From Mesorhizobium loti (GTDB lineage: Bacteria > Pseudomonadota > Alphaproteobacteria > Rhizobiales > Rhizobiaceae): a stretch of DNA of 64,000 nucleotides. Shown here one piece after another: positions 1-64,000 of this stretch; the stretch's first letter is position 1; the number at the start of each line of letters is the position of its first letter. Position numbers and translations under genes: made by a program. Location: contig NZ_QGGH01000001.1 in NCBI RefSeq assembly GCF_003148495.1, positions 310,986 to 374,985 on the forward strand, given 5' to 3'. Under the pieces are notes generated by a model, which was not told where the DNA came from, ran no database searches, and saw only the letters and a program-made list of their open reading frames with translations.

Positions 1-349
1 CCTGCCAGTCGGTCAGTTCCTCGCTCACCTCAAGCAGATAGACGATGACGTCGACGCGGACAAAGCGGTTGGCCAGCCGCTTCCAGTAGGAATAGGTGCC
101 GGCCGGCTGCTTCAGCGTCTTGCCGAGCACGCCGGCTTCCTCCTGCGCCTCGATGGTGGCCGCCTTGCGTCCGCTCTTGCCTTTCATCGGCCAGCCCTTG
201 GGGACGATGAAGCGTCTGGTGGTTCGCGAGGTAACCAGCATCACCTCGATATCGCCGCGCGCGTTCAGCCGAAACGGAATAGCCGCCACCTGACGGATCC
301 TCTCGCCCTTCTTTGCCTTGCGTACGGCCTTTTTCTTCGTGGCTGCCAT
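1..349 (-). CDS. NUDIX hydrolase, partial (3' end beyond window)
   Basis: The first 116 codons of a NUDIX-fold pyrophosphohydrolase are visible; the rest lies left of position 1. The protein starts with a very basic tail (about residues 1-18, rich in Lys/Arg), then a beta-strand with FIVPKGWP, then a NUDIX-box-like helix ending IEAQEEAGV at about residues 65-73. The box departs from the consensus: the first Glu is Lys and the Arg of REUXEE is Ile, while the metal-binding EExG part is kept. The PKGWP wording resembles the diadenosine/diphosphoinositol polyphosphate phosphohydrolase branch, so a housecleaning role on nucleotide or inositol pyrophosphates is likely, but the substrate cannot be read from this piece. 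The start is the ATG at 347-349. Confidence 0.8.
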   Translation of the reverse strand, partial: MAATKKKAVRKAKKGERIRQVAAIPFRLNARGDIEVMLVTSRTTRRFIVPKGWPMKGKSGRKAATIEAQEEAGVLGKTLKQPAGTYSYWKRLANRFVRVDVIVYLLEVSEELTDWQ

Positions 350-476
350 TCGTGAATCCAGTCGATGCAATGCCGCATAGCGCGACAAGGCATCGTTGCA
401 AAACCAAAACTTTCGCGTGCGCCGAAGGGCACTCCGAATACATAAGTCGGCTAAATAAATGAAAAAAGCCTGGATG

Positions 477-785
477 TCAGCGGCAATTGCTCACGGCGGT
501 GGTGCCGATTATCTGCGTCTGGCAGCTTGGCTTGAGTTGCTGCACGACCGGCGGCGCTTGCCGGATGATCTGGCGGTCCTGGGCACGGTACTGCTGCTGT
601 TGCTGCTGGTATTGCTGCCGCTGTACCCTGTTTTGCAGGATTTGCAGGTCGTTCTGCCGGATCAGTGCGTTGTTGCCGGTGGCGGAATCGAGGGCCTGCG
701 CGGAAGCGGGCAGGCAAGCCCCCACCAGCATTGCCGTGGCCAGCATTGCCGATGTGAAGATCGTTGATGGTTGAAGCGCCGACAT
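477..785 (-). CDS. Small secreted Gln-rich protein of unknown function
   Basis: A protein of 102 residues. It has a clear Sec signal peptide: a hydrophobic stretch from about residue 8 to 24 and an Ala-Ser-Ala-Gln cleavage-type site near residue 30. The mature part has a Gln-rich helix-forming segment (about residues 48-72, QQYQQQQQQY inside) and two cysteines at 88 and 101 near the C-terminus that could form a disulfide in the periplasm. No enzymatic motif is visible. The reading frame is open further upstream, but the ATG at 783-785 is chosen because the signal peptide starts there. I recognise it only as a short periplasmic protein of the kind common in Mesorhizobium. Confidence 0.65.
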   Translation of the reverse strand: MSALQPSTIFTSAMLATAMLVGACLPASAQALDSATGNNALIRQNDLQILQNRVQRQQYQQQQQQYRAQDRQIIRQAPPVVQQLKPSCQTQIIGTTAVSNCR

Positions 786-1130
786 CCGCTCATTCCCGGG
801 TGAAAGAAATCCTCGCCTTAATATAGGGTGTCTGTCCGGCTGTGCCATATCCAGCGTCGATCGAAACGAAATCGGCTTGTCGACCGCCGAAGGTCGCTTC
901 GCAGCGGCGGAGAATCTGCCGGGCAACCCGCATTGCACTTGACGGAGGCCGTCGATTCGCCGCTCTATCGGGTCGGCGCCGGCCTTGAGCGGAATGGCGT
1001 CAATGGCGTCGGCATGTCCGTCAGGTACAATGGCGCCTTCGGCGAAACGGTTAAACAGAACGCCATCAGCGCATCTCTCGAGGTCAGTTTCCAGCTGGCT
1101 CGAGGCGGAGCCGGGTTGGGATGGGTCTTC
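786..1130. other. Intergenic stretch, no gene seen
   Basis: 345 bases between the small secreted protein (minus) and the IalB-like gene (plus). The open frame running through it has no recognisable protein character and only continues into the short leader at 1131-1154. It presumably carries the promoters of both divergent genes; no convincing -35/-10 pair was picked out. Confidence 0.4.
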
Positions 1131-1157
1131 ATGAGGAAGTACGCATATCTCTAGGCG

Positions 1158-1709
1158 ATGATGGGCGTTGCCTGCGTCGTCGGTGTGCCGGCCGTGGCGG
1201 CGCAAACCAAGGGCGACAAGGTGGTCGCGGCGCCGTCCGCCGCCGATGCGCCGCAGCTGCCTGGAGGCGCGTCGGCACTGTCCGAAACCCATGGCGACTG
1301 GCCGGTCAATTGCCAGATATCGGGCACGACCAAGACCTGCAGCCTGTCGCATCAGCAATTCAACAAGCAAAGCAATCAGTGCCTGCTGGCGATCGAGCTG
1401 TCGAGCAAGACCGGCGACGATGCCACGGGAACGCTCGCGCTGCCGTTCGGCCTGGCGCTGGCCAAGGGGGTCAGCCTGACCATCGACGATCAGAAGCTGG
1501 ACGGCAGCCTGGCATTCAACACCTGCCAGGTCGTCGGCTGTCTGGTGCCGGTGGCGTTCGATGCGACCGTCACGCCGCTGCTGAAATCAGGCACCACCCT
1601 GAAGATCGACGCCTTCGCGGCCGACACCGGACAAGCGGTGAGCTTTTCCATTCCGCTCAATGGCTTCGCCGGCGCGCTTGCCCGGACCGCCGAGCTTTTG
1701 ACCAATTGA
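1158..1709 (+). CDS. IalB-like (invasion-associated locus B) protein with disrupted signal peptide
   Basis: 183 residues of an IalB-family periplasmic protein. Typical features are the HGDWPVNC entry to the domain at about residues 45-52, paired cysteines (near 52, 62, 75, 122 and 127) and the SIPLNGFAGAL stretch near the C-terminus. IalB proteins in rhizobia and relatives are secreted proteins linked to envelope stress or host contact; no catalytic role is known. The oddity is at the 5' end. An in-frame ATG at 1131 gives a proper basic signal-peptide start, MRKYAYL, but codon 1152-1154 is TAG, after which the frame continues AMMGVACVVGVPAVAAQ. The ATG at 1158 is therefore the first usable start after the stop, and leaves a leader without its positive n-region. 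The gene may be a recent pseudogene, depend on amber readthrough, or contain a base error. Confidence 0.75.
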   Translation: MMGVACVVGVPAVAAQTKGDKVVAAPSAADAPQLPGGASALSETHGDWPVNCQISGTTKTCSLSHQQFNKQSNQCLLAIELSSKTGDDATGTLALPFGLALAKGVSLTIDDQKLDGSLAFNTCQVVGCLVPVAFDATVTPLLKSGTTLKIDAFAADTGQAVSFSIPLNGFAGALARTAELLTN

Positions 1710-1819
1710 CCGCAGAGGTCATGCAGAGCTGCAGGACCTAAAGCATGCCGCCTGGATGCCGTCTCGCGGCGGGGCAGTGCGTCGCTGCAGCAGAACCTGG
1801 CGGCAGAACGTCTTTCAGC

Positions 1820-3280
1820 TCAAACGACGATCGTTTTAAGCCTTTCGGCGATCAGGGCGGCGAGTCGAGCCGCCACTTCGTCCTTGCTCATCTCGGGCCA
1901 TTCCTCGACGCCGGCCTTGGACACGATCCGCACCCGATTGCGATCGCCGCCCATCACGCCGGAAGGACCGACGCCGCTTCCCTGCGACACGTCGTTGGCA
2001 ACGATGAGATCGGCGCCTTTCTTCTTGAGCTTGGCCTCGGCGTTGCGCAAAAGATCCTGTGTCTCGGCGGCGAAGCCGATAACCAGCCCGGGTCGTTGGC
2101 TGTGATGGCCGACGCCGGCCAGGATGTCGGGATTCTCGACCATGCGCAGCACCGGCGGCCCTTCGCCCGCGACCTTCTTGATCTTCTCATCGGCCGAGTT
2201 CTCCGTACGCCAGTCGGCAACGGCGGCGACGAACACCGCCGCGTCGGCGGGCAGGAGCTGTTCCACCGCATCGCGCATCTCTTGCGCACGTTCGACATGG
2301 ATGGTCTTCACCCCGGCGGGATCGGCGATGCCGACAGGACCGGAGACGAGGTGCACATCGGCGCCGAGCCTGGCCAGTGCTGCCGCGATGGCATGGCCCT
2401 GCTTGCCGGAGGAACGGTTGGCGATGTAGCGCACCGGGTCGATCGGCTCATGCGTCGGGCCGGAGGTGACGATGATCTTGCGCCCCGACAGCGGCCTGGG
2501 GCCGACATCGAGCAGCGCCTCGATGGCGGCGACGATCTCCAGCGGCTCGGCCATGCGGCCTTCGCCCGCCTCATTGCTTTCCGCCATCTCCCCCCTGGCC
2601 GGACCGACAAAGGCGATGCCGTCCTTTTGTAGCGTCGCGCGGTTGCGGCGGGTGGCTGGATGCGCCCACATTCTGGGATTCATGGCCGGCGCCATCAACA
2701 CCGGCTTGTCGGTGGCGACAAGCACGGTGGAGGCCAGATCGTTGGCGTGGCCGTTGGCGAGCTTGGCCATCAGGTCGGCGGTGGCGGGCGCCACCACCAG
2801 CAGATCGGCCTCGCGCGACAGCCTAATATGGCCGACATCGTGCTCATCATTGCGGTCGAACAGGTCGGTAAAGACATGGTCTGCGGAGAGCGCGCCAACC
2901 GACAGCGTGGTAACGAATTCCTGCGCGGCCGATGTCATGACCACCCGAACCGCAGCCCCACGCTCGCGCAGCCGGCGGATCAGATCAAGCGCCTTGTAGG
3001 CGGCGATGCCGCCGCCGATGATGAGCAGGATGCGCTTGCTGGAGAGGCCGCGCGGCATGATTTTCCCTGCGACAACTGGGGCCAGGCCGCGTGCGCTCGC
3101 CAGTTCGCGCAAGGTCTGTTCGATCTGATCGATGCGGCCGGCCGAACCAAGCTGGCCTTCGACGGCAGCACGGATCATCACCCGCGCCTGCTCTTCCATC
3201 GAGCGGTCGTTCTCCGCTGCGAGCTGGCGCAGCAGATCCTTGACCTCGTCGTCAAGATTGCGAATGGTGATGCTGGCCAT
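1820..3280 (-). CDS. coaBC: RHH-CoaBC fusion: phosphopantothenoylcysteine decarboxylase / phosphopantothenate-cysteine ligase
   Basis: 486 residues; makes 4'-phosphopantetheine from phosphopantothenate, cysteine and CTP for coenzyme A. Residues 1-45 are not CoaBC: they read as a FitA/VapB-type ribbon-helix-helix antitoxin domain (ASITIRNLDDEVKDLL then a helix ending IRAAVEGQ). A linker follows to about residue 80. The flavoprotein decarboxylase CoaC then runs from about 83, with the glycine-rich KRILLIIGGGIAAYK, the catalytic His151 in GHIRLSREAD and PAMNPRMW at 198-205. CoaB follows from about 265, with GRKIIVTSGPTHEPIDPVRY and NRSSGKQGH. The usual CoaBC length is about 400, so the extension accounts for the excess. 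A Met at about residue 75 could give a normal-length product. No toxin partner is adjacent. Repeats that could bind the RHH domain lie just upstream (3283-3330). Confidence 0.93.
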   Translation of the reverse strand: MASITIRNLDDEVKDLLRQLAAENDRSMEEQARVMIRAAVEGQLGSAGRIDQIEQTLRELASARGLAPVVAGKIMPRGLSSKRILLIIGGGIAAYKALDLIRRLRERGAAVRVVMTSAAQEFVTTLSVGALSADHVFTDLFDRNDEHDVGHIRLSREADLLVVAPATADLMAKLANGHANDLASTVLVATDKPVLMAPAMNPRMWAHPATRRNRATLQKDGIAFVGPARGEMAESNEAGEGRMAEPLEIVAAIEALLDVGPRPLSGRKIIVTSGPTHEPIDPVRYIANRSSGKQGHAIAAALARLGADVHLVSGPVGIADPAGVKTIHVERAQEMRDAVEQLLPADAAVFVAAVADWRTENSADEKIKKVAGEGPPVLRMVENPDILAGVGHHSQRPGLVIGFAAETQDLLRNAEAKLKKKGADLIVANDVSQGSGVGPSGVMGGDRNRVRIVSKAGVEEWPEMSKDEVAARLAALIAERLKTIVV

Positions 3281-3282
3281 AT

Positions 3283-3330
3283 GATTGCACTCTGCTCAAC
3301 ATTGCCGAATGCAATGATAGCAATGCAATC
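3283..3330 (-). promoter_or_regulatory. Candidate RHH operator repeats upstream of coaBC
   Basis: The 76 bases between the ubiB stop and the coaBC start contain GATTGCA (3283-3289) and its exact reverse complement TGCAATC (3324-3330). They also contain a perfect direct repeat AATGCAAT at 3308-3315 and 3322-3329 (14-base period). Short repeated half-sites next to the start of an RHH gene are the usual form of RHH autoregulatory operators. That the N-terminal domain of coaBC binds here is inference. Confidence 0.45.
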
Positions 3331-3356
3331 ACTTTGGGACAAGCCGTTCCAGATCG

Positions 3357-4931
3357 CTAGATGATCTTCCAGGCGATATAGACGAGCGTCAGCGCGATCA
3401 CCCACAGTGCCAGGCGGCCGGAGCGGCTGTAGCGCGCCTCGGCCTTGCCGATGGCGCGCGCGGTTGTCTCGTCGAAGCGCAGGCCGTGCTCGGCCATCAG
3501 GTCGATCTCGCGCGACAGCCGGTCGGTGCGCGCCGCAAGCTCGGGTACCTGGCGGGCCAGCGTCAGCAGCGCCTTGGCGCCGTCGCGCGCATCGATCATC
3601 ATGCCACGTGGACCAAGGTTGCCGGCAATCCAGCCGCCGACCACCGGTTCGGCGGTCTTCCACATATTGAAAGCCGGGTCGAGCGTGCGCGCCACGCCCT
3701 CGACCACCACCATGGTCTTCTGCAGCAGAATCAGCTCCGGCCGCGTCGCCATGTCGAAGAGTTCGGTCACTTCGAACAGCAGGGTCAAAAGCTTGGCCAT
3801 CGAAATGGTCTCGGCCGGCTGGCCGTGGATCGGCTCGCCGATCGCCCGGATCGCCTGCGCGAAGGCCGCGACATTGTGCTGGCGCGGCACATAGCCGGCC
3901 TCGAAATGCACCTCGGCGACGCGCAGATAGTCGCGCGTGATGAAACCGTAGAGGATTTCGGCGAGGAAGCGGCGCTCCTTCTTGCCAAGCCTGCCGGCGA
4001 TGCCGAGATCGACGGCGACGATGGTGCCGTTTGCCTCGACGAAGAGGTTGCCCGGGTGCATGTCGGCGTGGAAGAAGCCGTCGCGCAGCGTGTGGCGCAG
4101 GAACGACTGGATGAGGTTGGCGGCGATCGCCTTCAGATCGTGGCCGGCGGCTTCGAGACCGGCAATGTCGTTCATCTTGACGCCGTCGACCCATTCCATG
4201 GTCAGCACGTCGCGGCCGGTGCGCTCCCAGTCGACGGATGGCACGCGAAAGCCGGGATCGTCCTTGGTGTTTTCGCCCAGTTCCGAAAGGGCGGCCGCCT
4301 CGAGCCTCAGATCCATTTCGATCTTGGTGGTCTGTGCCAGCGTCTCGGTGACCTCGACCGGCCGCAGCCGGCGTGACGACGGGATGTATTTTTCCTGCAG
4401 GCGGGCGGCGAGGAAATAGCTTTCGAGATCCTGGAAGAAGCGGCGGCGCACGCCGGGCCGGATCACCTTGACCGCCATCTTGGTGGCAACGCCGTCATGG
4501 ATGGTGTCGGCGGCATGGACCTGGGCGATGGAAGCGGCTGCGACCGGATCGCCGAATTGCGCGTAGAGATCGGCGACCTTGCGCCCGAGCGAAGCCTCGA
4601 TAGCCGCGATGGCTTCAGCCCTGGGGAAGGTGTGCATCTTGTCTTGCAACATAGCGAGATCGAGCGCCATGTCGTTGCCGACGACGTCGGGCCGTGTCGC
4701 CAGGAACTGGCCGAGCTTGACGTAGGATGGACCGAGCCGGACGACCGCCTTGGCCAGCCGGTCGCTGCGCTCATAGGCAAGCGCGCGGCGGCGGGTGAAC
4801 AGCCGTGCCAGCCGCCAGCCGAACTTCGGCAGGCCTGACAGCTCCTCGCCCGGCAAGGCGGCGACGACGCCCTCGCGAACCAGCACCCAGCCGGCCCTTA
4901 CGAGCCGAAATCCAGCGCTGACCGTGCTCAT
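3357..4931 (-). CDS. ubiB: UbiB, ABC1/ADCK-type ATPase for ubiquinone biosynthesis
   Basis: 524 residues when started at the ATG at 4931 (MSTVSAGFRL); the open frame has 34 more codons upstream, but they overlap poorly with the family. UbiB is an atypical kinase-like ATPase needed for the ubiquinone biosynthetic complex at the inner membrane. Visible marks are the KxGQ motif in VKLGQFLATRPD (about 71-82), the Ala-rich nucleotide loop region AAASIAQVHAA, MAVKVIRPGV, the HADMHPGN catalytic loop, VAVDLGIAGR in place of the DFG motif, and a C-terminal membrane helix (LWVIALTLVYIAW). It lies 70 bases downstream of ubiE on the same strand, the common ubiE-ubiB arrangement. Confidence 0.93.
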   Translation of the reverse strand: MSTVSAGFRLVRAGWVLVREGVVAALPGEELSGLPKFGWRLARLFTRRRALAYERSDRLAKAVVRLGPSYVKLGQFLATRPDVVGNDMALDLAMLQDKMHTFPRAEAIAAIEASLGRKVADLYAQFGDPVAAASIAQVHAADTIHDGVATKMAVKVIRPGVRRRFFQDLESYFLAARLQEKYIPSSRRLRPVEVTETLAQTTKIEMDLRLEAAALSELGENTKDDPGFRVPSVDWERTGRDVLTMEWVDGVKMNDIAGLEAAGHDLKAIAANLIQSFLRHTLRDGFFHADMHPGNLFVEANGTIVAVDLGIAGRLGKKERRFLAEILYGFITRDYLRVAEVHFEAGYVPRQHNVAAFAQAIRAIGEPIHGQPAETISMAKLLTLLFEVTELFDMATRPELILLQKTMVVVEGVARTLDPAFNMWKTAEPVVGGWIAGNLGPRGMMIDARDGAKALLTLARQVPELAARTDRLSREIDLMAEHGLRFDETTARAIGKAEARYSRSGRLALWVIALTLVYIAWKII

Positions 4932-5001
4932 GGCCGCGCCCGTCCTGCCGGCTCGTTGAACCGGCACAGACCACATCGCGTGCGAGAAATGCGAGCCAGC
5001 C

Positions 5002-5778
5002 TCAAAGCTTCCAGCCCGAATGAAGCGCGGCAATACCGCCGGAATAATTGCGGAAGGAAACGCGATCGAAGCCGGCGCGGGAAATCATCGTCGCGAAATT
5101 CTGCTGGTTGGGAAACCTGGCGATCGATTCGACCAGATAGGAATAGGGCTCACCGTCGCCGGTGACCATCTTGCCGATCTTCGGAATCGCATTGAACGAC
5201 CAGGCCTCGTAGGCCTTGTCGAGCAGCGGCATCTCGACTTCGGAAAATTCCAGGCACAGGAAGCGCCCGCCCGGCTTCAGCACGCGAAACGCTTCTGCGA
5301 GCGCGACATCGATGCGCGGCACGTTGCGGATGCCGAAAGCGATGGTGTAGGCGTCGAATGTGGCATCAGCGAAGGGCAGTTCCTCGGCATTGGCCTCGAC
5401 GAAATCGGTGTTGCCGGACAGGCCTTTCTTTTCGGCCCGGTCGCGGCCGACGGCCAGCATCGAGCCATTGATGTCGAGCACGGTGGCATGGGCGTTGCCG
5501 TGGCTGGCATCGACGATGCGGAAGGCGATGTCGCCGGTGCCTCCGGCAACGTCGAGCACCTTCCAGCCCGCCCGTTTCGGCGGGTTGAGCCATGTCACCA
5601 TGGCATCCTTCCACAGCCGGTGCAGGCCAGCCGACATCAGATCGTTCATCAGGTCGTAGCGGTTCGCGACCTTGTGGAAAACATCGTTGACCAGGGACTG
5701 CTTGTCGCCAGCCCCTACACGCTTGAAACCATAGGAGGTTTCCATGCCGCCCGCGGCCGTGGTTCTCTCAACTGACAT
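5002..5778 (-). CDS. ubiE: UbiE, demethylubiquinol/demethylmenaquinol C-methyltransferase
   Basis: 258 residues, the normal length. It is the SAM-dependent C-methyltransferase of ubiquinone synthesis. The SAM-binding glycine loop is [14 protein letters not shown] (about 74-87). The family signature [14 protein letters not shown] sits at about 45-58, and the second family signature region is the later stretch [15 protein letters not shown]. It starts at the ATG at 5776-5778 and is the first gene of a ubiE-ubiB pair; coaBC follows on the same strand 76 bases beyond ubiB. Confidence 0.95.
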
Positions 5779-5912
5779 TTTTTTGATCCGTCATAAAACC
5801 GGCGGGACCATAGCCGATCGATGGTGCGGGCGCTATTGTTTAAGGCGCGGTGTTCAGCCGCGCTTCCAGGTGGCGGGTTTTCAAGACCTGGACAGACCGA
5901 CGGGATGATTGA

Positions 5913-6887
5913 ATGCCTTTGAAAGCGGAACTGCACTGCCACATTGAAGGGGCAGCGGCGCCCGAACTCGTCATCCGCCAGGCGCAGAAATACGGCAAGG
6001 ATACCTCGCCCTATATCCAGAACGGTTCCTTCGTCTGGCACGATTTCACATCGTTCCTTGCCGCTTACGATTTTTCCGCCGACCTGTTCCGGACCGAGGA
6101 GGATTACGCGCGGCTGGCCGACCATTATCTGACCAGTCTCGCCCGCGACGGGGCGATCTATTCCGAGGTCTTCACGTCGCCGGACCATGCCAGAAAGGCC
6201 GGGTTGTCGCCCAAGGCCTATACCGACGCGCTCGGCGAGGGCATGGCCCGCGCCAAGGCCAAGACCGGCATCGAGGGCCGCATGATCGTAACCGGCGTGC
6301 GCCATGTCGGCGTCGAGTCGATCGAGCAGGCGGCGCGTTTCGCGGCGCGCTGCGGGCATCCGCTGGTCACCGGTTTCGGCGTCGCCGGGGATGAGCGGAT
6401 CGGCGAGATGGAGGACTATGTCAGAGCTTTCGAGATCGCTCGCGAGGCCGGGCTCGGCATCACCATCCATGCCGGCGAACTGACAGGCTGGGAGACCGTC
6501 CAGGCGGCACTCGATCACATCCGCCCCTCCCGCATCGGCCATGGCGTGCGCGCCATCGAAAACCCGGACCTTGTCCGGCGCATTGCCGACGAGGGCGTCG
6601 TGCTGGAATGCTGCCCCGGCTCCAACATCGCGCTCAAGGTGTTCGACAGCTTTGCCGACCATCCGTTTCCAGCCCTGCAGGCAGCCGGCTGCAAGGTGAC
6701 GCTCAATTCCGACGACCCGCCCTATTTCTGGACTTCGCTGAAGCGCGAATACGACATCGCCGGCGAGCATTTCTCGATGAACGAAAAGGCGCTGGCTGCC
6801 GTTACCCGCACCGCTATCGAAGCCGCTTTCGTCGACAAAAAGACCAAGACCGCGCTTCTTGCCCGGTTGAACGGTGCGGCACGCTGA
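5913..6887 (+). CDS. add: Adenosine deaminase
   Basis: 324 residues. Hydrolyses adenosine or deoxyadenosine to inosine or deoxyinosine in the cytoplasm. The metal and catalytic motifs of the adenosine/AMP deaminase family are all present: HCHIEG at 8-13 (His8 and His10 bind zinc), IHAGELTG at about 190 with the third His and the catalytic Glu, SRIGHG with the catalytic His, and NSDDPP with the zinc Asp (TDDP in many homologues). It is the first of several purine/pyrimidine salvage genes here and transcribes towards upp, 146 bases away. Its product would feed the purine nucleoside phosphorylase encoded at 9709-10518. Confidence 0.93.
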
Positions 6888-7033
6888 TTTCTGCCGACAA
6901 AGCTGTGGTCGGGGCAGGCCAAGCGGTTCCTTGGCCGGCGCATTGTCGCTAGGGTTCGCTCAAGCAGCTTGAAGCGCGGCGCGTCCGAAAGGACCATGCG
7001 CGCACTTTCGGGCGCAAGCATCAGGAGAACACC

Positions 7034-7663
7034 ATGCAGGGCGTCACCGTCGTCGACCATCCGCTTGTCCAGCACAAGCTGACCATCATGCGCAAGAAGG
7101 AAACCTCGACGGCGGGCTTCCGCCGGCTGCTGCGCGAGATCTCGCTGCTGCTCGGCTACGAGGTCACCCGCAACCTCGAACTGACGACGACGACGATCGA
7201 AACGCCGATGGAAACCATGGAGGCGCCGACACTGGAGGGCAAAAAGCTGGTCTTCGCCTCGGTGCTGCGTGCTGGCAACGGCTTGCTGGAAGGCCTGCTC
7301 GATCTGGTGCCGGCGGCCCGCGTCGCCCATGTCGGTCTCTACCGCGATCACGAAACGCTTGAAGCGGTCGAATATTTCTTCAAGGCGCCGAGCGACCTCG
7401 CCGACCGGCTGGTGATCGTCGTCGATCCGATGCTGGCCACCGCCAATTCGGCGATCGCTGCGATCGACAAGCTGAAAGAGCGCGGCGCCACCAACATCCG
7501 TTTCCTTTGCCTGCTGGCAGCGCCCGAAGGCATCGAGCGTTTCACCAAGGCGCATCCGGACGTTCCCGTGTTCACCGCTTCGATCGACCGCCAGCTCAAC
7601 GAGAAGGGCTACATCATGCCCGGCCTCGGCGATGCCGGCGACCGCATGTACGGGACCAAATAA
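7034..7663 (+). CDS. upp: Uracil phosphoribosyltransferase
   Basis: 209 residues, the family's usual length. Converts uracil and PRPP to UMP. The family markers are visible: [12 protein letters not shown] (9-20), which opens UPRTases, the R-AG-G loop [11 protein letters not shown] (about 78-88) and the PRPP-binding [12 protein letters not shown] (129-140). The C-terminal [18 protein letters not shown] forms the uracil-binding end. An RBS-like CAGGAG lies about 7 bases before the ATG at 7034. It complements the deoA and cdd genes downstream, which release uracil/thymine and convert cytidine to uridine. Confidence 0.95.
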
Positions 7664-7758
7664 TTTACCAATTGTTTACGCAAAGGCGGGTTTCTGGCGC
7701 CCGTTAAAGCGGCAAACACCATCAAGGCTTAGGGATCGGCTGTCACAAAGGCCGATCC

Positions 7759-8322
7759 ATGCTGCGCAAACTTCTCATCCTCGGCGTTTTCGCCGGTACG
7801 TCGGCATCGATACCGATTGTGTATCAGTCGAATCCGCAATTCGTCGAAAACCTGCTGAAATCGGCGGCGCCGAGCAAACCCGCGGTCAACGTCCAACCGG
7901 ACGTCAACCTGGCATCGGTGCCCGACAAGCCGGCGGCGTCGCTGCCGATGGGCCGCAAGGTGGTCGTTGCGGCAGACGAGCGCGGACACTTCTCGTCGGC
8001 ATTCAAGCTCAATGGACGTCAGATCGACGGCATGATCGACACCGGCGCCACGCTGGTCGCCATCAACACCTCGACGGCGCGCAAGATCGGCCTGTCGCTG
8101 AACGCTTCCGACTTCAGCCACGAGGTCAGCACCGCCAACGGCACCATCAAGGCGGCCGTTGCAATGATCGACCGCCTGCAGATCGGCAGCATCACGGTCA
8201 ACGACGTCCAGACCATCGTGCTCGACGACAGGGCGCTGCGCACCAATCTGATCGGCATGAGCTTCCTCAACCGGCTCGACAAATACCAGGTCGAGAACGG
8301 CACGCTGCTGCTCGTTCAGTAA
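7759..8322 (+). CDS. Retropepsin-like (TIGR02281 type) clan AA aspartic protease, membrane-anchored
   Basis: 187 residues. A single N-terminal hydrophobic segment (about 4-21) acts as membrane anchor or signal. A Pro/Ala-rich linker follows, then a retropepsin-like fold with the active-site triplet in MIDTGATLVAIN (Asp94-Thr-Gly) and the downstream LIGMSFLNRL motif. Homodimerisation is needed in this family because there is one catalytic Asp per chain. The substrate is unknown; alphaproteobacterial members face the periplasm. The dispersed palindrome at 8342-8390 separates it from the convergent deoA gene. Confidence 0.82.
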   Translation: MLRKLLILGVFAGTSASIPIVYQSNPQFVENLLKSAAPSKPAVNVQPDVNLASVPDKPAASLPMGRKVVVAADERGHFSSAFKLNGRQIDGMIDTGATLVAINTSTARKIGLSLNASDFSHEVSTANGTIKAAVAMIDRLQIGSITVNDVQTIVLDDRALRTNLIGMSFLNRLDKYQVENGTLLLVQ

Positions 8323-8341
8323 AGAGTCGTGTCGTTGTTTT

Positions 8342-8390
8342 GTGCATGTCGTTATCCCAAGACCGCTTCACACTTTTGGGCGACATGCAC
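8342..8390. repeat. Dispersed palindromic element, copy 1
   Basis: A 49-base imperfect palindrome. Outer arms are GTGCATGTCG (8342-8351) and CGACATGCAC (8381-8390), 10 of 10 paired. Inside, TCCCAA and TTTGGG form a second pairing around a C-rich centre. It touches the deoA stop codon (8390-8392) by one base and lies between convergent genes, so it may also end transcription from both sides. Related copies are at 17993-18039 and 58677-58721. Confidence 0.75.
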
Positions 8391-9709
8391 TAGCCGCGCG
8401 GAAGAATCCGCCGGATGACCGATTTGTCGGCGGGCGGCTTCGAAGCGCCGACCGTATAGGCCGAAAGCACGGCGTCGGCCGCCGCCTCGGCATCGGCCAA
8501 TGAGCGGGCATGGATCAGCGCCAACGGCTCGCCAGCCCGAACCTCGGCTCCGACCGGCAACAGCCTGGTGATGCCGACCGCGGGATCGACCTTGTCGTCC
8601 GGTCGCGTGCGTCCGCCTCCCAGGCCGACCACGGCGAGCCCGACGTCGCGGGTCGCGATGCCAGTGACAAAGCCGTTTGCGGTCGCCTTGACGGCAAATT
8701 CGGTCGCCGCTGCGGCCAGGTATTTTTCCGGCTTCTCGATGAAATCGGCCGGGCCGCCGAGCACGGCCACCATGCGCGCGAAGGTGGCGGCGGCGCGGCC
8801 GCTGGCGAGCGTCTCGGTGGCGCGCCGCATGCCGTCCTGATTGGACGACACCAGCCCGGCCGACTGCAGCATTTCGGCGGCCAGCGCCAGCGTCACGTCC
8901 TCCAGCCGACGGTCACGAAACCGGCCGGTGAGGAAATCGACGGCGTTGCGCACCTCAACGGCGTTGCCGGCGGCCGACGCCAGCGGCTCGTTCATGCCGG
9001 TGATCAACGCCGAGGCCTTCAGTCCGGCGCCATTGGCGATTTCGACCAGGCTGTTGGCGAGCGCGGTGGCGTCGCGCGATTTTTCCATGAAGGCGCCGTT
9101 GCCGACCTTGACGTCGAGCACCAGCGATTGCAGCCCGGCCGCCAGCTTCTTCGACAGGATCGAAGCGGTGATCAGCGGCACCGATTCGACCGTGCCGGTG
9201 ACGTCGCGGATCGCATAGAGCCGTCGATCGGCCGGCGCGAGGTCAGCGGTCTGGCCGATGATGGCGCAGCCGGTTTCGAGCACCGCCTTGCGAAACAGTG
9301 CGATATCGGGCTGGCTGGTGTAGCCGGGGATCGCATCCATCTTGTCCAGCGTGCCGCCGGTGTGGCCAAGGCCGCGGCCCGATATCATCGGTATATAAGC
9401 GCCGCAGGCGGCGACGATCGGCGCCAGCATCAGCGAGACATTGTCGCCGACGCCGCCGGTCGAATGCTTGTCGGTGACCGGGCCGGGCAGGTCCGACCAG
9501 TCTAGCACGTCACCGGAATCGCGCATCGCCAGCGTCAGCGCCACCGCCTCGTCGCGATTCATGCCGTTGAAGAACACCGCCATGGCGAAGGCGCCGACCT
9601 GGCCATCCGAAACGGCCCCTGACGTCACGCCCTCGACGAAGCCGGCGATCTCCTGCTCCGACAGCCTGAGGCCATCGCGCTTGCGGCGGATGATTTCCTG
9701 CGGAAGCAT
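8390..9709 (-). CDS. deoA: Thymidine phosphorylase
   Basis: 439 residues, matching E. coli-type DeoA. It phosphorolyses thymidine or deoxyuridine to the base and 2-deoxyribose 1-phosphate. The family signature region is complete: DKHSTGGVGDNVSL (about 81-94) for phosphate binding, and SGRGLGHTGGTLDKMDAIPG for the central glycine-rich site. An N-terminal helical domain starts MLPQEIIRRKRDG, and the C-terminal domain carries LIHARS. Its start overlaps the stop of the purine nucleoside phosphorylase gene by one base (9709), so the two are translationally coupled. It ends the nucleoside importer/salvage run. Confidence 0.95.
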   Translation of the reverse strand: MLPQEIIRRKRDGLRLSEQEIAGFVEGVTSGAVSDGQVGAFAMAVFFNGMNRDEAVALTLAMRDSGDVLDWSDLPGPVTDKHSTGGVGDNVSLMLAPIVAACGAYIPMISGRGLGHTGGTLDKMDAIPGYTSQPDIALFRKAVLETGCAIIGQTADLAPADRRLYAIRDVTGTVESVPLITASILSKKLAAGLQSLVLDVKVGNGAFMEKSRDATALANSLVEIANGAGLKASALITGMNEPLASAAGNAVEVRNAVDFLTGRFRDRRLEDVTLALAAEMLQSAGLVSSNQDGMRRATETLASGRAAATFARMVAVLGGPADFIEKPEKYLAAAATEFAVKATANGFVTGIATRDVGLAVVGLGGGRTRPDDKVDPAVGITRLLPVGAEVRAGEPLALIHARSLADAEAAADAVLSAYTVGASKPPADKSVIRRILPRG

Positions 9710-10518
9710 CAGCTCTCCAGCAGTCCGTCGCGGAACACGCGCTGCAGGATCTTTGCCAGCCGCGCGCCGCCTACCGGCGCCATGTCCTTGGTCTCCTGGT
9801 GCGAAAGCTCAGCCCCGGTCATGCCGGCCGCCAAATTGGTGATGACCGAACAGGCGGCGACGCGCAGTCCGAGGAAACGGGCGAGAATGACCTCCGGTAC
9901 GGTCGACATGCCGACCGCGTTGGCGCCCATGATGCGCGCCATGCGGATTTCAGCGGGTGTTTCGAAGCATGGCCCCGAGAACCACATGTAGACACCCTTG
10001 TGCAGTGTGGTGCCGGTCGCTTTCGCCGCCCGTTCGATGGCCTTGCGGATGTCGGCATCATAGGCCTCGGTCAGGCCGACGAAGCGGCGGTCGCTGGGCT
10101 CGCCGATCAGCGGATTGGTGCCCGAAAAATTGATGTGGTCCGATATCAGCATCACCGAGCCCGGCGGCATCTCCGGTTCGACCGAACCGGCGGCATTGGT
10201 GAGGATCAGTTTCGTGATGCCGATGCCGGCAAGCACTTCCAGCACTGGGCGCATCGCCGCCGCGTTGCCGTGCTCGTAGTAGTGGGCGCGGCCGGACAGC
10301 ATCAGCACCGGCACACCGGCAAACAGCCCCGCGACCACTTCGCCGGTATGGCCGGTGACGCCGCTTCTGGGAAAGCCCGGCAGGTCGGCATAGGGGATGC
10401 GGATCGGATGCTCGATCTGGTCGACCAGCCCGCCCAGACCCGAACCCAGCACCAGCGCTGTCAACGGCGCCAAGCCGTCCAGTCTTTCGATGAGATGATC
10501 CAGAGCCTTTTCCGTCAT
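9709..10518 (-). CDS. Purine-nucleoside phosphorylase (trimeric, PNP-I type)
   Basis: 269 residues, the length of the homotrimeric low-molecular-mass PNPs. It cleaves inosine/guanosine and deoxy forms with phosphate. Signatures: VLGSGLGGLVDQIE near residue 23 (phosphate loop), LSGRAHYYEH at about 74-83 (phosphate-binding His), LTNAAGSVEPEMPPG (about 110-124), and MSTVPEVILAR (about 204) with purine-binding neighbours. Stop and deoA start overlap by one base, and cdd lies 30 bases upstream. Product hypoxanthine/guanine enters purine salvage. Symbols punA, deoD or xapA are used for this family; I leave it blank. Confidence 0.93.
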   Translation of the reverse strand: MTEKALDHLIERLDGLAPLTALVLGSGLGGLVDQIEHPIRIPYADLPGFPRSGVTGHTGEVVAGLFAGVPVLMLSGRAHYYEHGNAAAMRPVLEVLAGIGITKLILTNAAGSVEPEMPPGSVMLISDHINFSGTNPLIGEPSDRRFVGLTEAYDADIRKAIERAAKATGTTLHKGVYMWFSGPCFETPAEIRMARIMGANAVGMSTVPEVILARFLGLRVAACSVITNLAAGMTGAELSHQETKDMAPVGGARLAKILQRVFRDGLLES

Positions 10519-10548
10519 TGCAGCCAGCTCTTCATTTCAGCCCGTTGT

Positions 10549-10941
10549 TCATTTCAAAATGTCGCCGCGGAAGCCATAGGGCAGCATCTCGCCCATGGTC
10601 ACGGTCTCGGCCACACCGGCATTGTCGCAGAGATAGAGCTTTGTTTCCGGCCGGCAGAATTCAGCCAGTCGCTGCCGGCAGCCGCCGCAAGGCGAGCATT
10701 TCGCCATGCGCTCGGCAAGAACGGCGATTTCCACGATCTTGCCGCCACCGCCCATGATGTAGTGGCCGAGGGCTGTGGTCTCGGCGCACCAGCCTTCGGG
10801 GTAGGAGGCGACCTCGATATTGGCGCCGGTAAAGACGCGCCCGTCCTCGGTGCGCAAGGCAGCGCCCACCGGAAATTTCGAATAGGGTGCGTAGGCCTTG
10901 GCCATGGCAGCCTTGGCGGCCTCGAACAGATCATGCGACAT
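10549..10941 (-). CDS. cdd: Cytidine deaminase (tetrameric)
   Basis: 130 residues, the size of the homotetrameric zinc enzymes. Deaminates cytidine/deoxycytidine to uridine/deoxyuridine. The zinc site is explicit: Cys52-Ala-Glu54 (Glu54 is the proton shuttle) and PCGGCRQ with Cys85 and Cys88. The nucleoside-binding start FPVGAALR lies at about 23-30. Start codon ATG at 10939-10941. The gene lies 62 bases after the second permease gene of the importer, so importer and enzymes probably share a transcript. Confidence 0.95.
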   Translation of the reverse strand: MSHDLFEAAKAAMAKAYAPYSKFPVGAALRTEDGRVFTGANIEVASYPEGWCAETTALGHYIMGGGGKIVEIAVLAERMAKCSPCGGCRQRLAEFCRPETKLYLCDNAGVAETVTMGEMLPYGFRGDILK

Positions 10942-11003
10942 TCAGGTGTTCTCTCCGATGATCGTGTCCAAAACCCGGCACCAAGCCGCCCCGCTGCTGC
11001 GGC

Positions 11004-11975
11004 TCAGCGTTCCTTGACGTAAGGCACGCCGCCGGCGCGTGGCGGAATGGCCTTGCCGATGAAGCCGGCGAGCAGGATGACGGTGAGGATGTAGGGCAGC
11101 GCCTGCATGAACTGCACCGGCACCTTGCCGATGATGGGCAGTGGCGAGCCTTGCAGGCGGATCGACAGCGCGTCGAGGAAGCCGAACAACAGGCAGGCGA
11201 ACATGGCGTTGACCGGTTTCCACTTGGCGAAGATCAGCGCAGCCAGCGCGATATAGCCCTTGCCGGCGGTCATGTCCTTCACGAAGCCGCCATTTTGCAC
11301 CATCGACAGATAGGCGCCTGCAATGCCGGTGAGGATGCCGGTGCAGATCAGCGCCCGGTAGCGCAGCCAGGCGACGGAAATGCCGGCGGTGTCGACGGCA
11401 GCCGGGTTCTCGCCGACGGCGCGCAGGCGCAGGCCGAAGCGGGTGCGAAACAGCACCCACCAGGTGAACGGCACCATCGCGAAGGCGAGATAGACCAGGA
11501 TCGAGTGACCCGACAGTAGCTCGGCATAGATCGGCCCAACGATCGGCACGTCGCGGACGGCGTCGGCACCCGGCAGAGTGATGGCCTCGAAGCGCTCGCC
11601 TGGTTGCAGCGCCGGCGTGCGTCCACCCTGCTGGAACCAGGCCTGGCCCAGAATGATGGTCGAGCCGGCGGCGATGAAATTGATCGCCACGCCGGAGACG
11701 ATCTGGTTGCCGCGATGGGTGATCGAGGCAAAGCCGTGGATCATGGCAAAGGCGACCGAGATCAGGATGGCCATGCCGAGGCCGAGAAAGGCCGAATGGA
11801 ATACGGAAGCGGCCGCAGCACCGGCGAAGGCGCCGACCAGCATCTTGCCTTCGAGGCCGATGTCGAAGATGCCGGCGCGCTCCGAATAGAGGCCGGCGAG
11901 GCAAGCAAGCAGCAGCGGCACCGAGAGGCGGATGGTGGAGTCCAGTGTCTGGACGATTGCGTTGAACACGTCCAT
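11004..11975 (-). CDS. Nucleoside ABC importer, permease 2 (BMP/NupC-like)
   Basis: 323 residues from the ATG at 11973-11975 (MDVFNAIVQTLD). An inner-membrane permease of the branched-chain-type ABC permease family, with about eight to nine hydrophobic helices. The hallmark ERAGIFDIGLEGKMLVGAF near residue 32 is typical of BMP/nucleoside and simple-sugar permeases; the later GENPAAVDTAGI corresponds to the cytoplasmic coupling loop. One base separates it from the upstream permease stop. With the partner permease (11977-13116), the twin ATPase (13113-14645) and the BMP protein (16066-17055) it forms a nucleoside importer, which fits the cdd-PNP-deoA genes downstream. Confidence 0.88.
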   Translation of the reverse strand: MDVFNAIVQTLDSTIRLSVPLLLACLAGLYSERAGIFDIGLEGKMLVGAFAGAAAASVFHSAFLGLGMAILISVAFAMIHGFASITHRGNQIVSGVAINFIAAGSTIILGQAWFQQGGRTPALQPGERFEAITLPGADAVRDVPIVGPIYAELLSGHSILVYLAFAMVPFTWWVLFRTRFGLRLRAVGENPAAVDTAGISVAWLRYRALICTGILTGIAGAYLSMVQNGGFVKDMTAGKGYIALAALIFAKWKPVNAMFACLLFGFLDALSIRLQGSPLPIIGKVPVQFMQALPYILTVILLAGFIGKAIPPRAGGVPYVKER

Positions 11976-11976
11976 C

Positions 11977-13116
11977 TCAGACACCCTTCCCCTTGACCGC
12001 TTCCATGCCGACCGATCGCGGACTGAACGAGGCGAACAGCGCCTGGATGTAGGGCCGGAACATGTGCTCGAGGGCGCCGGCAAACAGGATCACCAGACCC
12101 TGGATGATGACGATCATATCGCGGCTGATCGCCGGCATCTCGAAGGCAAGCTCGGCGCCGCCCTGGTAGAGCATGCCAAACAGGATCGCCGCCAGCACGA
12201 TGCCGACCGGGTGCAGGCGGCCCATCAGCGCCACGGCGATGCCGACGAAGCCGGCGCCGGAAACGAAGTCGATGGCGACATTGTGCTGGTCGCCCATCAC
12301 CGGGTTGAGCGCCATCATGCCGGCCAGTGCGCCGGAGATCATCATGGCGGTGATGATGATGCGGGTTTCGGAAATGCCGGCATAGCGCGCCGCCTTTGGG
12401 CTGTGACCGTAGGTGCGCATCTCATAGCCGAGCTTGGTGCGCCAGATCAGCAGCCAGACCAGGAAGGCCATGGCCAGCGCCAGCAGAAAGGAAATGTTGA
12501 GCGGCGCCGAACGGATCTTGGCGCCGAACAGCTCGATGATCCAATTGAGCTTCGGCAATTCCGCGCCGGCGAGGAAGTTGCGCGTCTGCGGCGCTTGCGA
12601 TGCTGCCGGCTTCAACGGGCCCACCAGCAGGTAGACCATGATCGAGGCGGCGATGAAGTTGAACATGATGGTGGTGATGACGATGTGCGAGCCGCGCTTG
12701 GCCTGCAGATAGGCGGGAATAAGCGCCCACAACGCGCCCACGACCGCCGCAGCGACGATGGCCAGCGGAAAGGTCAGCCACCACGGCAGCGTGCTGTCGA
12801 AGGAAAGACAGACGATGGCGATGCCGAGGCCGGCAATGTAGGCCTGTCCCTCAGTGCCGATGTTGAACAGGCCGCAATGCGCTGCCACGGCGACCGAAAG
12901 CCCGGTGAAGATGAATGTGGTGGCATAGAACAGGGTGAAGGCAATGCCAGTGCCCTTGCCGAAGGCGCCCTCGACCAGGATGACGGCGGCACGCAACGGG
13001 TTCTCGCCGACCAGAAGCACGACGAAGCCGGCGACGACGAAGGCGACGAACAGATTGATCAGCGGGATCAGGCCATAGTCGGCCCAGGCCGGCAGTTTGG
13101 CGTAAGGCGTGCTCAT
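11977..13116 (-). CDS. Nucleoside ABC importer, permease 1
   Basis: 379 residues, a longer permease than its partner, as usual for the first permease in BMP-type importers. The N-terminal part is a membrane helix (LINLFVAFVVAGFVVLLV) and a periplasmic turn; the conserved HCGLFNIGTEGQAYIAGL (about 81-98) matches the NIG-EGQ motif of the family. The coupling loop GHSPKAARYAGIS sits near 237. Its start overlaps the ATPase stop by four bases (ATGA), indicating coupled translation. Substrate assignment to nucleosides rests on the operon. Confidence 0.88.
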   Translation of the reverse strand: MSTPYAKLPAWADYGLIPLINLFVAFVVAGFVVLLVGENPLRAAVILVEGAFGKGTGIAFTLFYATTFIFTGLSVAVAAHCGLFNIGTEGQAYIAGLGIAIVCLSFDSTLPWWLTFPLAIVAAAVVGALWALIPAYLQAKRGSHIVITTIMFNFIAASIMVYLLVGPLKPAASQAPQTRNFLAGAELPKLNWIIELFGAKIRSAPLNISFLLALAMAFLVWLLIWRTKLGYEMRTYGHSPKAARYAGISETRIIITAMMISGALAGMMALNPVMGDQHNVAIDFVSGAGFVGIAVALMGRLHPVGIVLAAILFGMLYQGGAELAFEMPAISRDMIVIIQGLVILFAGALEHMFRPYIQALFASFSPRSVGMEAVKGKGV

Positions 13117-14645
13117 TGCGCGGCCTCCTGCTGCTCGACGCCGGCCATCAGCAGGCCGAGCTCGCCTTCGGTCGCCTCTGGGCCGCGCTCGCCGACGATG
13201 CGGCCGGCAAACATCACCAGGATGCGATCTGAGAGGGATCGGATCTCATCCAGCTCGACCGAGACCACCAGCACCGCCTTGCCCTGGTCGCGCATGGCGA
13301 TCAGACGCTTGTGGATGAATTCGATGGCGCCGACATCGACGCCGCGCGTCGGCTGGCCGACGATGAGAACACCCGGGTCTTGTTCCATTTCCCGCGCAAG
13401 CACGATCTTCTGCTGGTTGCCGCCGGAGAAATTGGCGGTCTTCAGCCGGCAGTCCGCCGGGCGGATGTCGTATTTGGCGATCTTGTCCTTGGCATCGTTA
13501 CGGATCGCATCGATGTTGAGGAACGGCCCCTTCAAATAGCGCGGGTCGTCATGATAGCCAAGGATGGAATTCTCATTCTCCTCGAAGGCCAGCACCAGCC
13601 CGACATGGTGGCGGTCCTCCGGCACGTGCGCCAGGCCGCGGTCGCGCAACTCGCCCGGATCGGCGGCGCCGGTCAGGTCGATCGGCTTGCCGTCGAGCAT
13701 GACCGAGCCGGAGACGGCACGCCTGATGCCGGAAATCGCCTCGAGCAGTTCGGATTGGCCGTTGCCGGCGACGCCGGCGATGCCGACGATCTCGCCGGCG
13801 CTGATATCGAAGGAGATGTCGTCGACCATGGTGACGCCGCGCGTGTCCTTCACCGTCAGGTTCTTGACCGCGAGCTTGACGCCGCCGGCTTCCGCCTCGC
13901 CCTTTTCGACCCTGAGCAGCACGCGCCGCCCGACCATCAGCTCGGCCAGTTCCTCGACCGTGGTCTTGGCTGTCTCGCGCGTCGCCACCATCGTGCCCTG
14001 GCGCATGACCGACACCGTGTCGGTGATGGCCATGATCTCGCGCAGTTTGTGGGTGATCAGCACCACCGTCTTGCCTTGATCCTTTAACTGCCTGAGGATG
14101 CGGAACAGATGGTCGGCCTCGGCAGGCGTCAGCACACCCGTCGGCTCGTCGAGGATCAGGATCTCGGCGCCGCGATAGAGCGCCTTGAGTATCTCCACAC
14201 GCTGCTGCAGGCCGACCGGCAGTTCCTCGATGATCGCATCGGGATCGACTTCCAGCCCGTATTCGCGCTCAAGCCGCTCCAGTTCGGAGCGCGCCTTGGC
14301 AATGCTCTTCTTCAGCAGCGCATCGCTTTCGGCGCCGAGGATGACGTTTTCCAGCACCGAGAAATTGTCGACCAGCATGAAATGCTGATGCACCATGCCG
14401 ATACCAAGCGCGATCGCGTCATTGGGCGTCTTGATCGAGGCCGGCTGGCCGCCGACGCGGATCTCGCCGCTGTCGGCCTGGTAGAAGCCATAGAGGATCG
14501 ACATCAGCGTCGACTTTCCGGCCCCGTTCTCGCCAACGATGCCGTGGATGGTGCCGCGCGCGATCTCCAGATTGATGTCGCGGTTGGCGCGCACGGCGCC
14601 AAAACTCTTGTTGATGCCGATCAGCTCGATTGCGGCTTGCGCCAT
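13113..14645 (-). CDS. Nucleoside ABC importer, twin ATP-binding protein
   Basis: 510 residues with two ABC ATPase domains, as in sugar/nucleoside importers. Domain 1: Walker A GENGAGKST (about 38-46), a Q-loop HQHFMLVDNFSVLENV, a divergent signature LPVGLQQRVEILKAL and Walker B ILILDEPT. Domain 2 begins near 255 with a degenerate Walker A (GVAGNGQSELLEA) but keeps a canonical signature FSGGNQQKIVLAREM. One functional and one degenerate site is normal in this subfamily. It heads the run ATPase-permease-permease-cdd-PNP-deoA. Confidence 0.92.
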   Translation of the reverse strand: MAQAAIELIGINKSFGAVRANRDINLEIARGTIHGIVGENGAGKSTLMSILYGFYQADSGEIRVGGQPASIKTPNDAIALGIGMVHQHFMLVDNFSVLENVILGAESDALLKKSIAKARSELERLEREYGLEVDPDAIIEELPVGLQQRVEILKALYRGAEILILDEPTGVLTPAEADHLFRILRQLKDQGKTVVLITHKLREIMAITDTVSVMRQGTMVATRETAKTTVEELAELMVGRRVLLRVEKGEAEAGGVKLAVKNLTVKDTRGVTMVDDISFDISAGEIVGIAGVAGNGQSELLEAISGIRRAVSGSVMLDGKPIDLTGAADPGELRDRGLAHVPEDRHHVGLVLAFEENENSILGYHDDPRYLKGPFLNIDAIRNDAKDKIAKYDIRPADCRLKTANFSGGNQQKIVLAREMEQDPGVLIVGQPTRGVDVGAIEFIHKRLIAMRDQGKAVLVVSVELDEIRSLSDRILVMFAGRIVGERGPEATEGELGLLMAGVEQQEAAQ

Positions 14646-14845
14646 GCAGCCTGTCCCACTCTTATTTTTTTATCGCTTGGTCAAAACGCCTAGCATGACG
14701 CTCCGTCCATGCCAATTGGCCGGAGCAGGGTTCACTCTCGACAAATCCCGGTGCGCTTGTCAATTTCCAACGTGGCCGGGACCTTCATATTCGCTAATAT
14801 GGCGAGGCTCAAATTCGCAGGACGATGCGAGACTAGGGATTCTGA

Positions 14846-15055
14846 ATGATCATGCCCGCCGACCGGCTGACGACGCTGGAGATCCGCGCCGCCGAACAGG
14901 AGAAGACCATCGAGGAACTGTCCGGCCAGATCGCCGAGCAGTGGAAGGTGATCGAGCGCATGCAGCGCAAGCTCGATGCCCTGACGGATCGCTTCCTGGC
15001 GCTTGAAGAGCAGGCAGGAGATGACGTGCCTGTAACCAAGCCGCCGCATTGGTGA
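14846..15055 (+). CDS. slyX: SlyX family protein
   Basis: 69 residues forming almost entirely one long coiled coil: LEIRAAEQEKTIEELSGQI has heptad-spaced Leu/Ile, and the tail ends with the KPPHW box that defines SlyX. Function is not established; SlyX is a small cytosolic protein often annotated near peptidyl-prolyl isomerase slyD in enterobacteria, which is not seen here. It could start at the ATG at 14846 or the one at 14852; the first is kept. It is divergent from the importer ATPase. Confidence 0.85.
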   Translation: MIMPADRLTTLEIRAAEQEKTIEELSGQIAEQWKVIERMQRKLDALTDRFLALEEQAGDDVPVTKPPHW

Positions 15056-15077
15056 GGAAAAAGGGAGGGTGCACGCC

Positions 15078-15470
15078 ATGGCCGGTGAAAGCGATCGCAT
15101 CGCGCGGGCCGGCGACTATGTGCTCGGCCTGATGAACGATAAGGACCGGGAGCGGGCAGAACGGGATCTGGAGATCGACCCGGCCTTCCGCGATGCCGTG
15201 GTGCGGCTTGCCGAACGCATGCATGTCTTCGACCGTGCCGGACCGGCGGATGGCGAAAAGCGCTGGAAGCAGATCACGCAGCGCATTGCCGACCTGCCGC
15301 AGATGCGCACCTCTGGCCTGAGCGATGCCAGGTCGCCAACCGTGATCCGAAGCCTGCCACAGCGGCCGCACGGCATTGGCCTGCACACGCTTGGCGGCCG
15401 GCGCGGATTTGGTCTCGCCGTCGGGTTGATCGTGGCGTTCGCGCTGGGGTATCTGGCGGGCAAGTTTTAG
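15078..15470 (+). CDS. Hypothetical anti-sigma-factor-like protein with C-terminal membrane helix
   Basis: 130 residues from the ATG at 15078, with a GGGAGG ribosome site ending eight bases before it; a GTG at 15069 would sit inside that site and is rejected. Residues 5-40 (RIARAGDYVLGLMNDKDRE and following) resemble the cytosolic N-terminal domain of RskA-like anti-sigma factors, a region that begins 'DYVLGLL' in many of them. The C-terminus has one membrane helix (GLAVGLIVAFALGYLAG) ending in KF. The central periplasm-facing domain of true anti-sigma factors is missing and no ECF sigma gene lies beside it, so it is a shortened relative at best. 22 bases downstream of slyX. Confidence 0.6.
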   Translation: MAGESDRIARAGDYVLGLMNDKDRERAERDLEIDPAFRDAVVRLAERMHVFDRAGPADGEKRWKQITQRIADLPQMRTSGLSDARSPTVIRSLPQRPHGIGLHTLGGRRGFGLAVGLIVAFALGYLAGKF

Positions 15471-15486
15471 AGCTTTGTTTTCGGGA

Positions 15487-15948
15487 TCATGCTCGCGGCT
15501 GGCACGACATCAGAGCCATCGTTTCGTCGTCCTGCGCAAAAATCTCAATCATGTTCCAGCCAAGGGCTGCGTAGAAATCACGTGCTTCCCATGCGTAGAG
15601 ATAGAGGGTCTCAACACCTCGCACAGCCGCATGGGCTTCAGTCGCCCTGACCAGCGCGCTGCCGATCCCTGCGCCTCGATACCCGGCATCGACAACCAAC
15701 CCGGCCAGCCATGGCGTGAGATCATGCGCTGGTTCAAGTTCGTGGCGGACCAGCAGGCACGTCCCGACCGGTATGTCGCCGAGCCGGGCCACGAATGCGA
15801 CCTCGAAGCCATCACCGGCAAGCAGTCGGCGAAGGCCTGCCGCATCCTCTTCGACAGTCCTTGCCGTCCCCTCGAAAAAGGTGGCCAGGCGCAGTCGCGC
15901 GACGGCTGCTACATCGCGCTCCCGCATGGGTTCGATCGTCGGCTGCAT
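15487..15948 (-). CDS. GNAT family N-acetyltransferase
   Basis: 153 residues from the ATG at 15946-15948 (MQPTIEPMRERD); the frame is open upstream but the fold starts here. The acetyl-CoA site is YRGAGIGSALVRATEAHA (about 89-106), preceded by LAGLVVDAGYRG, the usual beta4-turn-alpha3 element. The C-terminal strand YAWEARDFYAALGWNMIE is typical too. The substrate is unknown. It lies downstream of the BMP gene with a strong terminator between them, so it is probably transcribed separately. Confidence 0.82.
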   Translation of the reverse strand: MQPTIEPMRERDVAAVARLRLATFFEGTARTVEEDAAGLRRLLAGDGFEVAFVARLGDIPVGTCLLVRHELEPAHDLTPWLAGLVVDAGYRGAGIGSALVRATEAHAAVRGVETLYLYAWEARDFYAALGWNMIEIFAQDDETMALMSCQPRA

Positions 15949-16010
15949 CGTTGTCCCGGAATGGTGTCCGTTGCGAGTGGCGAATATTTCGCTCGACCCG
16001 GTAGAAGGCA

Positions 16011-16038
16011 AAACCGCCGGGCTTGCGCCCGGCGGTTT
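16011..16038 (-). terminator. Rho-independent terminator after the BMP gene
   Basis: A perfect 12-bp stem (AAACCGCCGGGC at 16011-16022 with GCCCGGCGGTTT at 16027-16038) around a four-base loop. Read on the minus strand it ends in TTTTGCC. It starts 28 bases after the BMP gene stop and isolates that gene from the acetyltransferase. Confidence 0.85.
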
Positions 16039-16065
16039 GCAGATCTTGGCTTATGTCCGTGCCGC

Positions 16066-17055
16066 TCAGTACGGGCAGGCGTTGTCAGCCGTATAGTCGT
16101 GCACTTCGAGCTTGCCGGCGATGATGTCGGCCTTGGCCTTTTCGACCGCCGCCTTCATCTCGTCCGTCACCAGCGCCTTGTTGTTGTCGTCCATGGCGTA
16201 GTCGACGCCGCCTTCCTTGAGGCCGAGGTTCTCGACGCCACCCTTGAAGGTGCCGTTCTTGCCGTCCATGAAGGCGGTGTAGACGGCAACGTCGACGCGC
16301 TTCATCATCGAGGTCAGCACTTTGCCGGGCTGCAGGCCGTTCTGGTTGGAATCGACGCCGATGCCGAGCTTGCCAGCATCAGCCGCCGCCTGCAGCACGC
16401 CGACGCCGGTGCCGCCGGCCGCCGCGTAGACCACGTCGGAGCCCTGGTCGATCTGCGTCTTGGCGATCTCGCCGCCCTTGGCTGGGTCGTTCCACGCCGC
16501 CGGCGTGTCACCGGTCATGTTCTGGATAACGTCGGTTGCACCGGCCGACTTGGCGCCGCCGACATAGCCGCATTCGAACTTGCGGATCAGCGGGATGTCC
16601 ATGCCGCCGACGAAGCTGACTTTCTTGGACTTCGAGGCCATCGCCGCCAGGATGCCGACGAGATAGGAGCCTTCGTTCTCCTTGAATACCAGCGAGCGAA
16701 CATTGGGCAGGTCGACGGCGTCGTCGATGATGGCGAAGTTGAGATCGGGATATTCGGCCGCGACCTTCTTCAGCGCATCCTCCCAGGCGAAGCCGGCCAT
16801 GACGATCGGGTTGTGGCCGTCCTCGGCGAAGCGGCGCAGCGCCTGCTCGCGCTGCGAGGCATTGGACACCTCGAACTCGACATAAGCGACGCCGGTCTCG
16901 GTCTTGAACTTCTCGGCGCCGTGATAGGCAGCCTCGTTGAAGGATTTGTCGAATTTGCCGCCGAGATCATAGAGGATGGCCGGCTGGACATCCGCGGCGA
17001 AAGCCGGAAGAACCATTGCGGTTGCGGCCAGAAGGCCGAGAACGATACGTTTCAT
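16066..17055 (-). CDS. BMP family nucleoside-type substrate-binding protein
   Basis: 329 residues from the ATG at 17053-17055. A periplasmic solute-binding protein of the PnrA/Bmp type, which binds purine nucleosides in characterised members. The signal peptide is MKRIVLGLLAATAMVLPAFA with a cleavage-type AFAAD; there is no lipobox cysteine, so it is soluble in the periplasm. The family marks GGKFDKSFNEAAYHG (about 33-47), IVMAGFAWEDAL, AAAGGTGVGVLQAA and GVDSNQNGL are all visible. It is encoded alone, about 1.4 kb from the ATPase gene and on the same strand, and ends in its own terminator, as is common for abundantly made binding proteins. Confidence 0.9.
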   Translation of the reverse strand: MKRIVLGLLAATAMVLPAFAADVQPAILYDLGGKFDKSFNEAAYHGAEKFKTETGVAYVEFEVSNASQREQALRRFAEDGHNPIVMAGFAWEDALKKVAAEYPDLNFAIIDDAVDLPNVRSLVFKENEGSYLVGILAAMASKSKKVSFVGGMDIPLIRKFECGYVGGAKSAGATDVIQNMTGDTPAAWNDPAKGGEIAKTQIDQGSDVVYAAAGGTGVGVLQAAADAGKLGIGVDSNQNGLQPGKVLTSMMKRVDVAVYTAFMDGKNGTFKGGVENLGLKEGGVDYAMDDNNKALVTDEMKAAVEKAKADIIAGKLEVHDYTADNACPY

Positions 17056-17266
17056 GTGATCCACACCCTGTCGGTTATTTTTTCCGTTACGCACCGGATA
17101 CCCGCCCGGTTCTCCGGCAGGCATACGACGTCAGCCAGGAGTGTACTCCCCTCCCGCTCGGGGCAATCTGGCATGGCCCGAAACAAAATTCACGCGGAAT
17201 TTTGACCTTTTGGAAAAGCATGGCGTGGGCAAGCCGCACGGCTGCTTGTTCCCTGCGCCACGGGAC

Positions 17267-17932
17267 TCAGGCGGAGGCAGCAGCCGGAATGGTGCAAGCG
17301 ACGCCGGTACCTTTGAGGTTGCAAGTGCCGTAAGGGTTCTTCGCCAGATATTGCTGGTGATCGCCTTCGGCAAAGTAGAATTCGGGCGCCGGCGCGATCT
17401 CGGTGGTGATCCTGCCGTGGCCGGCACCGCGCAGCGAGGCCTCATAGGCATCGCGCGAAGCGCTCGCCGTTCGCAATTGCGCATCACCTGATGTGTAGAT
17501 CGCGGAGCGGTAGGTGGTGCCGACATCATTGCCCTGGCGCATGCCTTGCGTCGGGTCGTGGCTTTCCCAGAACAGCTTCAGAAGCGCGGCATAGGAGACG
17601 ATCTTGGGATCGTGGACGACCAACACCACTTCGGCATGGCCGGTGAGCCCGGTACAGGTTTCCTGATAGGTCGGATTGGGCGTGAAGCCGCCGGCATAGC
17701 CGACCGCTGTGACCCACACGCCTTCGAGTTGCCAGAACAGCCGCTCCGCACCCCAGAAGCAGCCCAGCCCGAACATCGCCGTCTCCAGCCCCTCGGGATA
17801 GGGACCCTTCAGCGGTCTTTTCAAGACCTTGTGCCTGGGGGCGGTCGGGATCGCTCTGGCGCGTCCCGGCAACGCCTCGGACGGCTTCGGCAGATTGAGC
17901 TTCTTGTTCAGCATGTCGCTGAGAAAGAACAT
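17267..17932 (-). CDS. msrA: Peptide-methionine (S)-S-oxide reductase MsrA
   Basis: 221 residues from the ATG at 17930-17932 ([11 protein letters not shown]). Reduces S-methionine sulfoxide in proteins. The catalytic motif GCFWG, containing the nucleophilic cysteine, is at about 57-61, followed by the usual [22 protein letters not shown] and [23 protein letters not shown]-like region. The cysteines near the C-terminus ([13 protein letters not shown]) fit the resolving role for thioredoxin recycling. The N-terminal 45 residues, before the conserved fold, are an extension also seen in other rhizobial MsrA. An upstream frame is open but passes through the palindrome at 17993-18039 and is not used. 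Confidence 0.92.
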
Positions 17933-17992
17933 GCGCGGCTTTCCTCTCTGGGTGGGACGCAAGAAGCCGCCTGACGGTGGCTCTTTCGTTTG

Positions 17993-18039
17993 AGCATCGG
18001 ATTTTCCCAAAACCGGCAACCACTTTTGGGTCCGATGCT
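17993..18039. repeat. Dispersed palindromic element, copy 2
   Basis: 47 bases. Outer arms are AGCATCGGA (17993-18001) and TCCGATGCT (18031-18039), fully paired. The inner core, CCCAAAACCGG then CACTTTTGGG, matches copy 1. Compared with copy 1 the outer arms differ in sequence but still pair, so the changes are compensatory. It shares one base with the stop codon of the small membrane protein gene at 18039-18362. Confidence 0.75.
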
Positions 18040-18362
18040 TAGGTGGCCGCGAACTGTCCCGTGCGCCGTTGCCGCCTGTAGCCGATCGCATAGAGCAGGA
18101 AGGCCAGCACCGCGAACACGGCGAAGCCCGGCTGGTTGAGCACCCAGGCGATGGCGCCGTCCCACAGCAGCGGACCGGCCTTGGCGCGAACGAAGGTCTC
18201 GAAGGCAGACCGCGTGTCGGGCGAGACGGCCAGCCAACTGGTGTTGAGCGGGGTCAGTACAAGCACTGAGGCCGCCACAGTGCGTGTCGCGTCGAGCACC
18301 GCCATGATGACGGAAATCGACAGCGCGACCATTGCGGCAAGACGGAAAACGAAGCGAAACAT
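18039..18362 (-). CDS. Small integral membrane protein, unknown
   Basis: 107 residues with two predicted membrane helices: about 5-24 ([20 protein letters not shown]) and about 79-95 ([17 protein letters not shown]), joined by a loop of some 50 residues containing [12 protein letters not shown]. The C-terminus is basic and probably cytosolic. I do not recognise a named family. It precedes msrA on the same strand, with the palindrome between them, and 116 bases separate it from the next upstream gene. Confidence 0.65.
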
Positions 18363-18478
18363 TGGAGACCTTCCTCCGGCCAGCCCTCAAGCTCCTCCCG
18401 AGGGCCTTCCGGTTTCAAAACGAGAGATAGAATGCGCATGTCTGGTTCGCAATCGCCATACGCGAATTTGAAGCCCGA

Positions 18479-19183
18479 CTAAGCCGCCGGCTTGCGTTTG
18501 CGCCGGTGGACGCGCCAGACGGCGAAAATGCCGCCGCCTATGGCGCCAACTACCAGCCCGGCCAGGCCGATGAACACGGCGAAATAACCGCAGGCGCCTT
18601 CGAAGCAGCTCATGTCGGTACCATTCGCAATGATCGAGCCCGCGAAGAAGCCGGCGAGGGCGCCAACGACCGCGCCGAGGACGATGCCGAGCAGGGCGGC
18701 GACGATCGAAACGAGAACCGGCGGCGCTTCGGTTCTTGGCTTGGCATAGACAGTCTCGGCTTCAGACCCGCGGCGCAGCAGATAGATGCAGAGAACCCCG
18801 ATGGCGATTTCCGCAACGGTGATGGTAAGCGCCTTGCCTGAAAAGACGAAATCGGAAATCGTCAGCACATAGGCCTGCCGCGCCAGCAGCCAGACGATGG
18901 TGGCGATCTGCCAGATGGTGAACTGGCGCGGGAAGCGCGCCGAGCGGCCAAAGGCGAGGCCGAGCAGATAGAGCCCCCATAGAATGGTGATGATGTCGAC
19001 GGCGAGCCCGCCATAGATCAGGTAGAAAACTCCCTCCGGCAGGCTGTAGTCCCACACCAGTCGCCAGGTGGATATCAGGCCGTAGACCGACCACGCCATG
19101 ACGAAGACGAGCCAGCCCGGCGGCACGAAGGACAGCCCGCTGTCCGGCCGCCTGGCTGGCGTCTGTCCATTGCTCGATGTCAT
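18479..19183 (-). CDS. DUF2569-like multi-pass membrane protein
   Basis: 234 residues from the ATG at 19181-19183 (MTSSNGQTPARRP). After a polar N-terminus there are four helices between about 24 and 140 (VFVMAWSVYGLI, IYGGLAVDIITILWGLYLLG, WQIATIVWLLARQAYVL, ALTITVAEIAIGVLCIYLL), which fits the DUF2569 layout. A short cytosolic linker with YAKPRTEAPP follows, then two more Gly/Ala-rich helices (LLGIVLGAVVGALAGFFAG and FIGLAGLVVGAIGGGIF) and a basic tail. Function is unknown. The extra C-terminal helix pair looks like an added glycine-zipper hairpin. Confidence 0.65.
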   Translation of the reverse strand: MTSSNGQTPARRPDSGLSFVPPGWLVFVMAWSVYGLISTWRLVWDYSLPEGVFYLIYGGLAVDIITILWGLYLLGLAFGRSARFPRQFTIWQIATIVWLLARQAYVLTISDFVFSGKALTITVAEIAIGVLCIYLLRRGSEAETVYAKPRTEAPPVLVSIVAALLGIVLGAVVGALAGFFAGSIIANGTDMSCFEGACGYFAVFIGLAGLVVGAIGGGIFAVWRVHRRKRKPAA

Positions 19184-19543
19184 GTCCGCACGATGCCCCC
19201 GCAAAGCCTTGTCACTCGACAGGCGGCTCCGGGGGAAGTCAAGGGCGGCCGGCCTGCGGTCCTGCCTTTGCACACCATTGCGGTCGCGGCGCTGCAAAAA
19301 CGGGCGCGCCGGCGGCCTTGCGAAACACTGTGTGGCCGGCAAAGCGAATAGACTGCCGTTATGGCTTGGCATTCGCCGTCGGATCGACTAGATGAGCCCC
19401 GCGCCTGTTGCTTTGACGGCTCAGGTGCGGGGGAAGGGCGTTTGCTGGTTGGCGACGCCGATGGCGGAAATTCCGCCTTGCCCCAAGGGAGGTGCATCTC
19501 CCCAACCCGCGCGGCGAAACCGGCCGACGCGACATGCATGGAC
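19184..19543. other. Intergenic stretch, no gene seen
   Basis: 360 bases between the membrane protein gene and the tRNA. No frame here has a family signature on either strand; it should contain the promoter of the membrane protein gene (minus) and that of the tRNA (plus). No repeat of note was found. Confidence 0.4.
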
Positions 19544-19633
19544 GGAGAGGTGGCCGAGTGGTTGAAGGCGCACGCCTGGAAAGTGTGTTTACGGGAGACC
19601 GTAACGCGGGTTCGAATCCCGCTCTCTCCGCCA
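19544..19633 (+). tRNA. tRNA-Ser (anticodon GGA)
   Basis: A complete class II tRNA with encoded CCA (19631-19633). The acceptor arm is GGAGAGG paired with the seven bases before the discriminator G. The anticodon stem CACGC/GTGTG holds the loop CTGGAAA, giving anticodon GGA (reads UCC/UCU serine codons). A long variable arm with a GGGAGACC hairpin is present, and the T arm contains GGTTCGAATCC. tRNA-Ser genes are common integration targets, and the DNA to its right changes character. Confidence 0.95.
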
Positions 19634-19713
19634 TATCATCAAAAAAATCAACAACTTATAGTGAATTTCAGAACTTACCCGCCAAAGAGCCCATCATGCA
19701 GGATGCTATTGAT

Positions 19714-19941
19714 TTAGGCAGCATGCGACGGGATGAGACATCCGGCCGGGGCGCCATTCCCATCATAAGACGATATCTTGGACCCATCGAGATCACAATT
19801 CTGGCAAAGGCGATGAGCGACTACTAGGCTGGGGTGAATCTGGCCTTTCTGTGTAGCGCTGTTCTGTAAATCCTTTGCGGCCGCCTCGATCGACACCGCG
19901 CGCGCGTCTTCGATGAATTGCTTAATCGCCTCTTCGCTCAT
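19714..19941 (-). CDS. Possible small orphan protein
   Basis: 75 codons, starting MSEEAIKQFIEDARAV, with an amphipathic acidic N-terminal half and a tail lacking clear structure. No family is recognised. The N-terminal half looks protein-like, but the start lacks a strong ribosome site and the tail does not. It would be divergent from the gene at 19998. It could equally be chance. Confidence 0.3.
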   Translation of the reverse strand: MSEEAIKQFIEDARAVSIEAAAKDLQNSATQKGQIHPSLVVAHRLCQNCDLDGSKISSYDGNGAPAGCLIPSHAA

Positions 19942-19997
19942 GCGGGTACCATGCCTTGCGACATGTTATGCTGCCGCACTTTCCGAAGGGGGACACG

Positions 19998-20645
19998 ATG
20001 CTGATGCGCGTCTGCTGGTTGTTGATTGGGGTCGCAGTTGGAGTTGCTGTGACTTTGGCGATCACAAGCCAAACTTGGCTGATCGCAAGCCTTGAATACA
20101 ATCTGACCTGGGACCGGGGCCGAGATTGGGTTGGAGCTTTGTCCGGCTGGGCAGCATTCGTCGCAGCAGCGGCAAGCTTGCCCTATTTGATAGGACAGTG
20201 GCGCGAGGCCAAAAAGCAAACGAGATTCGTGATCGGCGACGAAGATCCAACCCTCGACGTCATCGAACATTTGAAAGACAAAAACACGCTTGTTATCAGA
20301 ATAGTGAACTGGAATAGACGGGCGATCTTCGTGAAGGACATTGCGGTCGCGTCCAAAACCAAACCCTCGAACATGACGGACCAGGCTGTCGTTTGGGACG
20401 CCAAGAACGAAGATGGTGATGTCGACGCGAAACTCCCCGTTCAGATCAAGGGCTGGGAAGATCGAGCGGCAAGGCCCGGCTTTGCGAGCCTCGATATCCT
20501 CCTGATTAGACAAGCAGCCGGTAGCGAGGAGAACTGGACGGCAGACAGCGTAGTGCCTTTCCCGCAGGATGCGAGCATAGACCGCTACATCGCAACACCC
20601 ACTATCGACGAGGCGTTCTTTTGCTATCTACGGAGCGCGGCTTAA
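19998..20645 (+). CDS. Orphan inner-membrane protein, unknown
   Basis: 215 residues from the ATG at 19998, preceded by AAGGGGG six bases upstream. Two hydrophobic segments lie at the N-terminus: VCWLLIGVAVGVAVTLAI (about 5-22) and WVGALSGWAAFVAAAASLPYLIG (about 44-66), followed by a cytosolic domain of about 145 residues. The second helix and its tail (IGQWREAKKQ) are like those of small membrane proteins found near phage and restriction genes, but no domain is named. The base composition is lower in GC than the neighbours, as expected for transferred DNA just beyond the tRNA. Confidence 0.6.
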   Translation: MLMRVCWLLIGVAVGVAVTLAITSQTWLIASLEYNLTWDRGRDWVGALSGWAAFVAAAASLPYLIGQWREAKKQTRFVIGDEDPTLDVIEHLKDKNTLVIRIVNWNRRAIFVKDIAVASKTKPSNMTDQAVVWDAKNEDGDVDAKLPVQIKGWEDRAARPGFASLDILLIRQAAGSEENWTADSVVPFPQDASIDRYIATPTIDEAFFCYLRSAA

Positions 20646-20998
20646 ATAGTCGAAATTCCATTTTGAGGAAGAGTCTGGCCGATGTCCTCCGAAGGCAGAG
20701 GGTCACGACTGCCTTTGCGGCTGACTACCCTCCTGCTGGTGTTTCTAGGAGCAGTCCATTCCTGCTGCGCATGGCAGGGTACCTTGTTCGAACCGCGTTT
20801 GCGAGCTGTCCGTCATGTTCCCCCCATTCCTCAGCCAAACGGCGTTTGCGTATCTACGTCGGCCCGTAACGCCCGATTCAGCATTCCAGCACTTCCGACT
20901 CACTATTGGTAACGGTACAGGGTTGCTCAGGTTAATAAAAGAAAGATTTGCCGTGAAACGCGACAGGCGCATGGAATTTGCCGCGTAGCCAGTAAGAT

Positions 20999-21029
20999 GA
21001 ATTCGGTTGTACGAGTGTACAACGAATTC
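20999..21029. promoter_or_regulatory. Long inverted repeat with GAATTC ends
   Basis: GAATTCGGTTGTAC, a four-base centre GAGT, then GTACAACGAATTC: 13 bases pair, with a single unpaired G in the left arm. Such symmetry upstream of a gene suggests the operator of a dimeric repressor or a partition-type site. Located about 125 bases before the DUF1403 gene. No matching regulator is encoded nearby. Confidence 0.5.
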
Positions 21030-21052
21030 TCTTCAGTATTTCTTGGGGCGAA

Positions 21053-21071
21053 CGATAATGCAACATTATCG
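21053..21071. promoter_or_regulatory. Second palindrome upstream of DUF1403-scpB
   Basis: CGATAATG, loop CAA, CATTATCG: eight perfect pairs, and CGA/TCG three bases further out extend it with one mismatch. It ends about 80 bases before the DUF1403 start. It could be an operator or an RNA hairpin; no U-run follows on either strand, so a terminator is less likely. Confidence 0.5.
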
Positions 21072-21153
21072 GTCGTTTTGCATCTACGACAGGCTGTGCG
21101 TTTTGAGGCGAAATTTGTGGCACTAAGCGCACGGCAGCTTTATCCTCGCAGGC

Positions 21154-22113
21154 ATGATTCGCCTCGATCCCGCGACCGCCAGCCCGGCCCCCAACGTGCC
21201 GCCGACCGTCCCGGCCTGGGCGCTTGCAGCCGGACGCGCGCCGAGCGATGCCGATGCCGCCTTCCAGGCCGGGGCCGCCCTGAGTGCGCTCGACAGCCTC
21301 GCCCGGGGGCAGCCTGCTTGGGCCGGGGCCTGGCGGCATCGGCTGGCGCTTCGCGGTGCCACCGCCAGCATGCGGCTCGCCGGCCGTTCAGAGGACGAGA
21401 CCGCCTTGCGCGACGCCTGGTACCTGCGACCGGCCGGCGCCGATCCCGGTCCCGCCGGCGCGATCTTCGGCGCCTGGCGGCGGTTGTCCGTCCAGCCGCC
21501 TATCGCCGACTCCGATCGGCTCGAAAAGATCGCTGACCAACTAGGGCTCCATTGGGACGGCGCGGCTCTCACCGACCTTTGCACGGAGATCGAAAAACTG
21601 GCGGGGTTGCAGCGGCCGGCGCCGTTTGCCGCCGCGGCGCTCGCCGCTCACGTCGTCGCCGTACGCCCCGACTGCGAGCTTTTTGCGTGGTGGCTCTCCG
21701 ATCTGGTGCTAGCGCAAAGCCTGCGCTGGCCGCAGTCGCTGCCGCTGCTGATGGCTCAGGCCTTTGGTCCGGCTTTTCGCGACGAGGCCAGCGGCAAGCG
21801 CATTCGGCCCGGCGATAAAGGGTTTGAGCGGGCGGTGTGCTTGGCGCTGCTTCGATCAGCGGCCGACGCCTGTCGGTTGGCCGCCGAGCTGTCGCGTCGC
21901 GCGGAGCGGCTCATCGCCGTCGCACCGAAGCTCAGGGCAAAGGGGGCGGGCGATGTGATCCAAAGACTGCTCGACGAAGACGCCGTTTCGGGCTCGCTGA
22001 CGACCAAAAACCTGTCGCGTTTTGCGGCGCGGCGCTTGTTCGACCGGCTACTACAATTGGATGCCGTGCGCGAGCTGTCCGGCCGCACCGCTTTTCGACT
22101 GTTTGGGCTGTAG
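21154..22113 (+). CDS. DUF1403 family protein
   Basis: 319 residues, almost all alpha-helical and Ala/Leu/Arg-rich, with no signal peptide. The protein reads as DUF1403: the opening PPTVPAWALAAGR, the central ALRDAWYLRPAGADPGPAG (about 86-104) and WPQSLPLLMAQAFGPAFR (about 192-209). The family has no assigned biochemical function; in rhizobia it is found on plasmids and islands, commonly next to an ScpB homologue, as here (two bases apart). The pairing suggests a role in chromosome or plasmid segregation or in mobility, but that is inference. Confidence 0.85.
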   Translation: MIRLDPATASPAPNVPPTVPAWALAAGRAPSDADAAFQAGAALSALDSLARGQPAWAGAWRHRLALRGATASMRLAGRSEDETALRDAWYLRPAGADPGPAGAIFGAWRRLSVQPPIADSDRLEKIADQLGLHWDGAALTDLCTEIEKLAGLQRPAPFAAAALAAHVVAVRPDCELFAWWLSDLVLAQSLRWPQSLPLLMAQAFGPAFRDEASGKRIRPGDKGFERAVCLALLRSAADACRLAAELSRRAERLIAVAPKLRAKGAGDVIQRLLDEDAVSGSLTTKNLSRFAARRLFDRLLQLDAVRELSGRTAFRLFGL

Positions 22114-22115
22114 CG

Positions 22116-22814
22116 ATGAGCGAAGCGTCCGCCCGCCGCAAGCCGAACGAACAGCCTGTGCTGCTCGACACGGAACTGGACCACCTGCCGCCGGAGCTGC
22201 GCTGGCGCGAATGGATGGGCCGCGTCGAAGCGGTGATCTTTGCGGCAAATGAACCGGTGACACGCAGTGTCCTCGCGCGGGTGGTGGGAAGGAATTGCAA
22301 TCTCGAGCTGATCATCGACGACATCCGCGCCGAACTCACCGGCCGCCCCTATGAACTGGTCGCGGTCGCCGGCGGCTGGCAGCACCGGACCAAAAAGGCC
22401 TTTGGCGACGTCATCCACGCCGCCTTCGGCCAGCAAGGCGGCCAGGGCGAAAAAGAGCTGTCGCAGTCGGAGGCTCTTGTCCTCATGTGTATCGCCTATT
22501 TCCAGCCGATCACCCGTGGCGAGCTGTCGTCCTTCTTCGGCAAGGAGGTGTCGCGCGACCTGATCGCCGTGCTGCGCGGGCAGGACCTCATCGCCTCGGG
22601 GCCGCGCAGCCCGCAGCCGGGGGCGCCCTACACCTATGTGACGACGAAAACGTTCCTGTCGCAGTTCGGGCTCGACACGCTGCGCCAGCTGCCGGATTTC
22701 GAGGCGCTCGCGGACGCCGGGCTGCTGTCGAAGGAGAAGCTCTTGGCCGGTGACATTCCGACGAGACTGGCTGCTAATCATTTAGAAGATGAAGAGCTAC
22801 AATCCAACGCATAG
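22116..22814 (+). CDS. ScpB-like segregation and condensation protein
   Basis: 232 residues from the ATG at 22116, two bases after the DUF1403 stop. Two winged-helix domains are expected in ScpB: RVEAVIFAANEPVTRSVLARVV (about 31-52) opens the first, and QSEALVLMCIAYFQPITRGEL (about 118-138) the second. The C-terminal TYVTTKTFLSQFGLDTLRQLPDF matches the ScpB end. True ScpB works with ScpA and SMC; no scpA or smc is present, and this accessory copy differs from the chromosomal one normally next to scpA. It ends with an acidic tail. Confidence 0.85.
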   Translation: MSEASARRKPNEQPVLLDTELDHLPPELRWREWMGRVEAVIFAANEPVTRSVLARVVGRNCNLELIIDDIRAELTGRPYELVAVAGGWQHRTKKAFGDVIHAAFGQQGGQGEKELSQSEALVLMCIAYFQPITRGELSSFFGKEVSRDLIAVLRGQDLIASGPRSPQPGAPYTYVTTKTFLSQFGLDTLRQLPDFEALADAGLLSKEKLLAGDIPTRLAANHLEDEELQSNA

Positions 22815-23035
22815 TGTTGCCTGAGCCAGCCAAGTTATTGCAACGGAGCTTGGGATTGTGCCATGCAGTGTCAGGCACTGGTCAATGATTTCGCGGGGGG
22901 GTGAATTGGCGGAGGCTCTCATAGCTCATCCGCGGTGGACGGACTACCGCGAAAAGGGTGGTCTCGACCCTCTGGGAATGCAAAATAGCAGCATCGACCT
23001 CGTCTCGCTCCAGTATGACGAGGTGACGTGACCCA
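22815..23035. other. Intergenic/decayed DNA
   Basis: Between scpB and the soxA remnant. The stretch has no family-like frame; its right part may be further eroded soxA sequence, but the reading frame is lost and I cannot support it. Confidence 0.35.
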
Positions 23036-23200
23036 CCATCTTCATCGGCACTCGGACGCTCCACCGCACTCGCCATCGTCGAGGGCGGGCGGACGAAGGC
23101 CGGCCAGACCATTCACGTGCCGATGCCGGACAAGACCCAGTCAGCCGAGATCGTCGGCATGGTGTTCGTCGATCCGGAAGATAAGCGCCTCAATGTCTAG
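23036..23200 (+). pseudogene. soxA: Remnant of sarcosine oxidase alpha subunit (3' end)
   Basis: The last 49 codons of a SoxA-type gene remain in frame: GRSTALAIVEGGRTKAG, then IHVPMPDKTQSAEIVG and VFVDPEDKRLNV with a TAG stop at 23198-23200. This is the glycine-cleavage-T-like C-terminus of heterotetrameric sarcosine oxidase alpha. A few bases further 5' the similarity continues (HVTS-S-SALGR) but with frameshifts. The rest of the gene and the preceding soxB and soxD are absent. Confidence 0.7.
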
Positions 23201-23209
23201 GAGACGACC

Positions 23210-24349
23210 ATGCTGCAGGAACGTCACCCGCTGATGGGTCACCGCATCTCACCGGCCGAGGGGGCCTCCCTCGTCATCTACGACGCCGAGGATTCTTCGC
23301 GCTTCAACCTCGGCATCGCGCCGGAAAATCTAGGAGCTGCCTCGATAGCCTTTGGCAGCGAACTGCCGGCAACGATCGGCGCGACCACGACTTCGGGCAA
23401 AAGGCAGGCGCTCTGCCTCGGTCCGGACGAATGGCAGCTCTACGCGCCAATCGCCGAGAGCACCGCCATTGAGGCCGCGTTCGCCGCTTTCTACACTAAC
23501 TGTCCGCATAGCCTGGTCGATGTCGGCCATCGCGAAATCGGTATCGCCATCGAAGGACAGCAGAGAGCGCTCGAAACCAAGCCGAAGCTCATCATCGCCG
23601 GCGCCTCGGCCTATCCACGCGCGATCGACTTTGCGGCTTTCCGCAGAATCTCCGACGAGGTCGGGGCTTATCTTATGGTCGACATGGCGCACTATGCCGG
23701 ATTGGTCGCTGCCGGCCTCTATCCAGACCCGCTGCCGCATGCCCATGTGGTCACCACCACGACGCATAAGACGCTACGTGGCCCGCGCGGCGGCATGATA
23801 TTGACCAATGACGAGACGCTGGCGAAGAAGTTCAATTCGGCAGTGTTTCCGGGCAATCAAGGCGGCCCGCTGATGCACGTCATCGCCGCCAAGGCGGTAG
23901 CCTTCGGCGAAGCCTTGCGACCCGACTTCAAGGCCTATGCCGGACAGGTGGTCGCCAACGCCCGGGCTCTGAGCGAGACGTTGATTTCGGGCGGTCTCGA
24001 CATCGTCTCGGGCGGCACCGACTGCCACATGGTGCTGGTCGATCTGCGCCCCAAGGCCGTCAAGGGCCGTGACGCCGAGCAGGCGCTTGAGCGCGCCGGA
24101 CTGACCTGCAACAAGAACGCCATTCCGTTCGATCCCGAAAAGCCGGCGGTTACGTCAGGCGTGCGGCTCGGCACCTCGGCCGGCACGACACGTGGCTTCG
24201 GCGAAAAAGAATTCCGGCGGATCGGTGCATTGATCCTGTCGGTGGTCGATGCACTAGCCGAGGCTGGGCAGGAGGGCAATCGTGCAGTCGAAGAGAACGT
24301 TCTGGCCGAAGTCCGCGACCTCTGCCGCCGTTTTCCTATTTACCAGTAG
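23210..24349 (+). pseudogene. Chimeric ORF: SoxG N-terminal half fused in frame to GlyA C-terminal part
   Basis: 379 codons without a stop. Residues 1 to about 118 read as the N-terminal part of sarcosine oxidase gamma subunit ([40 protein letters not shown]). From about residue 119 the protein is serine hydroxymethyltransferase: [36 protein letters not shown], the PLP-lysine motif [16 protein letters not shown] (Lys187), [11 protein letters not shown] and [19 protein letters not shown]. About the first 165 residues of SHMT, which include part of the substrate site, are missing. The junction is near 23555-23575. Either a product of recombination that lost function or a new fused protein; the former is more likely. 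soxA's tail lies 9 bases upstream and sdaA 106 bases downstream. Confidence 0.85.
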
Positions 24350-24455
24350 CGCCAGTTCAATGGCCAAATCTTTCGCGAGTTGTGCCCTGTCCACCCGGCA
24401 GGGCGGTCTGGTGATGCACGCTTAATTCGCCAGCCTGATGGGTCGGAGCAGTCAG

Positions 24456-25853
24456 ATGTTTCTCAGTGTATTCGACATGTTCAAGATCGGCATTGGTCCG
24501 TCGTCCTCGCACACGATGGGCCCGATGACGGCAGCGGTCCGTTTCCTGCAATCGCTGAACAAGCACGCGGTAGCGCGTGGCGAAACATCCAAGCCCGCCA
24601 GCTTGCGCGTTACCCTCTATGGTTCATTGGCCTTTACCGGCAAGGGCCATGCGACGGATCGTGCCGTGGCGACCGGACTGCTCGGTTATACGCCTGCCGA
24701 CCTCGACCCAGATGAGGCGGAATCGCGGCTCACGGATTTGCAACGCACCAAGACGCTGCGGCCTGTCAATCTGCCGCCGCTTTCGTTCGATCCGGGTCTT
24801 GACGTTGTGTTCAACTACGGGCCGGCGTTGCCCGGCCACGCCAATGGGCTTGTTTTCGAAGCTTTCGACGCGGATACCCGTCTGTATTTCGCAGAAACCT
24901 TCTACTCGATCGGCGGCGGCTTCGTCGTCACGGCGGCAGAGCGGGAAGCACGTGAGGCGACACCTGCCGGCAAGGTTGCACGCTGGCCTTATCCGTTCGA
25001 CACAGCGGCGTCGATGCTGCGGATGGCCAGGGACACTGGCCTTTCGATCGCGGCGATGAAGCGGGCCAACGAGCTCGTGGTACGCCAGCCGCGCGACCTC
25101 GATGAGGGCGTGGCACGGATCTGGGCGACGATGAGCGCCTGCATCGACCGTGGGCTTGCGCTTGATGGCGAACTGCCGGGCGGCCTTCGCGTCAAGCGGC
25201 GCGCCAAGAAGATCCTTGAGCAACTCCAGCAGGAACGCGGCTCAAATCGTGCCCAGCCGCACGTCGCGTCCGACTGGCTCAGCGTCTACGCCATGGCGGT
25301 GAACGAGGAGAATGCGGCTGGCGGGAAAGTAGTGACTGCGCCAACCAACGGTGCTGCGGGCGTCGTTCCGGCGGTGCTGCGCTATTATCTCGACCATTGC
25401 GTAGGCGCCGACCCGGCGAGGGTGTCTGAGTTCCTTTTGACTGCCGCCGCAATCGGCGGGCTGATCAAGCACAACGCCTCGATCTCGGGCGCGGAAGCCG
25501 GCTGCCAAGGCGAGGTTGGGTCGGCTGCCGCAATGGCCGCCGGTGGGCTATGCGCCGTTCTCGGGGGCACACCGGAGCAAGTGGAAAACGCGGCCGAAAT
25601 CGCGCTCGAACACCACCTCGGCATGACCTGTGATCCAGTTGCAGGGCTTGTCCAGGTGCCCTGCATCGAGCGCAACGGCATCGGTGCTACCAAGGCGGTG
25701 GCGGCCGCGTCCCTCGCGCTTCGAGGAGACGGCTCGCATTTCATGCCGCTCGACAATTGCATCGAGGCGATGCGCCAGACCGGCGTTGAGATGAGCACCA
25801 AATTCAAGGAAACAAGCCTCGGCGGCCTCGCCGTCAACCTGCCCGAATGCTGA
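24456..25853 (+). CDS. sdaA: L-serine ammonia-lyase (serine dehydratase), Fe-S type
   Basis: 465 residues from the ATG at 24456, with GGAG about eight bases before; a start six codons earlier is possible. Converts L-serine to pyruvate and ammonia. Marks: [21 protein letters not shown] at the N-terminus (beta domain), [23 protein letters not shown] in the middle, [18 protein letters not shown] and [19 protein letters not shown] (cysteines binding the iron-sulfur cluster). The gene looks intact although the sox/glyA genes upstream are broken, consistent with the older operon glyA-soxBDAG-sdaA for the sarcosine to serine to pyruvate route. Confidence 0.93.
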
Positions 25854-25957
25854 GCAACGCTCCCAAGGATAGGCAGGCGCAACTCAGCCGCGCGCGGGAA
25901 GGTTTTTCGCGACTTCGACAAAATGGGGTCAGAACAAGAGCAGTGCGAAATCGTACG

Positions 25958-26789
25958 CTAAGGTCGAACGAAGTGAGCGGCTCGCCGTAGTCCAGCCGGG
26001 AGCCTCAGCGACCGGAATCCCTCCAGCAGATGCTGTTCGCTGTCCCAGGTGTAGATGCCGGTCAGATCGATGTGTTCCCAGCTCAGCGGCGAGATGTGCC
26101 TGAGCAGATAATCCGGAACCTGGCGACGCATGCTGCGCAAGACGACCCGTTCTATGTAGACCGTGTTCCAATGGACGATGGCGCTGACGACGAGGTTGGG
26201 GCCCGGATGCGCGGAAGGCTTGGCTTTCAATTGATAGGTCCCGGATCTCTCCTCGCTCGTGGAAGAAGACGGCGCGCTTCAGCTTATGCGCGGCCTCGCC
26301 CTTGTTGAGGCCGGCCTGACAGCGCCGGCGCAGTGCTGGGCTCGAATACCATTCGATCATAAACAGCGATCGCTCGATCCGGCCAAGTTCCCGTAGCGCC
26401 TTTGCGAGCCGACTTCCCTTCGGGGATGCTGACAGCTTCTGCATCACGGCGCGCGTCGTGATCGACGCCGCCAGATGGAGCAGATCGTCCCGATGGTCTA
26501 GAATCAGAGTGGCGTTGATCGGTGCCCCGATGTGGTTCGATAGCGCCGGGTATGTATCGCCTTTGTCGAATGTGTGGAATTTCCGGTCCTTGAGGTTGCG
26601 CAGCTGAGGCGCAAAGCGGTTGCCGATCAGGGCGAACAGTCCGAAGACATGGTCGCTTGCACCGCCCGTATCGGTGAAGTGTTCCTGGATCTCGAGGATC
26701 GTGTCCTGATCGAACAGCCCGTCGAGCACATAGAATCGTCGTGAGCGGCGGTGTGGATCGGCGTGCAAAAAATTGGATGCCGATCTGAG
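25958..26789 (-). pseudogene. Tn3-family transposase, C-terminal remnant (frameshifted)
   Basis: On the minus strand, FYVLDGLFDQDTILEIQEH, HFTDTGGASDHVFGLFALIGN and RRRCQAGLNKGEAAHKLKRA are characteristic of the DDE domain of Tn3-family transposases (Tnp_Tn3). At about 26198-26206, in a run of G, the frame shifts by one. The following 90 residues (LVVSAIVHWNTVYIERVV, LSWEHIDLTGIYTW) are the C-terminus in the next frame. The 5' side ends at the IS3 element at 26790. A likely N-terminal piece of the same gene is at 28330-28527. Not functional. Confidence 0.8.
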
Positions 26790-26862
26790 TGCGCCCCCCG
26801 GGCCGGACAGATTGAACAAGCGGAATTGACTTGGAAGCCGGGCTTTCGAAGGATGGAAGCCC

Positions 26863-27213
26863 ATGGTGACTTATCGCACGCACAGCATCGAGTTCAAACG
26901 TCAAGTAGTGCAGGAGTACCTCTCCGGCGAGACGCTGCATGGTCTCGCCAAGCGGCACAAACTGCCGCGCAACCTGATCCGCATCTGGGTCCAGAAATAC
27001 GAGGCCGGCTCCTTTGACGAGGACGTGGCGGCGGCTGACACGATGCAGACGTATGAGGCGCGGATCGCAGCGCTGGAGCGACTGGTAGGCCGACAAGCAT
27101 TGGAAATCGAGTTTCTAAAGGGGGCTCTGAAAAGCGCACCACGTCCCAGAAGCGGGACTACATCCGTAATCACCGGCCCGGCGGTGTCTCCATCGCTGAA
27201 GGATGCCGGCTGA
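26863..27213 (+). CDS. IS3-family transposase OrfA (helix-turn-helix)
   Basis: 116 residues. The N-terminal part ([18 protein letters not shown] and [16 protein letters not shown]) is the HTH_Tnp_1 domain that recognises the inverted repeats; a leucine-zipper helix ([19 protein letters not shown]) follows for oligomerisation with OrfAB. The TGA stop overlaps the orfB ATG by one base (TGATG), so OrfB is made by re-initiation; OrfAB may arise by frameshifting at a run such as AAAGGGGG at 27117-27124. Confidence 0.85.
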
Positions 27214-28010
27214 TGGGGATCGCGCGATCAACCTACTACGATCAGCCGGAAACCGCCGTGGATGACTCAGCGCTCGTCGAGACGATGGGTGAGATCTCCG
27301 ACAGCTTCGAAGCTTACGGCTATCGCCGCATGCAGGCGGCGCTGCGGCAGCGCGGCATCGTCGTCAACCACAAGAAGGTCAGACGGTTGATGCGCGAGCA
27401 TGATCTGCAGCCCAGGATTAGGCGGCGCTTCATCGCCACTACGGACAGCGATCACGAGTTGCCGATCTTCCCGAATTTGGCGAAGAACGTGACACCCGAC
27501 GGCCCGAACCAGCTCTGGCTGAGCGACATAACCTACGTGACGATAGCGGTGGGCTTCGTCTACGTCGCGGTCATTTTGGATGCCTGGTCACGCAAGGTCG
27601 TCGGTTACGCCATCGGCCGGTCGATCGATGCGCGCTTGACTGTTGCAGCATTGAAGGCGGCAATCGAACGACGAAAGCCACCGCCGGGCTGCGTCCACCA
27701 CTCGGATCGAGGGTCGCAATATGCCGCACTCCTCTACCGCAATCTTCTCGCCGAGCACGATCTTATTGGATCAATGGGCCGGCGCGGCAATCCCTACGAC
27801 AATGCGAAAGCGGAAAGCTTCATGAAGACGATGAAGGTCGAAGCCGTCTATCCGATGGCCTACGAAACCTTCGCCGACGTCGCTGAGGACCTTCCCCGCT
27901 TCATTGATGAGGCTTACAACACCCGCCGATTGCACTCAGCGCTCGGCTATCTCAGCCCACAACAGTTCGAGGACCAACAAGCCCGGCAGATGGTCAAAAC
28001 TGCGGCTTGA
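27213..28010 (+). CDS. IS3-family transposase OrfB (DDE integrase domain)
   Basis: 265 residues. Begins with [10 protein letters not shown] and an HTH_21-like segment ([21 protein letters not shown]). The rve catalytic core shows the DDE triad: Asp in LWLSDITYV, Asp in [12 protein letters not shown] and Glu in [13 protein letters not shown], with the conserved Lys/Arg after it. The C-terminus ends [19 protein letters not shown] as in most IS3 OrfB proteins. Intact, so the element could be mobile. Confidence 0.92.
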
Positions 28011-28040
28011 TCCTGTCCGGCCCGGGGGGGCGCACTACAC

Positions 28041-28262
28041 GCCGCCAAGTTCCTCTCGGAAGAGGATGGCCCACGCGTCACCGTTGTTGCTGGACGTGAT
28101 GCTATGTCGCCAACCCCGAATGTCTTCATGGAAGCCCTCAAGCAGCACTCCAGACCGGCAGCATTCTTGGCTTCGAAGGCGCCAGGTCCGTTGCCGGCGA
28201 TATGACGGGCTTCGAACAGCGCTGCGACGTTCTCATTCCGGCGGCGATGGAATTCTCAGCTC
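28041..28262 (+). pseudogene. Fragment of Glu/Leu/Phe/Val dehydrogenase (gdh-like)
   Basis: Two reading frames give pieces of the NAD-binding domain: AAKFLSEEDGPRVTVVAGRD and ALKQHSR in the first, and TGSILGFEGARSVAGDMTGF with CDVLIPAAMEF in the next, after a frameshift at about 28150. Glutamate dehydrogenases carry TGSILGFPGA and CDILIPAALEN at the equivalent places. Both ends of the gene are missing: the left end is at the IS right end. A remnant. Confidence 0.65.
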
Positions 28263-28329
28263 GCGCTGTTTGGGTGGCGGGAAGTTGTCATGCTGGATTC
28301 TTAAACAAGGATCGTCGTCCACCGGTTAT

Positions 28330-28527
28330 GCATAGCCGACACGACGCCTCATCCACAGACGGCCTCGATCGGCTGAGAGAGCAACGCTCAAGAGAATAGT
28401 GCCGGACCAGGCCGTCATCGTCGATCGGAATGGCGAGTAGAGTCTTTCGTTCGTGTTCTTTGAGAAGCGCACCTCGGGCCCACTTTCCACTCCACCCTAG
28501 AACGGTAGTGGCCAAGCCTTTATCCAA
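28330..28527 (-). pseudogene. Possible N-terminal remnant of the Tn3-family transposase
   Basis: On the minus strand, LLKEHERKTLLAIPIDDDGLVRHYSL reads as the start of the DUF4158 domain, the N-terminal domain of Tn3-family transposases ('...LP-D-AELVRHYTLS'). The rest is short and out of frame. It is oriented like the C-terminal remnant at 25958-26789, so both may come from one gene whose centre was replaced by the gdh fragment and the IS. Confidence 0.4.
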
Positions 28528-28642
28528 AGCAGCCTAGCGGTACAGGAGGCAAATGACGTATTCACAGCCAACATCCGGGCGTTCACTTTTCCGCCACAGC
28601 GAAAGGTTCTGAACAGCTCTTGTTCTGTCCCCGGGATGCTAT

Positions 28643-30088
28643 CTATAGGAAATTAGTCAAGTCAGGCCATCCCTGGGCTACGCTCCAGAGCGCGCTTCCT
28701 TCCAGTTGATGTGACAGGGCCAGCACCATGTCCTCTCGGCCGAAATGACCGATGAGTTGTACGCCGACGGGAAGACCTTCATGCCGCCAAAGTGGTAGAC
28801 TTGCGGCTGGCTGGCCTGACGCGTTCGCTACTGCCAAAAACGGAGTAAGCTCGCTAGCCTTGCGCCGGAAACCGCGAAAATCAGCCTCTTTGGTTGAAAT
28901 GGTCCCTAGCGTCGGTGGAAGGGTCGTAAGGGTGGGGGAAAGAACGAGATCGTATCCGTCGATCATCGCGGCCATCATCCGGCCGGTAGCGTGCAGCCTA
29001 TCGACGGCCGCGACATAGTCAGGTGCCGTAGTGCGTGCACCGATGAAGTAGCCGTCCAGAATAGCTGGCTCAAGCTCGTCCGGTCTTGGATCGCGGCCTA
29101 ACGCCGAAAGCTTTACACGGACGGAAAGTGCGACGTTAGAAGCCATGACGGTGATAATGGCATCGATGAAGGCACAATAGTCGAAGTCCGGTGGGTCGAT
29201 GGCGATGATCTCATGGCCAAACGACGCACAAAGCTCGGCCGATTTCCGTACGGCCTCCCGGCAAGGTCCATCCATCGCCAGACCCCATGGATCCTGCCAG
29301 ACGGCGATCCGTAGGGGGCGCTCCAAAGTTACGTCTAGGCTCGCTTCGAAGCTGCAGCCGGGTGGAGCTGCGTAGGGTGCGCCGGTCTCCATTCCCGCGG
29401 TGAGGTCAAGAGCGCGTGCCGTGTCGCGTACTGTGCGAGTCAAAACGCCATCGCAGGCAAGTCCGCCCCAGCCTTCGCCACGAAAAGGGCCCAGCGGAAC
29501 GCGGCCGCGGGACGGCTTGAGGCCGAAAACGCCGCACGATGAAGCGGGAATGCGAATGGACCCACCGCCATCGCTGCCATGCGCCACCGGGACAACGCCG
29601 GCCGCCACGGCGACGGCAGCGCCGCCGGACGATCCGCCGGACGAACGCGTCGGGTCGAAAGGATTGCGGGTAGGGCCGCCATTTCGGCGCGCCTCCGTCG
29701 TTGGCGCCATGCAAAGTTCAGGCACCGTAGAGCGCGCAAACGAGATGAAGCCCGCCTCGCGGAACCGCTTGACGAGGGTCGCGTCGCTTTGGGCCTTCGT
29801 CGCCTCGAAGAGCGAAGACCCGATACTCGTCGGCAGGTCCGTTGAGGCAAGGCCTGAATCCTTCAGGAGAAACGGCAGGCCGCTGAATTTTCCGGCAACC
29901 ACCTCATGGCGGAAAGCCTTCGCCAAGGCGCCTTCGTAATCCTTGTAGGACAGCATATTGGTGAGGGCATCGACGCGTTCGGCCGCCTCTATCGCGATCC
30001 GCATCAGGTCCAGCGCGCTCACCTCGCCATTGGCCAGAAGTGCGGCAAGAGCTATGCCGTCCCTGGACCGGTACTCTTCAAAATTCAT
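28643..30088 (-). CDS. Amidase (amidase-signature family)
   Basis: 481 residues. Hydrolyses C-N amide bonds through a Ser-cisSer-Lys triad: Lys76 (FLLKDSGL), Ser153 (RSSGGSSGGA), and nucleophile Ser177 (GSDGGGSIRIPAS). The signature block GLKPSRGRVPLGPF follows. No signal peptide, so it is cytosolic. Last gene of the Liv-type importer operon, 64 bases after the CE4-type deacetylase gene. The joint presence of an importer, two SDRs and this amidase suggests degradation of an amide or a half-amide made from a cyclic imide. The exact substrate is not readable; related enzymes include AtzF-, GatA- and NylA-like amidases. Confidence 0.88.
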   Translation of the reverse strand: MNFEEYRSRDGIALAALLANGEVSALDLMRIAIEAAERVDALTNMLSYKDYEGALAKAFRHEVVAGKFSGLPFLLKDSGLASTDLPTSIGSSLFEATKAQSDATLVKRFREAGFISFARSTVPELCMAPTTEARRNGGPTRNPFDPTRSSGGSSGGAAVAVAAGVVPVAHGSDGGGSIRIPASSCGVFGLKPSRGRVPLGPFRGEGWGGLACDGVLTRTVRDTARALDLTAGMETGAPYAAPPGCSFEASLDVTLERPLRIAVWQDPWGLAMDGPCREAVRKSAELCASFGHEIIAIDPPDFDYCAFIDAIITVMASNVALSVRVKLSALGRDPRPDELEPAILDGYFIGARTTAPDYVAAVDRLHATGRMMAAMIDGYDLVLSPTLTTLPPTLGTISTKEADFRGFRRKASELTPFLAVANASGQPAASLPLWRHEGLPVGVQLIGHFGREDMVLALSHQLEGSALWSVAQGWPDLTNFL

Positions 30089-30152
30089 GACATCTCCGTT
30101 CGAGAGGAAGCCGTCTTCCTTCGGTGCAGCCTTCTAAAGGTATGAAAAAAGA

Positions 30153-30980
30153 TTACTTTTCGGACTTGCTCCAGGCCTCCGCGACCTGATGTCCCTGGGC
30201 GAACCAGACACCGGGGAAGGTTTTTACCCACTGGATGAATTCTCTGAGCAGCGCGATGCGGGACGGCCGGCCGATGACCTGCGGGTGCATCGTCAGATTA
30301 AAGAGCCCGCCCCAGCGGTAGATTTCGCGGAACTCGTCCTGCCATACCTTCAGGATATGGTCGTTGGTGACGATGGTGCGTGGCGCGCGCACCGAAAACA
30401 GCGCGAATGGCGCGTCGTCCAGGCTCCAGTGAACCGGAAGCTCGATCGGACCATCTGTCCCGTCATCGAGCGTATGCCGATAGGGGTTGATGGTGTCCAT
30501 GAAGGAGCTGTCGTAGAAAAAGCCGTATCGCTTCAGGAGGCCGATCATATTCGGCGAGGTCTCCCAGGCCGGCGATCGATAACCGGTTGGAACGATCCCC
30601 ACCGTCTTTTTCAGGGCTTCCTGGCCCTTGACGAGGATTTCCTCCTCCCGTTCCGGCTGGTCGGGGTCGACCCATTCATGCAGGTAACCGTGATGGCCGA
30701 CTTCGTGGCCTCTGGCGACGATCATCTCCAGGCGGGCGGTGTGTCTTTCGGCCGTCCATCCGGGCACAAAGAAGGTTCCCCGCACACCGGCATCTTCCAG
30801 GGTTTCGAGGATCATCGGAACGCCGACTTTGGCGCCATAGACGCCTTGCGACAGCGTCCCCGGACGGCGCGCATTATCGGGATCCCGCGACAGCCAGAGG
30901 GTTTCGGCATCGAAATCGAAGGAGAGCATGACTGCAACGCGATGGCCGCCAGGCCATTTGACAGGACCGAAATGTTCCAT
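30153..30980 (-). CDS. CE4 polysaccharide-deacetylase-fold hydrolase (HpPgdA/imidase-like)
   Basis: 275 residues with a NodB-type TIM barrel: SFDFDAET (about 25-32, catalytic and metal Asp), GHEVGHHGYLHE (about 91-102, His pair for the metal) and RSPAWETSP. The protein has no signal peptide and begins with the MEHFGPVKWPGG leader of the cytosolic CE4 subgroup to which Helicobacter PgdA, PuuE-type allantoinases and bacterial cyclic imidases belong. Given its placement beside an amidase in a catabolic operon, a role in opening a cyclic imide or related ring seems more likely than deacetylating a polysaccharide. This is inference. 11 bases after the SDR stop. Confidence 0.82.
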   Translation of the reverse strand: MEHFGPVKWPGGHRVAVMLSFDFDAETLWLSRDPDNARRPGTLSQGVYGAKVGVPMILETLEDAGVRGTFFVPGWTAERHTARLEMIVARGHEVGHHGYLHEWVDPDQPEREEEILVKGQEALKKTVGIVPTGYRSPAWETSPNMIGLLKRYGFFYDSSFMDTINPYRHTLDDGTDGPIELPVHWSLDDAPFALFSVRAPRTIVTNDHILKVWQDEFREIYRWGGLFNLTMHPQVIGRPSRIALLREFIQWVKTFPGVWFAQGHQVAEAWSKSEK

Positions 30981-30991
30981 CTCTCTATTCC

Positions 30992-31738
30992 TTAGAATGT
31001 GCCTCGGGACGAGAGCCAGCCGCCGTCGACGGCAATGATCTGACCATTGACGAAGGATGCCTGATCGGAGCCCAGGAAAGCGATCACTTCAGCCACTTCC
31101 ATGGGATCGCCGATCCGTCGCAACGGCGTTCCGGCGATCATCGCGCTCCGGTATTCGGCATCCTTGTCAATCTTGTCGCGGGTCATCGCGGTGAGGATGC
31201 AGCCGGGTGCGACGGCATTTACCCGTATCCCTTCCGGACCGAGTTCCGCGCTCAATTGCCGTGTCAGCTGCGAGATGCCGCCCTTGCTGGCGGCGTAGGC
31301 GGTGGTGCCCACGCGCCCGACCTCGCCATAAACGGATGCGAGGTTGACAATCGCGCCGCCGGGCTGGCGCAGCAACGGCAGCAGTTCCCGCGTCAGCCGG
31401 ATGACGGAGCGTAGATTGATGCTGAGGATCCGGTCGAGCAGGGCGTCATCGGTTTCGGCGATGCGTTTCGAGCCGCCGACGCCGGCGCAATTGACCAGGA
31501 GATCCAGCCCGCCAAGCGCGCTGGCCGCATCGGCGATCCGCTTCGGTGCCGCCTCTTGGGAGAGATCGACGGCGACAACGGTTGCAGCGACGCCGCCGAG
31601 CTCGGACACGTCTTGGTCGACCGCCACGATGGAGGTGCCGCGCGCGATGAGCAGATCGAGTGTCGCGCGGCCGATGCCGCTGTTGGCGCCGGTAACGACA
31701 GCAGTCTTGCCCTCAAAGCTATGCAAGGCGACCTCCAT
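30992..31738 (-). CDS. SDR family NAD(P)-dependent oxidoreductase
   Basis: 248 residues of a classical short-chain dehydrogenase. The dinucleotide loop is TGANSGIGR (about 15-23), an Asp in DQDVSE after beta2 favours NAD, and the active site has NLAS (Ser) and YAASK (Tyr and Lys) about 13 residues apart. The C-terminal FVNGQIIAVDGGW is the usual substrate-loop ending. Its start lies 20 bases inside the upstream SDR, an overlap that suggests coupling. Substrate unknown; likely a hydroxy-acid or alcohol intermediate of the pathway. Confidence 0.88.
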   Translation of the reverse strand: MEVALHSFEGKTAVVTGANSGIGRATLDLLIARGTSIVAVDQDVSELGGVAATVVAVDLSQEAAPKRIADAASALGGLDLLVNCAGVGGSKRIAETDDALLDRILSINLRSVIRLTRELLPLLRQPGGAIVNLASVYGEVGRVGTTAYAASKGGISQLTRQLSAELGPEGIRVNAVAPGCILTAMTRDKIDKDAEYRSAMIAGTPLRRIGDPMEVAEVIAFLGSDQASFVNGQIIAVDGGWLSSRGTF

Positions 31739-32474
31739 CGACCGGCAGCGAAACGCCGGTCGTATAGGATGCGGCGTCGCTGGCTAGATAGAGCACGGCC
31801 TGCGTCACCTCGTTCGCCTCACCGAAACGTTTCATCGGATGAAGATCCCTATAGATCTGCCGACGCATTTCCGCTTCTGCGCCGGCGGCCGCGAAGTTCC
31901 GCTCCAGCATCGGCGACGAGATCGATCCGGGGCAGACGGAATTGACGCGGATGCCTTCCTCGGCGAGCGATAACGCAAGGCTGCGGGTAAGCAGCGCCAC
32001 GGCTCCCTTGGTCGTCGAATAGGCACCGAGCGCATGCGAACCGGTCAGGCCGGCCGTCGAGCCATAGGTCACAATACATCCCTTGCGATGCCGCAGCGCG
32101 CCCAAGGTGAGCTGGACAGCAAACAGTGTGCCGCGCACATTGAGCGACAGCATCTGGTCGAACTCTTCCGGATCGACTTCCAGAAGCGGTTTGCCGCTGC
32201 CAAGGGTCCCGCCGGCGGTCACCAGGACGTCGATACCCAACTCTAAATCCATGCCGTCCCAGGCCTGCCGCATGTCGGCAACTGACGTGAGGTCGCAGCG
32301 GACCGCAATGGCCGGTCTGCCGATCGCGGCGCGGAGTTCGCCGAGCCGAGCCTCGTCTCGATCGACAAGGTAGAGGCGCTCGGCGCCTTCGCGGGCAAAT
32401 GCCTGCGACAGATCGGTGCCGAGAGTGCCGGCCGCGCCGGTGATCAGGACCGTTTTCCCGGCAAACCGCGTCAC
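31719..32474 (-). CDS. SDR family NAD(P)-dependent oxidoreductase
   Basis: 251 residues. TGAAGTLGTDL is the cofactor loop near residue 12; DRDEARL follows beta2, so NAD is preferred. The active site shows TYGSTAG (Ser) and AYSTTKGA (Tyr-x-x-x-Lys). It ends SYTTGVSLPVDGGRLA. Its start overlaps the LivF stop by four bases. The two adjacent SDRs are only distantly similar, so they are not a recent duplicate and may act on successive intermediates. Confidence 0.88.
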   Translation of the reverse strand: MTRFAGKTVLITGAAGTLGTDLSQAFAREGAERLYLVDRDEARLGELRAAIGRPAIAVRCDLTSVADMRQAWDGMDLELGIDVLVTAGGTLGSGKPLLEVDPEEFDQMLSLNVRGTLFAVQLTLGALRHRKGCIVTYGSTAGLTGSHALGAYSTTKGAVALLTRSLALSLAEEGIRVNSVCPGSISSPMLERNFAAAGAEAEMRRQIYRDLHPMKRFGEANEVTQAVLYLASDAASYTTGVSLPVDGGRLA

Positions 32475-33187
32475 GATTGTCCTTTCCCGAGATAAAATTC
32501 GCGCAGTTCCTCGACCTTGAGATCGGGGCCATTCTTGCGCGAATAGGCGAAACGGCCCTCACGCAGGATATGCACCTCGTCAGCGAGTTCGAGCGCCATC
32601 GAGACATTCTGTTCGACGAGAAGCATGGTCAGGCCGCGCGCTCTCAGCTTGCGGATAATGTCGGAAATTTCGCCTACCACCTTCGGTGCGAGCGCTGCCG
32701 AAGGTTCGTCCAGCAGAAGCATGCTCGGCCGCGCCATCAAAGCGCGACCCAGCGACAGCATCTGCCGCTCGCCGCCGGACAGAAGTCCGGCCGGTGCCTT
32801 GTAACGGGCCTTGAGGCGGGGAAATTCGGCATAGACCATCTCGACGTCTTCGGCGATGCCGGGCTTATCCTTGCGCCGGTGATAGGCGCCGACGGTGATA
32901 TTCTCATGCACGCTCAGGCCGCCGAGGACTTCCTTGCCTTGGGGCACGAGGCATAAGCCCGCCGCCGCCATGGCATGGGCCCCCTTGCCGTCGATCCGCT
33001 TGCCGTCGAGCAGGATTTCTCCGCGGGTCGGCTTCACTAGGCCAGCGAGCGTCTTGAGCGCCGTCGACTTGCCTGTTCCGTTGCCGCCGAGAATCGCGCT
33101 CAGCCCGCCCTTGGGTACGGTGAAGTCGAGACCGTAAAGGATTTGAACTTTGCCGTATCCGGCATCGATACTTTTGCACTCAAGCAT
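32471..33187 (-). CDS. LivF-type ABC importer ATPase
   Basis: 238 residues starting at the ATG at 33185-33187 (MLECKSIDAGYG). Walker A GGNGTGKST (about 33-41), Q-loop VPQGKEVLGGLSV, signature LLSGGERQMLSLGRAL, and Walker B MLLLDEPSAAL. LivF subunits are typically about 235 residues, which supports the start; the frame is open a further 50 codons upstream inside LivG and is not used. The gene overlaps the LivG stop by eight bases. Belongs to the branched-chain amino acid/amide (HAAT) importer family. Confidence 0.9.
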   Translation of the reverse strand: MLECKSIDAGYGKVQILYGLDFTVPKGGLSAILGGNGTGKSTALKTLAGLVKPTRGEILLDGKRIDGKGAHAMAAAGLCLVPQGKEVLGGLSVHENITVGAYHRRKDKPGIAEDVEMVYAEFPRLKARYKAPAGLLSGGERQMLSLGRALMARPSMLLLDEPSAALAPKVVGEISDIIRKLRARGLTMLLVEQNVSMALELADEVHILREGRFAYSRKNGPDLKVEELREFYLGKGQS

Positions 33188-33980
33188 GGGAAGACCGCCC
33201 CAATCCGATATAAGCTTCGATGACCTTGGGGTCCTGAACGACGACATCCGGCTTGCCGTCTGCAACTTTTTGTCCGTAATCGAGGACGACAACCCTGTCG
33301 CAAACTGCTTGAACGACGCGCATGACGTGCTCGACAAGCAGGATCGTGACGCCGAATTCGTCGCGCATGCGGCGGATCATTTCGATGAGCCGATCGACGT
33401 TGATTGGCGAAAGGCCGGCTGCCGGTTCGTCCAGAATGAAGATACGCGGGTTCGTGGCGAGGCCACGCGCCAGTTCGACCATACGCTGCTGTCCGATCGA
33501 AAGATCGGTGGCGAGCTTGTGGGCGTGCTTCTCCATTTCGAACAAGGCCAGCATGTCGCGCGCCTTGCAAGCCGCCTTTTCGTGCCACGCCATAGCATTG
33601 CGACGGTTCAGGAAGGATGACATGTACCCGGGGCCAGATTGCTCCTGCAGCGCCAATACGATGTTCCGTTCAACCGTCAGGCTCGGGAACAGCCTGATCA
33701 TCTGGAAGGTGCGGACCACCCCGTGTCTTGCAACGACATGCGGTGCGGCACCGGTAAAATCCTTGCCGTCGATCAGCACACGGCCGCTGGTGGGCGCAAG
33801 AACGCCGGTTAAAAGATTGACCACGGTCGATTTGCCCGAGCCGTTTGGACCGATCAGCCCGACGATCTCGCCTTCGTTGACCGAGAAGTCGAACGCATTC
33901 AGCGCCACCATCCCCTGGAAGTTCTTAGTGAGTGCTTCCGCCCTGATTATCGGAGCAATGTTTTTCTGTTCACCCGTCAT
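33180..33980 (-). CDS. LivG-type ABC importer ATPase
   Basis: 266 residues from the ATG at 33978-33980, which overlaps the LivM TGA (ATGA). Walker A GPNGSGKST at about 40-48; the long insertion after the Q-loop (FQMIRLFPSLTVERNIVLALQEQ) is characteristic of LivG versus LivF. The signature is LSIGQQRMVELARGL, an LSxGQ variant normal for LivG, and Walker B is IFILDEPAAGLSP. Pairs with LivF on the LivHM permease. Confidence 0.92.
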   Translation of the reverse strand: MTGEQKNIAPIIRAEALTKNFQGMVALNAFDFSVNEGEIVGLIGPNGSGKSTVVNLLTGVLAPTSGRVLIDGKDFTGAAPHVVARHGVVRTFQMIRLFPSLTVERNIVLALQEQSGPGYMSSFLNRRNAMAWHEKAACKARDMLALFEMEKHAHKLATDLSIGQQRMVELARGLATNPRIFILDEPAAGLSPINVDRLIEMIRRMRDEFGVTILLVEHVMRVVQAVCDRVVVLDYGQKVADGKPDVVVQDPKVIEAYIGLGRSSHA

Positions 33981-34885
33981 CTTGCTCTCCAACGAGAGAA
34001 CTTGCCCGCGAGCCCCTGCGGAGCAAACATCGTGACCAGGATCAACACGCCGCCATAAAAGATGTGCTTGTAGTCGGTAAGTATCGAAAGCATTTCGGGC
34101 AGTGCGGTCAGCAGCACTGCACCGAGAACTGGACCCCAGAAACGTCCGCGACCGCCAAGAACTACCATTGCCACAATCGATGCCGAAGCGAGGACAGTAT
34201 AATCGTCAGGCGTCACACCGCGTATGTGATAAGCCAGAAGGACGCCCGCGCCGCCCGCGAAAGCCGACGATATTGCCAATGCGACAAGTTTGACGGCCTT
34301 TGTATTCATGCCGATCGTACGCGCCAGGGTCTCGTCGTCGCGGATCGCCTGCAAGGCGTCTCCTAAGCGCGATTGCGTGAGAAAGCGGATCGCAATCAGA
34401 CAGATCACCGCAATCACCAGCACCAGGTAGAAGTATGACGATAGCGTGGTGAAGCCTGCGACTGGTTCGACTTCGATCCCATATTGTCCGCCGGTGAAAT
34501 CGGTCCACTGCGACAGAACGAGATAGACGATGGTCTGGAATGCGATTGTCATGATCGCCAGGAAATGTCCTTGTGCCCGCAGGAGCGGCAGGCCGAGCAA
34601 GAAACCGAACAGGCCTGCGACGATCATTCCGAGCGGCAGATTGAGCCAGAACGTGGTTCCGAAGTCCCGGCCGAGGATAGCGGCGGTATAGGCGCCTATT
34701 CCAAGGAAGGCGGCATGGGCGAAGGAAAAAAGGCCCGTCCAGCCCATCACAATATCGAGGCTGCTGGCCAGGATGACGTAGATGCAGACGACGATGGCGA
34801 TATTGATCGCGTATCCGCCGCCGAACACCGTCGATACGATGGCAAGCGTCGCCGCAGCGACGAGGATGAGAAAAATCGCACGCAC
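33977..34885 (-). CDS. LivM-type ABC importer permease
   Basis: 302 residues, about eight to nine membrane helices. Key family segments: IYVILASSLDIVMGWTGLFSFAHAAF (about 35-60; the LSF-AHAAF motif of LivM), the GLPLLRAQGHFLAIMTIAF region, and the coupling loop AIRDDETLARTIGM (about 181). One base separates it from the LivH stop. Inner-membrane half of the importer channel. Confidence 0.92.
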   Translation of the reverse strand: MRAIFLILVAAATLAIVSTVFGGGYAINIAIVVCIYVILASSLDIVMGWTGLFSFAHAAFLGIGAYTAAILGRDFGTTFWLNLPLGMIVAGLFGFLLGLPLLRAQGHFLAIMTIAFQTIVYLVLSQWTDFTGGQYGIEVEPVAGFTTLSSYFYLVLVIAVICLIAIRFLTQSRLGDALQAIRDDETLARTIGMNTKAVKLVALAISSAFAGGAGVLLAYHIRGVTPDDYTVLASASIVAMVVLGGRGRFWGPVLGAVLLTALPEMLSILTDYKHIFYGGVLILVTMFAPQGLAGKFSRWRAR

Positions 34886-34886
34886 G

Positions 34887-35759
34887 TCAGGACCGATCCG
34901 TCTGGATGCCGAACAGACCTTGCGGACGTATGGTCAGAACGCCCATCACGAAGATGAAGCCGACGATGTCGCGCAGTCCATTGCCGAGATAGCCGGTGAC
35001 GAGGGATTCGACGATGCCGAGAGCAAGGCCCGCGATGATTGCACCCTCGATGCTCCCCATGCCGGCCAGAACCACGATCACAAAGGCTTTCATGACGATC
35101 AGGCTGCCGGCATTTGGCTGAACGGTGAAGACAGTCGCCATAAGCGCGCCGGCCAGTCCGGCAAGAGCCGCGCCGATGGCAAAGGTCACCACGCCGACAC
35201 GACGGACATTGATGCCGCAAATCCGTGCCACGGTCGCATTTTCCGACATGGCCCGAAGAGACAGGCCGATCCAGGTGTATTTCAGCACCACAAGCAGGGC
35301 GGTCACCGTGACGGCTGCGAGGGCTACGATCGCAAGGCGCTCGCTGGTCAGGAAGATGTTGCCGATCTGAATGGCGCCACGTGGCAGGCCGCTCCTGGCA
35401 AGCATCGGTTCCGGTCCGGCAATCTTGAGCACGATGTTCTGCAGCAGGATCGACAGTCCGAAAGACGCGATGATGACGTTTGTCGGATCCTTCTTGGCGA
35501 TCGGCACGAAGATGGCGCGCTCGATGAACCAACCCAACATCACCATCACAACGATAACAAGCACGATCGAGGGAAGGGGGCCGATGCCCAGGACCTGGGT
35601 TCCGACCACGGCCACGTAGCCGCCGAGCATGTAGAATTCGCCATGGGCGAAGTTGACGATTTTAAGGATGCCAAAGATGAGCGTCAGGCCGAGCGCGACA
35701 AGTACATAGCTCGACCCGACGACAACTCCGTTAGCCAGGAATTGCTGGAAAAGTATCAA
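34887..35759 (-). CDS. LivH-type ABC importer permease (TTG start)
   Basis: 290 residues. The start chosen is TTG at 35757-35759 (MILFQQFLANGVVVG), with AGGGAT upstream. The frame runs open through 145 earlier codons that belong to the antisense of the SBP gene, and no ATG fits. Family segments include NGVVVGSSYVLVALGLTLIFG, IVNFAHGEFYMLGG (about 31-44, the LivH hallmark) and the coupling loop RAMSENATVARICGI. First permease gene, 82 bases after the binding-protein gene. Confidence 0.88.
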   Translation of the reverse strand: MILFQQFLANGVVVGSSYVLVALGLTLIFGILKIVNFAHGEFYMLGGYVAVVGTQVLGIGPLPSIVLVIVVMVMLGWFIERAIFVPIAKKDPTNVIIASFGLSILLQNIVLKIAGPEPMLARSGLPRGAIQIGNIFLTSERLAIVALAAVTVTALLVVLKYTWIGLSLRAMSENATVARICGINVRRVGVVTFAIGAALAGLAGALMATVFTVQPNAGSLIVMKAFVIVVLAGMGSIEGAIIAGLALGIVESLVTGYLGNGLRDIVGFIFVMGVLTIRPQGLFGIQTDRS

Positions 35760-35841
35760 TGGTGGAATCCCTGTCCGGGCGTGAAGAAAGAAGCGGCTCC
35801 CGGGGGCGGAATCTCTCGCCTCGCGAAGCCGTCGCTGCTGC

Positions 35842-36993
35842 TTAGTCGAAGGGAAGCCATTCGCGCTTACCATTCTTGACAATCGCAAGGCCCACCTTGA
35901 ACTCGACGCTTCCCTTGTCGTCGAACTTTGCCGTCGTGCGGTCCGGTCCTTGGGACAGCGGGAAGTCCGGCATGTTGAGCAATTGCTTCTGCATCGCGGC
36001 ACCGTCCGGCTTGCCCGCGCGGCGCGCTGCCTCGATAAGAAGGCCCATGGAATCGAAGCCGATGGCGCTGTAGACGTCAGGCTCTTTCTTGTAGGCGGCC
36101 CGGAATTCCTTGGCGAATTCTGCGCCATGCTTGTTCGGCGTGCTGGGTTCGAACATCGAAGATACGGCGAAGCCTTCCGACGCCGGACCGGCAAGTTCGA
36201 TCAATTTGTCGCTCATCATCGAACCCGATCCGACGATCTGGGTCTGAACGCCGAGTTCGCCGGCCTGCTTGATGATCTGGGCGCCTGAATCCATCAGGCC
36301 GGCGATATAAACGGCCGAAGGCGACTGGGCGCGAACGTTGGTCAACGATGAATAGAAGTCTTTGTCGCCAGGATTGTATGCTTCCATGGCAACGACCTTG
36401 CCGCCGATACCCTCATAGTTCGACTTGAACTCGTCGGCCAGCGATTTGCCGTAAATCGAGTTTTCGTAGAGCACCGCCACCGTCTTCGCGTTCAGCTTTT
36501 TGAGCGTGTCGGAGGCGGTCTGCTTGGCCTGGGCCCTGCTGCCGGGAAAGGCGCGGAAGAACCATGGGTCTCCGGCCGTATTGGCATCGGTGACGGCGGA
36601 AGACGTCGAACCGGCCGAGATCATCGGTACCTTGTATTCCTTGGCGACCTTGCTTTCAGCCGCAGCGACGGCGCTAACATAGGTGCCGCTGATGCCGACG
36701 ACGTGGTCCTGCTCGATGAGCTTGCGGACCGCGGTTACACCCTTCGTCGGATTGCCTTCGTCGTCCTCGATGAACACCTTGACGTCCTGATCGAAGACGC
36801 CGCCCTTCTGGTTTGCCTGCTTGACGGCAAACTCGATGCCTTCGCGGATCGATGTGCCGGCAAGCGAAGCCGGGCCGGACAGCGGCAGTGAGACGCCCAG
36901 CTTCAGCTGTTCTGCAAACGCTGCGGATATCGCGACGGACGAGATCATTACGGAAAGTCCAGCGGCAGCAGCCGCTTTTACCCAAATAGCCAT
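35842..36993 (-). CDS. Branched-chain amino acid/amide-type ABC substrate-binding protein
   Basis: 383 residues from the ATG at 36991-36993, with AAGAGG five bases upstream; a GTG two codons earlier would also fit. A Sec signal peptide (AAAAAGLSVMISSVAISAAFA) precedes the mature protein QLKLGVSLPLSGP, the standard peripheral-binding-protein type I opening. Then KGVTAVRKLIEQDHVVGISG and ENSIYGKSLADEF. These Leu/Ile/Val-type proteins bind amino acids, amides, urea and aromatic acids; the ligand is not readable. It heads the nine-gene operon, and the IclR gene lies divergently. Confidence 0.9.
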   Translation of the reverse strand: MAIWVKAAAAAGLSVMISSVAISAAFAEQLKLGVSLPLSGPASLAGTSIREGIEFAVKQANQKGGVFDQDVKVFIEDDEGNPTKGVTAVRKLIEQDHVVGISGTYVSAVAAAESKVAKEYKVPMISAGSTSSAVTDANTAGDPWFFRAFPGSRAQAKQTASDTLKKLNAKTVAVLYENSIYGKSLADEFKSNYEGIGGKVVAMEAYNPGDKDFYSSLTNVRAQSPSAVYIAGLMDSGAQIIKQAGELGVQTQIVGSGSMMSDKLIELAGPASEGFAVSSMFEPSTPNKHGAEFAKEFRAAYKKEPDVYSAIGFDSMGLLIEAARRAGKPDGAAMQKQLLNMPDFPLSQGPDRTTAKFDDKGSVEFKVGLAIVKNGKREWLPFD

Positions 36994-37026
36994 GTTCACC
37001 TCTTTAAGTTGGGCTGCCGCAATTTT

Positions 37027-37047
37027 TTATATTGTAATGCGATATAA
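37027..37047. promoter_or_regulatory. Palindrome between the Liv operon and the IclR gene
   Basis: TTATAT and ATATAA (six pairs), with a G/C pair further in (TTATATTG-n5-GCGATATAA form), in the AT-rich 113-base divergent promoter space. Size and symmetry match an IclR-type operator, so the IclR protein probably controls both directions. No binding data can be seen. Confidence 0.4.
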
Positions 37048-37106
37048 CTTATCTTATTATGGTTTAATCGGGCGGTCAAGCGCTGAGCCTATGGAGGGAT
37101 GCACCT

Positions 37107-37874
37107 GTGAGCGATGACGATTCGTTGTTCGTGAAATCGCTGGCGAAAGCATTTCAGCTGCTCGAGGCGTTCGAGAAGAGTGGCGATGGCGGACGCCTGA
37201 CACACAAGGATATGAAACAGCTGACCGGTCTGGATGCCAGCACGGTTCAGCGCATGTCCCATACGCTGGTCAAACTCGGTTATCTTGAGCGCGGGCAGAA
37301 CCGCACCTACGTCCTCGGCAAGAAGTTCCTCCATTTCACCTTCGAGTACCTGCGCCATTCGCAGACGATCCAGCGAGCCAGCCCGATCCTCATGGATCTC
37401 CAGAACGAGACGGGGGAGCGTGTCGACCTCAGTCTCTTCGAGGATGTGGAAATCGTTTATGCGCTTCGCCGGCAATCGAAGCGTGAGACCTTCTTCGCCA
37501 CCCTGACCGGTCGACGCGTTCCGTCGTTTGCCGCGTCCGGCGGGCGGGTGGTGATGTCCCATCTGCCGCGCGACGTCGTAGAAGACATTATCGACAGATC
37601 GGCTCTCGTCCCGCAATCGCCGAAGACGGTCACGTCGCGAACCGAGATCCTTGCGGAGATCGATAGAGCCCGTGAACTTGGTTATGCATTATGCATAGAG
37701 CAGATGCTGATCGGCGAAATCGTACTTGCATCGGCGATTTTCGACGAACGCAACACGCCGATCGGCGCGGTGCATATCGCCGGCTCGCTGTCGGACTGGG
37801 ATGCCGACTCTTTCTGCCGCAAACATGCGCCGTTGGCTATTTCGGCCGCGCGGATGATTTCGAACAGATCCTGA
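37107..37874 (+). CDS. IclR family transcriptional regulator (GTG start)
   Basis: 255 residues. The start is the GTG at 37107, with GGAGGGA seven bases before. The N-terminal winged helix-turn-helix runs from about residue 7 to 70 (LAKAFQLLEAFEKSG, LTGLDASTVQRMSHTLVKLGYLE). The C-terminal effector domain (about 85-250) has ERVDLSLFEDVEIVYALRR and IGAVHIAGSL. IclR proteins usually act as ligand-responsive repressors or activators of neighbouring catabolic operons; here the Liv-SDR-CE4-amidase operon is divergent. Confidence 0.9.
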   Translation: MSDDDSLFVKSLAKAFQLLEAFEKSGDGGRLTHKDMKQLTGLDASTVQRMSHTLVKLGYLERGQNRTYVLGKKFLHFTFEYLRHSQTIQRASPILMDLQNETGERVDLSLFEDVEIVYALRRQSKRETFFATLTGRRVPSFAASGGRVVMSHLPRDVVEDIIDRSALVPQSPKTVTSRTEILAEIDRARELGYALCIEQMLIGEIVLASAIFDERNTPIGAVHIAGSLSDWDADSFCRKHAPLAISAARMISNRS

Positions 37875-37902
37875 TCCCGGCAGGGATCTGCGGGCGCCGG
37901 CG

Positions 37903-38715
37903 TCAGAACGTCGCCGGCGTATTGATCCAGATCAGCGTTGTCTGACTGTCGGAGAGATTGCGCCAGGAATGCGGCCTGTTGCTCTCGAAATAGAAGCTGT
38001 CTCCGGTGCGCAGTTCGAAGAACTGGTCGCCGTCGAGCACGACCTGCAGCTTTCCCGCCAGGACGAAGATGAATTCTTCTCCCTCGTGACGGTAGGAGCC
38101 TTCGCTGGAGGCGCCGGGCGCAAGGTCGAAACGATGACATTCCATCTGCCGCCGACCCGGGACGAGCGCATGGATGGTGACGCCCGACGAAGTGGTCGGC
38201 CACGTCGCCCATTCACCGCTGCGTACGAGCGATGCGCTTTCTTCCTGCCCCTGCTGCCCGCTGAGATCGGCGACCGTCGTCCCGAGGTGTTTTGCCACAT
38301 CGTGCAGCGCGGTGATCGAGATTCCCTGCGACGTCCGCTCGAATGTCGATAGCTGCGACAAGGAGGTCCCTGTTGCACGCGCTACTGTTTCCAGCGTCTG
38401 CCGTGCCTGCCGTCGCAAGCTCCTGACCTTCATCCCGATGGGCATGTCGTCGCCAGCGACATGGCCTTGCACGGCGGGGCGTGATTCCTGCTCGTCCTTC
38501 AGCCCTTCCTTGATGGCTGCCGGATTGAGACCTTTTTCGCTTCGCATCCAGGCAATCGTCTGCAGCCGTTCGACGAGCTCGGGATCATAGAGTCGCTGCC
38601 CCGAGGGCGTGCGGATCGGTTCGACCAGCCCCTGCTGTTCCCACAGCCTGAGTGTCGAGGGGGAAACGCCGGCGCTGCGCGCCGCTTCGGCAATTTTCAG
38701 AGGATTCTTTTGCAT
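37903..38715 (-). CDS. Three-domain regulator: MerR HTH - XRE HTH - cupin
   Basis: 270 residues from the ATG at 38713-38715. Residues 4 to about 72 are a MerR-type winged helix (KIAEAARSAGVSPSTLRLWE, GQRLYDPELVERLQTIAW). About 95-155 are a second DNA-binding domain of the XRE/HTH_3 type (KVRSLRRQARQTLETVARA, GTSLSQLSTFERTSQGIS). About 180-268 are a cupin_2 effector domain (GSYRHEGEEFIFVLAGKL, LRTGDSFYFESNRPHSW). The XRE-cupin half matches PuuR-type regulators of putrescine/GABA catabolism; the added MerR domain is unusual. It is divergent from gabT, so it probably controls gabTD. Confidence 0.85.
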   Translation of the reverse strand: MQKNPLKIAEAARSAGVSPSTLRLWEQQGLVEPIRTPSGQRLYDPELVERLQTIAWMRSEKGLNPAAIKEGLKDEQESRPAVQGHVAGDDMPIGMKVRSLRRQARQTLETVARATGTSLSQLSTFERTSQGISITALHDVAKHLGTTVADLSGQQGQEESASLVRSGEWATWPTTSSGVTIHALVPGRRQMECHRFDLAPGASSEGSYRHEGEEFIFVLAGKLQVVLDGDQFFELRTGDSFYFESNRPHSWRNLSDSQTTLIWINTPATF

Positions 38716-38777
38716 ATCCCGTGGGCAGGTTCTCGCAGGGTGAAATTTTCTAGCGGTCACAAGACGCATCTTGCAAG

Positions 38778-38809
38778 TCTACAGAAAAAATGTAGATATT
38801 TTTTTGACT
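38778..38809 (+). promoter_or_regulatory. Operator-like palindrome and -35 element upstream of gabT
   Basis: TCTACA (38778-38783) and TGTAGA (38791-38796) form a perfect six-bp palindrome around GAAAAAA. A TTGACT (38804-38809) follows, a good -35 match, about 50 bases before the gabT start. The palindrome lies in the 144-base divergent region, 63 bases from the regulator start, and is a candidate site for the MerR-XRE-cupin protein. Confidence 0.45.
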
Positions 38810-38859
38810 GAGACGTTTCGTCCTCACCACCAGTCTTCCGTTTTTCAGGGATTGCTTCC

Positions 38860-40140
38860 ATGCAGAATATCGAACTCGCAGACCGTCGCTCCGACGCCAT
38901 TTCGCGCGGCGTTGGCGTTATCACGCAGGTCTATGCGGAGCGCGCCGAAAATGCGGAGATCTGGGATGTCGAAGGCCGCCGCTATATCGATTTCGCTGCT
39001 GGCATCGCGGTGGTCAACACGGGACATCGGCACCCCAAGGTCATCGCTGCGGTCAAAGACCAGCTCGACCATTTTACCCATACCTGCCATCAAGTGGTTC
39101 CCTACGAGAATTATGTGCGCCTCGCGGAGCGGCTGAACAAAGCCGTTCCGGGCAACTTCAAAAAGAAGACCGTCTTCGTCACGACAGGTGCGGAAGCTGT
39201 GGAAAATGCGATCAAGATCGCCCGCGCCGCGACCAACCGCTCGGCGATCATCGCCTTCACTGGCGCCTTCCATGGCCGCACGTTCATGGGCATGGCGCTG
39301 ACCGGCAAAGTGGTCCCCTACAAGGTCGGTTTCGGCGCTATGCTGCCGGATGTCTATCATGTGCCTTTCCCGGTCGAACTGCATGGCTACACGGTCGACG
39401 ATTCGCTCACCGTGCTCGACAAGCTGTTCAAGGCGGATGTCGATCCCAATCGTGTGGCGGCGTTTATCGTCGAACCCGTTCAGGGCGAGGGCGGCTTTTA
39501 CGAGGTGCCAAAGGCGTTCATGCAGAAGCTGCGCGAGATCGCCGACAAACATGGCATCCTGCTGATCGCCGATGAGGTGCAGACCGGCTTCTCGCGCACC
39601 GGCAAGCTGTTTGCCATGGAACATCATGGCGTGGTGGCAGACATCACCACCATGGCCAAGGGCCTTGGCGGCGGCTTCCCCATCGCAGCCGTGACGGGCC
39701 GCGCCGAGCTGATGGACGCTCCGGGGCCCGGCGGGCTCGGCGGCACCTATGCCGGCAATCCGATCGGCGTCGCCGCCGCCAATGCCGTTCTCGACGTGAT
39801 CGAGGAAGAGGGCCTCAACGACCGGGCGACGTTGCTTGGCAACCGGCTGAAGCAGCGCCTGCAGTCGCTTGCCGACGCCGTGCCACAGATCGCCGACATT
39901 CGCGGGCCGGGTTTCATGAACGCCGTCGAATTCAACGTGCCAAGGAGCAAAATGCCAAATGCCGAGTTCACCAACAAGGTGCGCGAAAAGGCGCTGACCA
40001 AGGGCCTGATCCTGTTAACCTGCGGCGTTTACGGCAATGTCATCCGTTTTCTCGCGCCGCTGACAATCCAGGACGAGGTGTTTTCCGAAGCGCTCGACAT
40101 CCTGGAGGAAACCTTGCGCGAATGCGCCAAGGAGGCATGA
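38860..40140 (+). CDS. gabT: 4-aminobutyrate--2-oxoglutarate transaminase
   Basis: 426 residues, full length. Transfers the amino group of GABA (and other omega-amino acids such as 5-aminovalerate) to 2-oxoglutarate. Visible sites: VTTGAEAVENAIKIAR (about 108-123, PLP phosphate loop), AFHGRTFMGMALTG (136-149), Glu205 in IVEPVQGEGGF, IADEVQTGFSRTGK with Asp238 binding the PLP ring nitrogen, and Lys267 in TTMAKGLGGGFP, the Schiff-base lysine. The product, succinate semialdehyde, is taken by gabD, whose start overlaps by four bases. Confidence 0.92.
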   Translation: MQNIELADRRSDAISRGVGVITQVYAERAENAEIWDVEGRRYIDFAAGIAVVNTGHRHPKVIAAVKDQLDHFTHTCHQVVPYENYVRLAERLNKAVPGNFKKKTVFVTTGAEAVENAIKIARAATNRSAIIAFTGAFHGRTFMGMALTGKVVPYKVGFGAMLPDVYHVPFPVELHGYTVDDSLTVLDKLFKADVDPNRVAAFIVEPVQGEGGFYEVPKAFMQKLREIADKHGILLIADEVQTGFSRTGKLFAMEHHGVVADITTMAKGLGGGFPIAAVTGRAELMDAPGPGGLGGTYAGNPIGVAAANAVLDVIEEEGLNDRATLLGNRLKQRLQSLADAVPQIADIRGPGFMNAVEFNVPRSKMPNAEFTNKVREKALTKGLILLTCGVYGNVIRFLAPLTIQDEVFSEALDILEETLRECAKEA

Positions 40141-41627
40141 CAGTGAGCATTTCCAACGCTTTGCTTGCACGTTTGAAGGATCCGTCGCTTGTTACTGACA
40201 AGGCCTTGATCGCCGGTGAATGGCTGTCGGCGGCCGATGGCGGCAAGTCCTTTGACATAACCAACCCCTCGACCGGTGACGTTATCGCGACCCTGCCGGA
40301 CATGGGTCGCGCGGAGGCGGCCCGCGCTGTCGATGCCGCCTACAAGGCGCAGAAGGACTGGGCAAAAAAGACGGCCAAGGATAGAGCCGCGATCCTTCGC
40401 AGGCTCTACGATCTGATGCTCGCCAATGCCGACGATCTTGCCGCCATCCTGACCATGGAAATGGGCAAGCCGCTGGCCGAAGCCCGCGGAGAAATCCTCT
40501 ATGGTGCCTCTTATGTCGAATGGTTCGGCGAAGAGGCCAAGCGCGTCTATGGCGATACGATCCCAGGCCACCAGCAGGACAAGCGGATCATCGTCCTCAA
40601 GCAGCCGGTTGGCGTCGTCGCGGCGATCACGCCGTGGAATTTCCCAAATGCGATGCTGGCGCGTAAGTTCGCGCCGGCTGTCGCTGCCGGCTGCGCCGTG
40701 GTGTCGAAGCCTGCGGCCGAGACGCCGCTTTCGGCGCTGTCGCTGGCGCTGCTGGCGGAACGCGCCGGACTGCCATCCGGCGTCTTCAGCGTCGTCACCT
40801 CGACCGATTCCTCGTCCATCGGCAAGGAATTCACCGAGAACGCCAAGGTGCGCAAACTGACCTTCACCGGCTCGACCGGCGTCGGCAAGATCCTGATGCG
40901 TCAGGGTGCAGAGCAGATAATGAAACTTGGTCTCGAGCTCGGCGGCAATGCGCCGTTCATCGTTTTCGACGATGCCGATCTCGATGCGGCGGTCGAAGGT
41001 GCGATGGTGTCGAAATACCGCAACAACGGCCAGACCTGCGTCTGCGCCAACCGGCTCTACGTGCAGGCTGGCGTCTACGACGTGTTTGCCGAAAAGCTGG
41101 CGGCAAAGGTTGCGGCGCTCAAGGTCGGAGACGGTTTCGAGGACGGCGTCAATGCCGGCCCGCTCATCACCCAGAAGGCCGTGGAGAAGGTGGAAGAGCA
41201 TATCGCCGATGCCCTTTCCAAGGGCGCCAGCATCATGCTGGGCGGCAAGCCCGCCGACCGAGCGGGGTTGTTCTTCCAGCCGACCATCCTGACCGGCGTG
41301 ACGTCAGACATGAAGGTCGCCCGCGAGGAAACCTTCGGACCGGTTGCGCCGCTGTTCAAGTTCGAGAGCGAGGAAGAGGTGATCGAAATGGCGAACAACA
41401 CCGAATTCGGGCTTGCCTCCTATTTTTATGCCAAGGACCTGTCGAAGGTGTTCCGCGTCGCCGAGGCGCTCGAATACGGAATGGTCGGCATCAATACCGG
41501 CCTGATCTCCAACGAGACGGCGCCTTTCGGCGGCATCAAGCAATCCGGCCAGGGCCGCGAAGGCTCGAAATATGGTCTCGAGGACTATCTGGAGATCAAA
41601 TATCTTTGCCTCTCGATCGAAGGATGA
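40137..41627 (+). CDS. gabD: Succinate-semialdehyde dehydrogenase (NAD(P)+)
   Basis: 496 residues from the ATG at 40137, which overlaps the gabT TGA (ATGA), with AAGGAGG immediately upstream. Oxidises succinate semialdehyde to succinate. Catalytic residues are Glu267 (LELGGNAPF) and Cys301 (GQTCVCANR); the cofactor region has PWNFPNAMLARK and FTGSTGVGK. Length and the GYNTG-equivalent ending (NTGLISNETAPFGGIKQSG) match GabD. It completes the GABA shunt here; it could also serve related semialdehydes. Confidence 0.92.
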   Translation: MTVSISNALLARLKDPSLVTDKALIAGEWLSAADGGKSFDITNPSTGDVIATLPDMGRAEAARAVDAAYKAQKDWAKKTAKDRAAILRRLYDLMLANADDLAAILTMEMGKPLAEARGEILYGASYVEWFGEEAKRVYGDTIPGHQQDKRIIVLKQPVGVVAAITPWNFPNAMLARKFAPAVAAGCAVVSKPAAETPLSALSLALLAERAGLPSGVFSVVTSTDSSSIGKEFTENAKVRKLTFTGSTGVGKILMRQGAEQIMKLGLELGGNAPFIVFDDADLDAAVEGAMVSKYRNNGQTCVCANRLYVQAGVYDVFAEKLAAKVAALKVGDGFEDGVNAGPLITQKAVEKVEEHIADALSKGASIMLGGKPADRAGLFFQPTILTGVTSDMKVAREETFGPVAPLFKFESEEEVIEMANNTEFGLASYFYAKDLSKVFRVAEALEYGMVGINTGLISNETAPFGGIKQSGQGREGSKYGLEDYLEIKYLCLSIEG

Positions 41628-41689
41628 GGGCTGACCCGCTCATTGCTTACCTCCTGAACACGGCAACGGCCGGCACCGAAATGGTGGCA

Positions 41690-42120
41690 TGGAAACCGTC
41701 GTCCGGCCGATCGCAGCCAGCGATGGAACAGGAATGGCGGCGGCTGTGGACCGCCTATCTCGACTCCAACGAAACCAGCGTGACGGAGTTTATCAGACCA
41801 CCTTCAGCCGCTTGGTTTGGAGGGCGAATTTGAGCCCAACGGCTTCATCGCCATGGTGGATGAAAAGCCGGTCGGCTTGTGCAGTATCCAGCATAGAACG
41901 CCCTGGTCGACCAAGAACAATTGTTATCCGCAGGAGCTCCATGCCGATCCCGAGGGCTAAAGCACGGGCGTCGGGAGGGCCATCATCGAAACGGTCTATG
42001 CAAAGGCCGACGAACTTAGCATACGCCAGCCTATTGCGGCCGATCCGGTCATAGATCCCGCGCGCCGTGGCATTGTGCCTCTGGTCAGCCAATAGACGTT
42101 GGGCCAGCCTACGAGCACGC
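41690..42120 (+). pseudogene. GNAT acetyltransferase remnant with inverted C-terminal part
   Basis: Frame pieces read VRPIAASDG, VYQTTFSRL, FEPNGFIAMVDEKPVG, RTPWSTKNNCY and GVGRAIIETVYAKADEL, with frameshifts between them: a GNAT acetyltransferase with the A-motif-like GVGRAIIE. The expected C-terminal motif (VYWLT, HNATARxxYDRIG) is missing on the plus strand but is found on the minus strand at about 42115-42027, as NVYWLT and HNATARGIYDRIG. The 3' part was therefore inverted in place. Decayed, between gabD and the Dpp operon. Confidence 0.6.
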
Positions 42121-42275
42121 GCTACGCGCCATGCCCATAACGTATCGCGATCCACGCGTTTGGAGTTCGTTCGAACTCGTGATCAGCACAAAGTTTGCCA
42201 TGGAGGTCCCATCGCTGGCCTGGGCGCTGCGGCTTCCCATCTAAGAGCGCGTATGTTAGATTTGCAACTATCTTG

Positions 42276-42303
42276 TTGACACAAGTTATCTATATCACAT
42301 AAA
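42276..42303 (+). promoter_or_regulatory. Sigma70-type promoter of the Dpp operon
   Basis: TTGACA (42276-42281, perfect -35), 16 bases, then CATAAA (42298-42303). The ATG of the binding protein follows 52 bases later. A short palindrome CTTGTTGACACAAG overlaps the -35 box and may be the operator, possibly for the RpiR protein encoded at the end of the operon. Confidence 0.5.
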
Positions 42304-42354
42304 CCTCTGCCTCATGCCGAAAGGCACAAGACAAAATTTCGGGAGGAGAACTAG

Positions 42355-43902
42355 ATGAATTCCTTGAGCGGATCCCGCACGCGGGCTGCCGGCGCGGTGT
42401 TGCACGGGGCTGTCCTCGTCGCGATGGGTTTGTGTTGGGCCGTTCCGGCCTTCGCCGACGATGTCATCCGCGTGGTTTCGCCCTACCAGACTACGACGCT
42501 CGATCCGATGCGCTCCGCGGCGGCCGGCAACATCGAAACCTACGGCCAGCTTTATTCGCGCCTGCTGCGCCGCAACTACGAAACCGGCGCGCTGGAGCCG
42601 GGGCTTGCCGAGAAATGGGAGATTTCGCCGGACGGCAAGACATACACCTTCCATCTGCGCGAGGCCCAGTTCTCGGACGGTTCGCCGATCACGGCTGCCG
42701 ACGTCGCCTTCAGCCTTGACCGTATCCGGAGCGACAAGAAATCGGCTTATCCTGCGCCGCTGGGCTCCGTGGAATCGGTGACCGCGGCGGATGCGAAAAC
42801 CGTGGTGATCACCCTCAAGTCAGCCTTCGCGCCGTTCCTCGGCAATGCGGAAATCTGGAACATGGGCATCGTCTCGAAGGCCGATGTGGAGAAGCGCGGC
42901 GAGGAGGCGGCTTTCGCCACGGTCCCGGTTGCGTCGGGCCCGTATGAAGTCAAGCAGTGGAAGCCGAACGAGAAGCTCGTTCTCGAACCCAATCCGCACT
43001 ACTGGCGCAAGGGCTATCCGAAGTCGGACGCCACGGTCGAACTGATCGAGATCGCATCGCCCGAAACCCGCATCGCCATGCTGAAGGCCGGCGAGATCGA
43101 CGTGGTGCGCGCGGTGCCGTGGACGCAGATCGACGAGCTGAAGGCGACCGAGACGGTGGATATGCGACTCGAGCCTTCGACCACCATCTACATGACCCTG
43201 CTCAACCACAAGCGCGAACCCTTCTCCAATCTGAAGGCTCGGCAGGCGGCAGGCATGGCGATCGACAACAAGGCCATGACTGCGGCCATCACGCGTGGCT
43301 ATGCCGAACCCGCGAATACCACGCTGCCGGGCAGCATCGACTTCCATGACAAGGATTATCCGGGCATTCCCTACGACCCCGCCAAGGCAAAGGAATTGCT
43401 GGCCGAATCCGGCATGGTGGGGCGCGAGGTAAAGATCCTGGCGACAGCCGATGCGCCGTCGCAGCAGACGGCACTGCTGATCCAGGCCCAATGGCAGGCG
43501 ATCGGGTTGAAGCCGGTGATCGTCAATGTCGATAGTGGCGCCTGGTGGGATGCCACCGGCAAGGGCGATTACGACGCTGCCGCCAATTGGTGGTACAACG
43601 AGACCACCGATCCTGACCTCGCCGTGCGATGGGCCGTATGCGGATCCTGCGGCTCGAACTCCTACAGCACCTTCTATGAGAACCCGAAGGTGGACGCGCT
43701 CGTTGAGCAGGGAACCAAGGAGGCCGATCAGGCCAAGCGCGCGGAAATATACAAGGAGATCCAGAAGATCACCACCGAAGAGGTCGCGCAGATCCCCCTC
43801 TATTATGCGCCGAATGCGGTTGCCTATTCCAAGCGTCTCCAGGGTCTCAAGCTGACGCCCGCGCTGCAATGGACGCTGGAAGAAACCTCCCTCGGCCATT
43901 GA
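42355..43902 (+). CDS. Dipeptide/oligopeptide-type ABC substrate-binding protein
   Basis: 515 residues of solute-binding family 5. A signal peptide (about residues 12-36, GAVLHGAVLVAMGLCWAVPAFA) precedes the mature start DDVIRVVSPYQTTTLDP. Family marks: YETGALEPGLAEKWEISPDGKTYTFHLRE (about 75-104), SDGSPITAADVAFSLDRI and the late EIYKEIQKITTEEVAQIPLYY. These proteins bring in peptides, nickel, opines, glutathione or oligo-amides. It opens the operon, preceded by the promoter at 42276, and is followed by a hairpin. Confidence 0.9.
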   Translation: MNSLSGSRTRAAGAVLHGAVLVAMGLCWAVPAFADDVIRVVSPYQTTTLDPMRSAAAGNIETYGQLYSRLLRRNYETGALEPGLAEKWEISPDGKTYTFHLREAQFSDGSPITAADVAFSLDRIRSDKKSAYPAPLGSVESVTAADAKTVVITLKSAFAPFLGNAEIWNMGIVSKADVEKRGEEAAFATVPVASGPYEVKQWKPNEKLVLEPNPHYWRKGYPKSDATVELIEIASPETRIAMLKAGEIDVVRAVPWTQIDELKATETVDMRLEPSTTIYMTLLNHKREPFSNLKARQAAGMAIDNKAMTAAITRGYAEPANTTLPGSIDFHDKDYPGIPYDPAKAKELLAESGMVGREVKILATADAPSQQTALLIQAQWQAIGLKPVIVNVDSGAWWDATGKGDYDAAANWWYNETTDPDLAVRWAVCGSCGSNSYSTFYENPKVDALVEQGTKEADQAKRAEIYKEIQKITTEEVAQIPLYYAPNAVAYSKRLQGLKLTPALQWTLEETSLGH

Positions 43903-43913
43903 GCCGCCTCAAG

Positions 43914-43935
43914 CGCGCCCCGCGACAGGGGCGCG
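43914..43935 (+). other. Hairpin between binding-protein and permease genes
   Basis: CGCGCCCC, loop GCGACA, GGGGCGCG: eight perfect GC-rich pairs just after the binding-protein stop. There is no T-run, so it is probably not a full terminator. Such hairpins commonly stabilise the binding-protein mRNA and lower downstream expression. Confidence 0.55.
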
Positions 43936-43963
43936 CCCTTGACGCTCGAACCGGAGAACCGGA

Positions 43964-44902
43964 TTGCCCCTTCTGCAACTCATCGCGCGGCGCCTGCTGC
44001 AATTGACTGGTGTGCTTGCCGGCATCAGCCTCGTGACGTTCCTGCTCTTGCACATGGCCCCCGGCGATCCCGCTCGGCTTCTTGCCGGGGAGAGGGCGAG
44101 TGCTGAAACCATCGCGGCGATCCGCTCGCAATATGGGCTTGACCTGCCTCTCTGGAGGCAGTTCCTGACCTATCTCGCAAACTTGTTTTCGGGTGATATC
44201 GGTTTGTCGCTTCGCTTTCAGCGGCCGGTCAGCCAGCTTATCGAACAATTCATGTGGCCGACACTGTTCCTGACCGTCTATGTCATTTGCCTCGCCGTCC
44301 CGCCGACGGTCGCGCTCGCCATCCTCGGTGCGCGCCGGCCCGGCGGCGTCGCCGACCAGATCATTCGTCTGGTGGGCATTGCGGGCCTCACCATTCCGGT
44401 GTTCTGGCTGGGCATCATGATGTCGCGCCTCTTCGGCGTTAGTCTCGGCTGGTTCCCTGTGTCGGGCTACGGCGCGGGCTTCATCGGGCATCTCCACCAC
44501 CTCTTCCTGCCTGCAGTGTCGACGGCCATCTGGCTGGTGCCGGTTCTGACGCAGAGCCTGCGCGCTGCCCTCATCGAGAAGACAACGGCCGATTTTGTCA
44601 CGGCCGCGCGGGCGCAGGGCGCCACGGAACGGCAGATCTTCTGGCAGACCATGCTGCCGAACGCCGTGCTGCCGACACTTAACCTGCTCGGCGTGATGGT
44701 GGCCTTCATGATCGGTGGCGCGATCATTGTCGAAACCGTCTATGCGGTGCCGGGCCTCGGCACGCTGATGGTCAACGCGCTGCTTGGCCGCGACTACTAC
44801 GTCGTGCAGGGGCTGACCCTGGTCTTCGCGGTCTCGACCGTCCTGATCACGCTGCTCGTGGATTTGCTTAGCGCCTTCATCGATCCGCGCGTCCGGCTTT
44901 GA
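43964..44902 (+). CDS. Dpp/Opp-type ABC importer permease 1 (TTG start)
   Basis: 312 residues. Starts at the TTG at 43964 (MPLLQLIARRLLQL), with GGAG seven bases upstream. Typical DppB features: helix 1 (TGVLAGISLVTFLLLHMAPGDP, about 15-36), RSQYGLDLPLWRQFL, and the coupling loop YVTAARAQGATERQI-like segment (FVTAARAQGATERQIFW, about 207-223). Six helices. Ends in DLLSAFIDPRVRL, the standard DppB end. The second permease begins 12 bases downstream. Confidence 0.88.
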   Translation: MPLLQLIARRLLQLTGVLAGISLVTFLLLHMAPGDPARLLAGERASAETIAAIRSQYGLDLPLWRQFLTYLANLFSGDIGLSLRFQRPVSQLIEQFMWPTLFLTVYVICLAVPPTVALAILGARRPGGVADQIIRLVGIAGLTIPVFWLGIMMSRLFGVSLGWFPVSGYGAGFIGHLHHLFLPAVSTAIWLVPVLTQSLRAALIEKTTADFVTAARAQGATERQIFWQTMLPNAVLPTLNLLGVMVAFMIGGAIIVETVYAVPGLGTLMVNALLGRDYYVVQGLTLVFAVSTVLITLLVDLLSAFIDPRVRL

Positions 44903-44913
44903 GGAGATCGCAC

Positions 44914-45765
44914 ATGGCTGAAAGCCCCGTTCTGGCGCAGACCGCGCCCTCGATCCGTCGCATCACACCCACCATGCTGGTTGCGCTCGTCGTCCTGTTC
45001 GGATGGCTGGCGCTGGCGCTGGCGGCCCCGGTGATAGCGCCCTGTGACCCAGATGCCATCGACATCATGAACATGCTCTCGCCGCCGAGTGCCGCCCATT
45101 TGTTCGGCACGGACCAGGTCGGCCGCGATGTCTTCTCCCGAGTTCTGTTCGCAAGCCGCATCGATCTGCTGCTGTGTGTTGCCGGTGTGCTTCCACCGCT
45201 GCTGATCGGCACGACCATCGGGCTGCTGAGCGGCTATTTCCGTGGTGTGGTCGATAATGTGTTCATGCGCATCTACGACCTCACTGTTGCGTTCCCCTTC
45301 TTCGTCCTGGTGCTGGCCATCGTCGGCGTGCTCGGGCCAGGGCTCCTCAACTTCATCTTGGCGCTGACGCTTGTCGGATGGGTCAGCTACGCGCGCCTGA
45401 TGCGGGCGCAGGTGCTGACGATCCGCGAAAGCGAGTATATCCAGGCGGCCAAGTGCCTCGGCTATTCGCCGGCCGCTATCCTCGGCCATCATGTGCTGCC
45501 CAACGCCATAGGGCCCGTCATCGCCTACGCGGTCAGTGATGCGGTGCTCGTCATGCTGGCCGGCGCGAGCTTCGGCTTCCTCGGCTTGGGTGCGCAGCCG
45601 CCAGCTGCCGAGTGGGGCGTCATGATCGCCGACGGACAGGCATTCGTGCAGCAAGCCTGGTGGATATGCCTGTTCCCCGGTCTGGCCGCGATTTCGCTTG
45701 GCCTCGGCTTTGCTTTGCTCGGTGATGGGCTGGGACAGATACATCGCAGGGGAGCTACGGCATGA
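44914..45765 (+). CDS. Dpp/Opp-type ABC importer permease 2
   Basis: 283 residues from the ATG at 44914, with GAGGAG eight bases before. N-terminal tail, helix 1 (LVALVVLFGWLALALAAPVIA), then GTDQVGRDVFSRVLFASRIDLL (about 61-82, DppC hallmark). The coupling loop is YIQAAKCLGYSPAAIL (about 173-188), followed by HHVLPNAIGPVI. The C-terminus carries EWGVMIADGQAFVQ. Stop overlaps the ATPase ATG by four bases. Confidence 0.9.
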   Translation: MAESPVLAQTAPSIRRITPTMLVALVVLFGWLALALAAPVIAPCDPDAIDIMNMLSPPSAAHLFGTDQVGRDVFSRVLFASRIDLLLCVAGVLPPLLIGTTIGLLSGYFRGVVDNVFMRIYDLTVAFPFFVLVLAIVGVLGPGLLNFILALTLVGWVSYARLMRAQVLTIRESEYIQAAKCLGYSPAAILGHHVLPNAIGPVIAYAVSDAVLVMLAGASFGFLGLGAQPPAAEWGVMIADGQAFVQQAWWICLFPGLAAISLGLGFALLGDGLGQIHRRGATA

Positions 45766-47414
45766 GCCGGCCGGAGACTGGCAAGCCGCCGCTGCTCGAC
45801 GTCAAGGACCTCACCGTCAGCTTCGGCGGCTTTGCGGCGGTCAAGAACGTTTCGTTCACGCTCCAGCCGGGAGAGATCCTCGGCATCGTCGGCGAAAGCG
45901 GCTCGGGCAAGTCCGTGACCTGCCGTGCCGTGATGCGGCTGCTGACCGGCGCGGCGCGCGCCCAGGGTACGGTGGCGCTCGACGGGCAGGATCTTTTGGC
46001 GCTTGGGGAGGAAGAACTGTGCGCCATTCGCGGCCGCGACATCGGCATGATTTTCCAGAACCCGGCATCGCATCTCAACCCGCTGCGCCGCATTGGCCAG
46101 CAGGTCGCGGCACCGATGATCCGGCATCTCGGCATCGGCAAACGCGAAGGTCTTCTGCGGGCGGTCAAGCTGCTGGAGGACGTCGGTATCCACGAACCGG
46201 AAAAGCGTGCGCGTTCCTATCCGCATGAATTTTCCGGCGGTATGAAACAGCGGGCGATGATCGCCGCCGCCATCGGCTGCCAACCCAAGTTGCTGATCGC
46301 CGACGAGCCGACGACCGCCCTCGACGTCACCGTGCAGGCCCGCATTCTTGAATTACTCAAGGAGCTAAACCGCAAGACCGGGCTTGCGATGATCCTCATT
46401 TCGCACGATCTCGGCGTCGTCGCGGATATCTGCTCGCGCGTCGTGGTCATGCGCAATGGCGAGGTGGTGGAGCAGGGGCCGATCGACGACGTCATCAACC
46501 GGCCACGCCATGCCTATACAAGGCTGCTGATCGAATCCCAGCCCGGCCGCAAAAGCTATGGCTCGGTCGGCAGCCCGGATCGGGGAAAATCGCTGCTTCG
46601 CGTCGAAAACCTGTCGGTGACATTCCCCGCCGGGCAGGGCTTGCTCGGCGGCAATTCCTTCCGCGCCCTCGACGGCGTCGATCTGGAGATCAACACGGGC
46701 GAAACGGTCGGCATCGTCGGCGAAAGCGGATCGGGCAAGAGCACGCTCGCCCGGTCGATCATTCGCCTGAACACGCCGAGTGGCGGCGCGATCCGTCTGG
46801 ACGGACAGGATGTCGGGGCGCTCGCCGGCGAGGCGCTGACGGCGTTCCGCCGTCGCGTGCAGATGGTGTTCCAGAACCCGTACGATTCGCTCAATCCGCG
46901 CCTGACGATTGCCGAGGCCGTCGCGGAGCCGATCTGGCGGCACGGCATTGCGGACCGAAAGACGGCGCGGGAAGAAGCCGACGCATTGCTGGAGATGGTG
47001 GAATTGCCGGGCAGCCTGCGCGATCGCAAGCCGCAGCAGCTTTCCGGCGGCCAATGCCAGCGCGTTGGCCTTGCACGGGCGCTGGCGCTGAAGCCGCAGC
47101 TTCTCATCGCGGACGAAATCACCTCGGCCCTCGATGTCACGACACAGGCGCAGATCCTGGAGCTGCTCGTGCGGCTCCAGCGCCAGCGCTCGCTGACGCT
47201 GCTCTACATTTCGCACGATCTTGCCGTGGTGAGCAGCCTTTGCCAGCGCGTCTATGTCTTCAAGGCCGGGCGTATCGTCGAGCAAGGCGTGGCGCAGCAG
47301 GTTCTGTCCACACCACGGGATCCCTATACGCAGGCGTTGGTCGGTTCGCTGGCCCGGCTGCCGACGACCCAGACAATCCCCCTTTCACAAGGGGTAGCGA
47401 CCCATGCGACTTGA
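45762..47414 (+). CDS. Fused DppD-DppF-type twin ATPase
   Basis: 550 residues with two complete ABC domains, equal to DppD and DppF joined. Domain 1 (about 8-255): Walker A GESGSGKSV, signature FSGGMKQRAMIAAAI, Walker B LLIADEPTTALD. Domain 2 (about 275-530): Walker A GESGSGKSTLARSI, signature LSGGQCQRVGLARAL, Walker B LLIADEITSALD, in which Ile replaces the usual Pro of DEPTSALD. Each domain keeps the oligopeptide-family C-terminal extension. The gene overlaps the amidase start by 11 bases. Confidence 0.92.
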   Translation: MSRPETGKPPLLDVKDLTVSFGGFAAVKNVSFTLQPGEILGIVGESGSGKSVTCRAVMRLLTGAARAQGTVALDGQDLLALGEEELCAIRGRDIGMIFQNPASHLNPLRRIGQQVAAPMIRHLGIGKREGLLRAVKLLEDVGIHEPEKRARSYPHEFSGGMKQRAMIAAAIGCQPKLLIADEPTTALDVTVQARILELLKELNRKTGLAMILISHDLGVVADICSRVVVMRNGEVVEQGPIDDVINRPRHAYTRLLIESQPGRKSYGSVGSPDRGKSLLRVENLSVTFPAGQGLLGGNSFRALDGVDLEINTGETVGIVGESGSGKSTLARSIIRLNTPSGGAIRLDGQDVGALAGEALTAFRRRVQMVFQNPYDSLNPRLTIAEAVAEPIWRHGIADRKTAREEADALLEMVELPGSLRDRKPQQLSGGQCQRVGLARALALKPQLLIADEITSALDVTTQAQILELLVRLQRQRSLTLLYISHDLAVVSSLCQRVYVFKAGRIVEQGVAQQVLSTPRDPYTQALVGSLARLPTTQTIPLSQGVATHAT

Positions 47415-48855
47415 TGAATATGCAGCCCACGACGGAATCAGCCTCGCCAGCCTGCTGGCGAAAGGGAAGGTCACGCCGAGGGAACTCGGCCGATGCGTCG
47501 AACAGGCCGTCGCGGCGGTGAACCCTGCGCTGAACGCCGTCATCGAACTCTATCCGGACGCGCTAGAAAGCCTGCCGGAGCGCGCGTCCGCCACCCCCTT
47601 CGGCGGCATTCCCACCCTCACCAAGGACTTTCCGGTCGAGGCGGGCCGGCCCGCCGAGTTCGGTAGCCGCCTTGCACAGGGTTTCAGCGCCGGCCACGAT
47701 GCCGTCTACTGGACGCGTTTGCGAAAGGGCGGACTGGTCAATGCCGGACGAACGGCCAGTTCCGAATTCGGCGTGCCGGCGACGACGGAATCGCCACTCT
47801 ATGGTGCCACCCGCAATCCGTGGAACCCGGAACGTGGCGTTGCCGGCTCAAGCGGCGGCGCGGCGGCCGCCGTTGCTGCGGGCATCGTGCCTTTCGCGCA
47901 GGGCAGCGACGGCGGCGGATCGATCCGCAACCCGGCCGCGTTCTGCGGCTTGATCGGTCTGAAACCTTCACGCGGGCGGGTTACCGGCGCGCCGAATGCG
48001 AATGCCCCGCTTCTGGGACTGGCGACGGCCTTCATGCTGACGCGCTCTGTGCGCGATACGGCCGTGCTGCTCGACTTGTGCCACGGTCCCGATGCCGGCG
48101 ACGGCTATGAAATTGCGGCGCCGGCAGGCACCTATCGCGATGCCATGCAGCGCCCGCCGCGGGGGCTGCGGATCGCTCTGTGTACAAAGTCGTGGTCGGG
48201 CGTTCAGCTCGACCCGGAGGTTGCGGCAGCAACAAGGTCTGCCGCGGAACGGTTCGCAGCTCTCGGTCACCATGTCGATGAAGCGTCACCGGACTTCGAT
48301 TATCCCGCCTTCCTCCATGCGCAGAAGGTCATCTGGGCCGCGGATGCCGCCGCGCATATGCCGGCCATGGCGCGGTATATGAACCGCTCGCTGGAGGAAG
48401 CGCTTGGTACAAGCGTATATGCTCTTTATCGCTGGGGGCTCTGCATCAGCGGCGCACAGCTTATCGACGCGCTTGCCGTCTATGATCGCGTGACCCGGCA
48501 GGTCGGGCGCTTCCTTGCCGGATATGATCTCTTGCTGACGCCGACCAGCACCATTTTGCCGGAACCGATCGGCACCTTCGATCCCAATCGCGCCGGTATC
48601 GACGCCGATGGCGTGTTCGACGATCTGGCGCCGAAGGAGACGTTCACCGCGCTGTTCAACGCGACAGGACAGCCCGCGATATCCCTGCCGCTCGGGCGCA
48701 GTTGGGACGGCCTGCCCATCGGCATCCAGCTCGTGGCCCGCTTTGGACGGGAAGACCTGCTGCTTGCGGCTGCGCGGCAAATGGAGGAAGAGCTAGAAAG
48801 CGCTCCCGGCATCTGGGGACAGGGGCGTCCGGCCATTCACGCCGGCAACTTCTAG
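47404..48855 (+). CDS. Amidase (amidase-signature family) in the Dpp operon
   Basis: 483 residues, cytosolic. Triad: Lys74 (TLTKDFPVEAG), Ser149 (GVAGSSGGAAAA), nucleophile Ser173 (GSDGGGSIRNPAAF), then GLKPSRGRV. It is in the length range of 6-aminohexanoate cyclic-dimer hydrolase (NylA, about 490 residues) and similar aliphatic amidases. It overlaps the ATPase gene, so it is made with the importer, and is followed by an RpiR regulator and a NylB-like hydrolase: likely the first cytosolic step on an imported amide. It is not a close duplicate of the amidase at 28643-30088. Confidence 0.88.
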   Translation: MRLDEYAAHDGISLASLLAKGKVTPRELGRCVEQAVAAVNPALNAVIELYPDALESLPERASATPFGGIPTLTKDFPVEAGRPAEFGSRLAQGFSAGHDAVYWTRLRKGGLVNAGRTASSEFGVPATTESPLYGATRNPWNPERGVAGSSGGAAAAVAAGIVPFAQGSDGGGSIRNPAAFCGLIGLKPSRGRVTGAPNANAPLLGLATAFMLTRSVRDTAVLLDLCHGPDAGDGYEIAAPAGTYRDAMQRPPRGLRIALCTKSWSGVQLDPEVAAATRSAAERFAALGHHVDEASPDFDYPAFLHAQKVIWAADAAAHMPAMARYMNRSLEEALGTSVYALYRWGLCISGAQLIDALAVYDRVTRQVGRFLAGYDLLLTPTSTILPEPIGTFDPNRAGIDADGVFDDLAPKETFTALFNATGQPAISLPLGRSWDGLPIGIQLVARFGREDLLLAAARQMEEELESAPGIWGQGRPAIHAGNF

Positions 48856-48867
48856 GAGTCAGTCACT

Positions 48868-49797
48868 GTGGCGAAAGCACGAAGCGGCAAGGATGCCGCG
48901 GGATCGAATGGCGTTGAGGAGAAGATCGACATCGAAGCGATCCTGCGCGACCGCATGTCCGGGTTTTCGCCGTCGGAGCAAAGCCTTGCGGCCTATATCT
49001 TGGACAACATCCAGATATTGCCCTTCGAGACCGGCAGCAGCATAGCGCAGGCGGTCGGCGTCAGCGAGATGACCGTCACGCGGTTCGTTCGCGGCCTTGG
49101 CTTCGAGAACCTGCGCGACCTCAAGAAACGATTGCGCGTGGCGGTCACGGAGAAGGACAGCGAAATCGATGACTACATGGCCCGCTTTCAGATGCGCGAA
49201 GGCCGGCAGCAGATGCTGCAGGAAAGCTTGCGGCTGGAGCTGGATGCCATCGTGAAGGCCTATGCGTTGACCACGTCCGAAGTGTGGGACGAGGCGGCGA
49301 GCCTGCTGGTGAAGGCGCGCACCATCTATGTCGTCGGTTTCCAGGCCTCGAAGGGCCTGGCGCTCGATTTCGCCAGCCGCCTGCTGTGGGCGCGTTCCAA
49401 CGTCATTTTCGTCGACAACACCTCGGGCACGTTCGGCGAGATCATCAACGCAGATCCCAAGCACAGCGCCGTCGTCCTTGTTGACACGGCCTCCTATGCG
49501 ACGCGCGGCATCAAGCTGGTGGAGAAGCTGAAGTCGATGGACATGCCGCTGGTCATCGTCACCGACAAGTTCAGTCACTGGGCCTTTGCCTATACGCGCT
49601 TCGTCTTCGAGGCGCATACGCATGTGAAGACCTTCTGGGATTCTACGGCAAGCCTCAGTGTCGTGCTCAATCTGCTCATCGACGCCGTTGCCACCAAACT
49701 CGGGCCGAAGGCTAAGCGCAACTTCGCCATGATGAGCGACATGGGCACCCTCTTCGGAGAATTCGTCGGCGGCAGCTATCTGCGCCGTAACGATTGA
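48868..49797 (+). CDS. RpiR/MurR family transcriptional regulator (GTG start)
   Basis: 309 residues. GTG start at 48868, with TAGGAG nine bases upstream. An N-terminal HTH_6 domain (about 20-95: SGFSPSEQSLAAYILDN and VGVSEMTVTRFVRGLGF) is followed by a SIS domain (about 140-265: TIYVVGFQASKGLALDF, LVDTASYATRG), which normally binds a phosphosugar-like ligand. Such regulators control sugar, hydantoin and amino-acid catabolism genes. Position inside the operon suggests that it regulates the Dpp-amidase-hydrolase genes. Confidence 0.9.
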   Translation: MAKARSGKDAAGSNGVEEKIDIEAILRDRMSGFSPSEQSLAAYILDNIQILPFETGSSIAQAVGVSEMTVTRFVRGLGFENLRDLKKRLRVAVTEKDSEIDDYMARFQMREGRQQMLQESLRLELDAIVKAYALTTSEVWDEAASLLVKARTIYVVGFQASKGLALDFASRLLWARSNVIFVDNTSGTFGEIINADPKHSAVVLVDTASYATRGIKLVEKLKSMDMPLVIVTDKFSHWAFAYTRFVFEAHTHVKTFWDSTASLSVVLNLLIDAVATKLGPKAKRNFAMMSDMGTLFGEFVGGSYLRRND

Positions 49798-49826
49798 TCC
49801 ATTCCAAACCGCAAGCGAGAGCATGC

Positions 49827-51017
49827 ATGAGCAGTATTCCGCCATTCCGTGATCCGACTGCCCCCGGCAGTTCTCTCGTTCCGAGGCAAGACTGGGATCG
49901 CGCGCCCTGGAACCGCTGGACTTTCCAGCATGTCCGGGACCTGCTGCCGACTACGCAGGTCTGGCGCGGAGCAGGGCCGGCAAGCCTGCTGCCGGCGGAT
50001 CTGCGGGATATCGACGCCATTGCCTTCGCGGCGGAGGGGCAGGCCTATACCATTGGCAGCTTCCTCGAGACGAGCTATGCCGATGGCCTCCTGGTGCTCC
50101 ATGGCGGCAAGATCGTCGCCGAGCGCTACCTGAACGGCATGACACCGCATACCCAGCACCTGTCGCAATCGGTCGCCAAGTCGGTCGTCGGCACCGTGGC
50201 GGGCATCCTGATCGGCCGCGGAGTGGTCGATCCGGCCGCGTCCCTGACGCACTATCTGCCGGAGCTGGAGGCGACGGCCTATCGCGGCGCGACCGTCCAG
50301 CACGTGCTCGACATGACCAGCGGCGTGGCCTTCGACGAGACCTATACCGCGCTCGATTCCCACATGGCGCAACTCGATGTCGCCAGCGGCTGGAAGGATC
50401 GTTGGAACCCGAACTGGCCCACAAATGTCTGGGACCTGATCCTGTCTTTGAAGGATCTGGAGTGCCCGCACGGTACCTCCTTCCGCTACCGCTCGATCGA
50501 GACGGATCTCCTGTCCTTCGTTCTACAGCGCGCCGCCGCTGCCCCGCTTGGAGAACTCGTCAGCCGTGAATTGTGGGCGCCGATGGGGGCGGAGGAGGAC
50601 GCCTATTTCACCGTGGACGCTGCCGGCTATGCTCTGGGTGACGGCGGGTTCAATGCGACTCTTCGCGACTATGCTCGTTTCGCCCTGCTGCATCTTCGCG
50701 GCGGCGAGATCGATGGCCGGCGTATCGTGTCGACCGAGTGGATTACCGGGACACGGTTTGGTGCTGACCCGACACTCTTCGGCGGCGTCTATCAAGAGGT
50801 TCTACCCGCCGGGGCATATCACAACCAGTTCTGGATCGAGGATACCGTACGCGGCGTCTATATGGCCCGCGGCGTCTTCGGACAACTGATCTACATCGAC
50901 CCGGTGGCGGATTTCGCGGCGGTTGTCCTGTCGAGCTGGCCGGAATTCGTCAGCTCGACGAGGATGCGGACAGCGCTGGCGGCCGTCAGGGCTATCCGAG
51001 GGGCGCTGTCGTCGTAG
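49827..51017 (+). CDS. NylB-like serine hydrolase (beta-lactamase / 6-aminohexanoate-dimer hydrolase family)
   Basis: 396 residues from the ATG at 49827, cytosolic. It has the class C beta-lactamase/esterase fold with SxxK at Ser115-Lys118 (LSQSVAKSVVG). The alignment by eye to NylB (6-aminohexanoate-dimer hydrolase, Ser112, Lys115, Tyr170, Tyr215) is good throughout: WNRWTFQHVRDLLPT near the start, LVLHGGKIVAERY, LDMTSGVAFDETY with Tyr173 at the Tyr170 position, and SFRYRSIETDLL with Tyr221 for Tyr215. The spacing Ser to Tyr is the same (58). NylB-type enzymes hydrolyse short amide oligomers of omega-amino acids and some esters. The real substrate is unproven. Last gene of the Dpp operon. 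Confidence 0.85.
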   Translation: MSSIPPFRDPTAPGSSLVPRQDWDRAPWNRWTFQHVRDLLPTTQVWRGAGPASLLPADLRDIDAIAFAAEGQAYTIGSFLETSYADGLLVLHGGKIVAERYLNGMTPHTQHLSQSVAKSVVGTVAGILIGRGVVDPAASLTHYLPELEATAYRGATVQHVLDMTSGVAFDETYTALDSHMAQLDVASGWKDRWNPNWPTNVWDLILSLKDLECPHGTSFRYRSIETDLLSFVLQRAAAAPLGELVSRELWAPMGAEEDAYFTVDAAGYALGDGGFNATLRDYARFALLHLRGGEIDGRRIVSTEWITGTRFGADPTLFGGVYQEVLPAGAYHNQFWIEDTVRGVYMARGVFGQLIYIDPVADFAAVVLSSWPEFVSSTRMRTALAAVRAIRGALSS

Positions 51018-51135
51018 CGAGCAGGTTATCCCCGTTCTGGTCCGCAGCCGCGCTGGCGCTCGCCCTGGTCGCGTGGCCAGGTGCGGTTGGACGTCCCGGC
51101 CCGCTTGAGGGCATAGAATCGAGGGGGAAGAGACA

Positions 51136-51668
51136 ATGAAAACAATTCGCAACGTGTCCGACCTGCGCGTGGTCATGCACCGCAACGAACGGCCGATCTA
51201 TTTTATCTCGGCCACCAACTTCAACCTGCTCGGCATTGACCAGTGATGCGAAACTTCAAGTTCATCAGCTACATAGACTGCTTCGACGGCCGCCACCCCA
51301 AGGTGATGGTGCCCTCGCGCCAGCCGCACAACGAGTTCGCCTCGCTCGCCTCCGTGCCCAATACGCTCGGACCGGCCAAGACCTATTAAGAGCTGATGGC
51401 TTGGGCGAAGAAGGCAGGAATCGGCACCGACCTCGTTGTCCAGACGGCGTTCGGCGACAGCGGCCACACCACCTTCTTCATCTCCAATGAGCAGGAATAC
51501 GGCCGTCACGCCAAGGAGATCCAGGCGCAGGACGAGGTCATGATCATGAACCGCATCAATTGCCGGGGCGCGACTATGGAAGCCTGCGCCACCCGCTCCG
51601 GCACGCTCGTCGGACCGCTGCTCACCGAGGTGGTGAGCCGTCGCGAGCTGACTGGCAACGCTCATTGA
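51136..51668 (+). pseudogene. Biotin-carboxylase-like ATP-grasp protein, degraded
   Basis: Starts at ATG 51136 after GGGGGAAGAG: ISDL-like VSDLRVVMHRNERPIYFISAT, NFNLLGID, then a one-base loss and FKFISYIDCFDGRHPKV, then a TAA stop (51387-51389), and after an apparent deletion TDLVVQTAFGDSGHTTFFIS and DEVMIMNRINCRGA. These are segments of the ATP-grasp biotin-carboxylase-like proteins whose N-terminus reads 'RPIYFISPTNFNLLGI'. About half of the gene is gone. It lies after the NylB-like gene, on the same strand. Confidence 0.7.
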
Positions 51669-52003
51669 GGCGCTCGTCTCGATAACGTTCCTGAAGCTGA
51701 GCCCGACCGAGTAGATAGGTCTAATACAACTTTGCCTCGACAGCGGATGTGGCGGGCGGTGCGGAGCACAGTCAGGATGGTCATCTCAGTCGGGACGCTC
51801 AGCCGCCGGTCACGGATCTTCTGAATTGCTTCAAGACGATGCGGCTCTTTTTGCGGCTATGTGACCAAACGCATGACGGCTCCCGCAACAAGCCCGTCTC
51901 GCGCCAGGCTCGGTGAAGTCGCCAGCTTTCCTAGCCGACGGAACCGGAGGCCGGAGGGTTACAATGATGGGCCGCACGCAAGAAGACATGCATCCTTCGC
52001 GGT
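51669..52003. other. Intergenic region, possible transposase debris
   Basis: 335 bases without a complete gene. On the minus strand a short stretch (AIQKIRDRRLSVPTEMT and following) faintly resembles the helix-turn-helix start of an IS481-type transposase, but the match is too weak to call. The promoter of a plus-strand gene would not be needed here, since both neighbours end in this space. Confidence 0.35.
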
Positions 52004-53461
52004 TCAGCTCAGCCCACCAATGTGGAAGGTTTTCATTTCCAGATACTCCTCGATTCCGCACTGAGCACCCTCCCGGCCGAGGCCGGACTGCTTGACGCCG
52101 CCGAAGGGGGCGACTTCGGTAGAAACAGAGCCGGTGTTGAGACCGACCATACCGAACTCCAGCGCTTCGACAACGCGCCAGGAGCGCTTCAGGCTTTCGG
52201 TATAGAAATAGGCAGCAAGCCCGAAGGGCGTTGCATTGGCGATGGCGATGGCCTCGGCTTCCGTTTCGAACCGGAACAACGGGGCGACCGGGCCGAAGGT
52301 TTCCTCGCGGGCAAGCAGCATGTCGGTCGTCGCGCCGCCGAGCACCAGGGGCACGGCATATTGCTTGCCCTTGGGCATGTCGGGGCGCTTCGAAAGAATC
52401 TGCGCGCCCTTGGCAAGCGCGTCCGCTACATGGCGGTCGATCTTGTCGATAGCGGCCTCGTTGATCATCGGGCCGATATCGACCGGCGCGCCCGTGCCGG
52501 GGCCGACCTTCATCGCGGACACGCGGGCCGACAGTCTGGCGGCGAAAATGTCATAGACACCCGACTGGACAAGAATCCGGTTTGAGCAGACGCAGGTCTG
52601 GCCGCCATTGCGGAACTTGGAGACGATGGCACCTTCGATAGCCAGGTCGATGTCGGCGTCGTCAAACACGATGAACGGCGCATTGCCGCCAAGCTCAAGG
52701 CTCAGCCGCTTGATGCTGTCGGCGGCGCCGCGCATCAGAACCGACCCGACGCGGGTCGATCCGGTAAAGGAGATCTTGCGCACCGTTTCATTCGCCATCA
52801 GCTCGGTGCCGATCTCGGCCGGCATACCGGTCACGATGTTGATCACGCCGGGTGAAATACCGGCGCGTTCGGCCAGCACTCCGAGCGCAAGGGCGGAGAA
52901 GGGGGTGAATTCCGACGGCTTGACGACCACGGTACAGCCTGCGGCAAGGGCGGGCGCCACCTTACGGGTGATCATCGCGTTCGGGAAGTTCCAAGGGGTG
53001 ATGATGGCGCAGACGCCGACCGGTTCTTTCAGTATGACGATCCTGCGGTCCGCTGTCGGCGAGGGGATGGTCGTGCCACCGACACGCCGGGCTTCCTCGG
53101 CGAACCATTTGACGAACGACGCCCCGTAGCGGATTTCGCTAAGCGCTTCCGACAGCGGTTTGCCCTGCTCAAGCGAGAGGATCAGGGCCAAATCCTGCTC
53201 ATGCTCGAGCATCAGGCGGTGCCACGCTTCCAGCAGAGCGCCGCGCTCGGCGTGGGTCTTGGCTTTCCATGGCGCAAAGGCGGCATCGGCGGCCGCGATC
53301 GCCTCACGGGTCTCAGCACCGCAGACGTCGGGAACATGGCCTAGCGTCCCTTGCGTCGCGGGGTCCGTCACCGGCACCGAAGCGCCCGAGGCCGCGTTGC
53401 GCCAAGCGCCAGCGATGAGGCATTGCTCGCGGAACAGGCTTTTGTCGTTCAGGGTTTTCAT
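52004..53461 (-). CDS. NAD(P)-dependent aldehyde dehydrogenase (GabD-like)
   Basis: 485 residues. Catalytic Glu256 (SLELGGNAPF) and Cys290 (GQTCVCSNR); the cofactor region has PWNFPNAMITRK and FTGSTRVGS. Ends GREGAQCGIEEYLEMKTFHIGGLS. It is of the succinate/glutarate-semialdehyde dehydrogenase branch. Similar to gabD at 40137-41627 but divergent enough to be an old paralogue. Last gene of the PotABCD operon; it probably oxidises the aldehyde formed by the GMC oxidoreductase or the FAD amine oxidase. Confidence 0.9.
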   Translation of the reverse strand: MKTLNDKSLFREQCLIAGAWRNAASGASVPVTDPATQGTLGHVPDVCGAETREAIAAADAAFAPWKAKTHAERGALLEAWHRLMLEHEQDLALILSLEQGKPLSEALSEIRYGASFVKWFAEEARRVGGTTIPSPTADRRIVILKEPVGVCAIITPWNFPNAMITRKVAPALAAGCTVVVKPSEFTPFSALALGVLAERAGISPGVINIVTGMPAEIGTELMANETVRKISFTGSTRVGSVLMRGAADSIKRLSLELGGNAPFIVFDDADIDLAIEGAIVSKFRNGGQTCVCSNRILVQSGVYDIFAARLSARVSAMKVGPGTGAPVDIGPMINEAAIDKIDRHVADALAKGAQILSKRPDMPKGKQYAVPLVLGGATTDMLLAREETFGPVAPLFRFETEAEAIAIANATPFGLAAYFYTESLKRSWRVVEALEFGMVGLNTGSVSTEVAPFGGVKQSGLGREGAQCGIEEYLEMKTFHIGGLS

Positions 53462-53479
53462 GGCGAGATCCTCTTCAAT

Positions 53480-54523
53480 TTATGCGAGCGCAGCCAGGAC
53501 AGCGGCGGTAATCGCATCCGTCCTGTCCCTGCCGGGCACTGTGCCGATGCCTTGCGCGGTGGCGGTCTCAACGGCTTTGATGATGTCTGCGGCCGCCGCC
53601 GCTTCGCCGAGATGATCGAGCATCATGGCGGCGGACCAGATCGCCGCAATCGGATTGGCGATGCCGAGATGGGCGATGTCAGGGGCGGACCCATGTACCG
53701 GTTCGAACATCGACGGTGCGCTACGTTCTGGATTGATGTTAGCGGATGCGGCGAAACCGAGCCCGCCCTGGATCGCGGCGCCGATATCGGTCAGGATGTC
53801 ACCGAACAGGTTGGAGGCCACAACCACATCGAGGCTCTCCGGCGCCGTGATCATGCGTGCGGCGAGCGCGTCGACGTGATAGCTGGTCACTTCGACATCA
53901 GGATAATCCGCCTCCAGCTTTCGCGTGATCTCGTCCCAGAACACCATCGAGTACTTCTGCGCATTGGACTTGGTGACGGAGGCCAGCTTGCCCCGCCGCG
54001 CCCGCGCCTGCTCGAAGCCGAAGCGCAGGATGCGCTCGACGCCGGCGCGGGTGAAGATCGATGTCTCCACCGCAACCTCGTCCATCGTGCCAACATGAAC
54101 GCGGCCGCCGGCCCCGGAATATTCCCCCTCGGTATTTTCGCGGATGCACAGGATGTCGAAGGCGCCGGCCCTCAAAGGTCCTTCGACGCCCGGCAACAGC
54201 CTGTGCGGACGGATATTGGCATATTGCACGAAGGCCTTGCGGATCGGCAGAAGCAGACCGTGCAGCGAAACGGAATCCGGCACTTCGGCGGGCCAGCCGA
54301 CGGCACCAAGCAGAATAGCATCGTGACCTCGCAGGGTCTCGATACCGTCTGACGGCATCATTGATCCGGTTTCTTTGTAGAAGGCGCAGGACCATGGAAA
54401 GCTCTTGGCTTCGAGCGCGAAATTCCCACGTTTGGCTGCGGCTTCCAGGATTTGCCAAGCGGCTTCAATGACCGGGCCGCCGATGCCGTCACCTGGGACA
54501 AGCGCGATAGTGTAGGTTGTCAT
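53480..54523 (-). CDS. Tartrate dehydrogenase/decarboxylase-like (isocitrate/isopropylmalate dehydrogenase family)
   Basis: 347 residues. A beta-decarboxylating dehydrogenase: LVPGDGIGGPVIEAA at the N-terminus, NIRPHRLLPGVEGPLR (about 102-117), IRENTEGEYSGAGG (about 128-141), VTKSNAQKYS and ASNLFGDILTDIGAAIQGGLG (metal Asp residues). The NIRPHRLLPG and NINPERSAPSMFEPVHGSAPDI wording matches tartrate dehydrogenase (TtuC/DmlA) rather than LeuB. Acts on tartrate, D-malate or a 3-hydroxy-acid of the pathway. 18 bases before the aldehyde dehydrogenase start. Confidence 0.88.
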   Translation of the reverse strand: MTTYTIALVPGDGIGGPVIEAAWQILEAAAKRGNFALEAKSFPWSCAFYKETGSMMPSDGIETLRGHDAILLGAVGWPAEVPDSVSLHGLLLPIRKAFVQYANIRPHRLLPGVEGPLRAGAFDILCIRENTEGEYSGAGGRVHVGTMDEVAVETSIFTRAGVERILRFGFEQARARRGKLASVTKSNAQKYSMVFWDEITRKLEADYPDVEVTSYHVDALAARMITAPESLDVVVASNLFGDILTDIGAAIQGGLGFAASANINPERSAPSMFEPVHGSAPDIAHLGIANPIAAIWSAAMMLDHLGEAAAAADIIKAVETATAQGIGTVPGRDRTDAITAAVLAALA

Positions 54524-54728
54524 GTGTTCCCCTTACGGAGCGATCAGCACGCTTTGACTCGCGGTTTGGCCTACCGCCTTGGGGGCCGAATTCTTGCCGA
54601 TGCCGGGGCCTAACAGCCGCCAGTCGACTGGATATTGGCGCGCGAGCGGCCGTGGCGACGCACATTTCCTGCGCGTGTGCTGCCCTCTGGTGACCCGCCT
54701 GGAGGGCCTGAAATCCCGCAGCATCATG
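54524..54728. other. Short intergenic spacer, nothing seen
   Basis: 205 bases between the cupin gene and the tartrate dehydrogenase-like gene. A short minus-strand frame shows no family character. Confidence 0.4.
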
Positions 54729-55082
54729 TCAGCTGACGGTGACGTAAATCTTGCGGACGGTCTCGACCGTGCGCCAGACGCCGGCGAAGCCAGGCTTCAT
54801 GACGAAATTGTCGCCGGCGCGATAGGTTGCGGTTTCGCCGTCCTTCTCCGTCAGTTCGACGACGCCGGAGAGGATGTGGCAGAATTCGAAGGTCGTGCCC
54901 TTGATCGAATGGGTTTCACCGGGGGTGGCCTCCCATACGCCGGTGTGAACGGTCTCCTCGCGCGAGACGTCCTGCGCCCATGTTTTGAATGACGGGTCGC
55001 CGGATATCAGACGGTTTGCTGCGGCCTTGGATTCGCGGGGCGGGGCTTGTGGGTCGGTTTCGATGCGCTTGATGAGGGGCAT
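54729..55082 (-). CDS. Small cupin-domain protein
   Basis: 117 residues from the ATG at 55080-55082 (MPLIKRIETDPQ). A single cupin fold: GVWEATPGETHSIKGTTFEFCHILSGVVELTEKD (about 48-81), where the first box carries H58 and the Glu/His region, and the second box RAGDNFVMKPGFAGVWRT (about 87-104). One conserved metal His of the second motif appears replaced (KPGFAGVW in place of a His), so metal binding is uncertain. Similar to cupins found next to amine-oxidation operons. An upstream frame is open but unlikely to be coding. Confidence 0.82.
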   Translation of the reverse strand: MPLIKRIETDPQAPPRESKAAANRLISGDPSFKTWAQDVSREETVHTGVWEATPGETHSIKGTTFEFCHILSGVVELTEKDGETATYRAGDNFVMKPGFAGVWRTVETVRKIYVTVS

Positions 55083-55275
55083 GGTCGTTTCCTTCTGGGA
55101 TGTTTCAATTCCTGCACTGGCTCGCGAGTATGGCGCCGACCGTCGGAACATTGCCGTTGACGAGGTTGAAGCTTGGCCGACCGCGTCAAAACCATGCGCC
55201 GTCGATCTGAGATTTCCGCACACTTTCCATTGTCGAGTCCGGTGTCCGGCCATTCTGGCCCGATGGCTTTTCCGT

Positions 55276-56970
55276 TCAGTTCGCAGCGCGGATCATGTCG
55301 GCGATGCGCTCGGCCATCATGATCGTTGGAATGTTTGTGTTGGCGCACGGAATCGAGGGCATCAACGATGCATCGCAAACACGCAACCCTTCCGTTTGGT
55401 AAACCTTGCCGAAAGGCGACGTCACGGCCATCGCATCATCGGGCGTCCCCATGCGGCAGGTGCCGGAGGGATGCCAGGTTCCGGCGACATGCCGGGAGAC
55501 GAATTCGGTCAGCGCGGCATCGTCCTTCAGCAATCCATCCACGGTCGTCCCCATCGTAATCACCGAATGCACAAGAGCTGCGCGTAGTGGCCCGGCTATG
55601 TCGAGCATTGCCGACAGGGCACCCCGCTGCACCGCATTCCAGGGACCTGGAACGGCGACTTTCGCGACGCGCGGCGAGTAGCTGGAGGGGAAAACGGTGC
55701 CGCGAGCGCCGTTCATGGTCGGATCAAGCAAAGTCTGCGCACCGAGCCGCAAGGCGCTCTTCAGCCGCTCAAGATCCCGCTCGTCGCTGAGCATGCGGAA
55801 ATCGACATCCGGCTCCGCATCGGGATCGGCGCTGGAAAGACGCACAACACCGCGCGAATAGGATTTGTTGACCCAGAAGAACAGGCTGCCCATGCGCAAC
55901 CCGACGGAATGCCAGCCCGAGCGCGACAGGATGGCCGCATGCATGTCGCCGTACGGCGTTCCCTCAAGGTTGGAGGAGAAACGCCAGACCGCCTGTTCGT
56001 GATGCTCGCCTTTGTCGCGCACCCGCATGTGCGAGGGAAGGAAGGCTGCAACGGCAATCGAGGGGTGCTCCATCAAGTTTCGTCCGACCCCGGATCTCGA
56101 TGCGACAACCGGAATGCCGAGAGCCGCAAGCTCATTGCCAGGCCCCACGCCGGACCGCTGCAGGAGTGCCGGAGAATGTATGGCGCCGGATGCCACAATC
56201 ACCTCGCGGGCCATAATCTTCCCAGCGTGGGGCCCGGATATCTCAGCGCCGATTGCGCGGGCGCCATCGAAGAGGATGCGCGTTGCCACGCTGTCGGTCA
56301 CGATTTTGAGGTTCGCCCGTTTGCGCACTTCGGGCGTCAGATAGGCGATGGAGGTCGGCAGGCGGTCGCCCGCATCGCTAACAGCGATCGCGCCGCGAAA
56401 GGCGCCGTCCTGCCAAGGGCCGTTCTGGTCTGGCTTGATTGGATGTCCCCGTGCCTCCAGCGTTTTCATCACGCGTGCGACAAAGGGCGAGATCTTTGCA
56501 TCGCTGACGCGGCGGATGGTCAGCGGGCCATCCATGCCATGCAGCGGCCCTTGAAAATCTCTGTCTGCCTCGATCTTCCTGAAATAGGGCAGGCACTCCT
56601 CCCAGCCCCAGCCCGTGGCCCCCAGCGACACCCATTCGGCATAGTCGGAGGGCGCGCCGCGATTGGCCATCAGCGCGTTGATGGCCGAGCCGCCGCCGAG
56701 AAGTCTGGCCTGCTCATAGCGGCGCGACAGACGCGTCGCGCTGTTGGAGCGAGCGTACCCCATCATCGCGGTAAGGGAAGACCAGATGTTGCGTGTGTCG
56801 AGATAGGCGCGGCCGGGATAGCGGCTGCGCACCGCCTCTGGAATGTCGTCGGCGGATATGTTGCGTCCGGCTTCGACCAGCGTCACGGTGCGGTTTGGAT
56901 CCTCCGACAGCCGTGCGGCAAGGACGCAGCCGGCCGAGCCGCCCCCCAGGATCAGATGATCGACGATCAT
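55276..56970 (-). CDS. GMC family FAD-dependent oxidoreductase
   Basis: 564 residues. The Rossmann loop LILGGGSAGCVLAARLSED (about 6-24) is at the N-terminus, followed by RLLGGGSAINALMANRGAPSDYAEW (about 88-112). The C-terminal active-site His is in AGTWHPSGTCRMG (about 500), with TSPFGKVYQTEGLRVCDASLMP. It belongs to the choline dehydrogenase-like branch; the acceptor is probably the quinone pool. It oxidises an alcohol to an aldehyde, which the aldehyde dehydrogenase here could finish. Four bases overlap the PotC-type stop. Confidence 0.9.
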   Translation of the reverse strand: MIVDHLILGGGSAGCVLAARLSEDPNRTVTLVEAGRNISADDIPEAVRSRYPGRAYLDTRNIWSSLTAMMGYARSNSATRLSRRYEQARLLGGGSAINALMANRGAPSDYAEWVSLGATGWGWEECLPYFRKIEADRDFQGPLHGMDGPLTIRRVSDAKISPFVARVMKTLEARGHPIKPDQNGPWQDGAFRGAIAVSDAGDRLPTSIAYLTPEVRKRANLKIVTDSVATRILFDGARAIGAEISGPHAGKIMAREVIVASGAIHSPALLQRSGVGPGNELAALGIPVVASRSGVGRNLMEHPSIAVAAFLPSHMRVRDKGEHHEQAVWRFSSNLEGTPYGDMHAAILSRSGWHSVGLRMGSLFFWVNKSYSRGVVRLSSADPDAEPDVDFRMLSDERDLERLKSALRLGAQTLLDPTMNGARGTVFPSSYSPRVAKVAVPGPWNAVQRGALSAMLDIAGPLRAALVHSVITMGTTVDGLLKDDAALTEFVSRHVAGTWHPSGTCRMGTPDDAMAVTSPFGKVYQTEGLRVCDASLMPSIPCANTNIPTIMMAERIADMIRAAN

Positions 56971-57764
56971 CCGGCTTTCTCCGTGCGTCGTTTGCTGCCG
57001 CGCGCATTGATCGCCACCAGCATCAGCATGATGAAGGAAACGGCAGTCAGGAGCGAGCTGATCGCGGCGATTGTTGGGTCAATCTCATCGCGCAGCGCCG
57101 TGAACATGCGCTTGGTCAGGGTCTGATATTCACCGCCCGAGATGAACAGCGAAACCACCGTTTCGTCCATCGCGGAGATGAAGGCGAACAGCAGGCCCGA
57201 AATGACGCTGGGCCGGATCTGCGGCAGGGTGACGATGAAGAAGGTGCGCAGCCGATTCATACCCAGGCTGCGCGAGACCATCTCCTGCGTATGGTCGAAT
57301 TTGCGCAGGCCGACCAGCACCGAGGTGATCACATAGGGAAGTCCGAGCATCGTATTGGCGAGAATGAGGCCCGTCATGCTCGCCAGCAGCCCAACTTGCG
57401 CATAGACGAGAAAGACGCCGACGGCGGTGATGACGATGGGCACCACCAGCGGCAAAAGCAGGACGAGCTGCAAGCTGCGCACCAGTTTCGACGAAGTCAT
57501 GTTGAGCGCGTAGGCGGCAGCCGTTCCGAAAATCGTGGCCAGCACGGCGCTACTAACCGCGACGATCAGGCTGACACGGGTCGCCTGCATCCAGGCGGCG
57601 CTGTCGAGATAGGCCTCATACCAGCGTAGCGACCACGAGGGCGGCGGGAAGGTCAGGAACCGGGCGCTTGAAAAGGACATCGGCACAATGATGACGATCG
57701 GTATGACCAGCCAGGCCAAAATAAGAGCGACCACGGCGTAAAGCAGGAGACTGGAAGCGCGCAT
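56967..57764 (-). CDS. PotC-type ABC importer permease
   Basis: 265 residues with six helices. The N-terminal helix is LLLYAVVALILAWLVIPIVIIVPMSF; the coupling loop AARSLGMNRLRTF equivalent is MVSRSLGMNRLRTFFIVTLPQI (about 173). It ends in a basic tail. Follows the PotB-type permease by three bases and overlaps the GMC gene. PotC-type subunits belong to polyamine/Fe3+/2-aminoethylphosphonate importers; the ligand is not readable. Confidence 0.9.
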   Translation of the reverse strand: MRASSLLLYAVVALILAWLVIPIVIIVPMSFSSARFLTFPPPSWSLRWYEAYLDSAAWMQATRVSLIVAVSSAVLATIFGTAAAYALNMTSSKLVRSLQLVLLLPLVVPIVITAVGVFLVYAQVGLLASMTGLILANTMLGLPYVITSVLVGLRKFDHTQEMVSRSLGMNRLRTFFIVTLPQIRPSVISGLLFAFISAMDETVVSLFISGGEYQTLTKRMFTALRDEIDPTIAAISSLLTAVSFIMLMLVAINARGSKRRTEKAG

Positions 57765-57767
57765 GCC

Positions 57768-58640
57768 TCACCTCGTTCCGATGATGCGTTCGAAGGGAAT
57801 GAGAAGGCTGGCCAGCTTGAACACGAGGAAGACGCAGATCATCAGCACGACGCTGATCGAGGAAGCAGCCCCCCATTCGTTGTAGACTTGGATATTGCGC
57901 GATACGAGCATGGAAACCATGTAGGTGCGCCCGCCGCCGAGCAATTCTGGCGTGATGTAGAAGCCCAGCGTCAGCACGAAGACCAGAACCATGCCGGCGA
58001 TCATGCCCGGCAGCGACAGCGGCAGGAAGACACGCAGAAAAACATGCAATGGAGATCCGCCGAGGCTCGAGCCGGCCATGACCAGCTCCTGCGGGATCTT
58101 CTTCATCGTGGCGTAGAGAGGCAGCACCATGAAGGGCAAAAGGATGTGGATGGTGGCAAGCACGGTGCCGAATTCGTTGTTGACCAGCAACAGCGGGCTG
58201 TCGATCAATCCGGCGCTTTTCAGCGCGGAATTGACGATGCCGGTGCGCTGCAAAAGGATGAGCCAGGCATAAGCGCGCACCAGAACGCTGGTCCAGAAGG
58301 GCAGAAGGACGAGAGCCAGAACGATCATGCTCCAGCGCTGTGGCAGTCCCGCCGCCACATAGGCGACGGGATAGCCGAGCAGAACGGTTGCCAACGTGAC
58401 GACGAAGGCAATGCGGAAGGTCTGCAAAAACGTCATCCAGTAGACGGAATCGGTTAGAAACCGCTGGTAGTTGACGATGGTGAAGCCGCCATCCTGCCAG
58501 ATCGACTGCCACGCCAGCCAGCCGAGCGGCACGATCAGAAGCGCACCGACGACCAGAAGCGCGGGCGCCAGGAGCAGAAGCATCAGCCTCTGCTCGCTGC
58601 GCTCGTGACTGTCGGACGGGCTTGCTATCGATATCGTCAT
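57768..58640 (-). CDS. PotB-type ABC importer permease
   Basis: 290 residues from the ATG at 58638-58640 (MTISIASPSDSHERSEQ). Six helices; helix 1 is LLLLAPALLVVGALLIVPLGWLA. The coupling loop is MAGSSLGGSPLHVFLRVFLPLSLPG (about 201), and VRAYAWLILLQRTGIVNS (about 119) is the PotB hallmark. The frame is open upstream through the palindromic repeat and beyond, but that part is not coding. It lies 82 bases after the binding-protein gene. Confidence 0.9.
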   Translation of the reverse strand: MTISIASPSDSHERSEQRLMLLLLAPALLVVGALLIVPLGWLAWQSIWQDGGFTIVNYQRFLTDSVYWMTFLQTFRIAFVVTLATVLLGYPVAYVAAGLPQRWSMIVLALVLLPFWTSVLVRAYAWLILLQRTGIVNSALKSAGLIDSPLLLVNNEFGTVLATIHILLPFMVLPLYATMKKIPQELVMAGSSLGGSPLHVFLRVFLPLSLPGMIAGMVLVFVLTLGFYITPELLGGGRTYMVSMLVSRNIQVYNEWGAASSISVVLMICVFLVFKLASLLIPFERIIGTR

Positions 58641-58676
58641 CAATGACCCTCCCAAGACGTCTTTGCGCTTTCTGAT

Positions 58677-58721
58677 GCAGGTCGTTTTCCCGAAGCCGCT
58701 GCGCACTTGCGGGCGACATGC
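58677..58721. repeat. Dispersed palindromic element, copy 3 (degenerate)
   Basis: GCAGGTCG at 58677-58684 and CGACATGC at 58714-58721 pair at seven of eight positions. The interior has TTTTCCCGAAGCCGC and CACTTGCGGGC, clearly related to copies 1 and 2 but eroded. It ends one base before the stop codon of the binding-protein gene (58723-58725), the same placement as in the other two copies. Confidence 0.65.
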
Positions 58722-58722
58722 T

Positions 58723-59763
58723 TTACTGCTGGATAAAGGACGCCCAGCGTTTTTGCGCGTCTTCGCCAGCCTTCGAGCTCCACCATTCGTCGGACACCAG
58801 AACCTGTTTGGCGGCATTCTCGGGGGAACTTGGCATTTCGGCCGCGCGCTCCGGTGTGATCTTGCCGGTCTTGTAGGCTTCCGGGTTGCCCGGACCGTAG
58901 TCGATATAGGCCGGGAAGTTCGCTTGAATATCCGGCGTCATCGCCGCGTTGACGAATTTGACCGCCGTATCGAGATTAGGCGCACCTTTCAGGATGCACA
59001 GCGAGGTATATTGAAGGAAGCCTTGATTGAACGTGTAGCTGACGGGGATGCCCTCCTTGGCGACTGCGGTGACGCGGCCGTTCCACGCCATTTCCATATC
59101 AACTTCACGATCGGCCAGAAGCTGCGCCGACTGCGCGCCCGATGTCCACCAGACGGTGATATAAGGCTTGATCTCCTGGAGCTTCTTGAAGGCTCGATCG
59201 ACATCGAGCGGATAGAGCTTGTCGGCCGGTACGCCATCCGCGAGCAGGGCCGCCTCGAGCGTTGCCAGCGGATGGTTGCGCAGCGCCCGCGTGCCGGGAA
59301 ATTTCTTCACGTCCCAGAAATCAGCCCAGCTTTTCGGCGGATTGTCGCCAAACTTATCCTTGTTGTAGGCGAGCACGCTTGAATAGAATTCGTAGGCCAC
59401 GGAATAAGGGCTCTTGTACTGCGCAGGCATCTTCTGTGCATTGGGGATCTTGGAAAAATCGAGCTTTTCGATCATGTCTTGCTGTCCGCCGCGAATGCAA
59501 TCCTGCGTCGGTGTGTCGACGACGTCCCAGACCGGCTTGCCCGTTGCCGTCTGGGTCTTGATGACTGGCCAAGCATCCGGCGCGCTGTCCTGGTTGATGG
59601 TGATGCCAAGCAGGGCGGCCACCGGATCGAGGATGGCCTTGGTCTGGGCCTCTTGATAGGCGCCGCCTTGCGAGACGAACGTGATCTGTTCCGCCGACGC
59701 AAAACCGACGGAAAAGCCGATGACTGAAGCGGAAAGCACGAGCGTGGAAAATTTCGGTAGCAT
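58723..59763 (-). CDS. PotD/PotF-like periplasmic substrate-binding protein
   Basis: 346 residues. Signal peptide MLPKFSTLVLSASVIGFSVGFASAEQ, then ITFVSQGGAYQEAQTKAIL, typical of rhizobial extracellular binding proteins of the spermidine/putrescine type. Other marks: VWDVVDTPTQDCIRGGQQDMIEKLDF and AVKFVNAAMTPDIQANF. The acidic and aromatic residues that bind polyamines (Glu/Asp/Trp/Tyr, e.g. the WWTSG stretch) cannot be placed reliably, so the ligand is open. AGAGGAG lies about nine bases before the ATG. Confidence 0.9.
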   Translation of the reverse strand: MLPKFSTLVLSASVIGFSVGFASAEQITFVSQGGAYQEAQTKAILDPVAALLGITINQDSAPDAWPVIKTQTATGKPVWDVVDTPTQDCIRGGQQDMIEKLDFSKIPNAQKMPAQYKSPYSVAYEFYSSVLAYNKDKFGDNPPKSWADFWDVKKFPGTRALRNHPLATLEAALLADGVPADKLYPLDVDRAFKKLQEIKPYITVWWTSGAQSAQLLADREVDMEMAWNGRVTAVAKEGIPVSYTFNQGFLQYTSLCILKGAPNLDTAVKFVNAAMTPDIQANFPAYIDYGPGNPEAYKTGKITPERAAEMPSSPENAAKQVLVSDEWWSSKAGEDAQKRWASFIQQ

Positions 59764-59783
59764 GTCCGTTCTCCTCTTGTTGG

Positions 59784-59800
59784 CAGGGTTTCAAACCCTG
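59784..59800. other. Perfect palindrome upstream of the binding-protein gene
   Basis: CAGGGTTT, C, AAACCCTG: eight perfect pairs. It lies between the FAD oxidoreductase stop and the ribosome site of the binding-protein gene. It could be an internal operator or an mRNA hairpin that sets the high expression of the binding protein. Confidence 0.5.
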
Positions 59801-59823
59801 TTTTGACGTTTGAATGCTGGGTC

Positions 59824-61128
59824 TTAGCGCCCGATTGCATCGAGGAACTGGTACCACCCGGCGACAAGCCGGACAGCGGGTTCCCGGATGGGATAGAAAG
59901 GAACGGCTTTCAGCCGTTGCGAAGTCAGAAGCCCGAGATCCGGGCTTTCGCCGGCCACGATAGCGGCGACGTGTTTTCCCATATTGGAGGCCAGCGCCAC
60001 GCCGGTGCCGTTGTACCCGACCGCATAGACGATCCGGTCATCAAGCCGGCCGGCATGCGGGATGCTGTCCATCGTCATCGCGACCAGACCGGACCAGCGA
60101 TGGGTAACAGTCGCACCGGCAAGCTCTGGGAACTGACGAACCATAGCCTTGTGCAGGGCGGTAAAAGCGCTTTGCGAATCCTTCTTTCCGAAGGCGCCGC
60201 GCCCGCCATAGAGCAAGCGGTCTCCGGCCTTGCGGAACCAACGCATCATTCGCCGCGTCTCGGTGTAGCTGCGGTCCTTGGTCAGAAGATTGGCCCCGGG
60301 TTTTCCTGTCAGCGGTTCCGTGGCGATCATGGCCGAACGAAACGGGATGATCGAGGTGCGCACGGCAGCGGTAGCTGTCGTCAGGTCGGAATACGAATTG
60401 GTCGCAACCACCGCCTGTGCGGCGGTCACAGTACCGGAAGGCGTTTCCAACAGAACGCCCATCCCCTCGCGCTTCAGCCGTGTGATCGGCGTGTTTTCGA
60501 AAATGTCGATGCCGGCAGCTTTAAGCCCGGCCGCGATGCCGAACACGAAATTAAGCGGATGGATGATGCCGCCGTGCGTGTTGAGCATTCCGCCGACGAA
60601 ATCCCGAGATCCGGTTTCCGTCCCCATCTCCAAGGCCGTCAGAATGGAACAGGCCGGGTCGCCGAGTACCTCGTGCAGCCACGCAGCTTCTTTTTTCAAT
60701 CCTTCGAGCGAAACCGCATTGTGCGCGCATCGCAGCGATCCGGTCGAACGGTAATCGGCGGACGCAATGTTATAATCCTCCACCAGTTCGCCGACATGCT
60801 CGATCGCCTCAATACCGAGATCGTGCATCCGTCGGGCGGCCTCCAAGCCAAACCGTTCGGCGATCTGCGAAAATGCAATGCGGAATTTTCCAGAAACCAC
60901 GCCACCGTTGCGACCACTGGCGCCCCAGCCGATGCGGTTCGCCTCGAGAACCACCGATGACAGGCCTCGGCGAGCGAGATACCGGGCCGTTGAAAGGCCC
61001 GTGTAGCCGCCGCCGATAATCGCCACGTCGTAGTGGCGATCTCCCGGAAGTCTGCTGAAAACAGGCCGTGGACAGGCCGTCTCCTGCCAAAGCGAGTGGA
61101 TATCGGGGAAGGGCGGGTGCGCGGTCAT
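59824..61128 (-). CDS. FAD-dependent amine oxidoreductase (DAO family, PuuB-like)
   Basis: 434 residues from the ATG at 61126-61128; a GTG one codon earlier is possible. DAO fold: VAIIGGGYTGLSTARYLARRG (about 38-58) then VVLEANRIGWGASGRNGG, the typical sequence of gamma-glutamylputrescine oxidase, glycine oxidase and similar enzymes. The C-terminal HRWSGLVAMTMDSIPH and YAVGYNGTGVALASNMGK are also standard. It probably oxidises a primary or secondary amine to aldehyde/imine with O2 or another acceptor. It is placed between the HAD gene and the binding protein in one operon. Confidence 0.9.
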   Translation of the reverse strand: MTAHPPFPDIHSLWQETACPRPVFSRLPGDRHYDVAIIGGGYTGLSTARYLARRGLSSVVLEANRIGWGASGRNGGVVSGKFRIAFSQIAERFGLEAARRMHDLGIEAIEHVGELVEDYNIASADYRSTGSLRCAHNAVSLEGLKKEAAWLHEVLGDPACSILTALEMGTETGSRDFVGGMLNTHGGIIHPLNFVFGIAAGLKAAGIDIFENTPITRLKREGMGVLLETPSGTVTAAQAVVATNSYSDLTTATAAVRTSIIPFRSAMIATEPLTGKPGANLLTKDRSYTETRRMMRWFRKAGDRLLYGGRGAFGKKDSQSAFTALHKAMVRQFPELAGATVTHRWSGLVAMTMDSIPHAGRLDDRIVYAVGYNGTGVALASNMGKHVAAIVAGESPDLGLLTSQRLKAVPFYPIREPAVRLVAGWYQFLDAIGR

Positions 61129-61131
61129 CAC

Positions 61132-61863
61132 TCAGGCCGCGCTGGCGATCCTGTGACCTGCGGCCAGATCCGCGTCCACAGCGTCTGCCAGTTGCTTTAG
61201 CGAGGAGAAATGGAAGTCGGGTGTGGTGAGCACCTTGGGTTCCGGTGTGCCGCCAAATCCTGTCTGGCCCTGACGTCGCTCGATCCAGCAGGTCGTGTAG
61301 CCAAGCTCCGTAGCGACGCCGATATCGTGATGCTGACTCTGGGCCACGTGCAGGATTTCCGATTGCTTGTAGCCGGAGGCGGACTGACGGCCCTTGTTGA
61401 AGGCGAAAAACTGTGGATTGGGCTTGGCGCATCCGGCTTCGTCACAGGTGACGCTGTCGTGAAAGGGACTGCCAAGCGTGGCCGAATAGGCCGAAAATGC
61501 CGTGCGATCGGCATTGGTCATTGCCACCAAGCGGAAATTGCGCCGCAACCGCGCCAAAGCCTCGACGGAATCGGAAAAGGCCGGCCACCGCAGGACCGCG
61601 AGCTGGAAGGCTTCCGCCGTTGCCTCCGCTCGGGTGAAGTCCATTTCCGTTGCCAACGACAGATAGACATCTTTCATGGCGAAGGATGAGCGGCCGTAGA
61701 ACTTGTCGCGGCCGCGCTTGTAGGATTCGAAAATCGCATCGTCGGAGGCAGCCTTCGCCTTGTCGCCGCCGAGCGCGCGAACGGCATTGAGCACGCCCGT
61801 TTCGAAGTCGATCAACGTGCCGACGACATCGAAGGTCATGACCTTGAATTCGCTGAGTTTCAT
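61132..61863 (-). CDS. HAD-superfamily hydrolase, haloacid-dehalogenase type II-like
   Basis: 243 residues from the ATG at 61861-61863, with AAAGGAAA nine bases upstream. Motif I is TFDVVGTLIDFE (Asp11 the nucleophile), motif II MTNAD, motif III AKPNPQFF, motif IV in HVAQSQHHDIG. The cap-domain pattern is that of the (S)-2-haloacid dehalogenase-like family, which also contains many phosphatases; no haloacid-specific residue set can be confirmed. Three bases separate its stop and the FAD oxidoreductase start. Confidence 0.85.
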   Translation of the reverse strand: MKLSEFKVMTFDVVGTLIDFETGVLNAVRALGGDKAKAASDDAIFESYKRGRDKFYGRSSFAMKDVYLSLATEMDFTRAEATAEAFQLAVLRWPAFSDSVEALARLRRNFRLVAMTNADRTAFSAYSATLGSPFHDSVTCDEAGCAKPNPQFFAFNKGRQSASGYKQSEILHVAQSQHHDIGVATELGYTTCWIERRQGQTGFGGTPEPKVLTTPDFHFSSLKQLADAVDADLAAGHRIASAA

Positions 61864-61894
61864 TATGCGGTTTCCTTTTGGCAAATCAGGGCGT

Positions 61895-62986
61895 TCAGGG
61901 GGCGTCCGGGACGACGATCGTGTCTTCGGGGTGCAAGGCTACCGTGATCGGTTCGCCGGGTTTCTTGAGGTGCAACCGTCCGGCATGATTGCTGGGAAGC
62001 CTGAGGCTCAGATCTCCGCCGGAAGACAATTTCAGAAACACCCGGATACTCTCGCCCTGATAGAGCGTCTCGGTCACCGTCCCCGAAAGCCTGTTCGACG
62101 CGTGCGGCGCGTTGTCATCGGCGACCACAAGTTTTTCAGAGTGCACCGCGAGAGACAGCGCCTTGCCTTGGGGAACGCTGCGCGATGTGCGCAGAACGGC
62201 ATCGCCGAGCGTTACTGTATCGTTGCCGGCGCGTGTGACGGGCAAAAGAGTTGCCTCCCCGATGAAGCGCGCGACGAAGGAATCGGCGGGATGGTCATGC
62301 AGCTGTTCGGGTGTGTCGATCTGGACGAAGCGGCCCTTGTTCATGATGGCGACGCGATCGCTCATTGTCAGAGCTTCCCGCTGGTCGTGCGTGACATAGA
62401 CGATCGTCGCGCCGAGCTTGCGGTGCAGCCGTTTCAGTTCGATCTGCATGGATTCGCGCAATTGCTTGTCGAGCGCCGACAGCGGTTCGTCCATCAAGAT
62501 CAGCCGCGGCTCGAAGATGATGGCGCGGGCCAGTGCTACACGTTGGCGCTGCCCGCCGGACAGTTCGTGGACGCGCCTGCTCTCGAAGCCGCCCAGTTCG
62601 ACCATATCGAGCGCGCCTTGCAGCTTGTCGGCCCAGTTTGATTTCGGCAGGCGACGTGCGCGCAGCGGAAAGGTGATGTTTTCCCCGACGCTCATATGCG
62701 GGAAAAGAGCATAGTTCTGGAAGACGATGCCAATATCGCGTTTGTGCGGAGGCTCGAATGTAATATCGCGGGTGCCGAGCCAAATTGACCCGGATGTCGG
62801 TTGGACGAAGCCGCCAAGAAGACCCAGAAATGTCGTCTTCCCCGATCCGGACGGACCGAGAATGGAGACGAACTCGCCTGGAGCGACCTCGAGACTGACA
62901 TTGTCCAGTGCGCGAAAATGTCCATAGCTCTTGCTGGCCGCGCGAATGGAGGCACCTACGCGATCCGCTTTCGTTGCATCAATCAT
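61895..62986 (-). CDS. PotA-type ABC importer ATPase
   Basis: 363 residues. The N-terminal ATPase has Walker A GPSGSGKTT (about 45-53), Q-loop FQNYALFPHMSVGENI, signature ELSGGQRQRVALARAI, Walker B LILMDEPLSALD. A C-terminal TOBE domain (about 270-355) is typical of PotA/FbpC/spermidine importers. It is the first gene of the ten-gene operon and lies divergent from the LysR gene; the importer ATPase is separated from its permeases by the HAD, FAD and binding-protein genes, an unusual order. Confidence 0.92.
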   Translation of the reverse strand: MIDATKADRVGASIRAASKSYGHFRALDNVSLEVAPGEFVSILGPSGSGKTTFLGLLGGFVQPTSGSIWLGTRDITFEPPHKRDIGIVFQNYALFPHMSVGENITFPLRARRLPKSNWADKLQGALDMVELGGFESRRVHELSGGQRQRVALARAIIFEPRLILMDEPLSALDKQLRESMQIELKRLHRKLGATIVYVTHDQREALTMSDRVAIMNKGRFVQIDTPEQLHDHPADSFVARFIGEATLLPVTRAGNDTVTLGDAVLRTSRSVPQGKALSLAVHSEKLVVADDNAPHASNRLSGTVTETLYQGESIRVFLKLSSGGDLSLRLPSNHAGRLHLKKPGEPITVALHPEDTIVVPDAP

Positions 62987-63202
62987 ATGATTCCACTACG
63001 AAATTCATCAGCGGCGCTTTGGTGGGGCGCATGCTGCATTCTGTGATGAGTAGAAGTCTGAATATGTATTTCATGCCGGCACCTGCCCCGTGCCGTCTGA
63101 GTGCGCATTCCATTCCCGAAATTTTTCTTGAAGGTCTTGCGCCTTCCATGACAGCCAGGAGACCAAAGAAAGTGTGTCTTCGCAATTGAAAAAAAGTTCG
63201 GG
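62987..63202. other. Divergent promoter region
   Basis: 216 bases between potA-like and LysR genes. It probably holds the promoters of both; the palindrome at 63203-63221 lies at its right end. No other clear element was picked out. Confidence 0.5.
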
Positions 63203-63221
63203 ATGATGTTACATCATGTAA
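63203..63221. promoter_or_regulatory. Overlapping palindromes at the LysR start
   Basis: ATGATGT-T-ACATCAT (63203-63217) and TTACAT-C-ATGTAA (63209-63221) are both perfect and overlap; the second touches the ATG at 63221. This is the position expected for autoregulation of a LysR-type gene, and the sequence contains T-n11-A forms. Confidence 0.45.
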
Positions 63222-64000
63222 TGGAAAAATTGAGACGCTCCTTGCCATCCATGAACGGCCTCTTTACTTTCGAAGCCGCCGCGCGCTGCGGCAATTTTTC
63301 CAGGGCAGCGCAGGAGCTGAACGTGACGCCCGCGGCCGTCAGCCGTATGGTTGCACGGCTGGAAGAGCATCTCGAGACGACGTTGTTTGTGCGTCAACCT
63401 GGCGGAGTCGGCCTGACCGAATCTGGACGGCTGCTGTTTGACGCGATTGCCAGAGGGTTTTCAGTCATCGAAAATGCCTTACGCGAGATCGAGGATCGCC
63501 GCATCGGCATTCAAACGGTGTCGCTGTCGGTTTCGACCGGGTTCACCACCCACTGGATGATGCCGCGCATGGCAGATTTCAAAAAGGAGTTTCCGGCTGT
63601 CGATCTGCGTTTTCAGCTGGTCATGGGCGCGCTCGCGGGGCCGGTGAACGATGTGGATCTCGGAATGCGCTTCGTCGGTGGATCGGACGAGCGACATGAG
63701 GCCGTCTTCATCATGCCGGAAATCCTCATCCCCATCTGTAGCCCCTCCTACAGAGAAAGCCATGGTTCGGAGGCAACCGATGTGAAGCGGATGCCCGACA
63801 CCACGATCAATCTGAGTGACGCGCAGCCGAACTGGTCCAGTTTATTCTCCCCACTGAACGAGGGTGACGCTGTCAATTCGATGATTTTTTCCGACTATGC
63901 CATCGTCGTTCAGGCCGCATTGCTCGGGCAGGGCGTGGCGCTCGGTTGGCTGAACGTCATTGCCCACTGGCTTCGGACGCAGGCTCTGGTGCCGGCGCGC
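63221..64000 (+). CDS. LysR family transcriptional regulator, partial
   Basis: 260 codons from the ATG at 63221 to the window end with no stop. The winged helix-turn-helix is at about residues 10-70 (FTFEAAARCGNFSRAAQEL, NVTPAAVSRMVARLEEHL, LFVRQPGGVGLTESGRLL). The effector-binding domain begins near 95 (IQTVSLSVSTGFTTHWMMP), typical of the GcvA-like subgroup (VDLRFQLVMG). Divergent from the PotABCD/oxidoreductase operon and so its probable regulator. An ATG at 63251 (MNGLFTFEAAARC) is an alternative start, but the first is preferred because the palindromes sit beside it. Confidence 0.9.
   Translation, partial: MEKLRRSLPSMNGLFTFEAAARCGNFSRAAQELNVTPAAVSRMVARLEEHLETTLFVRQPGGVGLTESGRLLFDAIARGFSVIENALREIEDRRIGIQTVSLSVSTGFTTHWMMPRMADFKKEFPAVDLRFQLVMGALAGPVNDVDLGMRFVGGSDERHEAVFIMPEILIPICSPSYRESHGSEATDVKRMPDTTINLSDAQPNWSSLFSPLNEGDAVNSMIFSDYAIVVQAALLGQGVALGWLNVIAHWLRTQALVPAR

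Follow-up and report, generated by a model that had tools for sequence, protein, structure and literature searches.

Domain organisation of the fusion protein

In the window, i.e., the whole stretch of 64,000 nucleotides of Mesorhizobium loti DNA that was analysed, positions 1820–3280 of the minus strand contain an open reading frame that starts with ATG and codes for 486 amino acids; unless stated otherwise, the features described below are on the same strand. Judged by its sequence, the locus encodes a complete CoaBC with a FitA-type ribbon-helix-helix (RHH) domain at the amino-terminus. The FitA-like RHH domain comprises residues 1–43 (3152–3280). The Pfam family FitA-like_RHH (PF22513) matches residues 2–40 with 53.0 bits, against a cut-off of 27, and the first 76 residues searched alone score 58.7 bits, bearing out the sequence-only reading, which had assigned the amino-terminal residues to this domain. 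A variable linker follows (residues 44–78, 3047–3151), with one conserved helix (residues 47–63, approximately) and then a stretch of low confidence. The CoaC flavoprotein (decarboxylase) domain is formed by residues 82–254 (2519–3037; PF02441 plus invariant motifs) and the CoaB (DFP, ligase) domain by residues 264–452 (1925–2491; PF04127). The CoaBC profile TIGR00521 covers residues 80–475 with 407.5 bits (cut-off 219.7). In an alignment of 31 proteins, P198-A-M-N, M204-W205 and N288-R-S-S-G-K-Q-G, which we take to be the catalytic motifs of CoaBC, are invariant or almost so, with A199-M-N and M204-W205 of the CoaC domain invariant. The neighbour upstream of coaBC is ubiB (3357–5033, counted from its first possible start). 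The closest named record is from M. norvegicum, with 96% identity over the amino-terminal 138 residues.

When 51 fused RHH domains were combined into a profile and compared with solved structures, gonococcal FitA was the best match (2h1o, 2.9e-7; 2bsq, 5.5e-7); a single-sequence search of the PDB with residues 1–76 matched Arc-type chains and did not find FitA. AlphaFold2 places helices at residues 11–23 and 28–40, plus the linker helix at 47–63, with pLDDT values below 50 for residues 45–49 and 64–76. In a model of the RHH domain alone, helices two and three merge into one (28–63). Foldseek matches of the RHH model include Arc, DNA-bound FitAB, VapB, CopG and the RHH domain of PutA, all with E above 0.1, the PutA domain being a weak fold match only (E of at least 1.0).

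The carboxy-terminal segment with which FitA binds its toxin is absent from the window protein, and proteins with the same RHH type (type A) have the variable linker in its place. This bears on the idea that the RHH domain has kept its antitoxin function and neutralises a FitB-type toxin encoded elsewhere or an incoming one. Such a role would fit the fusions L022, L116 and L176, in which the antitoxin carboxy-terminal segment persists, but the genome of the window offers it little: among 150 scored candidates out of 166, a single FitA-like RHH was found at E ≤ 0.01, and the four PIN matches at E ≤ 0.001 each lie directly downstream of an AbrB/SpoVT-like open reading frame (family assigned by reading). 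We consider a remaining antitoxin role very unlikely. On contig 3 of this genome, an AbrB-type antitoxin and PIN pair (L337) was seen, by reading, between RuvC-like and RuvA-like open reading frames; read in this way, it would be another module inside a core operon.

It had also been proposed that translation from an internal methionine gives a second, shorter product. The window reading frame does have an ATG at codon 75, but of 90 type-A loci only 13 have an in-frame ATG near the junction (codons −12 to +2 of the CoaC start), or 35 when GTG and TTG are counted; of 74 unfused loci, 66 have one at codon −2, −3 or −4. The comparison thus speaks against two products, which we regard as scarcely credible.

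Predicted operator and promoter-like elements

Upstream of the gene, a predicted proximal operator of 21 bp, TGATTGCATTGCTATCATTGC, is located at 3311–3331. It is laid out as TGATTGCA-T-TGCTATCA-TTGC, with TGATTGCA and TGCTATCA as inverted half-sites and TGATTGCA at 3324–3331, and is almost invariant in the 90 congeneric loci of type A (1.39–2.0 bits per column). A distal half-site, TGCAATCA, adjoins the start codon at 3282–3289; columns −9 to −3 are kept in 87–90 of the 90 loci and the final A in 83. The GATTGCA/TGCAATC inverted half-sites of the sequence-only reading are therefore real. Its perfect direct repeat is also present, as AATGCAAT at 3308–3315 and 3322–3329 of the plus strand. The first copy extends into three poorly conserved columns, and as operator unit the repeat was replaced by what the 90 relatives conserve, TGATTGCATTGCTATCATTGC plus the distal TGCAATCA.

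A −35-like hexamer, TTGTCC, is found at 3337–3342, with its T, T and G kept in 88, 90 and 88 of the 90 loci. At a distance of 17 bp, and within the operator, lies TATCAT (3314–3319), a putative −10 element. Most columns flanking the 21 of the operator hold less than 0.6 bits, a contrast that is far beyond chance. Columns above this value are those of the −35 TTG with the positions next to it, a stretch directly before the distal site, and a C and purine downstream of the −10. The C (87 of 90) and the purine (G or A, 88 of 90) are located 7–8 nucleotides past the −10 and may mark the transcription start. The upstream stretches of 100 nucleotides all differ from one another in the 90 loci. The spacing between operator and ATG varies from 48 to 53, which is awkward for rigid cooperative binding. 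In two deeper members (L113 and L120), TGATAGCA or TGATGGCA is paired with TGCTATCA and the distal site is TGCTGTC or TGCTATC, so that proximal and distal sites diverge jointly from the other type-A loci.

In the 7.45-Mb genome, the 21-mer has one match with up to three mismatches and its reversed control none, making coaBC itself the predicted target. Enzyme-regulators that report the supply of a product to other genes are conceivable, and the fused RHH domain could in principle control such genes, with CoaBC reporting coenzyme A (CoA) supply to them; the single match makes this wider role quite improbable.

Selection on the RHH domain

Values of dN/dS were calculated by NG86 for 89 of the 90 type-A loci (L070 was omitted for its linker deletion), with 3915 of 3916 pairs within the pS limits. 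They amount to 0.072 for RHH codons 2–43, 0.374 for the linker and 0.075 for CoaC, of whose core the first 170 codons were used. The RHH domain and the catalytic part are, by this measure, under equal purifying selection, which is not expected of a functionless remnant. The joint conservation of RHH domain and operator in the 90 type-A loci also gives comparative support to the earlier suggestion that the enzyme represses its own gene.

Fusions and toxin-antitoxin loci in the genus

A coaBC gene was found in 145 of 146 genomes of the genus, and the locus was examined in all 145. The RHH domain is fused in 103 of them (90 of type A and 13 of other types), while 34 have a free antitoxin and eight are without RHH. 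In seven of these eight, ubiB is directly followed by coaBC; the eighth (L150) has no ubiB match. All 34 loci with a free RHH antitoxin also have a PIN toxin between ubiB and coaBC, 24 detected with one profile and 10 with a FitB-type profile; representatives of either kind of PIN protein, and three antitoxins, were checked against Pfam. With both PIN profiles, a toxin adjoining a fused RHH-CoaBC was found in none of the 103 fused loci, and none of the 145 loci has a free RHH without a toxin. In three loci (L104, L117 and L138), the toxin reading frame overlaps the start of coaBC. In the fused loci, the ubiB match ends a median of 79 nucleotides before the RHH match, against 177–526 in L006, L013, L050, L080 and L100.

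Distribution beyond the genus

In a family sample, coaBC was found in 386 of 394 genomes, and matches spanning the RHH domain occur in at least 15 other genera among the matches listed. Sixty family loci, taken by state and rank and not at random, comprise 34 fused loci from 15 genera, 20 unfused loci with an RHH or a toxin and six others, including the helix-turn-helix (HTH) fusion L188. Among the 34 fused loci, two (L177 and L179) carry both genes of an RHH-PIN pair upstream of the RHH-CoaBC fusion, and in a third (L176) that position is occupied by a free antitoxin, with no toxin recognised; these are possible intermediates of domain replacement.

In a sample of 397 genomes of the order, 89 genomes matched at E ≤ 1e-30. 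Matches spanning the RHH domain were found in 16 genomes of family f35 (three genera), in one of family f16 and in two of genus g107. The latter pair (L228 and L229) are reduced genomes within the family of the window, in which the fusion has been retained. The best 80 named loci, ranked by similarity to fused amino-termini and with strains that partly overlap the unnamed loci, contain 43 fused, five unfused with toxin and 32 with neither. The fused ones include records from Mesorhizobium, Zhengella, Phyllobacterium, Brucella, Nitratireductor, Bartonella, Bradyrhizobium and Afipia; among these 80, the Rhizobium, Sinorhizobium/Ensifer and Agrobacterium records have neither fusion nor toxin. In a class sample of 385 genomes at E ≤ 1e-33, a threshold that divergent fusions could escape, the only matches were the genome of the window and one other of its order.

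Half-sites upstream of relatives were scored as at least two sites with at most one mismatch to TGATTGCA or TGATAGCA, on either strand, in the 100 nucleotides before the gene. All 90 type-A loci score, partly by construction as the motif was defined on them. So do the 34 fused loci from 15 other genera, all 16 loci scored from f35 and f16 (two other families; of 20 loci, this count leaves out L228 and L229 and the unfused L230 and L231) and, tallied separately, both fused loci of the reduced genomes, with two half-sites each. Of the later fusions described below, 11 of 13 have at least two half-sites and two have fewer; for loci with a free antitoxin the numbers are 49 and four of 53. Only four of 21 loci without RHH score, L188 with its HTH fusion and L201, a cut-off locus, being counted among the 21, compared with 0–1.6% of shuffled upstream sequences. 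Genes of f35 have palindromes such as TGATTGCATTGCAATCA and TGATAGCATTGCTATCA upstream, and relatives of the Bradyrhizobium type combine an RHH-CoaBC with matching half-sites. Of the two findings that the sequence-only reading named as refuting it, orthologues lacking the extension occur: 42 of the 145 loci of the genus (34 with free antitoxin and toxin, eight without RHH) and a clade of 24 loci described below. The repeats are not lost where the extension is present. In L024 and L142, where no antitoxin is left, a short ACAGCA-TGCTGT-like palindrome is seen between ubiB and coaBC; it does not rise above shuffled sequences and is perhaps a scar of a lost module.

History of the fusions

In a FastTree tree of 331 CoaBC cores, in which many forks are weak and named and unnamed strains overlap, all 34 loci of the Bradyrhizobium/Afipia/Xanthobacteraceae-type branch are fused. 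Several lineages without RHH or toxin are located outside this branch and between it and the family of the window. Within that family, most of the early branches carry the fusion, and on the Mesorhizobium side fused and toxin-antitoxin loci are intermixed. RHH and toxin are both missing from one clade of 24 Rhizobium/Sinorhizobium/Agrobacterium-type loci, so the RHH device is dispensable. Fused versus all other states requires 39 changes on this tree. An earlier, narrower tree was made without the Rhizobium/Sinorhizobium-type loci and the second family, and with top-ranked picks as unfused loci; the lineages added in the wider tree weaken claims of one origin. One old fusion followed by losses and separate old fusions both fit.

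The RHH domains tell a complementary part of this history. In a tree of 42 columns, with f35 left out, 122 fused domains (90 of type A and 32 from other genera) cluster without any toxin-associated antitoxin (support 90). Other fused domains nest among or beside toxin-associated antitoxins: L093, L107, L109/L115, L114, L116/L121/L123, L122/L124–L126, L155/L156 and L022. A single recent fusion was rejected because the RHH types differ and the later fusions nest in this way. The idea that the window's type arose simply by loss of a toxin was also revised, as its RHH clusters only with fused RHH domains. We read the trees as an old fusion in the family of the window, or more than one, whose place was then taken by toxin-antitoxin modules in many lineages, and at least six fusions that arose later; L321, which is off the RHH tree, looks by its sequence like a further one.

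The junctions of the later fusions are informative. In L093, antitoxin residues continue to position 68 and are followed by a coaBC leader that matches unfused loci over 33 nucleotides (91%); similar leader stretches are present in L107 (40 nucleotides, 87.5%) and L124 (33 nucleotides, 91%). Almost the entire antitoxin is retained in L022, L114, L116 and L155, and little past the RHH domain in L156. A leader match at the junction was not found for L022 and L126. Outside this set, L176, on an early branch, also retains an antitoxin-like carboxy-terminus. With remnants of the antitoxin and of the coaBC leader at most of them, the junctions of later fusions point to a toxin-antitoxin origin. At the amino-terminus of L109 and L115, the RHH domain of the first antitoxin type is followed by a stretch that resembles the tail of the second type, and the linker looks like two antitoxin tails spliced together.

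These junctions also raise the question of whether the RHH domain is a passive remnant without regulatory role, left where deletion of the toxin removed or uncoupled the coaBC start and only in-frame fusions survived. Toxin deletions in random frames would give six in-frame and no out-of-frame outcomes with P ~0.0014; the frame could instead be imposed by loss of the coaBC start or by translational coupling to the toxin gene. Coupling is suggested by the three loci with overlapping reading frames, and the absence from the genus of a free, toxin-less RHH agrees with the remnant explanation, fusions being in frame by definition. However, a remnant should not have a dN/dS as low as that of the enzyme, an operator that is nearly invariant and an RHH domain retained in 15 other genera and two reduced genomes. 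We therefore hold a purely passive RHH domain to be unlikely.

Other putative DNA-binding domains at CoaBC

Three loci of one genus (L188, L314 and L315) have a short Cro/CI-like domain on the amino-terminus of CoaBC, with Pfam scores of 15–18 bits that are below the cut-offs, and an inverted repeat directly before the ATG. In another genus, L324 has an HTH_19 domain on CoaBC, with 35.5 bits above the cut-off, and GCACAATATTGTGC upstream. An inverted repeat as good was obtained in one of 300 shuffles for L188, 30 of 300 for L314, 20 of 300 for L315 and 30 of 300 for L324; only L188 clearly beat its shuffles, and the HTH palindromes were not accepted as proof of an operator. If these cases are real, unrelated DNA-binding domains, HTH and RHH, would have been recruited to the same enzyme.

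Discussion

Comparison at the level of sequence establishes the fusion, the conserved operator with its promoter-like elements, selection on the RHH domain and the toxin-antitoxin relatives at the locus. We propose that RHH-CoaBC is probably both an enzyme and an autogenous repressor, with a FitA-type RHH domain that comes from a toxin-less FitAB-type antitoxin and reads its own operator. The RHH domain, derived from the antitoxin of a module whose toxin is gone, would dimerise, and pairs of RHH domains would read TGATTGCA/TGCTATCA over the −10 as well as TGCAATCA beside the ATG. As the operator covers the −10, bound CoaBC would block RNA polymerase, and coaBC transcription would be lowered once enough CoaBC is present. 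Coenzyme A, substrates or the oligomeric state may control DNA binding. In mycobacteria, CoaBC forms a dodecamer around a CoaC core, and CoA thioesters inhibit it (PMC7794376). Speculatively, such a dodecamer might supply the multivalency that the toxin gives FitAB.

Parts of this arrangement are known from other systems. PutA is a metabolic flavoenzyme of which the amino-terminal RHH domain represses its own operon (PMC5293562). RHH-CoaBC resembles trifunctional PutA, by sequence, in being a flavoenzyme that has an RHH domain at its amino-terminus and what looks like an operator at the promoter of its gene. It differs in pathway and fold, as its enzyme domains are those of CoaBC and are not PutA homologues; in its RHH domain, which is of the FitA antitoxin type and found at a spot that carries toxin-antitoxin modules in relatives; and in the seemingly repeated acquisition of this domain. 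Like FitAB/VapBC-type modules, which relatives carry at the locus, it has an operator-like palindrome upstream and an RHH domain assigned to their Pfam family, but RHH-CoaBC is without toxin and has the antitoxin domain attached to a coenzyme A-synthesising enzyme. The VapBC complex of S. flexneri, with an AbrB-type antitoxin, binds sites over its own −10 and −35 (PMC3384007). Ordinary CoaBC (Dfp; M. smegmatis, 6TGV) aligns with both catalytic domains (residues 81–478), whereas RHH-CoaBC has about 78 more amino-terminal residues, with the predicted DNA-binding domain, and the operator.

A list of Brucella ovis flavoproteins gives the CoaBC flavoprotein domain as residues 7–180, with no extension (PMC9045290), and the main text of a survey of type II toxin-antitoxin systems contains neither "pantothen" nor COG0452 (PMC2701414). 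A literature search found no report that pairs CoaBC with an RHH domain, vapBC or an antitoxin; subscription journals were mostly outside its scope, so this is weak evidence.

More tentatively, the junction between ubiB and coaBC may repeatedly capture the DNA-binding halves of mobile modules (RHH in one or more old fusions and in at least six that came later, plus two kinds of HTH), each time making CoaBC a self-repressor, with the dodecamer replacing the toxin as the bridge between half-sites and occupancy by CoA or substrate tuning the binding. This wider proposal is possible but doubtful; if true, CoaBC would sense the demand for CoA directly through DNA binding.

How CoaBC levels are set in bacteria is hardly known, and the locus offers a transcriptional answer that can be tested. 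It concerns a large group, with named members in Mesorhizobium, Bradyrhizobium, Phyllobacterium, Brucella and Bartonella, in which toxin-antitoxin modules would several times have turned into the regulator of a core gene, and in which possible intermediate states persist.
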